Below are positions 1 to 32,858 of a stretch of 32,858 nt of DNA, piece by piece. This DNA is from Verrucomicrobiota bacterium. Lineage in GTDB: Bacteria; Verrucomicrobiota; Verrucomicrobiia; Opitutales; Opitutaceae. Position 1 is the first letter of the stretch. Each line of letters begins with the position of its first letter. The stretch covers positions 1 through 32,858 of the forward strand of contig CANIWJ010000036.1 of the NCBI GenBank assembly GCA_947471035.1, written 5' to 3'. The translations under genes and the position numbers were made by a program. The notes beneath the pieces were generated by a model. It had not been told where the DNA came from and ran no database searches. It saw only the letters and a program-made list of their open reading frames with translations.

Positions 1-822
1 CACGCCAAATCCCAGGCCCGCATCAGCGCCTACGAAAAGATGGTCAGCAGCTCCGTCACCGCCGAGCAGGACCGCGAATTCGAACTCATTCTCCCCAAGG
101 GCCCGCGCCTCGGCCAGCTCGTGGTCGAGCTCAAGGGCGTGGCCAAAGCCTACGGCGAAAAACTCCTCTTCGAAAACCTCAGCTTCTCCCTACCCCCCGG
201 CGGCCTAGTCGGCGTCATCGGCCCCAACGGCGCGGGCAAGACCACCCTCTTCCGCCTCATCACCGGCGCCGAAAAACCCGATACCGGCACCCTGCGCATC
301 GGTGACACCGTGCTCATCTCCCACGTGGACCAGTCGCGCGATTCCCTGCCCGACACCCAAACCATCTACGAAGCCATCAGCGGCGGCGAAGAGATCATCC
401 GCATGCCCGGCCGCGAGGTAAACGCCCGCGCCTACTGCGCCCAATTCGGCTTCACCGGGGCCGACCAGCAGAAAAAAGTCGGCGTCCTCTCCGGCGGCGA
501 ACGCAACCGCGTTCACCTCGCCCGCCTGCTTAAAAGCGGGGCCAACCTCATCCTCCTCGACGAGCCTACCAACGACCTCGACGTAAACTCCATCCGCGCC
601 CTCGAAGAAGGCCTCGAAGGTTTCGCCGGCTGCGCCGTAGTCGTCTCCCACGACCGCTGGTTCCTCGACCGCGTCGCCACCCACATCCTCGCCTTCGAAG
701 GCGACAGCGAAGTCGTTTACTACAACGGAAACTACTCCGCCTACCTCGAAGATTTCAAGAAGCGCAAAGGCAAGGAAGCCGACCGCCCCCACCGAATCAA
801 ATACCGCAAGCTTTCCCGCTAA
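1..822 (+). CDS. ettA: EttA-type ABC-F ATPase, C-terminal part (5' truncated by window)
   Basis: ABC-F proteins of the EttA type bind the ribosomal E site and gate translation according to energy charge; they are cytoplasmic and have no membrane partner. The reading frame is open from base 1 with no start, so only the last roughly 273 residues are present. They begin in the inter-domain linker. The second ATPase domain follows: Walker A GPNGAGKTT at bases 220-246, signature LSGGERNRVHLA, Walker B LILLDEPTNDLD, and the switch motif SHDRWFLDR. The end of the protein, with HIL..EGDSEV and RIKYRKLSR, closely resembles the C-terminus of E. coli EttA, which is why I prefer EttA to other ABC-F members. 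The next gene starts only 25 bases downstream on the same strand. The identity of the N-terminal half cannot be checked here. Confidence 0.93.
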   Translation, partial: HAKSQARISAYEKMVSSSVTAEQDREFELILPKGPRLGQLVVELKGVAKAYGEKLLFENLSFSLPPGGLVGVIGPNGAGKTTLFRLITGAEKPDTGTLRIGDTVLISHVDQSRDSLPDTQTIYEAISGGEEIIRMPGREVNARAYCAQFGFTGADQQKKVGVLSGGERNRVHLARLLKSGANLILLDEPTNDLDVNSIRALEEGLEGFAGCAVVVSHDRWFLDRVATHILAFEGDSEVVYYNGNYSAYLEDFKKRKGKEADRPHRIKYRKLSR

Positions 823-847
823 ATACCCCCGCGCCCCGCTCCCGCCC

Positions 848-1987
848 ATGGCCACCGTCTCGCTCCAGAACCTATACAAAACCTACCCCGGCGGCAAAAC
901 CGGGGAGGTCACGGCGGTGCGCGACTTCACCCTCGAAATCGCCGACCGCGAATTCATCGTCTTCGTCGGCCCCTCCGGTTGCGGCAAATCCACCACCCTG
1001 CGTATGATCGCCGGGCTGGAGTCCATCTCGCGCGGCGAACTCCACATCGACGGCGTGCGCATGAACGACACCCCGCCCAAGGACCGCGACATCGCGATGG
1101 TTTTCCAAAACTACGCGCTCTACCCGCACCTCAGCGTTTTCGAAAACATGGCCTTCGGCCTAAAGCTGCGCAAAACGCCCAAGGACGAAATCCAGCGCCG
1201 CGTTGCCGCCGCCGCCGAAATCCTTGGTCTGAGCCAGCTCCTCGACCGCACGCCAAAGGCGCTCTCCGGCGGCCAGTGCCAGCGCGTCGCCGTCGGCCGC
1301 GCCATCGTCCGCCAGCCCAAGGTTTTTCTCTTCGACGAACCGCTCTCCAATCTCGACGCCAAGATGCGCGTCCAGATGCGCGCCGAGATCATCAAGCTCC
1401 ACCGCCGCCTCCAGGCCACCATGATCTACGTCACCCACGACCAGATCGAGGCCATGACCATGGGCACCCGCATCGTCGTCATGGACGCCGTGCTCAACCC
1501 CGCCACCGGCCTCAAAGAAGGCGTCGTCCAACAAATCGACACCCCGCTAAAAATATACCACGAGCCCGCCAACCTCTTCGTCGCCGGCTTCCTCGGCACC
1601 CCGCCGATGAACTTCTTCAAAGGCACGCTGCACCAGGAATCCTCCGGACTCGTCTTCCGCGAAAACGCCCCCGGCTCGCTCACCCTCAGCCTGCCGTCCC
1701 GCCCCGCCGCCGCCACCTACGTCGGCCGCGAACTTATCCTCGGCCTGCGCCCGGAAAACTGCCGCCTTGCCCCCGCCGACGCCTCCGATTTCCAAGCCAC
1801 GCTGGAATTCGTCGAACCCATGGGCTCCGAAACCTACCTCTACGCCCACACCGGCGCGCACGCCTTCATCAGCAAAAACCCCGGCGGCCACGAAACCCTC
1901 GCCCCCGGCACGCGCCAAAGCTTCCGCATCGACGCCGACCGCGCCCACCTCTTCGACCCCGCAACCGAACTCCGCCTCGTCATGTAG
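848..1987 (+). CDS. MalK/UgpC/MsmK-type sugar ABC transporter ATP-binding protein
   Basis: This is the ATP-hydrolysing subunit of a CUT1-type carbohydrate importer, acting at the inner face of the membrane. The 379 residues match the usual length. Visible motifs are Walker A GPSGCGKST (about 40-48), Q-loop VFQNYALYPH, signature LSGGQCQRVA (139-148), Walker B VFLFDEPLSNLDA and switch His in YVTHDQIEA. A TOBE/OB-fold regulatory domain occupies roughly residues 240-379. The signature carries Cys144 where most homologues have Arg or Gln. No permease or sugar-binding protein lies nearby, so it may energise several importers encoded elsewhere, as MsmK does; that is inference, and the substrate cannot be told. 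The ATG follows the ettA stop by 25 bases and has no Shine-Dalgarno sequence, only a C-rich leader. Confidence 0.93.
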   Translation: MATVSLQNLYKTYPGGKTGEVTAVRDFTLEIADREFIVFVGPSGCGKSTTLRMIAGLESISRGELHIDGVRMNDTPPKDRDIAMVFQNYALYPHLSVFENMAFGLKLRKTPKDEIQRRVAAAAEILGLSQLLDRTPKALSGGQCQRVAVGRAIVRQPKVFLFDEPLSNLDAKMRVQMRAEIIKLHRRLQATMIYVTHDQIEAMTMGTRIVVMDAVLNPATGLKEGVVQQIDTPLKIYHEPANLFVAGFLGTPPMNFFKGTLHQESSGLVFRENAPGSLTLSLPSRPAAATYVGRELILGLRPENCRLAPADASDFQATLEFVEPMGSETYLYAHTGAHAFISKNPGGHETLAPGTRQSFRIDADRAHLFDPATELRLVM

Positions 1988-2009
1988 GGCGGGGTCGCCG
2001 CACCCCGCC
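1988..2009 (+). terminator. GC-rich hairpin just after the MalK-type gene
   Basis: An 8-bp perfect stem (GGCGGGGT at 1988-1995 and ACCCCGCC at 2002-2009) with a 6-base loop begins directly after the stop codon. No T-run follows, so it is at best a weak or Rho-assisted terminator, or an RNA 3'-end stabiliser. Confidence 0.35.
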
Positions 2010-2242
2010 GTTCGCAAACCCGCCCCCGCCATCCGCCCTCCACCGAGGCCATTGGCCGAACCATCGAAACCCCAAGTTTCGCCCCGCGAAACCGCCTTCC
2101 CCCAGCAGCGCTCATTGAGCCGCTGCCTTAGCGGTTAAACTCTGCCTTAATTTCGTCTTTCCGTCCCCATCCCGCCCGCGCATCGCGTCCGCGCCCCATT
2201 TGCCCCCGGGAATATATTAGGCATGTTCCGGTTCTCATAGTC

Positions 2243-2896
2243 ATGCCCTTCGCCACCAAACTCACCCGCCTACTACCCGCGTCCCTGCTCGCCCTCGCCA
2301 CCCTCCTTATGTCCGCCTGCACCAACTCCTCCGCCGATCTTCCCGCCGCCTCCGCCCCCGTCACCATCCCTGCCAACGCCGAAACCCTCGTCCTAGGAGG
2401 CGGCTGCTTCTGGTGCGTCGAAGCCGCCTACGAACTCGTCCCCGGCGTGCTCACCGCCGAGAGCGGTTACGCCGGCGGCAAGCGTCCCAACCCGACCTAC
2501 GAGCAAGTCTGCACCGGCGTCAGCGGCCACGCCGAAGTGGTCAAACTCACCTTCGACCCCGCCAAGGTCACCCGCAGCGCCTTGCTCGACTACTTTTGGG
2601 ACATCCACAACCCCACTACGCTCAATCGCCAGGGCGCCGACACCGGCACCCAGTATCGCTCAGTCATCTACTACGCCAACGACTCCGAAAAAGCCCTCAT
2701 CCTCGCCTCCCGCGACCGCGCCAACCCCGGCTGGGACGGCAAAATCATCACTGAAATCTCTCCACTGCCCGAGTATTTCCCCGCCGAGGCCTACCACCAG
2801 GATTACTATCGCAACAACCCCGGCGCCGGTTACTGCCAGGCCGTCATCCGCCCCAAGATCGACAAGCTAAAGAAAAACCCGCTCGTCCAGCCCTGA
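2243..2896 (+). CDS. msrA: Peptide-methionine (S)-S-oxide reductase, predicted lipoprotein
   Basis: MsrA reduces the S-epimer of methionine sulfoxide in damaged proteins. The 217-residue product has the family's catalytic motif GCFWC with the nucleophile at Cys55, and a C-terminal YCQAV whose Cys198 is a candidate resolving cysteine. Other conserved stretches are ESGYAGG, VCTG.SGHAEVV, FWDIHNPTT and GTQYRS. The N-terminus is a lipoprotein signal: basic residues, a hydrophobic core LPASLLALATLL and a lipobox MSAC with Cys26 as the lipidated residue. The enzyme should therefore work outside the cytoplasm, probably anchored in a membrane facing the periplasm (inference). It is a single-domain MsrA with no fused MsrB. 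It converges with the small membrane-protein gene that ends 30 bases away. No Shine-Dalgarno sequence precedes the ATG. Confidence 0.95.
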   Translation: MPFATKLTRLLPASLLALATLLMSACTNSSADLPAASAPVTIPANAETLVLGGGCFWCVEAAYELVPGVLTAESGYAGGKRPNPTYEQVCTGVSGHAEVVKLTFDPAKVTRSALLDYFWDIHNPTTLNRQGADTGTQYRSVIYYANDSEKALILASRDRANPGWDGKIITEISPLPEYFPAEAYHQDYYRNNPGAGYCQAVIRPKIDKLKKNPLVQP

Positions 2897-2925
2897 GCAA
2901 CCGCACGCGTCCGTCTCCGTCAGGC

Positions 2926-3387
2926 TCACACGTCGATCACATCCGGCCCGCCGCGCACCTTGCGCACGGGCTCGTTCATAGCGCCACCGCTGCCGCCTCC
3001 GCCTGCGTTGCCGCCACGCCCACCGCCGCCGTTCGGCTTCCCCGTATTTCTGGCCAATAACAGATTCGTAATACCCACAATAATCGCGCCCCAAAACGCC
3101 GCCCAGAACCCGTCCACGTGAAATCCTTCCACCAAGCGGCTCACCAGCAAGAACAGCAGCGCGTTGATCACTACCAGCCCCAGCCCAAGCGTGAGCACGA
3201 TAAACGGCAGGGTGAACAACACCAGTAGTGGCCGCAGCACCGCGTTGAAAAAGCTCAGCAACACCACAACCACGACTAGCGTGGCCGCGTCGTCGCAATG
3301 GATGCCAGGCACGATCTTTTCCGCCAGCGTCACGCCCAGCGCGAGCACCAGCCACCGCACGATCAGATTCAGGAACCGACTATTCAT
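2926..3387 (-). CDS. Phage-holin-4 family (YvlD-like) small membrane protein
   Basis: The protein (153 residues from this start) has about four hydrophobic segments. They include LIVRWLVLALGVTLA, LVVVVVLLSFFNAVL, LRPLLVLFTLPFIVLTLGLG and the LVVINALLFLLVS stretch, and then a segment around FWGAIIVGITNLLL. The pattern NAVLRPLL..LTLPF...TLGL is the hallmark of the superfamily IV holin-like (YvlD) membrane proteins found in many chromosomes. The cellular role of these proteins is not firmly known; despite the name they are usually not phage lysis genes. The tail (about residues 115-150) is Gly/Asn-rich and soluble. An in-frame ATG four codons upstream (3399) is equally possible. It is divergent from the DeoR-type regulator, 81 bases apart, and converges with msrA. 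Confidence 0.85.
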   Translation of the reverse strand: MNSRFLNLIVRWLVLALGVTLAEKIVPGIHCDDAATLVVVVVLLSFFNAVLRPLLVLFTLPFIVLTLGLGLVVINALLFLLVSRLVEGFHVDGFWAAFWGAIIVGITNLLLARNTGKPNGGGGRGGNAGGGGSGGAMNEPVRKVRGGPDVIDV

Positions 3388-3468
3388 CCCGCGCACCATT
3401 CGCCCGGCTCCGCCCGTCGCAATGAAATAAATCCTTCCCGCCCGTCCCAGCTACGAGTATCGCGAAGC

Positions 3469-4242
3469 ATGACAACTAAGCAGCGCCTCGACCTTATCGA
3501 ACGCTACATCCGCGAACACAAATACGCGGATCTGCACACCCTCGCGTCGAGTTGCGACACGTCCCTCTCCACCATCCGCCGCGCCCTCGACACCTTGGAG
3601 ACCCGCGGCGTGCTCCGCCGCCACCACGGCGGCGCCACCCTGATCGAGACCGACGAACGCGCCCGCGAATACGATTTCATCGCCCGCGACCAACGCCAGG
3701 CCGCCGAGAAACACGCCGTCGCCCGCCGTATCGCCGACCTAGTGCAGCCCGGCATGACCATAATTCTCGACGGTGGCACCAGCGTTTACGCCGTGGCCCG
3801 CCTGCTCGCCACCAAGCGCCTGCAAGTCATCACCAGCTCCCTGCCTATCGCCGCTCTCTATGCCGACCTCGGCTCGCTGGAAACCATCGTCACCGGAGGC
3901 AGCATTGATAACCGCCTCGGCGTGCTCGTCGGCCCGCTCTGCGAGCAATCCCTAGGTCAGATCCACGCCGACCTCGCCATTCTCGGTGGCGCCGGCGTCA
4001 CCGAAGCCGGCGTTTGGAACCATAACGCCCTCCTAGTCGCCTCCCAACGCCGTATGATCGCCGCGTCCGAGCGAACTATTTTCGCCATCGATGGGTCGAA
4101 GTTCGGCCGCAAAGCCCTCGCCCTCGCCTCTCCCTTCGACCCACGTTTCACCATTGTAACCGACCGCGCTCCCGCCCCCGCCATCGCCGCTTCCATCCGC
4201 GCCGCCAAGGCCAACATCGAAATCGCCCCCGCCGCCGAGTAA
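3469..4242 (+). CDS. DeoR/GlpR-family transcriptional regulator
   Basis: DeoR-family repressors bind DNA through an N-terminal helix-turn-helix and sense phosphorylated sugars through a C-terminal domain. From this ATG the product has 257 residues, the normal family length. Residues 1-57 hold the DeoR motif: KQRLDLIERYI, the recognition region SLSTIRRALDTLETRGVLRR, and HHGGA. The effector domain shows LDGGTSVYAVA, TSSLPIA, GG...LGVLVGP, ADLAILGGAGV and IDGSKFGRKAL, all typical. The open frame extends upstream to 3298, but that part is Arg/His/Pro-rich shadow of the divergent membrane-protein gene, so the start at MTTKQRL is preferred. No sugar catabolic genes are adjacent, so the regulated pathway is unknown. 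Confidence 0.92.
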   Translation: MTTKQRLDLIERYIREHKYADLHTLASSCDTSLSTIRRALDTLETRGVLRRHHGGATLIETDERAREYDFIARDQRQAAEKHAVARRIADLVQPGMTIILDGGTSVYAVARLLATKRLQVITSSLPIAALYADLGSLETIVTGGSIDNRLGVLVGPLCEQSLGQIHADLAILGGAGVTEAGVWNHNALLVASQRRMIAASERTIFAIDGSKFGRKALALASPFDPRFTIVTDRAPAPAIAASIRAAKANIEIAPAAE

Positions 4243-4307
4243 CGCCGTCGCTGTTCGCAACGCCGTTCCGCGTTTGCCTTCCCCCGCCGCCTGAACTTCG
4301 TGCGGGC

Positions 4308-7300
4308 GTGGTTCGCAAAGCATCCTCTCCTGCCGCCCCCCTCCGCAACGCGCCGCCCGCCGCCGCGCCCGCCCCCGAGTGCATCCGCCTGCGCGGCGTG
4401 CGTCAAAACAACCTCAAGGGCTGGGACCTCGACCTCCCCCTCGGCCGCTACATCGTCGTCACCGGTCCCAGCGGCGCGGGCAAAAGCTCCCTCGTCTTCG
4501 ACACCCTGCACGCCGAGGGGCAGCGCCGCTACGTGGAGACTTTCTCCGCCTACACCCGCCAGTTCCTCGATCTGCTCGACAAACCCAAGGTGGACTCGAT
4601 CGAGAACATCCGCCCCTCCATCGCCATCGAGCAGACCAACACCGTAAAAACCTCCCGCTCCACCGTGGGCACCATGACCGAGCTGGCCGACTATTTTAAA
4701 GTCTGGTTCAGCCACGTAGCCACCTGCTTCGACCCCGCCACTGGCCAACCCGTCCAAGACGACACCCCCGCCACCATCTGGGCCCAAGCCAGCGCCACCC
4801 ACCCCGGACAGACCCTAGTCATCGCCTTCAAAATCTCCCGCCCCGCCAACCTTACCTGGTCCGAAATCCTTACCAGCCTCAAAGGCCAATCCTACGTCCG
4901 CGCTTTACTCCCTGCTCCGAACTCCTCGCCCTCCGCCCACCGCATCGACGACCTCCTCACCGATCCCTCCCCGCTCGCCGCCGCCGACCACCTCTTCGTC
5001 GCCCAAGACCGCATCACCCTTAATCCCGATGCCCGCCAGCGTTTCCTCGAAGCCGCCGAGCAAGCCCTCCACTTCGGCCAGGGCCAACTCCACCTTTTCG
5101 CCCCGGACGATTCCGCCCATTCTGCATTTGGCATTAGTCATTCGTCATTCCGCGCCGTCGGCGCGTTCTCCCGCGGCCTCCATTCCCCCGCCAGCGGCCG
5201 CACCTTCCGCCCCGCCTCACCCGCTCTCTTTTCCTTCAATTCCCCCCTCGGAGCTTGCCCGCGCTGCCGGGGTTTCGGACGCGTGATCGAAAATGATCTC
5301 AACCTCGCCATTCCCGACCGCTCCCTCTCTATCGCCAACGGCGCGATCAAAGCCTGGCAGGGTGAGACCTACGGCGAATCCCAAAAAGACCTGATTCGTT
5401 TCGCCAAAAAAATCAGCCTCCCCGTCAACGTCCCCTTCGCCGACCTCAGTCCCGCCCACCAAAAACTCGTCCTCGAGGGCGAGCCCGACTACGGCCAACC
5501 CGGCCGCGAGTGGCCCCACGCCTGGTATGGTCTCAAGGGCTTTTTCCAGTGGCTGGAAAAAAACACCTATAAGACCCACGTCCGCGTCTTCCTCTCCCGC
5601 TACCGTTCCTACAACGAGTGCCCCGACTGCCACGGCGCGCGCCTCGCCCCCGATTCCCTCTGCTGGAAATGGCAGGGCAAAACCCTGCCCGATCTCTATC
5701 AACTCCCCGTCTCCGAACTCACCGCCCTTATCGAAGATTGGTCCTTGGACACTGGACCTTCAGGCGATTCCGCCCGCAGTGCCCACCTCGCCTTCGACTC
5801 CATCCGAACCCGCCTGCGTTACCTAACCCAAGTCGGCCTTGGTTACCTCACCCTCGATCGCACCAGCAAGACCCTCTCCGGCGGCGAAACCATGCGCGTC
5901 GGCCTCACCGCATGCCTCGGCACCTCGCTGGTTGATACCCTCTTCGTCCTCGATGAGCCCTCCGTCGGCCTGCACCCCCGCGACATCGACCGCCTCATCG
6001 GCATCATCCGCACCTTGGTAAACGCGGGCAACACCGTCGTCGTCGTCGAGCACGACGAAGCCATGATCCGCGCCGCCGACCACGTGGTCGAGATCGGCCC
6101 CGTCCCCGGAACCAAAGGCGGCCACCTCGTCTTCCAAGGCGACCTCCCCTCGCTCCTCCGCCACCCCGCCTCCCTCACCGGAGCCTACCTCTCCGGCCGC
6201 CAAACCATCCCCACGCCGTCGACCCGCCGTCCCATTCGTCATTGGTCATTGGACATTGGTCATTCCGGACCAAGCCCCTGGCTCACATTCACGAATATCC
6301 AAAAACACAACATTCGCGGCATAGACCTCCGCCTCCCCCTCCACCGCTTCGTCGCCCTCTCCGGCGTCTCCGGCTCCGGCAAGTCCACCCTCCTCGACAA
6401 AGTCATCCACCAAGGCCTGCTCGCCAAACGCCGCCAGCTCACCGAAGACGTCGCCCACATCGACTCCATCACCGGCGACGACGCCTTCACCGAGATCGTG
6501 CTCGTGGACCAGTCCCCCCTCTCCCGCACCCCGCGCTCCAACCCCGCCCTCTACACCGAAGCGTGGGAACTCATCCGCGAACTCTACGCCGACACCCCCG
6601 CCGCCGAGGCCGCCGGCTTCAGTGCATCCAGTTTTTCCTTCAACGCCGGCGACGGCCGCTGCGACCACTGCCAGGGCCTCGGCTACGAGCGCGTCGAGAT
6701 GCAGTTCCTCTCCGACGTCTTCGTGCCCTGCCCCGTCTGCGAAGGCCGCCGTTTCAAGCCCGAGATCCTCGCCATCACCCACTTAGATAAATCCGTCGCC
6801 GACCTGCTCAACACGTCCGTCAGCGACGCCCTCGAACACTTCGCCGCCCACCCCGCCATCCGCGCCCGCCTCGCCGTGCTCGACGAAGTCGGCCTCGGCT
6901 ACCTCACCCTCGGCCAGCCCCTCAACACCCTCAGCGGCGGCGAAGCCCAACGCCTAAAACTCGTCAAATACCTTACCGGCTACACGACCGGAGAAACCCC
7001 AACGGCCAAAATCCAAATCCCCAAAAACGCACACGCCACCCGTCCTTTCGACATTGGTCATCCGTCATTGGTCATTGGTCATTCCGCCCCCGGCGGCGGC
7101 GCCCTCCTCCTCCTCGACGAGCCCACCACTGGCCTGCACCGCCACGACGTCGCCCGCCTGCTTCGTGTCCTCCAAGCCTTGGTGGATCGCGGCCACAGCC
7201 TGATCGTCATCGAGCACAACCTCGACGTGCTCAAATCCGCCGACTGGATCATCGAGATCGGCCCCGACGCCGGCTCTGGCGGCGGCCGCATCGTCGCCGA

Positions 7301-10274
7301 AGGCACGCCCGAAGACGTCTCCCGCACCCCCACCGCCACCGCCCCCTACCTCGCCCTCGCGCTATCAAGTAACCTATTGGGTTACTTTGCCGCCGACGCC
7401 GACCAACTCGCCGCCGAGCCCGACCCTTCGACAATCGACAATCGACATTCGTCATTCCGCGCCTCCAGAGCAGCCGTCCTTCGCGTCGAGGGCGCGCGCG
7501 AAAACAACCTAAAAAACCTCTCCCTCTCGATCCCCCACCGCCAGCTCAACGTCGTCACCGGCGTCTCCGGTTCCGGCAAGAGCACCCTCGCCTTCGATAT
7601 CATCTTCGGCGAAGGCCAGCGCCGCTTCATGGACTCCATGAGCGCCTACGCCCGCCAATTCGTGGAACAGATGCCGCGCCCCGCCGTGGACCGACTCACC
7701 GGCATCCCGCCCACCGTCGCCATCGAGCAACGCATCACCCGCGGCTCCCGCAAGAGCACCGTCGCCACCATCACCGAGGTCGCTCAATACCTCCGCCTCC
7801 TCTACGCCCGCCTCGGCATCCAGCATCACCCCGACACCGACCGCCCCGTCCGCCCCCTCAGCCGCCCCCAGCTCGCCCGCCTGCTCGCCGCCGTGGTCGC
7901 CTCCCCCGCCGGCAAAAAAGCGAAACACCTCTACCTCTGCGCCCCCCTCGTGCGCGGCCGCAAAGGACACCATCAACCCATCGCGACCTGGATCGAGGAC
8001 CACGGCTACGAACTCATGCGCGCCGACGGCCGCGTCTTCCCCGTCTCCGCCTTCGCCAAACTCGACCGCTACTCCGAGCACGATGTCGAGGTCGTCGTCG
8101 CCGACCTCAAAGCCTCCGTCGAAAAACCCTCAGCAAAACCCGCATCGAAAAATCACAAAAAACAAATCCCAAACTCCAAAGCTGCCCCCGCCTCCGATCC
8201 CCTCGACGAGGCCCTCCGCCTCGGCAAAGGCGCCTGTTTCCTCCTCACCGAAAAAGGCACCGTGCTCAGTTGGTTTTCCACCACCCGCACCGACGCCGAG
8301 ACCGGCGAGAGTTTTCCCGAACTCGACCCCAAGCACTTTTCGCACAACTCCCCCCGAGGCTGGTGTCCCACTTGCCGGGGCCACGGACGCGTTTTCCCCT
8401 GGATGCTCGTGCCCGACGACGACGCCAAAAACGACGACGATCCCTCCGCCCGCCTCCGCGCCTTCGGCATCGAAACCGAGGCCGACCTCGCCGACGCCGG
8501 TGCCGCCTGCCCCGACTGCCACGGCCAGCGCCTTGCCCGCATTCCCCGCGCCGTGAAACTCCACTTCACCGGCAAACACCCACCCCTCTCCCTCCCCCAA
8601 CTGCTCGCCGCCCCGCCCGCCTCGCTCCTGCGCAGCCTTGACCAGCTCGACCTCGACGAACGTGGCCGCGCCATCGTGCAAGACATCCTGCCCCAGATCC
8701 GCGAACGCCTCAAATTCCTCGACCACGTCGGCCTCGGCTACCTCAGCCTCGACCGCCCCACCGACACCCTCAGCGGCGGCGAAGCCCAGCGCATCCGCCT
8801 CGCCGCCCAGCTCGGCACCAACCTCGCCGGCGTGCTCTACGTGCTGGATGAGCCCTCCATCGGCCTGCACGCCCGCGACAACGACCGCCTCATCGAGACC
8901 CTCCAGGCCCTGCGCGACAAAGGAAACACCCTCCTCGTCGTCGAGCACGACGACGACCTCATGGAGCGCTGCGACCACCTCATCGACCTCGGCCCCGCCG
9001 CCGGCATCCACGGCGGCGAGATCTTGGCCGAGGGCACCCCCGCCGAAGTGAAGCGCATCGAAAAATCCCTCACCGGCCGCTACCTCAGCCACGGCATCAA
9101 ACACCCCTTGCGCGGTTCCTACCGCGAAATCCCAAATCACAAAAAGCCAAAGTCTAAAAAAGAAACAAGTGCCCTACTGACCCTGACCGGCGCGTCCCTG
9201 CGCAACCTCAAAGGCTTCGACGTCCAAATCCCGCTCGGCCGCCTGACGATGGTCTGCGGCCCGAGCGGCGCGGGCAAATCCACCCTCTTCCGCGACCTGC
9301 TCCACCCCGCCGTCGCCCACGCGATCAAAACCAAGACCGCCAAGCTCACCGGCAAAGCCTACTCCAAAGCCACTGCCCACGCTTCCGACTCCGGCCATTC
9401 GTCATCCGAAATTCGTCATTCGTCATTCTTGTTTGAAAACCTGAGCGGCGCTCAGGTTTTCAAACAAATCATCGAGGTGGACCAGTCCCCCATCGGCAAA
9501 ACCCCGCGCTCCACCCCCGCCACCTACCTGGGCATCTTCGACCTCATCCGCACCTTCTTCGCCGGCATTCCCGAGTCTCAAATCCGCGGCTACACCGCCG
9601 GACGCTTTTCCTTCAACACCGCCGGCGGCCGCTGCGAAACCTGCTCCGGCGGCGGGCGCGTGAAACTCGAAATGGCCTTCATGCCCGACACCTACCTGCC
9701 GTGCGATGACTGCCGGGGCACCCGCTACGCGCCCGAGTTATCCGACCTCCGCTGGAAGGGCAAAAACATCGCCGACGTGCTCGCACTCACCTTCGATGAA
9801 GCCGTCGCCTACTTTGATTTTCACAGCCAACTAAGCCAAGTCTGCCAACTCATGTGCGACTGCGGCCTGGGTTACCTAACCCTCGGTCAATCGTCTCCCA
9901 CGCTCTCTGGCGGTGAAGCCCAGCGCCTCAAACTCGTGACCGAGCTCACCCACGGCCTCGCCAGCTACCGCGAACGCAGCCGCAACATCGGTTTTCAAAA
10001 CCTCTACATCCTCGAAGAGCCCACCATCGGCCTCCACCTGAGCGACTGCGAAAAACTCATCGGCGTGCTCCACGCCCTCGTCGATCAAGGCCATACCGTG
10101 ATCGTGATCGAGCACCACCTCGACCTCCTCGCCGAAGCCGACTGGATATTGGAACTCGGCCCGGTCGGCGGCCCCGACGGCGGCGAACTCCTCTACCAAG
10201 GACCCCTCGCCGGTCTCCTGAAACTAAAAAACTCCCCCACCGCCCCCTACCTCCGCACCAAACTCAAACTTTGA
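4308..10274 (+). CDS. uvrA: Giant tandem excinuclease ABC subunit A (double UvrA, four ABC modules)
   Basis: UvrA is the damage-sensing ATPase of nucleotide excision repair and loads UvrB. At 1988 residues this is about twice the usual 940, with two complete UvrA units fused. Walker A motifs lie at residues 53, 686, 1085 and 1651; LSGGE signatures at 523, 875, 1488 and 1866; Walker B acidic pairs at 549, 937, 1514 and 1903. Paired CxxC zinc modules occur in both units (for example CPRC 317-320 and CPDC 438-441), with the DQSPIG(K/R)TPRS-type stretch of the second half of UvrA in both units. Two motifs deviate: the first signature reads LSGGETMRV, and the fourth Walker B is LEEPT instead of LDEPT. 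Doubled UvrA is known from Chlamydia (about 1786 residues). The extra length here includes repeat-derived linkers, listed separately. The start is GTG with no Shine-Dalgarno sequence, and codons are strongly C-ending. Confidence 0.95.
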   Translation: MVRKASSPAAPLRNAPPAAAPAPECIRLRGVRQNNLKGWDLDLPLGRYIVVTGPSGAGKSSLVFDTLHAEGQRRYVETFSAYTRQFLDLLDKPKVDSIENIRPSIAIEQTNTVKTSRSTVGTMTELADYFKVWFSHVATCFDPATGQPVQDDTPATIWAQASATHPGQTLVIAFKISRPANLTWSEILTSLKGQSYVRALLPAPNSSPSAHRIDDLLTDPSPLAAADHLFVAQDRITLNPDARQRFLEAAEQALHFGQGQLHLFAPDDSAHSAFGISHSSFRAVGAFSRGLHSPASGRTFRPASPALFSFNSPLGACPRCRGFGRVIENDLNLAIPDRSLSIANGAIKAWQGETYGESQKDLIRFAKKISLPVNVPFADLSPAHQKLVLEGEPDYGQPGREWPHAWYGLKGFFQWLEKNTYKTHVRVFLSRYRSYNECPDCHGARLAPDSLCWKWQGKTLPDLYQLPVSELTALIEDWSLDTGPSGDSARSAHLAFDSIRTRLRYLTQVGLGYLTLDRTSKTLSGGETMRVGLTACLGTSLVDTLFVLDEPSVGLHPRDIDRLIGIIRTLVNAGNTVVVVEHDEAMIRAADHVVEIGPVPGTKGGHLVFQGDLPSLLRHPASLTGAYLSGRQTIPTPSTRRPIRHWSLDIGHSGPSPWLTFTNIQKHNIRGIDLRLPLHRFVALSGVSGSGKSTLLDKVIHQGLLAKRRQLTEDVAHIDSITGDDAFTEIVLVDQSPLSRTPRSNPALYTEAWELIRELYADTPAAEAAGFSASSFSFNAGDGRCDHCQGLGYERVEMQFLSDVFVPCPVCEGRRFKPEILAITHLDKSVADLLNTSVSDALEHFAAHPAIRARLAVLDEVGLGYLTLGQPLNTLSGGEAQRLKLVKYLTGYTTGETPTAKIQIPKNAHATRPFDIGHPSLVIGHSAPGGGALLLLDEPTTGLHRHDVARLLRVLQALVDRGHSLIVIEHNLDVLKSADWIIEIGPDAGSGGGRIVAEGTPEDVSRTPTATAPYLALALSSNLLGYFAADADQLAAEPDPSTIDNRHSSFRASRAAVLRVEGARENNLKNLSLSIPHRQLNVVTGVSGSGKSTLAFDIIFGEGQRRFMDSMSAYARQFVEQMPRPAVDRLTGIPPTVAIEQRITRGSRKSTVATITEVAQYLRLLYARLGIQHHPDTDRPVRPLSRPQLARLLAAVVASPAGKKAKHLYLCAPLVRGRKGHHQPIATWIEDHGYELMRADGRVFPVSAFAKLDRYSEHDVEVVVADLKASVEKPSAKPASKNHKKQIPNSKAAPASDPLDEALRLGKGACFLLTEKGTVLSWFSTTRTDAETGESFPELDPKHFSHNSPRGWCPTCRGHGRVFPWMLVPDDDAKNDDDPSARLRAFGIETEADLADAGAACPDCHGQRLARIPRAVKLHFTGKHPPLSLPQLLAAPPASLLRSLDQLDLDERGRAIVQDILPQIRERLKFLDHVGLGYLSLDRPTDTLSGGEAQRIRLAAQLGTNLAGVLYVLDEPSIGLHARDNDRLIETLQALRDKGNTLLVVEHDDDLMERCDHLIDLGPAAGIHGGEILAEGTPAEVKRIEKSLTGRYLSHGIKHPLRGSYREIPNHKKPKSKKETSALLTLTGASLRNLKGFDVQIPLGRLTMVCGPSGAGKSTLFRDLLHPAVAHAIKTKTAKLTGKAYSKATAHASDSGHSSSEIRHSSFLFENLSGAQVFKQIIEVDQSPIGKTPRSTPATYLGIFDLIRTFFAGIPESQIRGYTAGRFSFNTAGGRCETCSGGGRVKLEMAFMPDTYLPCDDCRGTRYAPELSDLRWKGKNIADVLALTFDEAVAYFDFHSQLSQVCQLMCDCGLGYLTLGQSSPTLSGGEAQRLKLVTELTHGLASYRERSRNIGFQNLYILEEPTIGLHLSDCEKLIGVLHALVDQGHTVIVIEHHLDLLAEADWILELGPVGGPDGGELLYQGPLAGLLKLKNSPTAPYLRTKLKL
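5118..5152 (+). repeat. CATT-type heptamer array A inside uvrA
   Basis: Five head-to-tail 7-bp units: CATTCTG, CATTTGG, CATTAGT, CATTCGT, CATTCCG. It encodes residues about 271-282 (HSAFGISHSSFR), in a poorly conserved linker just before the FSFNSP-GACPRC zinc region of the first UvrA unit. Confidence 0.85.
5737..5764 (+). repeat. Degenerate heptamer array B inside uvrA
   Basis: Four degenerate 7-bp units: ATTGGTC, CTTGGAC, ACTGGAC, CTTCAGG. It encodes WSLDTGPSG (residues about 477-486), which resembles WSLDIGHSG encoded at array C. It lies in a linker before the VGLGYLTL region of the first ATPase module. Confidence 0.55.
6233..6267 (+). repeat. CATT-type heptamer array C inside uvrA
   Basis: Five 7-bp units: CATTCGT, CATTGGT, CATTGGA, CATTGGT, CATTCCG. 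It encodes residues about 642-654 (IRHWSLDIGHSG) in the linker between the two ATPase halves of the first UvrA unit. The reading phase differs from array A, so the peptide differs although the DNA is alike. Confidence 0.87.
7006..7027 (+). repeat. A-rich heptamer array (second family) inside uvrA
   Basis: Three units of the form CCAAANN (CCAAAAT, CCAAATC, one extra C, CCAAAAA). It lies 24 bases upstream of array D, in the same insertion between the second LSGGE signature and Walker B of uvrA. Confidence 0.5.
7052..7086 (+). repeat. CATT-type heptamer array D inside uvrA
   Basis: Five 7-bp units: CATTGGT, CATCCGT, CATTGGT, CATTGGT, CATTCCG, with a degenerate CTTTCGA just before. It encodes residues about 915-927 (DIGHPSLVIGHS). 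It sits between the signature motif (875) and Walker B (937), where ordinary UvrA proteins have a much shorter connection. Confidence 0.87.
7367..7393 (+). repeat. Palindromic repeat, copy 1 (inside uvrA)
   Basis: The inverted repeat AAGTAACC-TATTG-GGTTACTT (7367-7387) has 8-bp arms. The 27-base stretch 7367-7393 matches 14526-14552 with only two differences. Here it is translated, in frame, as SSNLLGYFAA, between the two UvrA units. Confidence 0.75.
7425..7459 (+). repeat. CATT-type heptamer array E inside uvrA
   Basis: Five units: CCTTCGA, CAATCGA, CAATCGA, CATTCGT, CATTCCG. It encodes PSTIDNRHSSFR (residues about 1040-1051) exactly at the joint between the first and second UvrA units, 32 bases after palindrome copy 1. 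Confidence 0.8.
8148..8182 (+). repeat. A-rich heptamer array G (second family) inside uvrA
   Basis: Five units: AAAAATC, ACAAAAA, ACAAATC, CCAAACT, CCAAAGC, again 35 bp. It encodes the Lys/Asn/Ser-rich linker KNHKKQIPNSK (about residues 1281-1292) in the second UvrA unit, after the VEVVVADL segment. Confidence 0.65.
9125..9160 (+). repeat. A-rich heptamer array H (second family) inside uvrA
   Basis: Units CGAAATC, CCAAATC, ACAAAAA, (G), CCAAAGT, CTAAAAA, 36 bp including one extra base. It encodes EIPNHKKPKSKK in the linker between the two ATPase halves of the second UvrA unit. Confidence 0.6.
9396..9430 (+). repeat. CATT-type heptamer array F inside uvrA
   Basis: Five units: CATTCGT, CATCCGA, AATTCGT, CATTCGT, CATTCTT. 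It encodes HSSSEIRHSSFL (residues about 1697-1708), between the fourth Walker A and the VDQSPIGKTPRS stretch. It runs directly into the perfect hairpin at 9429. Confidence 0.83.
9429..9467 (+). repeat. Perfect 18-bp-arm hairpin inside uvrA
   Basis: Left arm TTGTTTGAAAACCTGAGC (9429-9446), loop GGC, right arm its exact reverse complement (9450-9467). It is translated as LFENLSGAQVFKQ. A terminator-like role is unlikely in mid-gene; it looks like an inserted palindromic element. Confidence 0.85.
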
Positions 10275-10322
10275 TGCCTAATCCCGCCCGCACGTTTCCT
10301 CGCCCTTGCGACGAAACGCGTC

Positions 10323-10350
10323 TTGCCGCCAAGGCTACCGCGAAAATAGT
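10323..10350 (+). promoter_or_regulatory. Candidate sigma-70-type promoter for tRNA-Arg
   Basis: TTGCCG (10323-10328) and AATAGT (10345-10350) are separated by 16 bases, each matching four of six consensus positions. The start would fall about 15 bases before the tRNA. This is a weak, position-supported guess. Confidence 0.35.
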
Positions 10351-10371
10351 TATCTCCAGTCAGCGAATCAT

Positions 10372-10448
10372 GTGCTCGTAGCTCAGCTGGATAGAGCATC
10401 CGCCTTCTAAGCGGACGGTCGTGGGTTCGAATCCCGCCGGGCACACCA
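10372..10448 (+). tRNA. tRNA-Arg (anticodon TCT), CCA encoded
   Basis: The sequence folds as a complete cloverleaf. The acceptor stem GTGCTCG pairs with CGGGCAC (one G-U), the D arm is GCTC...GAGC, the anticodon stem TCCGC/GCGGA carries loop CTTCTAA, and the T arm is GTGGG-TTCGAAT-CCCGC. The anticodon TCT (10406-10408) reads AGA/AGG arginine codons, which are rare in this GC-rich, CGC-using sequence. The discriminator A is at 10445 and the 3' CCA (10446-10448) is encoded. It stands alone between uvrA and the OsmC-like gene. Confidence 0.97.
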
Positions 10449-10486
10449 CGCTTGCAGTGCTTATCCGGATTTAACCTAAATCGCGC

Positions 10487-10897
10487 ATGGTCAAAATCAC
10501 TGGCACCTACGATGGCAGCCTGCGCTGCACCGCCAAACACGAGCCCTCGGGCACCTCGCTCGCCACCGACGCCCCCCGCGACAACCAAGGGTTGGGCGAA
10601 TCCTTCTCCCCCACCGACCTCGTCGCCACCGCCTACGTCACCTGCATCGCCACCACCATGGCGTTGATGGCCCGTAAACACGGGCAGGAACTCGGCCCTC
10701 TGCGCTACGAAGTGACCAAGGAGATGACCGCCACTCCGCCGCGTTCCATCGCCCGGCTCGCGGCCACCATCTGGCTGCCCGCCTCCGCACGCAGCGTGCC
10801 CGCCGGCGAGCTGGAACGCGCCGCCCGCGGCTGCCCCGTGCACCGCTCCCTCGCCCCCGAAGTCCAGAAAGACATCGTGTTTGTCTGGGCCGACTGA
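10487..10897 (+). CDS. OsmC/Ohr-family peroxiredoxin-like protein
   Basis: OsmC-family proteins are small cytoplasmic thiol peroxidases that reduce organic hydroperoxides using two cysteines. The 136-residue product has both in the expected contexts: Cys53 in YVTCIATTMALMARKHG, on the central helix, and Cys116 in ARGCPVHRSL. It also has the usual GESFSPTDLVA segment and ends in a beta strand (DIVFVW). The pattern fits the YhfA-like OsmC subgroup more than Ohr. It starts 38 bases after the tRNA and is followed by argH. No OhrR-type regulator is nearby. The preferred substrate cannot be read from sequence. Confidence 0.9.
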   Translation: MVKITGTYDGSLRCTAKHEPSGTSLATDAPRDNQGLGESFSPTDLVATAYVTCIATTMALMARKHGQELGPLRYEVTKEMTATPPRSIARLAATIWLPASARSVPAGELERAARGCPVHRSLAPEVQKDIVFVWAD

Positions 10898-10994
10898 GCG
10901 CGAAGTTTTTACCTGCCGCGTTCCAGTCGCGGCCACATTCGCGTTGCCCAAGCTGTAGCCGCACCGTGTGCTGGCCCCTTCATTTTTAAAACAC

Positions 10995-12398
<1,404 letters not shown>

Positions 12399-12567
12399 TT
12401 CCGGCGACTGCCGCCCCGTTGACCACAGCCAGGGGAACGGGCAAATGCATGCAAGGAATGTGCGAACGCGGCGCAAATCCTAAGGCCTGCGCCAAGCTTC
12501 AGCCTTCCCTCTTGCCTCACAACCCTGCCCGGCGTTTTGCTCCCTTTTTCCTTTTTCTCTTTTGCCC

Positions 12568-14343
12568 ATGAAACCGTCCCCCTCGACCACCTCGTTTCCT
12601 CAGCCCGAAATCGGCCGCGCCATGAACGGTGCTGATGTCGTCGTCGAGTGTCTCTCGCGTGAGAATGTGGACGTGATCTTCGCCTACCCCGGCGGTGCTT
12701 CTCAAGAACTCCACCAGGCCCTGGCCCGCAGTGACAAAGTTCGCGTCATCCTGCCCCGCCACGAACAAGGAGGTGTCTTCGCCGCCGAAGGCTACGCCCG
12801 CGCCACCGGTAAAGTCGGCGTATGCATGGCGACCTCCGGCCCAGGTGCCACCAATCTCGTCTCCGGTATCGCCGACGCCTTCATGGACTCGACCCCCATG
12901 GTGTGCATCACCGGGCAGGTTTTCTCCAAATTCATCGGCAAATCCGCGTTTCAGGAAACGGATTTCTTCGGCATGACCCTGCCCATCGTGAAGCACAGCT
13001 ATCTGGTGCTGAACGCCGCCGACCTGCCCCGTATTTTCAAAGAAGCTTTTTACCTCGCCCGTTCCGGTCGGCCCGGCCCCGTCATCATCGACATACCCAA
13101 AGACGTTCAGCAGGCCAGACTCACTCCCGTTTTCCCGGCCACGATCGAGTTTGCCAACAAATCCCTGACTGAGTTCCCCCTCGCGAGCGACGACCAGCTC
13201 AAGCAGGTCCTCGACCTCGTCGCCAAGGCCCAGCGCCCCATCCTCTACACCGGCGGCGGCCTCGTCTCCGCCGAGGCGTCCGCCGACCTGCGCCTCTTTG
13301 CCGAGAAAACCCGCATCCCGGTCGCCACCACCCTTATGGGGCTCGGTGCGTTCCCGGAGGACCATCCGCTTTCCCTGCGCTGGTTTGGCATGCACGGCTC
13401 GGCCTTTGGCAACTGGGCCGTCGATCAATGCGATCTGCTCCTCTGCCTCGGCGCGCGTTTCGATGACCGCATCACAGGCGATGCCAGCAAATTCGCGGGC
13501 GGGGCGACTATCGTCCACATCGACATCGACGCCTCCGAGCATAACAAAAACAAGCGGGTTCAGTATGCCATCGAGAGCGACATCAAGCACGCCCTCAAAC
13601 GCCTCAACGAACTCATCGCCGCCCTTAAGTTCACCCCGCCCGACACCAAGCCCTGGCACACCCAGTGCTCCGCTTGGAAACGCGACTATCCCTTCAGCTA
13701 CGAGGATAGCCGCCACATCGTGCCGCAGGAAGCGGTCGAGGTGCTGCACGAGCTTACCAAGGGCGACGCCATCATCACCACCGGGGTGGGCCAGCATCAG
13801 ATGTGGGCCGCCCAGTTTTATCCCTTTAAAGAACCCCGCCGTTACATTAGCTCGCTCGGCCTTGGCGCGATGGGCTACGGCTACCCCGCCGCCATGGGTG
13901 CGAAAGTCGCTTGTCCCGACAAGCAGGTGATCGACATCGACGGCGACGGCTCCTTCCTCATGAACGTGCAGGAGCTGGCCACCTGCCACATCGAGAAAAT
14001 CGCCGCCAAGGCCATGATCTTGAACAACCAGCACCTCGGCATGGTCGTGCAATGGGAAGACCGCTTCTACAACAGCGTGCGCGGCAACACTATCCTCGGC
14101 GACAAGAACAACGTCGGCTCGCCCGATAATCTGGCCGCCATCTACCCCGACTACGTGACCATCGCCAAAGGCTTCGGCGTCAAAGCCCGCCGTGTTTCCA
14201 AACGCGCCGAACTGCGCGAAGCGATTCAGGAGATGCTCGATCACGACGGCCCCTACCTGCTCGACGTCATCGTACCCTACACCGAACACGTGCTCCCCAT
14301 GATCCCCGCCGGCAAAACGGTGAAGGAAATGATCCTCAAGTAA
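12568..14343 (+). CDS. ilvB: Acetolactate synthase, large (catalytic) subunit
   Basis: This ThDP- and FAD-dependent enzyme makes acetolactate or acetohydroxybutyrate, the first common step of valine, leucine and isoleucine synthesis. The 591 residues show the three-domain ThDP fold. The N-terminal domain has [10 protein letters not shown], catalytic Glu66 in RHEQGG, and SGPGATN. The middle domain has FDDRITGD. The C-terminal domain has GDG (459-461) with [11 protein letters not shown] for ThDP/Mg binding. Anabolic features, notably the FAD-type middle domain and PMVCITGQV, favour IlvB/IlvI over pyruvate oxidase. An alternative TTG start lies two codons upstream. No ilvN regulatory subunit or ilvC follows. 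A pyrimidine-rich leader replaces a Shine-Dalgarno sequence. Confidence 0.95.
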
Positions 14344-14369
14344 TTCTAATTCGCCTACAAGGTTAGCTG

Positions 14370-14457
14370 AATTGGCCGAGACGGCCAACCCTACATCTAC
14401 TGCACATATTACCATACGTAGGGTGCTTTGTGTAGCGTTGGCCGTCCCCGGCCAATT
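14370..14457. repeat. Imperfect inverted repeat with ~26-bp arms downstream of ilvB
   Basis: Left arm 14370-14395 (ATTGGCCGAGACGGCCAAC then CCTACA) pairs with right arm 14431-14457 (TGTAGC then GTTGGCCGTCCCCGGCCAAT) with only a few mismatches. The arms flank a 35-base AT-richer loop. Each arm is itself partly palindromic (GGCCG..CGGCC). It looks like a REP- or MITE-type palindromic element, and may also end the ilvB transcript. No T-run is present. Confidence 0.75.
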
Positions 14458-14522
14458 ACTGCTTTCGGCCCATCTAGACCGAGAATTGGATTATGCTCGC
14501 GAGACCCTCGCCCGCCTCCAAC

Positions 14523-14552
14523 ACAAAGTAACCTAATGGGTTACTTTGTCGC
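14523..14552. repeat. Palindromic repeat, copy 2 (intergenic)
   Basis: An 11-bp perfect inverted repeat, ACAAAGTAACC (14523-14533) and GGTTACTTTGT (14539-14549), with loop TAATG. The core 14526-14552 matches 7367-7393 in uvrA with two differences. It lies 19 bases beyond the 3' end of the inositol-monophosphatase-like gene. Confidence 0.78.
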
Positions 14553-14570
14553 GTGACCTGCCACCGCCGT

Positions 14571-15377
14571 TTACGCCTTTGCGTAGCCGAGCAAGGTGAC
14601 CAACTCATCGCAGACTGCGGAAGCACCGGCCACAAAGGGCACGCGGGCCATGTTGAGATCGAAAATCCGCAGCGGAAAGAGCGGCTCTTTTAGATAACGA
14701 ATTTCTCCGCCCGCGCCTTGGCAAAAGGGCACGGCGGCGGCGATGTCCCACACCTTTACGTTGTGGTCTACGGTGGCGTCGAGCAGGCCGGCCCCGACGT
14801 AGGCCAAGTGCAGCGTGCTGCTCCCGAGCCCGCGTATTTTGAAACATTCGACCAACAACGTGGCGTGAGGCGAAAAGCGTTTATCCATCGGGCTGTGAAA
14901 CCCGAGCGTGCGTTGCCCCTGGGGTGTATCGATTTTCACCCTTGCCGGTTGCTCACCGTCCCAGGCCCCGAACCCCGGCCCTCCGTGCATCAAGACGCGG
15001 CGCGCCAGATCGTAGATCACGCCGTAAGCCGGCGTGCCGTTTTCCAACAAGGCCAGGGAAATGGCGCAGTAGGGAATGCCGGTGGCGTAATTATTGGTGC
15101 CGTCGATCGGATCGAGCACCCAGGCGAACCGGGCCCGCAGGGGAATCGCGGCCGTTCCGTCACCGAGTTCTTCGCTCAGATATTCATCTTCCGGAAACTG
15201 GGCACTAAGCTCTTGGAAAATCGCCTCCGATATGGCGATGTCCGCCGGGGTCACCCGCGAGCCATCACTCTTCCAGTTGCTCTGCACCCGGCCAAAATCC
15301 CGGTGTAAAAAATCGGTCTGCGCCAGAACGGCGACTTTGGCGGCGGCGATGCGGGCGAGAAGTTCAGAGCTAGACAT
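14571..15377 (-). CDS. Inositol monophosphatase family protein
   Basis: The family comprises Mg-dependent, Li-sensitive phosphomonoesterases acting on inositol phosphates, histidinol phosphate, 3'-phosphoadenosine 5'-phosphate or sugar bisphosphates. The 268-residue product has all metal-site motifs: YLSEELGDG with Glu69-Glu70, DPIDGTNNY (89-97), and WDIAAAVPFCQGAGG near the C-terminus. The frame is open upstream to 15434, but that part has no family similarity; ATG at 15377 gives the normal N-terminus. The substrate is not decidable from the sequence. It lies 66 bases downstream of the RluD-like gene on the same strand, so the two may be co-transcribed. Confidence 0.92.
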   Translation of the reverse strand: MSSSELLARIAAAKVAVLAQTDFLHRDFGRVQSNWKSDGSRVTPADIAISEAIFQELSAQFPEDEYLSEELGDGTAAIPLRARFAWVLDPIDGTNNYATGIPYCAISLALLENGTPAYGVIYDLARRVLMHGGPGFGAWDGEQPARVKIDTPQGQRTLGFHSPMDKRFSPHATLLVECFKIRGLGSSTLHLAYVGAGLLDATVDHNVKVWDIAAAVPFCQGAGGEIRYLKEPLFPLRIFDLNMARVPFVAGASAVCDELVTLLGYAKA

Positions 15378-15443
15378 ACCGCTACTGTGTCCATGGAAGC
15401 GGCGAAATGACACGGACGAAAAATGAAAAAACACGCCAACGCG

Positions 15444-16382
15444 CTATTTGGCCGGGCGCTCAAAAGCGTCGATCATGGCCTTAAAGTCCGCCGGAAGCGG
15501 CGCGCGCATTTCGAGTTTTTTTCCCGTGATCGGATGCTCAAAAACCAGATACTCCGCATGCAGCATCACGCGTGGCGGCTTCATCGGGAGGGGCGCGCTA
15601 TCCTTCCAACCGTAAATCGCGTCGCCCAGCAGCGAGTGCCCGATGGATTTCAGGTGCACCCGAATCTGATGCGTGCGCCCCGTGAGGATGTGACAACGCA
15701 TCAACGCGGCATACGGCGGAAACGACTTCTCGCGCGTCCAGTCGGTGCGCGAAGGCCGGCCTTCGTCACTGACCGCCATCTTATGCCGGTGGGTTGGATG
15801 CCGGGCTATGCCGGTCTCGATTCGTCCACTCAACAAGCGTGGCACGCCCGCGACCAAGGCCAGGTATTCCTTGTGTAGATTACGCTCGGAAAACTGCGTC
15901 GAAAGCCCGCGGTGGGCGGCATCAGTCTTGGCCACCACGATCACGCCCGTGGTATCGCGATCCAGCCGATGCACGATGCCTGGCCGCTCCACCCCGCCCA
16001 CGCCTGAAAGCGAACCGGCGCAATGGCCCAGCAACGCATGGACCAGCGTATCCTCGCCCGTGCCCGCGCCCGGATGCACGACCATGCCCGCCGCCTTGTT
16101 TACCACCAGCAGGTGTTCGTCTTCGTAGATGATATCCAGGATCGTGTCCGATGCCTTGAGCTCCGACGGCACCACCTCGGCATGGGAAAACTCCACGGTG
16201 TCGCCGGCGCGCAGTTCGTCCTTTTTATCCAACACCACCCCGGCGCGCAGCACCCGCCCCGCATCGAAAGTCCGCTGCCAGGCCGAGCGCGAATGCTCCG
16301 GAAACGCGGCGGCGAGGAGCTTATCGGCACGCTCGCGGCGCGTGCCTTCGGGAACAGTAAAAATAAGGTTGGACGTGGACAT
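15444..16382 (-). CDS. RluD/RluA-family 23S rRNA pseudouridine synthase
   Basis: These enzymes isomerise uridines in 23S rRNA to pseudouridine. The 312-residue product has an N-terminal S4 RNA-binding domain (about residues 10-70, with RADKLLAAAF, SRSAWQRTFDAGRV and LRAGDTVEF). The RluA catalytic domain follows: YEDEHLLVVNKAAGMVVHPG, the active-site motif HRLDRDTTG (138-146, Asp141), HKEYLALV, and GRTHQIRVHL. S4 plus RluA with VVHPGAG is the RluD arrangement, modifying helix 69, but exact target sites cannot be read off. ATG codons seven residues upstream (16403) and five upstream are alternatives. The upstream PIN/TRAM gene ends 62 bases away on the same strand. Confidence 0.93.
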   Translation of the reverse strand: MSTSNLIFTVPEGTRRERADKLLAAAFPEHSRSAWQRTFDAGRVLRAGVVLDKKDELRAGDTVEFSHAEVVPSELKASDTILDIIYEDEHLLVVNKAAGMVVHPGAGTGEDTLVHALLGHCAGSLSGVGGVERPGIVHRLDRDTTGVIVVAKTDAAHRGLSTQFSERNLHKEYLALVAGVPRLLSGRIETGIARHPTHRHKMAVSDEGRPSRTDWTREKSFPPYAALMRCHILTGRTHQIRVHLKSIGHSLLGDAIYGWKDSAPLPMKPPRVMLHAEYLVFEHPITGKKLEMRAPLPADFKAMIDAFERPAK

Positions 16383-16444
16383 GCAGGAAGGCGTCATGCT
16401 CACGCCTCGTTGGTCGCTGGCGAGGACGTAAACCAGCGACAGGC

Positions 16445-17452
16445 TTAAACGTTCTCGCGCATAATCGGACGGGCGAAAATCAAGCGCCCACCCGCAGAGG
16501 GCATGATACTGATGATCTCCGCCGCGACGCGGGTGCCTATCGCCGACTTGGCATCGTTCACCACCACCATGGAGCCATCCAAAAGATAACCCACCGCCTG
16601 GCCCTCCTCCTTGCCTGGCTTGACCAGCTCCACATCCACGGCCTCTCCGACTGCTAGAATGGGCTGAATGGCGCGCGCTAAATCACCGGGATTAATACAA
16701 ATCACTCCGTGAAACTCGGCTAGCTTGGCCAGATTTTGGTCAGTGGTGATTAACTTCGCCTTCATCGCCGTCGCGAGGAATACGAGCTTGGCCTCCACCT
16801 CCGAACGCTTGGCCTCGCTCTCCTGAATTCGTAAATCAAGCAACTTGATGCGTCGTAGCTCGCCCAACGCGTCCAATCCGCGCCGTCCCCGGGCCCGGCG
16901 GAGGGGGTCATGGGAATCAGCGATACCCTGCAATTCATTGAGTACGAAACGAGGGATGATCAGCGCGCCTGGCGCAAACCCGCTATGGCAGATACGCGCG
17001 ATGCGGCCGTCGATCAACGCGCTGGTGTCCACGATAATTAGCGGCACATCCACCTCGTGCGGCACGAAGCGCACGTAGGGGATAACCAAGTTGAACTCAT
17101 CCTTCCCGCGCAGGGCTATAACCGTGCACAAATAAGTAGAAACCAAAAACAAACCTAAACGGACCAAGTAAATTATCTCGCGGTCACCCTCGCCGAAAAG
17201 CGGGGAGACGCTGATCAAAAACGAAATCAAACACCCAACCCCCAAACCAAACGTAATGGCCGAAAGCCCGCGCAGCGAAAACCCCTTTAAGAGCAGATCC
17301 ACCAGCACCACTAGCACGCCTAACATCAACCCGAACAGCGATGCCTTCAATCTAAACGCGTCCCATTCCGTGATGGTATAACACACCAGCCAGCCGACCA
17401 CGGCACACAGCACGACAAAGACGAGGCGGATGGGAAGCAGGGTGCGATTCAT
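16445..17452 (-). CDS. PIN/TRAM-domain membrane protein (YacL-like)
   Basis: The 335-residue product begins with about four transmembrane segments (near 6-28, 38-60, 63-90 and 98-118). A cytoplasmic PIN nuclease-like domain follows (LIIVDTSALIDGRIARI, VLNELQGIADS, KLITTDQNLAKLA, INPGDLARAI). A C-terminal TRAM domain, a probable RNA-binding fold, closes it (VELVKPGKEEGQAVGYL..GSMVVV, GTRVAAEII). This order is that of B. subtilis YacL and homologues. Conserved acidic residues of the PIN fold are present, so RNase activity is plausible but unproven; the family's role is poorly known. A GTG at 17465-17467, directly after the stop of the upstream small gene, is an alternative start. Confidence 0.9.
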   Translation of the reverse strand: MNRTLLPIRLVFVVLCAVVGWLVCYTITEWDAFRLKASLFGLMLGVLVVLVDLLLKGFSLRGLSAITFGLGVGCLISFLISVSPLFGEGDREIIYLVRLGLFLVSTYLCTVIALRGKDEFNLVIPYVRFVPHEVDVPLIIVDTSALIDGRIARICHSGFAPGALIIPRFVLNELQGIADSHDPLRRARGRRGLDALGELRRIKLLDLRIQESEAKRSEVEAKLVFLATAMKAKLITTDQNLAKLAEFHGVICINPGDLARAIQPILAVGEAVDVELVKPGKEEGQAVGYLLDGSMVVVNDAKSAIGTRVAAEIISIMPSAGGRLIFARPIMRENV

Positions 17453-17467
17453 CAGGTAAAAAATCAC

Positions 17468-17617
17468 TCAGGTGTGGAAGATCACGAACAGCAAGACCGG
17501 TAAACCAATCAGCAAAGCCATCACGCCAAAAAGGAGCTTCCGAGCCCGCGCCGATTGCGCGGCCAGCCGAATCTCTTCATCAGGCGGAGTTGCATCCATG
17601 GGCGGCACCGCATTCAT
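17468..17617 (-). CDS. Small membrane protein, 49 residues, unknown function
   Basis: This short frame on the minus strand has a charged N-terminus (MDATPPDEEIRLAAQSARAR) followed by one clear transmembrane segment, KLLFGVMALLIGLPVLLFVI, and a short tail FHT. The stop TGA is immediately followed by a GTG that is in frame with the PIN/TRAM protein, so the two genes may be translationally coupled. ATG at 17617 gives 49 residues; ATG at 17599 gives 43. No family is recognised. The transmembrane segment and the tight link to a membrane-anchored neighbour support it as a real gene, perhaps a partner of the PIN/TRAM protein (inference). Confidence 0.6.
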   Translation of the reverse strand: MNAVPPMDATPPDEEIRLAAQSARARKLLFGVMALLIGLPVLLFVIFHT

Positions 17618-17628
17618 CGTGAACAGCT

Positions 17629-18048
17629 ATGACAACCCAATACTGGTTGGTAAAAACCGAGCCTGAAGCCTACGCGTGGGAAACCTTCCTGCGCGACCGC
17701 CGCACTAACTGGGACGGAGTGAGAAACTATCAGGCGCGTAATCATCTGCGCGCCATGCGACCCGGCGACGCCGTGCTCTTCTACGCCAGCGTCACCACCA
17801 AAGCGGTGCTCGGCACCGCCAAAGTAACGAAGGCGTTTTTCCCGGATAAAACCGCCACCGAAGGCGACTGGTCCTCGGTCGAACTGGAAGCCGGAGAAAC
17901 CCTCGCCAGCCCTGTGGAACTCGCCGCCATCAAAGCCGACGCGAAGCTCGCTGATCTCCCGCTTTTGAAACAAAGCCGCCTCTCCGTCATGCCGCTCACC
18001 CGCGCCCAGTTCGAGCGCATCGTAAAACTTGGCCAGGTCGCGAGCTGA
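17629..18048 (+). CDS. EVE-domain protein (thymocyte nuclear protein 1-like)
   Basis: EVE domains are PUA-like folds thought to bind modified bases in RNA or DNA. The 139-residue single-domain protein shows the standard motifs: YWLVKTEPEAYAWETF at the N-terminus, WDGVRNYQARNHLRAM, GDAVLFYAS, V.GTAKVTK.FFPD, and the C-terminal LSVMPLTRAQFERIVKLG. This is the usual bacterial length. It is divergent from the small membrane-protein gene, with only 11 bases between the outer start codons (29 if the inner start is used), so its promoter must overlap that gene. No restriction system is adjacent. The ligand is unknown. Confidence 0.93.
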   Translation: MTTQYWLVKTEPEAYAWETFLRDRRTNWDGVRNYQARNHLRAMRPGDAVLFYASVTTKAVLGTAKVTKAFFPDKTATEGDWSSVELEAGETLASPVELAAIKADAKLADLPLLKQSRLSVMPLTRAQFERIVKLGQVAS

Positions 18049-18081
18049 GTAGCGATAGGCTATGTAAGCCCGAAAAACAAA

Positions 18082-18107
18082 AAAGGCACCGCGTTGGCGG
18101 TGCCTTT
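18082..18107 (-). terminator. Intrinsic terminator of the mcsA-mcsB-clpC operon
   Basis: An 11-bp perfect stem, AAAGGCACCGC (18082-18092) and GCGGTGCCTTT (18097-18107), with a 4-base loop. Read on the minus strand it is followed by TTTTTTGTTTTT-like sequence, so it terminates clpC transcription from the right. On the plus strand only a short TTT follows, so any effect on the EVE gene would be weaker. Confidence 0.88.
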
Positions 18108-18132
18108 AAGAAGAAGCTAAAAACGCTTCGAT

Positions 18133-20700
<2,568 letters not shown>

Positions 20701-20760
20701 AAAGTGTTTTTAGAGGTTGGCTATCGGCGCTGGACGAAGCGGTAGGGCGCAGGGGGAAAA

Positions 20761-21846
20761 TCAGGGTTTCTGGTGTAAGCTAAAATCAGGCCGGGCTATG
20801 CTGGCAAATTCGGTCCTTATATTATCGGCACGAAGCGCGTCGCGTTGACCGGAATCTAGCTCGTGCCGGGCGGCGGCCTGCACGTGGCCGGGTTGCGCCT
20901 CGATAAAGAGCCGGTCCGTGAGCGCCCGGGTAGGCTCGGGGAAAAGTCCTAAGTCGATGCCCAGGCGAAGCAGCGAGAGCAAATTCATGGCCTCGCTGGA
21001 GCTGAGCTGATGGCAGTTTTGCAAAATTCCGTAAGCCCGGCCGATCTTGTCAAAAAGTTTTGGGGCGTCGGCTTCGAGGAGCTTTTCGCGGGCGTTTAGC
21101 TCATGCTCGATGATAGACTGAAGCACACTGCCGAGACGTTTCAGGATGGCTTCCTCAGACTCGCCCAAGGTCGTCTGATTGGAGATCTGGAAAATACTGC
21201 CGGATGCGTCGGAGCCCTCGCCGAACAAGCCGCGCACCACCATGCCCAGCTGGTTCACCGCACGCACGACTTTCTCCATCTGGCTGGAGATCACGAGGGC
21301 CGGAAGGTGCATCATGGCCGAAGCGCGCATGCCGGTGCCTAGATTGGTCGGGCAAGCGGTCAAATAACCCAGCGCAGGATCAAAGGCGTAGTCGAGCCGA
21401 CCCTCCAACTCGGTATCGAGGGTGTCGATTTGTGACCACGCTTTTTTGAGTTGGAACCCGGCACGCAGCACTTGGATGCGCAGATGGTCCTCTTCGTTGA
21501 TCATCACCGAGCACGTTTGGTCGCGATTGATCACCAAGCCGCCGCCGTGCTTGGAACCGCTCAACTCGCGCGAGATGAGGTGACGCTCCACCAGTATCTG
21601 CTTTTGCAGCTCAGTGAGTTCAGAGACCGGCACATTCACCGAACGCTTCATGGGCGCAGCTGCGCCGAGCGCTTCGCGGCAGCGTTCCAACACGGCCTCG
21701 CGTTGAGCTTCTTTGCACCAGCCGGGGAAAGAGTGCCCGGCTAGATTGCGAGCCAGACGGATACGCGTCATGAGCACCACGGCGCACTTGGAGCTGGCGG
21801 TATCGGTAAGCTCGGAAGGAGAGGCGAGAAGCGCGGCGATTTTCAT
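20761..21846 (-). CDS. mcsB: Protein-arginine kinase McsB
   Basis: McsB phosphorylates arginines in misfolded or regulatory proteins, marking them for ClpC-ClpP. The 361-residue product has the ATP:guanidino phosphotransferase fold: TRIRLARNLAGHSFP (27-41), LISRELSGSKHGGGLVIN, the catalytic NEEDHLRIQ (117-125), CPTNLGTGMRAS, and GEGSDASGSIFQISNQTTLG. The C-terminal RDALRA (335-340) matches the RDxxRA motif of the phospho-arginine allosteric pocket seen in bacterial McsB and absent from metabolic creatine/arginine kinases. Its ATG overlaps the mcsA stop by four bases, so they are probably translated together. Confidence 0.95.
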   Translation of the reverse strand: MKIAALLASPSELTDTASSKCAVVLMTRIRLARNLAGHSFPGWCKEAQREAVLERCREALGAAAPMKRSVNVPVSELTELQKQILVERHLISRELSGSKHGGGLVINRDQTCSVMINEEDHLRIQVLRAGFQLKKAWSQIDTLDTELEGRLDYAFDPALGYLTACPTNLGTGMRASAMMHLPALVISSQMEKVVRAVNQLGMVVRGLFGEGSDASGSIFQISNQTTLGESEEAILKRLGSVLQSIIEHELNAREKLLEADAPKLFDKIGRAYGILQNCHQLSSSEAMNLLSLLRLGIDLGLFPEPTRALTDRLFIEAQPGHVQAAARHELDSGQRDALRADNIRTEFASIARPDFSLHQKP

Positions 21847-22382
21847 GAACGGGCGGGGGTGGCGCGGGTGCCAGTGGGGGGGACAACGGGAGTAGATACC
21901 GCGAGCCGGGCTTGAACCAGTTCGTCGCGCAAACGGGCGGCGTCCTCGTAACGCTCGGTCTTGATCGCGGTGGCGAGCGCCCCCTCCAGTTCGGTAACGC
22001 GTTCCAGCAAGGAGCGCCGCTGAATGGCTTGGTGCGGCACCTTGCCGACATGACGCGTGCCCTTGTGCATGTTATCCAACATCGGCGTGACCATGCCCTC
22101 GAACGTGCGGTAACATTGCGGGCAGCCGAAGCGGCCCAGTTTCTTGAAATCGTTGGGCTTGAATCCGCAGGTCGGACATTCCGAGCCTTGCGTCGTTTCC
22201 TCAGGATTGAGCGAGGCCTTGAGCAAAAGATCCGCGAGGGAGAATCCACCCGGATCCGTCACGCCCTTGGCTTGGGCGCACGCCTCGCACAAGTCCACCT
22301 TGTGCATCTTGCCGTTGACGATCTGGGTGAGGTGAACCGTGGCGGACTTGCCGCAAAGGTCGCATTTAAGGGAACTGGCCAT
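21843..22382 (-). CDS. mcsA: McsA, zinc-finger activator of McsB (UVR-domain protein)
   Basis: McsA activates McsB and adapts it to ClpC. The 179-residue product has two pairs of CxxC zinc-binding motifs (Cys7/Cys10, Cys32/Cys35, Cys69/Cys72, Cys87/Cys90), with GRFGCPQCYRTF typical of McsA. A C-terminal UVR coiled-coil helix follows (about 125-163: LLERVTELEGALATAIKTERYEDAARLRDEL, quoted here only in part as RYEDAARLRDEL). The last residues, rich in Pro/Thr, are variable. It is the first gene of the operon; the usual Firmicutes repressor gene ctsR is not upstream, where a 248-base gap with no recognisable regulator leads to ilvE. No Shine-Dalgarno sequence is seen before the ATG. Confidence 0.92.
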   Translation of the reverse strand: MASSLKCDLCGKSATVHLTQIVNGKMHKVDLCEACAQAKGVTDPGGFSLADLLLKASLNPEETTQGSECPTCGFKPNDFKKLGRFGCPQCYRTFEGMVTPMLDNMHKGTRHVGKVPHQAIQRRSLLERVTELEGALATAIKTERYEDAARLRDELVQARLAVSTPVVPPTGTRATPARS

Positions 22383-22560
22383 GCTAAAGAGTTATGTGAG
22401 GTTGATGGAAAACTCGACCTTCGCCGGATAAAAATTGAACGGTAAAACCACGTAGGCTTTGCACGCGTTATGCCAGAGCAAATTCGCACCGCCTTCACTC
22501 GCAACGCGACAGCAGACCTGAAAAACAAAAAGGGGATAAGCGCCAGCACGGCGCAAAGTT

Positions 22561-22597
22561 CACCCGCACCTGCGCGGATCTGGCGCGGGTGCGGGTG
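22561..22597 (-). terminator. GC-rich hairpin downstream of ilvE
   Basis: Fifteen-base arms with a single mismatch (22561-22575 CACCCGCACCTGCGC; 22583-22597) around a 7-base loop. It lies 34 bases past the ilvE stop in the direction of transcription. It lacks a real T-run (only AACTTTG follows), so termination is plausible but not certain; a dispersed palindrome is the alternative. Confidence 0.45.
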
Positions 22598-22630
22598 GTG
22601 GCGAAGCGAGCCCCTACTCGACTCTAACAA

Positions 22631-23497
22631 TCAGATCCGGGTGCCTTCGACCACTACGCGACGACGGAAAGCTTCCAACACGCGCGCGGTGATGCTGCCC
22701 GGTTTGCCGGTGCCGATCACGCGACCATCCAGTTTGACCACCGGTATGACCTCGGCGGCGGTGCCGGTGAGGAAACACTCGTCCGCATTCCAAACGTCAT
22801 AACGAGTAAGATTCCCCTCGCGCATCGGCACCCCGATTTCAGTCGCGATGTCGAAAATCGTGTCGCGCGTGATACCCTTGAGCGCGCCTTGTGAGGCGGC
22901 CGGGGTGACGATCGTGCCCTTGAAAACCGTAAAGATATTATCCCCCGTGCACTCGGCCACGTAGCCCTGATCGTTGAGCATAATCGCCTCCAGACATCCG
23001 GCCTGACGTGCTTCGATCTTGGCGAGAATGTTATTCAAGTAGTTGAGTGACTTGACGGTAGGTGGCAGCGCGGCGGGACTGATGCGGCGGGTGGCCACCG
23101 TGCAGATACTCAGCCCGGAGGTATAATGCTCGGCCGGATAGAGCGCGATCTTGGCCGCGATGATAAAAATGGAAGGCTTGGGGCAAAGCCAGGGGGACAG
23201 ACCGAGATCGCCCACGCCACGAGTCACCACGAGGCGGATGTAGCCATCCGTAAGGCCATTTTGGCGGCAGGTCTCGCAAGTGGCTTCGGCGATTTCCTTG
23301 CGCGACCAAGGCATATCCAAGAGCAAAGCCTTGGCCGACATTTCGAGTCGCTCGAGATGCTCGTCGAGCCGGAAAATGTTTCCTTGGTAAAGGCGTATGC
23401 CTTCAAATACGCCGTCGCCGTAAAGCAGACCGTGATCGAACACGGAAACTTTTGCGTCGGCTTGATCGACGAACTGGCCATCGAGGTAAATCTTCAT
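22631..23497 (-). CDS. ilvE: Branched-chain amino acid aminotransferase (class IV)
   Basis: This PLP enzyme moves amino groups between glutamate and branched-chain 2-oxo acids. The 288-residue product shows MKIYLDGQFV, VFDHGLLYGDGVFEGIRLY, RLVVTRGVGDLGL, the PLP lysine Lys149 in TVKSLNYLNN, EAIMLNDQGYVAECTGDNIF, and GITRDTI. These fit class IV aminotransferases of the IlvE type; D-amino-acid aminotransferase or aminodeoxychorismate lyase are close relatives and not fully excluded. The LNYLNNILA and GDNIF context favours IlvE. A GTG/ATG three codons upstream (23506) is an alternative start. It is a single gene, downstream of nothing on its strand and divergent from the pilin-like gene by 105 bases. 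Confidence 0.9.
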   Translation of the reverse strand: MKIYLDGQFVDQADAKVSVFDHGLLYGDGVFEGIRLYQGNIFRLDEHLERLEMSAKALLLDMPWSRKEIAEATCETCRQNGLTDGYIRLVVTRGVGDLGLSPWLCPKPSIFIIAAKIALYPAEHYTSGLSICTVATRRISPAALPPTVKSLNYLNNILAKIEARQAGCLEAIMLNDQGYVAECTGDNIFTVFKGTIVTPAASQGALKGITRDTIFDIATEIGVPMREGNLTRYDVWNADECFLTGTAAEVIPVVKLDGRVIGTGKPGSITARVLEAFRRRVVVEGTRI

Positions 23498-23602
23498 CAC
23501 CCACACGGTGGAGCAATCCGACCAAATTTGTCCAGCCCGCGTCGAGTTTTGCCTTGTAAAACCGGTCGCTGCGGAAGAATTTAACGACTCATATCCCTCT
23601 CC

Positions 23603-24343
23603 ATGCTTACCTCAAAATCTAAATACTCCAAGGGCTTCACACTGATTGAGTTGCTCACCGTTATTGCCATCATCGGCATCTTGGCAGCAATCATTATTCC
23701 TACAGTAGGAAATGTTCAGGCCAAAGCCCACCGCACCACTGACCTTAACAATATGAAGCAGGTCATTCAGAGTGCCATGCTTTATGCCAACGAGAACGAC
23801 GGTAAGTTTCCCGGAACCAAGGTTAGGAACTTTAATGGCACTGGCCTACAGAACAATGATCTTTGGAAATGGGCCGCTACGTTAGCGGTCAACGCTGGCG
23901 TTAATGATCCCTCATTCTACATTTCTAAAAACGACAGTCTGGCTCCTGAATCACTGCCTCGCACTATTTTGGACGACACCAAGAGTGGTGTTAGCACGGA
24001 ATTTAATAATCAAGAACTCTCCGTAGAAGTCATCGCAGGGGTGCGTCAATCTGATGCTTCGACCACACCGCTTATCTTCACTCGCGGACTTGAAAACAAC
24101 ACTGGCAAATGGACTGTAGAAAAAGGTGCTTATAAGAGCGAAGGCGGTCATGTTGGCTACATCGGTGGAAATGTTTCGTTCTATAAAGATACCCTAAGCG
24201 AAGATGGAAACGGGGTTTTCGTTCGCGCTTCCGGTGCTCGGACTACCCAAATCTTACAGGTTTTAAGGACCACAGCCTCAGTTTATGGTAGCAGAAACTC
24301 AGGCACAGGTAGTGCCGCTGGCGTTGCAGGCACTGGCCCCTGA
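23603..24343 (+). CDS. Type IV pilin-like / type II secretion pseudopilin-like protein
   Basis: The 246-residue product has a class III (prepilin) signal: a short basic leader ending in KG (Gly11), then FTLIELLTVIAIIGILAAII with the invariant Glu at position +5 (Glu16). After the hydrophobic helix comes a soluble domain with many Asn, Gly and Thr residues. The motif HRTTDLNNMKQVIQSAMLYANENDGKFPG is the pattern seen in the many G-like pseudopilins of Verrucomicrobiota and Planctomycetes (quoted here in part: LYANENDGKFPG). It includes GGNVSFYKDT near the C-terminus, a common end module. Base composition is visibly lower in GC than flanking genes, about half by eye. It has its own terminator. 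No prepilin peptidase or assembly gene is adjacent. Confidence 0.9.
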   Translation: MLTSKSKYSKGFTLIELLTVIAIIGILAAIIIPTVGNVQAKAHRTTDLNNMKQVIQSAMLYANENDGKFPGTKVRNFNGTGLQNNDLWKWAATLAVNAGVNDPSFYISKNDSLAPESLPRTILDDTKSGVSTEFNNQELSVEVIAGVRQSDASTTPLIFTRGLENNTGKWTVEKGAYKSEGGHVGYIGGNVSFYKDTLSEDGNGVFVRASGARTTQILQVLRTTASVYGSRNSGTGSAAGVAGTGP

Positions 24344-24367
24344 TCCTTTAAAAATTAAACGCTTGTT

Positions 24368-24396
24368 AAGCCCGACCCCGCTGGTCGGGCTTTTTT
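24368..24396 (+). terminator. Intrinsic terminator of the pilin-like gene
   Basis: A 10-bp perfect stem, AAGCCCGACC (24368-24377) and GGTCGGGCTT (24383-24392), with loop CCGCT and a T-run (24391-24396). It begins 24 bases after the stop codon. This is a textbook Rho-independent terminator. Confidence 0.93.
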
Positions 24397-24453
24397 ACAT
24401 TCCAATGCTTCCAAACAACCTAAACTGAAAGCATCAGAACCATTCCTCTTTTC

Positions 24454-26196
24454 ATGTCTAGCCAAGCAGTTCCCCCTCCCACTTACGTAATCGGCCATAA
24501 AAACCCCGACGCAGATTCGATCTGCGCCGCCATCGCCTACGCTGCCTTTAAAGAGGCTTGCGGCCAATCCGGCTACATCGCTGCCCGCTGCGGTAACTCC
24601 AACGCGCGCATAGACGCCATCCTCAACCGGTTTCAACACCCCTTGCCCACCTTGCTCATGGACGTCACTCCACGCGTCCGCGATGTGATGGTTAGCGATG
24701 TCGTGGTCATACCTCAGGAAGCCACCTGCTCCGAGGCACTAGAACTTATTGATGAACACGACGTGCGCGTGCTTCCTGTAGTCGGCGAAGACCGCCGCTT
24801 AGTCGGCACCGTGTCTATCTTTCAGCTCGGCGGCTTCTTCGTGCCCAAGGTGCGTGCCTTGCGCGAAATGCGTAAAGTGCAAACCAGCCTTAACCAAATC
24901 GCCCGGGCCCTGCACGCCAAGGTCATCCATCTCTCCGACGCCGCTCGCGAAGAAGAGCTATTTGTCCGCGTCGGTGCCATGGATGTTAAATCGTTCGGCC
25001 AAGCCGCCCAGAGCGACGGCATCCTGGCCAGCCAATCCATCATCATCGTCGGCGACCGTGCCGACATCCAACTGAAGTCCATTAACATGAATGTCCGTTT
25101 GCTCGTGATCACGGGCAATCTGCCAGTGGACAATTTCATTGTAGAGTATGCCCGCTCCACCGGCGTGGCGGTGATGGTCAGCCCTTACGATACCGCCACC
25201 ACCGCTTGGGTCATTCGCTCCGCCACCAAAATCGACCGTATCGTTGACCGCCGCTTCACCTCGCTTTCGCCCGATCAACGCCTGTCGGAGGTGCGCAAGA
25301 AACTCGCGACCTCCAATGTCGCCGCTTACATGGTACTCGGCGACGACGGCCGCCTCCAAGGCATCCTGACCAAAACGGATATGCTCAAACCCGTGCGCAC
25401 CAAACTCGTGCTGGTTGATCATAACGAAATGACCCAGGCAGTGACCGGAGCGGAGGAAGTCACCATAACGGAAATAATTGACCACCATCGTATAGGGTCA
25501 TTTACCACCAATCAACCGATCCTTTTTATCAATGATCCAGTAGGCTCCACCTGCACCATCATTGCCGATCTTTTCCGTCGCGAAGGGCTCACCCCTACTC
25601 CTCAAATCGCCGGTATTCTCATGGGGGGAATTATCTCTGATACGCTTCACCTACAAAGCCCCACTTCCACGGAAAAAGACACCCTACTCCTCACTTGGTT
25701 GGCTAAAATCGCCGATGTGAACTCGCGCCAATTGGCAGATCTGATTTTCAGCTCCGGCTCGGTGATTCTCTCTAATCCTCCGGAAAAAGTCATCCGCACC
25801 GATTTTAAAATTTACGATGAAGAAGCCGTGCGTTTCGCGGTTTCCCAAGTTGAAGAACTCGGCTTCGGTAATTTCTGGCAGAACTCCAAATCCCTCCTTC
25901 GCGCGCTTGATGAACTTTGCACCCAGGAAGGCCTTTGCTTCGCCTGCCTGTTAGTCACCGATATCAACACGCAAAACTCCCTCCTCCTGCTCAAGGGCGA
26001 CCCGGAAATCACCAAACGCATCACTTACTCCAGCGTGGAAGACGGTGAGATTTTTGACCTCCCCGGCATCGTCAGCCGCAAGAAACAACTCATTCCCTAC
26101 CTCGGCACCTTGCTACGTGAGCTTAACCACGACGGGGTGGTGGCCGTAAATCGCAACGCAACTCCCGCCTCGGTGGCTGCTCCCGCCGCATCTTGA
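24454..26196 (+). CDS. ppaC: Manganese-dependent inorganic pyrophosphatase with CBS-DRTGG regulatory insert
   Basis: Family II pyrophosphatases hydrolyse pyrophosphate with Mn or Co and belong to the DHH phosphoesterases. In this 580-residue form the catalytic DHH domain is split. It starts with GHKNPDADS (14-22) and continues at DHN (322-324), DHHRIG (343-348) and GGIISDT. In between lie a CBS domain (about 72-125; VMVSDVVVIP..., DVRVLPVV), a DRTGG-type domain (about 135-245; SQSIIIVGDRADIQ), and a second CBS half (about 255-310; GRLQGILTKTDML). The C-terminal DHHA2 domain follows, with SRKKQLIPYL near the end. CBS-containing pyrophosphatases of this build are regulated by adenine nucleotides and diadenosine polyphosphates (known of the family). 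It stands alone between two opposed genes. Confidence 0.94.
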   Translation: MSSQAVPPPTYVIGHKNPDADSICAAIAYAAFKEACGQSGYIAARCGNSNARIDAILNRFQHPLPTLLMDVTPRVRDVMVSDVVVIPQEATCSEALELIDEHDVRVLPVVGEDRRLVGTVSIFQLGGFFVPKVRALREMRKVQTSLNQIARALHAKVIHLSDAAREEELFVRVGAMDVKSFGQAAQSDGILASQSIIIVGDRADIQLKSINMNVRLLVITGNLPVDNFIVEYARSTGVAVMVSPYDTATTAWVIRSATKIDRIVDRRFTSLSPDQRLSEVRKKLATSNVAAYMVLGDDGRLQGILTKTDMLKPVRTKLVLVDHNEMTQAVTGAEEVTITEIIDHHRIGSFTTNQPILFINDPVGSTCTIIADLFRREGLTPTPQIAGILMGGIISDTLHLQSPTSTEKDTLLLTWLAKIADVNSRQLADLIFSSGSVILSNPPEKVIRTDFKIYDEEAVRFAVSQVEELGFGNFWQNSKSLLRALDELCTQEGLCFACLLVTDINTQNSLLLLKGDPEITKRITYSSVEDGEIFDLPGIVSRKKQLIPYLGTLLRELNHDGVVAVNRNATPASVAAPAAS

Positions 26197-26256
26197 TCAG
26201 CTTGTACATGCCCCTTACGTGGCGGCGCTTCGCTTCGTCCAAGCAGCCGTTTACCG

Positions 26257-26991
26257 TCAATAAGTCTTCTCGTAGGTCCGGCCCTTACCATCCGTAAACA
26301 CCAGCAGGCCGGGACGGACCGCGCTCAAGCGCAAGGGAATGCCAGGATCGACCGTATCGTCCAGCCGATACACTTTTTCATTCATCAGGACGCGCGCCTG
26401 CGCACCGAGTCCACGCACGCCCGTAAGTCGCACGGTGCTGATAAATGCCTGGGCGCGCGCCTCCCGCTCCGCATCGGTAGGCCCCGTCTGCTTGGGCTTT
26501 GGCGGCGCGGCTACCACGGCCGGCGGCGGTGCCGGAATAGTTTCCGAAACTACGGGCGCGGCGACGGGCGGCGAAACGACCGCCGGAGTCGGCATTGGCG
26601 GCGGAGTCTTGGGTATCGGAGCGGCCAAGGGCATCGTTACGGTCACGACTTCAGCCGGCCTGGCGCCGCCGGTCTCGACCGCCGTCGGTGCGACCGGCGT
26701 CACTACGACCGGTGCCGCACGCGCAGGGGCGACTGGTGCCTGCACCATCGCGACCGGCGCAGGCGAGTCGGGCGAAAACCCATAACGCATGATCACCACC
26801 GTGCTCACCACCCCCAGCACCAGCAAACCGAGCCCGAAATATACGGGAGCAGCGGAACGCCGATGACTCGCCGCGCGCACGTGAGTGGTGACGGCGGCGG
26901 CGGCCACTCCGCTGGGCGCGGAGGAGAGCGGAGCATTGTCCAGACTGCGCTGACGCTGGGCTTTTTTCAGGGCTTCATTGATCAGGCTCAT
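26257..26991 (-). CDS. GspB-like protein (partner of an ExeA/GspA ATPase)
   Basis: The N-terminal sequence MSLINEALKKAQRQR is the conserved start of GspB and MSHA-biogenesis-type proteins that accompany a GspA-type ATPase. After it come a single transmembrane segment (about 49-69: VYFGLGLLVLGVVSTVV), a long Pro/Ala/Val-rich spacer (about 74-165), and a small C-terminal domain (LTGVRGLGAQARVLMNEKVYRLDD...) similar in layout to the GspB C-terminal domain. GspAB complexes insert or assemble the outer-membrane secretin of type II secretion (known of Aeromonas ExeAB). The upstream neighbour is the GspA-like ATPase, 51 bases away, so the two form an operon. The spacer is low-complexity and unlikely to be conserved. 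Confidence 0.83.
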   Translation of the reverse strand: MSLINEALKKAQRQRSLDNAPLSSAPSGVAAAAVTTHVRAASHRRSAAPVYFGLGLLVLGVVSTVVIMRYGFSPDSPAPVAMVQAPVAPARAAPVVVTPVAPTAVETGGARPAEVVTVTMPLAAPIPKTPPPMPTPAVVSPPVAAPVVSETIPAPPPAVVAAPPKPKQTGPTDAEREARAQAFISTVRLTGVRGLGAQARVLMNEKVYRLDDTVDPGIPLRLSAVRPGLLVFTDGKGRTYEKTY

Positions 26992-27042
26992 GGCGCGGTG
27001 GTGACAGGTCGTAAAACAACAGAAATGCGAACGCGTGAAAGA

Positions 27043-27861
27043 TTACTCGGTGAGGTTTTTGAGGTCCTTGATCGCACGGCGCACATCCCACCAGGTGACC
27101 TCATCGGACTCGCGGATAAAGGCCGCCAGCAGGGCCTTGTCGCAAAGATTATTCACGATGCGCGGTATGCCCCCGCTGTAGTGATGAATGGAGCGCAAGG
27201 CCCAACGCGTGAAGTAGGGACGTCCCTGGCTCCCGGCCCGCGTCAATCGGTGGTGCACGTAGTGATCGAGATCGGTGCGGGTAAGCGGGCGCAGGTCATA
27301 ATGCACGAGCACGCGCTGGCGCAGCTGGCGCAGCTGGGGCTGGCGAAGCAGATCCTTGAGTTCGGGTTGCCCCATCAAAACGATCTGCAATAATTTGTGT
27401 TTATCCGTCTCCAGGTTGGAGAGGAGACGCACCTGCTCCAGCACCTCGTAGGAGAGATTTTGCGCTTCGTCGATTATGAGCAGGATGTCACGTCCGGCGG
27501 CGATGCGATCGAGTAACAAGCGGTTAAGCTGGCCGAGTAAATCCGGCTGCTCAATGTGGGCTGGTGCCTGGCCGAGTTCGGTCAAAATCGCCCGGAGCAT
27601 CTGGGTCTCGTTGATGCTGGGGTTAAGAATCAACGCGGTATCAAAACGTCCGTCAGACTCCAGATCGTTCAGGAACTGGCGGCAGAGGGTGGTCTTGCCG
27701 CAGCCGACTTCGCCCACGATCACGATGAATCCCTTTTTCTCAAAAACCCCGTATTTAAGGTGCTGAAGCGCCTCTTGATGGGTGGGGCTTAAATAAAGAA
27801 ATTTAGGATCGGGGGTGATGTGGAAAGGCAGTTCGGAAAGACCGTAATAGCTCTGATACAT
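27043..27861 (-). CDS. ExeA/GspA-family AAA ATPase
   Basis: The 272-residue protein has the characteristic start MYQSYYGLSELPFHITPDP, Walker A GEVGCGKT (50-57), Walker B ILLIIDEAQNL, sensor region LLQIVLMGQPEL, and SGGIPRIVNNLCDKAL. These are the markers of the GspA/ExeA type II secretion ATPases (AAA_22). It lacks the C-terminal peptidoglycan-binding domain of Aeromonas ExeA and ends at DLKNLTE. It therefore resembles the ATPase-only forms beside MSHA and GspB genes. Upstream residues in the open frame to 27894 (MSAFRPLVVPP) are possible but MYQSYYGL is the family start. The GspB-like gene follows directly. Confidence 0.9.
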   Translation of the reverse strand: MYQSYYGLSELPFHITPDPKFLYLSPTHQEALQHLKYGVFEKKGFIVIVGEVGCGKTTLCRQFLNDLESDGRFDTALILNPSINETQMLRAILTELGQAPAHIEQPDLLGQLNRLLLDRIAAGRDILLIIDEAQNLSYEVLEQVRLLSNLETDKHKLLQIVLMGQPELKDLLRQPQLRQLRQRVLVHYDLRPLTRTDLDHYVHHRLTRAGSQGRPYFTRWALRSIHHYSGGIPRIVNNLCDKALLAAFIRESDEVTWWDVRRAIKDLKNLTE

Positions 27862-27982
27862 CGGGGGCACAACTAGCGGGCGGAAGGCAGACATGGCACG
27901 CCAAATCTCTCACGCAGATTTTTCCGCCCCGACATTTACAGGCGTCGGCGGATTCGTCACACCCTGCATTATCCACACCACC

Positions 27983-28270
27983 ATGCCCGCCTGGCTGCAT
28001 CGCATCTTCCTAATCCTGCTCGCCGTGCTCTCACTCGGCGTAATCGGCGGCTTGGTGGTAGTGCTCTCGCGCACCCGGGCCGAATACACGCGGATGCTGC
28101 AAATCGAGGCCCAAACACGTCAGCGCCTGGCCGAGATCGAGGTGCGCTTGGCCGAGCAGGAAACCGTGCTGGAACGCCTCCGCACCGACCCCTCCTATGT
28201 CGAGATGGTTATCCGCCGACGCTTGGGCTACGCCAAGCCGGAGGAGTTCATTTTCCGCTTTCAGGACTAA
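27983..28270 (+). CDS. FtsB/DivIC-like septum formation initiator
   Basis: The 95-residue protein has a short cytoplasmic N-terminus (MPAWLHR), one transmembrane helix (about 7-28; IFLILLAVLSLGVIGGLVVV), and a charged coiled coil (about 30-72; ARTRAEYTRM..QRLAEIEVRLAEQETVLERLR, partly quoted). It ends with a motif typical of FtsB: DPSYVEMVIRRRLGYAKPEEFIFRF. FtsB-type proteins bridge FtsL and FtsQ in the divisome at the septum. The frame is open upstream to 27893, but ATG at 27983 gives the normal family length, so it is preferred. It is divergent from the GspA-like gene (121 bases) and converges closely with the nucleoside transporter gene. Divisome role is inferred from family only. Confidence 0.85.
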   Translation: MPAWLHRIFLILLAVLSLGVIGGLVVVLSRTRAEYTRMLQIEAQTRQRLAEIEVRLAEQETVLERLRTDPSYVEMVIRRRLGYAKPEEFIFRFQD

Positions 28271-28277
28271 ATGCCGG

Positions 28278-29621
28278 TCAAAACAGCATCCCGGCGATGC
28301 AGGCAGTGAAAAAGCAGGCGATGTTGCCGCCCAGCAATGCACGCCAACCCAGACGGGCCAGATCGGCGCGACGCGATGGAGCCATGGCCCCAAGACCGCC
28401 CACTTGGATACCGATGGAAACGATATTGGAAAACCCGCACAACGCGTAGGTAAGTATGATGCGCGAGCGATCGTCCACCAGCTCGCCCGTGGCCTGCATG
28501 TTGGCCATGGTAAAGTAGGCGACGAACTCGTTTAGCACCACCTTCTCGCCTAGCAGACGTCCGCCGACCAACAAAAGGTTGCCATCGATGCCGATCAACC
28601 ACGCGAAGGGCGCGCCGACCATGCCGAAGAGAAATTGCAGAGAAAACACCTTGAACTGCCCGCCGGTGAGCTGGTTGACGGTGGCATTCAGTCCGAACCA
28701 CTCGCCGGGTCCGGCGGAGAGTATCCAGTTTCCCATCGCCACCAGCGCGGTAAACACGATGAGCATGCCGGCGACATTGACCAGGAGCTTCAGTCCGTCG
28801 GTGGTGCCCAGGCAGATGGCGTCGATCACGTTGGCGCCAGGTCGCTCCGCACTCAGGATGAGCGATTCGTCCACCGCCTCGGTTTGCGGGAGAAGGATTT
28901 TCGCGGTGATCAAGGCCGCCGGAGCCGACAACACCGAAGCCGTCAGCAAATGGGTGGCCCAGCGCACTTGTTCGGCGGGGTCGGAGCCACCGAGCAGAGT
29001 GATGTAAACCGCCATGACGCCGCCCGCGATCGTGGCCATGCCGCCGACCATCACGGCCAGCAGCTCGGAACGGGTCATTTTATCCAAAAACGGCCGGATC
29101 AAAAGCGGTGCCTCGGTCTGGCCGACAAAGATGTTGGCCGAGGCGCTCAAGGTCTCCGGGCCGGACAGACGCAGCGTTTTCGACATGATCCAGGCGAAGC
29201 TTTTTACCACCAACTGGAGTAAGCCCAGGCGGTAGAGCAACGAGGTCAACGCGGCGAAAAACACGATGCTGGGCAGCACCGAAATAGCGAAAACCGGGGC
29301 AAACGTATTAAACGTGCGCCCGTCAGTGGCCGCGACCACCAGACCTTGCCCGCCGTAGGGGATCTGGAAGAGCCAGCCGAAAACCAAGGCGCTGCCCTCG
29401 GCGGTAAAGGAGAGTAATTTCACGAAAAAGGCCCCCACCCCGTCAAAGAGACCGCGCACGAAATCCACCTTCAGAATGAGCAACGCGAGCACGAGCTGGA
29501 GGGCAAGCCCGGCGAAGACCACGCGCCAGGGAATAGCCCGGCGATTAGTGCTAAAAAGCACCGCTATGCCCAAGAGGGCGGCCAGACCGAGCAGGCCGCG
29601 TAGAACGTGCGTAAAATCCAT
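28278..29621 (-). CDS. Concentrative nucleoside transporter (NupC family)
   Basis: CNT proteins import nucleosides with H+ or Na+ across the inner membrane. The 447-residue product is highly hydrophobic with about 9-11 helices. It carries the family motifs GQTEAPLLIRPFLDKMTRSEL and GGMATIAGGVMAVYI (given in part as GQTEAPLLIRPF), LLTASVLSAPAAL, and the C-terminal FSNIVSIGIQVGGLGAMAP. NRRAIPWR at the N-terminus is typical of the group. The frame is open upstream to 29783, but that part is hydrophilic and unlike the family, and ATG at 29621 gives the conserved hydrophobic start. It converges with the FtsB-like gene (7-base gap) and is divergent from the next gene. Nucleoside preference is not decidable. 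Confidence 0.93.
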   Translation of the reverse strand: MDFTHVLRGLLGLAALLGIAVLFSTNRRAIPWRVVFAGLALQLVLALLILKVDFVRGLFDGVGAFFVKLLSFTAEGSALVFGWLFQIPYGGQGLVVAATDGRTFNTFAPVFAISVLPSIVFFAALTSLLYRLGLLQLVVKSFAWIMSKTLRLSGPETLSASANIFVGQTEAPLLIRPFLDKMTRSELLAVMVGGMATIAGGVMAVYITLLGGSDPAEQVRWATHLLTASVLSAPAALITAKILLPQTEAVDESLILSAERPGANVIDAICLGTTDGLKLLVNVAGMLIVFTALVAMGNWILSAGPGEWFGLNATVNQLTGGQFKVFSLQFLFGMVGAPFAWLIGIDGNLLLVGGRLLGEKVVLNEFVAYFTMANMQATGELVDDRSRIILTYALCGFSNIVSIGIQVGGLGAMAPSRRADLARLGWRALLGGNIACFFTACIAGMLF

Positions 29622-29679
29622 GAGAAAATGCGGAGTTGGCAGACTTGTCGCAGGCTCCGTGCCGCGCGAGGCTCTTCCC

Positions 29680-30219
29680 ATGACATTGTCTGAACGACTC
29701 CACCAACATCTCGCGAAAACGCCGGAAACGGCACCGGCCGTGTTCATTGCGGCCAACTCCACGGTGTGCGGCGACGTGCGCATGGGACCGGAATCCAGCG
29801 TCTTTTACGGCGCGGTTCTGCGCGGCGACATCGCCCCCATCGTGATCGGCGCGGGCAGCAACATCCAGGACAACGCCATCGTGCACCTGTCCGACGACCA
29901 AGGCGTGGTGGTGGGTGACTATGTGACGGTCGGACACGCGGCGACGCTGCACGCCTGCACCGTGGAGGACGGCTGTTTGATCGGCATGGGAGCCATTATC
30001 CTGGACCGCGCGGTGATCGGTTCCGACAGCATCGTGGGAGCAGGCTCTCTGGTTACCATGGGCTTTACCTGTCCGCCGGGGTCGATGGTCATGGGCCGGC
30101 CCGCCAAGGTCACGCGTCCGTTGTCCGACGCCGAACGCGGTGCCGGCCGCCGCCTGGCGGAGAAATATGTGGAAGTCGCCCGCGCCCACGCCGCCCGCCA
30201 GTCGGCCGGCAAAGCTTAG
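29680..30219 (+). CDS. Gamma-carbonic-anhydrase-like hexapeptide protein
   Basis: This is a left-handed beta-helix trimer of the gamma-carbonic anhydrase/PaaY family, 179 residues long. The three metal-ligand histidines are in place: His69 (NAIVHLSD), His86 and His91 (VGHAATLHAC). Hexapeptide repeats run through the middle (VIGAGSNIQDNAIV, VGDYVTV, IGMGAII, IGSDSIVGAGSLV), and a C-terminal helix (SDAERGAGRRLAEKYVEVARAHA) packs on the core. Some members are active anhydrases and others are not, so activity is not assured. ATG at 29680 is preferred over the open frame upstream, which overlaps the transporter gene. It is followed 73 bases later by another hexapeptide-repeat gene on the same strand. 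Confidence 0.9.
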   Translation: MTLSERLHQHLAKTPETAPAVFIAANSTVCGDVRMGPESSVFYGAVLRGDIAPIVIGAGSNIQDNAIVHLSDDQGVVVGDYVTVGHAATLHACTVEDGCLIGMGAIILDRAVIGSDSIVGAGSLVTMGFTCPPGSMVMGRPAKVTRPLSDAERGAGRRLAEKYVEVARAHAARQSAGKA

Positions 30220-30292
30220 AATACGCACCTTCACGTTCCCCGGCGGCTTGCGGTCGGCCCGCGTTTGACCCTGGATGCGTACCTCGCTCCGC

Positions 30293-30979
30293 ATGAAAGC
30301 CGCTGATTTCTTCACCCTTCCGCCCTCGCTCGCGCGTTTCGCGCCCCACTTCGACCCGGCAGCCGAGCCTTGGATGTGGATCAAAGCCATCGCCCCTGCC
30401 TTGACCGCTCTGGTCGGCGAGGACTGGGTGCGCGCCGTTTCGCCTTCACCGGCGGTGCGGATCGAGGGCGACGTGTTTATCGCCCCCGATGTAAAGCTGC
30501 CGGTAACCTGTACCCTGATCGGCCCGGCCTGGATCGGCCCGGGCACGGAGCTGCGGCCGGGCGCTTTTATTCGAGGCAACGTGATCATCGGCGCGGGCTG
30601 CGTGATCGGCAATGCCTGCGAATTCAAAAACTGCCTGCTGCTCGACGGCGTGCAGGTGCCGCATTTTTCCTACGTCGGCGACTCGGTATTGGGCAATAAA
30701 GCCCACCTTGGCGCTGGAGCGATTTGCTCCAACCTGCGCCTCGACCAAAAGCCGATCACGGTGCGCACGCCCGAACACACCTACGAGACGGGGCTACGAA
30801 AATTCGGTGCGATCTTGGGCGATGCCGCCGAAGTCGGCTGCAACGCCGTGCTCAATCCCGGCAGCGTGCTCGGCAAACGCGCCTTGGTCGCCCCGGGAAC
30901 CTCCTTCACCGGTTATCTGCCTCCCGCCACCATCGCCCGACAACGCGGAAGCGTCTCGCACTTGCCGCGACGCGATTGA
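30293..30979 (+). CDS. Hexapeptide-repeat protein, GlmU C-domain-like (left-handed beta helix)
   Basis: The 228-residue protein has an N-terminal helical part (KAADFFTLPPSLARFAPHFD) and then a left-handed beta helix of hexapeptide repeats (IGPAWIGPGTELRPGAFIRGNVIIGAGCVIGNACEF). This helix is followed by NCLLLDGVQVPHFSYVGDSVLGNKAHLGAGA, as in the acetyltransferase half of GlmU (quoted in part: VPHFSYVGDSVLG). The residues EFKN..LLDG..VPHFSYVGDS and GAICSN are the GlmU signature region, but the N-terminal pyrophosphorylase domain is absent. It is thus a stand-alone acyltransferase-like protein of unknown substrate; such proteins are often annotated as UDP-N-acetylglucosamine diphosphorylase. 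ATG six codons upstream (30275) is an alternative start. Confidence 0.85.
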   Translation: MKAADFFTLPPSLARFAPHFDPAAEPWMWIKAIAPALTALVGEDWVRAVSPSPAVRIEGDVFIAPDVKLPVTCTLIGPAWIGPGTELRPGAFIRGNVIIGAGCVIGNACEFKNCLLLDGVQVPHFSYVGDSVLGNKAHLGAGAICSNLRLDQKPITVRTPEHTYETGLRKFGAILGDAAEVGCNAVLNPGSVLGKRALVAPGTSFTGYLPPATIARQRGSVSHLPRRD

Positions 30980-30991
30980 CCGCATCGCGGT

Positions 30992-31114
30992 TCACTCCGC
31001 CGAACCGCCGGTGATTTCCGTGATGCCTTGAATCACGTTGGAAAGGTCATCCATGTCCGCACGCGTCGCGGCCATTTTTGCACTGTTCGTCGTCCAAACG
31101 CCGGGAACGGACAT
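30992..31114 (-). CDS. Possible 40-residue protein, unknown function
   Basis: A short minus-strand frame in the 197-base gap between the hexapeptide-repeat gene and the esterase gene. It would encode MSVPGVWTTNSAKMAATRAD followed by a helix-like acidic part MDDLSNVIQGITEI and tail TGGSAE. Third codon positions are largely G or C, as in genuine genes here, and the product is not low-complexity. There is no recognised family and no Shine-Dalgarno sequence. A shorter start at the second Met gives 27 residues. It could equally be an accidental open frame, or an esterase leader region. Confidence 0.35.
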   Translation of the reverse strand: MSVPGVWTTNSAKMAATRADMDDLSNVIQGITEITGGSAE

Positions 31115-31176
31115 AAGGATATTTCTGTCGCTTCACATTCTAGTAAGCAGCCATAAACAACACATCCCCCGACGCC

Positions 31177-31977
31177 ATGGCTCTCGTCACCCTCCACTGG
31201 TTCAGCCCGGTTCTTGGTAAACAAACCACCGCGCAAGTGATTTTGCCTGAGACGGGCAAGCCCCCCTTTGCGACCTTTTACCTACTCCATGGTCTGAGCG
31301 ATGACTCCTCACTCTGGCTGCGGCGCACCCGTATCGAACACTACGTGCGCGATTTACCGCTCATCGTGGTAATGCCCGACGGGTATCGGAGCTTTTATAC
31401 CCGGCCGCCCGCAGGACCGGATTTTGTCGCGCACATCGGCGTGGAGCTGCCCGACTGTATCGAACGGCATTTTCAATCCCGTCCTGACCGCGCGGCCCGA
31501 GCCATCGGCGGACTCTCCATGGGCGGCTACGGCGCGCTGCGAGTCGGGCTGAGCCATGCCGACCGCTTTTGTTCGATCAACAGCCACTCGGGCGCGGTCG
31601 GCTGGAGCGCACGCAACCTCAAAAACGATTTCGGTACGCATGAGTCGTTGCGCGGCTATGGGCCGGATTTTCAACGCGAGTTACAGGCCCTTTTCGGCGA
31701 CGATCCACGAGGCACCGAGCACGACGTGGCATGGCTGGCCAGACGGGCAAAAGCGTCCGGCCAACTGCCACGACTGCTTTTGGACTGCGGCACCGAGGAC
31801 TTTTTAATCGAAGACAATCGCACTATCCACGCCCGGCTGCTGACCGACGAAGTGCCGCATCAATACCGGGAGTTTCCCGGCTCCCACGACTGGGATTACT
31901 GGGATTTGCACGTGCGCGAAGCGCTCGCGTTCCACGCCGCAAACCTCAACCTGATCCAGGCAGTCGAAAGCGAGTAG
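31177..31977 (+). CDS. Esterase D / S-formylglutathione-hydrolase-like serine esterase
   Basis: This alpha/beta hydrolase of 266 residues has a full catalytic triad in family positions. The nucleophile is Ser114 in GGLSMGGYGA, Asp208 lies in LDCGTEDFLIEDN, and His237 in FPGSHDWDYWD. The N-terminal FYLLHGLSDDSSLWLRRT holds the oxyanion region and MPDGYRSFYT follows. Such enzymes (tributyrin esterase EstA, carbohydrate esterases of the same fold) hydrolyse short-chain esters; which ester is used here is unknown. There is no signal peptide, so it is cytoplasmic. The gene stands alone, with 197 bases upstream and a convergent pair downstream. Confidence 0.9.
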   Translation: MALVTLHWFSPVLGKQTTAQVILPETGKPPFATFYLLHGLSDDSSLWLRRTRIEHYVRDLPLIVVMPDGYRSFYTRPPAGPDFVAHIGVELPDCIERHFQSRPDRAARAIGGLSMGGYGALRVGLSHADRFCSINSHSGAVGWSARNLKNDFGTHESLRGYGPDFQRELQALFGDDPRGTEHDVAWLARRAKASGQLPRLLLDCGTEDFLIEDNRTIHARLLTDEVPHQYREFPGSHDWDYWDLHVREALAFHAANLNLIQAVESE

Positions 31978-32134
31978 CGAGGCGAGATTTCGAGCGCATT
32001 TCAGAGGTGAATGACCAAGGAATACGCGGAGAGTATTTTGCCGGGAGCGAGCCACTGAAAGGTGCCGACAGATAACCTCGATGCGACCTGCTCAACTGCA
32101 TGGTTACGGCCCAGGCTTCAGACGTAGTTTCCGT

Positions 32135-32389
32135 TCAGGCGTAGGCGTTAAAATTGGACCCCGGATCGGGCTTGGGATCAGGGTTGGCCGGCGCGGCGGA
32201 TTCCAATAGCTGAATGGCATTGGCCCCGTGCGGCACGGTCTGGGTTTTGGGTCCGACCGCGACATTGAGTTCGTGGTCATAGCGGTGTTTGGCGCCGAGG
32301 TAGTTCTGCGTCTGGAACTGGGTAGGTTCTTGGAGGGTTACATGATTCATGACGGAGTTGGGCTTGGCTTCGACATCGGTCCCCGTCAC
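32135..32389 (-). CDS. Hypothetical protein, ~84 residues (or 71 from the inner ATG)
   Basis: The product is soluble and has no transmembrane segment or recognised domain. The middle part FQTQNYLGAKHRYDHELNVA, together with VGPKTQTVPHGANAIQLL, looks like folded protein, and the end is Pro/Asp/Asn-rich (APANPDPKPDPGSNFNAYA). GC-ending codons dominate, as in real genes here. The inner ATG at 32350 (MNHVTLQEPT) is the more natural start. It lies on the same strand 95 bases after the DNA alkylation repair gene. A plus-strand frame over the same bases (32228-32569) is Arg/Gly-rich and less likely. Confidence 0.55.
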   Translation of the reverse strand: MTGTDVEAKPNSVMNHVTLQEPTQFQTQNYLGAKHRYDHELNVAVGPKTQTVPHGANAIQLLESAAPANPDPKPDPGSNFNAYA

Positions 32390-32484
32390 GCACGCTTAAG
32401 CAAAAAGGGAATCAACCCCAGGCGCTTTGCAGATACACCCCGCAAGGTCCGGGGTATTTTCACCCGGAAAGTAAGGATAACCCA

Positions 32485-32858
32485 CTACCCGGACGTGCGC
32501 AGCGAGAACCCGGCTCGGGCGACGATGCGCCCGTTTATCTGCAACTCCAACTCATGCCTTCCGGCGTGATGACGGCGGGTGCTGAAATCACGAATGAGTT
32601 GGCGCTTGGTCAGCGTTATCGACTCCCCGGGGCCGAGGGTGAGTGTTTTCCACTTAAATACTTTGGCCGAGGCACGACCTGAGGCGCGGGCGTAATGCAC
32701 CACGTAATCGACGATCAGTTCCTGAGGGCGACGCGCCTCCGAAACCAGTGTGGCGGACAGGGTGAGTTTCTCGCCGAGACGCAGCCGTGCGGGTGATGCG
32801 GTGAAGTCGGCCGTTAAACGCGGCTTTTCACCCGCGCCGAACAGGGCAAGGGCGCGAG
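32485..32858 (-). CDS. DNA alkylation repair protein, C-terminal part (cut by window end)
   Basis: The frame is open to the end of the window, so only the last 124 or so residues are seen. They contain LRLGEKLTLSATLVSE, QELIVDYVVHYARASG, SAKVFKWKTLTLGPGES, LTKRQLIRDFSTRRHHAG and HELELQINGRIVARAGFSL. This matches from memory the beta-sandwich C-terminal domain that follows AlkD/HEAT-type DNA glycosylase repeats in many bacterial DNA alkylation repair proteins, which excise alkylated bases such as 3-methyladenine. The HEAT-repeat part lies outside the window. The next downstream gene on the strand is the small hypothetical protein. Confidence 0.85.
   Translation of the reverse strand, partial: RALALFGAGEKPRLTADFTASPARLRLGEKLTLSATLVSEARRPQELIVDYVVHYARASGRASAKVFKWKTLTLGPGESITLTKRQLIRDFSTRRHHAGRHELELQINGRIVARAGFSLRTSG

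Follow-up and report, generated by a model that had tools for sequence, protein, structure and literature searches.

Heptamer arrays in the linkers of a fused double uvrA gene as plausible local members of a dispersed, exchangeable repeat class in Opitutales

Why should a single DNA-repair gene hold short tandem repeats of one kind at six separate points? The question arises in an Opitutaceae bacterium (assembly GCA_947471035.1, 3.64 Mb in 232 contigs), whose entire contig C36 is the stretch of DNA analysed here (the window, 32,858 nucleotides). An uninterrupted frame on its forward strand, 4308–10274, encodes a fused double UvrA of 1988 residues that carries the arrays. An ORF check found no stop within it, four Walker A motifs are visible by eye in the product, and the NCBIfam profiles return two UvrA equivalogs that match four to five stretches. 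UvrA-like matches were present in 38 of 38 genomes searched, this one counted in; it also has a further UvrA-like protein, a 1028-residue open frame on contig C112. Rfam gave no match at gathering score between 4300 and 10300.

The six arrays are located between conserved UvrA blocks, all on the plus strand. A1 lies at 5118–5152 (five heptamers, final unit CATTCCG, peptide HSAFGISHSSFR), A3 at 6233–6267 (five heptamers, peptide PIRHWSLDIGHSG), A4 at 7052–7086 (five heptamers, DIGHPSLVIGHSA) and A6 at 9396–9430 (five heptamers, final unit CATTCTT, HSSSEIRHSSFL). A5 (7425–7459) is mixed: CCTTCGA CAATCGA CAATCGA CATTCGT CATTCCG. A2 (5737–5764) consists of four degenerate ATTGGTC-type units. A preliminary description of this DNA had reported five 35-bp arrays, most ending in CATTCCG, and a sixth, degenerate one. 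Coordinates and lengths of the five were verified and four of them end as described, A6 being the exception. The proposed CATTNGT unit does not fit the array at 7425, where only the last two units start with CATT. The sixth array is degenerate in this genome, whereas relative G012 has five clean CATTGGT-type units there. Similar arrays are indeed absent elsewhere in the window: at up to three mismatches CATTNGTCATTNGTCATT has 15 matches, all within 5118–9434 (shuffled-window mean 0.11, maximum 2). With GTCATTSGTCATT at up to two mismatches there are 17, three of them outside uvrA and about one in total expected by chance, and outside the gene the CATTNGT pattern is not above chance. The arrays keep the frame open from 4308 to 10274, and their reading phases differ as claimed, though the starts (0, 2, 2, 0, 0) use two of the three phases. 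The further proposal that each arrival was repaired to frame adds an unnecessary step, since only frame-keeping events would persist.

A search of the whole assembly revealed a dispersed family. Exact CATTNGTCATTNGTCATT occurs 97 times and its reversed control not once. Stretches around every exact match, together with the window, yielded 59 arrays under the analysis rule, of which 47 contain the exact 18-mer. Genes around them were called with a home-made codon-score caller, which placed 33 of the 47 exact arrays and 41 of all 59 in intergenic DNA. The intergenic ones are mostly sense to flanking genes (30, against 7 antisense and 4 mixed), as are the intragenic ones (16 against 2 antisense). 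Cyanobacterial STRR heptamers include TTGGTCA, a rotation of CATTGGT, and would then have the same unit as here. The kinship to known heptamer repeats that the preliminary description had drawn holds in head-to-tail 7-bp units, many loci, mainly intergenic position and variable unit number. Unit number ranges from 4 to 11, with five units in 35 of 59 arrays; in 30 of 59 the length is exactly four complete units followed by a last CATT, and only 3 fall short of this, under a length rule that admits three units and an exact-18-mer selection that favours longer arrays. At least one short array (L089) is truncated by a contig end. The ends of contigs C71 and C110 (L089 1992–2019 and L094 2041–2075) share an identical array and flank; they are probably one place split by the assembly, and the counts may contain one duplicate.

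uvrA contains three of the 47 exact arrays, where 0.077 would be expected from its length (p = 7e-5, computed post hoc after the cluster had been seen). Identical whole-array pairs number 13 against 6.6 expected, a weak excess reached in 58 of 2000 shuffles. TAG-stop avoidance in intragenic arrays was not significant (5 of 53 units versus 26 of 172, p = 0.37), and autocorrelation of this genome's bulk intergenic DNA gave no lag-7 peak. A random sample of the genome gave zero arrays, a figure that is biased because the sample came mainly from contigs without exact arrays, and it was excluded from the density estimate. Other short pyrimidine-rich repeats, of AGCTCCC and CTAGCTT type and, in G004, TTTTCCGC octamers, adjoin CATTNGT arrays or occupy their place (L072, L088, L096 and L097 beside the arrays; L307, L308).

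The alignment of relatives' uvrA proposed in the preliminary description shows other units, a REP or nothing at many of the array points. We surveyed 78 readable linker stretches of the genus for the six sites, the present genome included, at a heptamer score threshold of 8 and with one stretch per genome and site (G005 had two differing contigs, and one was dropped). A heptamer array, of CATTNGT or another unit, was found in 25 of the 78, five of them in the present genome, while lags 4, 5, 6, 8, 9, 10 and 11 gave only 0–2 stretches each; a GTAG REP-like palindrome occupies 5 further stretches. Site A2 has five clean units in G012 and a REP-like palindrome in G003, G004 and G013. The CATTNGT-family unit is kept by G003 at A6 and by G012 at A2 and A3. 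By eye, site A6 carries CATTCGT in the present genome and G003, a CCTNGCT type in G005, G006, G009, G010 and G014, a weak CCTCAGG type in G001, a REP in G004 and a perfect palindrome in G008, with nothing clear in G011 and nothing in G002 and G012. No target duplications were seen in the few alignments inspected by eye. Because many relatives differ at the same points, these alignments support the view that the uvrA arrays belong to repeat DNA and do not reflect a conserved protein sequence.

The preference for period 7 extends across uvrA sequences. A wider set of 97 distinct sequences, whole or partial and mostly from Opitutae by their titles (521 kb), contains 141 lag-7 segments, compared with 2, 1, 6, 1, 1 and 9 at control lags 4, 5, 8, 10, 11 and 13. 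With the window added, this set gave 146 arrays, spread over 53 genome labels, and 77 measured 30–35 bp; because the sequences are related, such counts are not independent events. At the same threshold, 240 kb sampled from the complete genome G018 gave 12 lag-7 segments and 1, 4, 4, 0 and 3 at lags 5, 8, 10, 11 and 13. Period 7 is therefore not confined to uvrA, yet it is denser there. Homogeneous arrays in G018 reach 20 units.

Units are shared within genomes. Among 190 pairs of arrays at different uvrA sites of one genome, 22.1% have units at most one change apart. When genomes were shuffled within sites, which preserves site and not phylogeny, the share was 6.1%, and the observed value was reached in 0 of 300 trials. 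Between genomes at the same uvrA site, 11.1% of pairs have units within one change. As predicted beforehand, GAACRTC, the uvrA unit of L216 and L224, recurs in the respective genomes, with 26 and 46 matches (at most one mismatch, overlapping windows included), and six other genomes have 0. The genome of L218 has 25 matches to GAACRTC, but its own uvrA arrays are of other units. The prediction failed in part for ATCTCAA: in G043 it is confined to uvrA (6 of 6 matches on the uvrA contig), and genome-wide dispersal is therefore not general. G044 has this unit in uvrA and one other place, and G003 and G000 have two matches each.

Heptamers are not the only repeats to settle in uvrA. In the sister genome G004 a GTAG REP occurs 30 times at up to two mismatches. 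Four of these are in uvrA, where 0.065 would be expected; they fall close to residues 478, 897, 1049 and 1696, within or beside linkers A2, A4, A5 and A6. A 2013 paper (PMC3733652) had already described REPs within the two uvrA genes of Opitutus terrae. Permissive linkers, not a heptamer preference for uvrA, therefore explain the clustering. The earlier view of uvrA as an unusual, repeatedly hit gene is supported as to the excess over length; that the gene is special to heptamers is not supported, since REPs land there too. The uvrA linkers are best read as tolerant places in which REPs and copies of arrays arrive and are exchanged, with the reading frame as a filter.

Turnover is also evident between genes. 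One orthologous gene has CATTNGT arrays on both sides in the present genome. Its counterpart in G007 (88–89% amino-acid identity) has a short upstream CATTNGT array followed by other pyrimidine-rich repeats, that in G004 (93%) is flanked on either side by period-8 repeats of TTTTCCGC type, that in G013 an apparent REP pair upstream, and G005, G006 and G008 among others have period-8 or mixed repeats downstream. In 30 spacer stretches beside this gene the threshold was reached at lag 8 in 7, at lag 7 in 4 and at other lags in 0–2; intergenic arrays are therefore replaced by other short tandem repeats, not by heptamers alone. Across the phylum, a 25-mer CATTNGT array was found patchily, in 16 of 288 genomes drawn. 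CATTNGT arrays were also noted in 65 viral-contig stretches of IMG/VR (L324–L388).

Several arrays adjoin hairpins, and arrays pair in one arrangement. On the plus strand, a flank hairpin search found a perfect CGCGCC-gtc-GGCGCG one base past the last CATT of A1 (5151–5165) and a short CCGCC-ccc-GGCGG directly past that of A4 (7084–7096); the search together with alignment identified a perfect 15-bp hairpin, TTTGAAAACCTGAGC-ggc-GCTCAGGTTTTCAAA, adjoining A6 (9432–9464), which by eye is imperfect at the matching codons in G003 and G001. With a stem of at least 6 required within 36 bases after the last CATT, 16 of 55 arrays of this genome have a downstream hairpin, 12 of the 16 starting within 2 bases, against 3% in shuffles (4 of the 59 arrays were excluded for short flanks); the upstream flanks have one in 0 of 55. 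G018 gave 8 of 14 downstream versus 0 of 14 upstream. In the wider uvrA set the excess is weaker (stem of at least 6; 23 of 127 after versus 12 of 127 before, background 4.7%), after exclusion of 19 of 146 arrays that had a second array or the end of the gene too close by. Stem sequences in the present genome vary freely, CATT being the sole conserved end. At L209 and L174, by eye, one hairpin arm resembles an inverted copy of downstream conserved coding sequence, which suggests template switching. The inverted pairs within 250 bp in this genome comprise 7 outward and 0 inward, and 7 of the 9 antisense arrays are partners in outward pairs. Other palindromes were noted by eye: a perfect hairpin AAGTAACC-tattg-GGTTACTT at 7367–7387, upstream of A5, and two GTGTAACC...GGTTACAC palindromes in the A5 linker of G004. 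Several G018 arrays (L240, L241, L244–L246) are preceded by a common stretch resembling CCTGCTAACCGCGCCAGCG, and several are followed by a GC-rich hairpin of variable sequence, suggesting a larger unit.

Array strand was further examined along chromosomes. In G018 a fit with two strand switches accommodates 13 of 13 CATTNGT and 49 of 52 CTCAACT arrays, a fit reached by 6 of 400 and 0 of 400 shuffles, respectively, and the switches are near those of GC skew. The reversed-pattern control is uninformative here, the unit being nearly identical when read backwards. In sampled stretches of G018, 115 of 196 predicted genes fit the array-strand halves. A separate set of 20 G018 stretches was inspected for gene sense (one without a segment at threshold), and 2 of the 3 exceptions are in or between genes on the array's strand. 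In G010, 17 of 19 arrays fit two switches, as did 18 of 400 shuffles. Because gene sense also matters and some shuffles match the G010 fit, replication polarity of the arrays is suggestive only.

We give a probability of about 0.5 to the reading that the uvrA arrays are local members of a dispersed Opitutales class of heptamer arrays, gained as copies, filtered by the reading frame and turned over. A new array would be a copy of about 35 bp from an array already present in the genome or in the same gene, made perhaps by a short template switch in replication or repair, or by REPIN-like mobilisation. Point changes and gain or loss of units would follow. Between genes the arrays are mainly in sense orientation and lie after one gene's stop and ahead of the following start, and within genes the survivors would be frame-keeping, stop-free copies in linkers that tolerate extra residues. 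Being rich in such linkers, the fused double UvrA would gather arrays, and REPs at the same points in a sister species; between species, one unit would give way to another at the same site.

The strongest competitor, possible though clearly less probable, is pure local replication slippage, mostly with a 7-nt step, in which arrays are born in place, expand and are tolerated in frame by the linkers. Among long simple repeats, heptamers are reported to be the most frequent in most genomes and have been linked to slippage of the polymerase (Mrazek et al. 2007, cited in PMC4679880 and PMC4692102), and the long homogeneous arrays of G018 are what slippage makes. The limitation of ATCTCAA to uvrA in G043, the many different units and the octamers at one intergenic place are likewise consistent with birth in place. 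However, slippage would not readily account for a length peak at five units with almost none shorter (a peak that the exact-18-mer choice favours), for one unit at dozens of loci in the present genome, or for inverted pairs in a single arrangement in 7 of 7 cases. Of the mobile or slippage-born units earlier supposed, those born by slippage alone are hard to reconcile with a length distribution whose lower edge is at five units.

A more specific proposal, and a doubtful one as a whole, is that a hitherto undescribed copying process in Opitutales installs pre-formed arrays of about five heptamers. It would place them in a single orientation with respect to transcription, and perhaps also to replication, in many cases as outward pairs and next to a hairpin that is complementary to host sequence; the unit would be lineage-specific and template-like, and the fused uvrA would record the replacements. 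We consider it unlikely that the array, by itself or paired outward with its hairpin, is a true mobile element, a non-autonomous transposon for which a Y1/RAYT-like or other transposase acts in trans. The dispersed family, the outward pairs and the adjacent hairpins would suit such an element, as would GTAG REPs in the same uvrA linkers and the strand polarity along the G018 chromosome. The outward pairs presumably resemble REPINs. REP dimers described in the accessible part of PMC3733652 offer a comparison. Against this, the arrays have no conserved end besides CATT and freely varying stems, no target duplication was seen by eye, and the polarity is partly gene sense (2 of 3 G018 exceptions), the G010 fit being matched by 18 of 400 shuffles. 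A transposase link found no support in the loci covered: arrays were absent from the surroundings of 14 inspected Y1 loci, a subset of the listed Y1 matches that includes one of the two in the present genome, and the number of Y1 genes does not, by eye, follow that of the arrays. Selection on the protein sequence, with linkers functional in UvrA and the DNA repeat secondary, would explain why the sites recur across Opitutales, but it is very improbable and was dismissed, as the peptides of many relatives at these points are unrelated, or a REP or nothing is present, and 41 of 59 arrays of the same DNA family are outside genes.

In the copy-and-turnover reading preferred here, the fused uvrA is a natural record of the coming and going of heptamer repeats. 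The gene is alignable and frame-limited and has, across many species, differing units, REPs or nothing at the same coding sites, making array gain, copying and replacement directly countable, and its period of 7 persists over many unit sequences.

For the spread of heptamers in bacteria, the literature, as far as accessible, names slippage or an unknown transfer. Beyond PMC4692102, PMC4679880, PMC3733652 and PMC9879509, nothing further on arrays in Verrucomicrobia or uvrA was found in the open-licence literature. According to the accessible text of PMC4692102, the GGGAATC arrays of Xanthomonas and GGGGAYT arrays of Nostoc are, like those of the present genome, dispersed, 7-bp and mostly intergenic (89–93% in Xanthomonas), and two xanthomonads have 70 and 75 close convergent GGGAATC pairs, which read on the pyrimidine strand correspond to the outward arrangement seen here. 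Those arrays are G-rich and G4-forming, and that text reports no leading/lagging preference for them; the Opitutales arrays differ in having many other units, in recurring in one coding gene and in unit replacement at fixed sites. TAACTGA repeats are described in the accessible part of PMC4679880 from Beggiatoaceae, cyanobacteria and Bacteroidetes as one unit across phyla, with 2–6 copies in the genome of Beggiatoa and as many as 43 in others, with few within ORFs and with a discussion of their tolerance between protein modules, whereas the Opitutales arrays show many units and a five-unit mode. The GTAG REPs of PMC3733652 are, in its accessible text, short repeats in uvrA, often dimers, with repair genes as frequent hosts; they are palindromes with a GTAG tag, whereas the uvrA arrays are head-to-tail direct repeats without GTAG and the adjoining hairpins, unlike REP palindromes, vary in sequence. 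Borg tandem repeats, in the accessible text of PMC9879509, are fast-evolving and genic like the uvrA arrays, but their ORF units are divisible by three and the 7-bp unit is not. Set against a MITE, the arrays of this genome form outward pairs, with no target duplication in the few alignments viewed. Heptamer arrays, and REPs in Opitutus uvrA, are already in print; the record is extended here by the exchange of units at coding sites that stay fixed, by the mode of five units and by inverted pairs that occur in one arrangement and next to hairpins.
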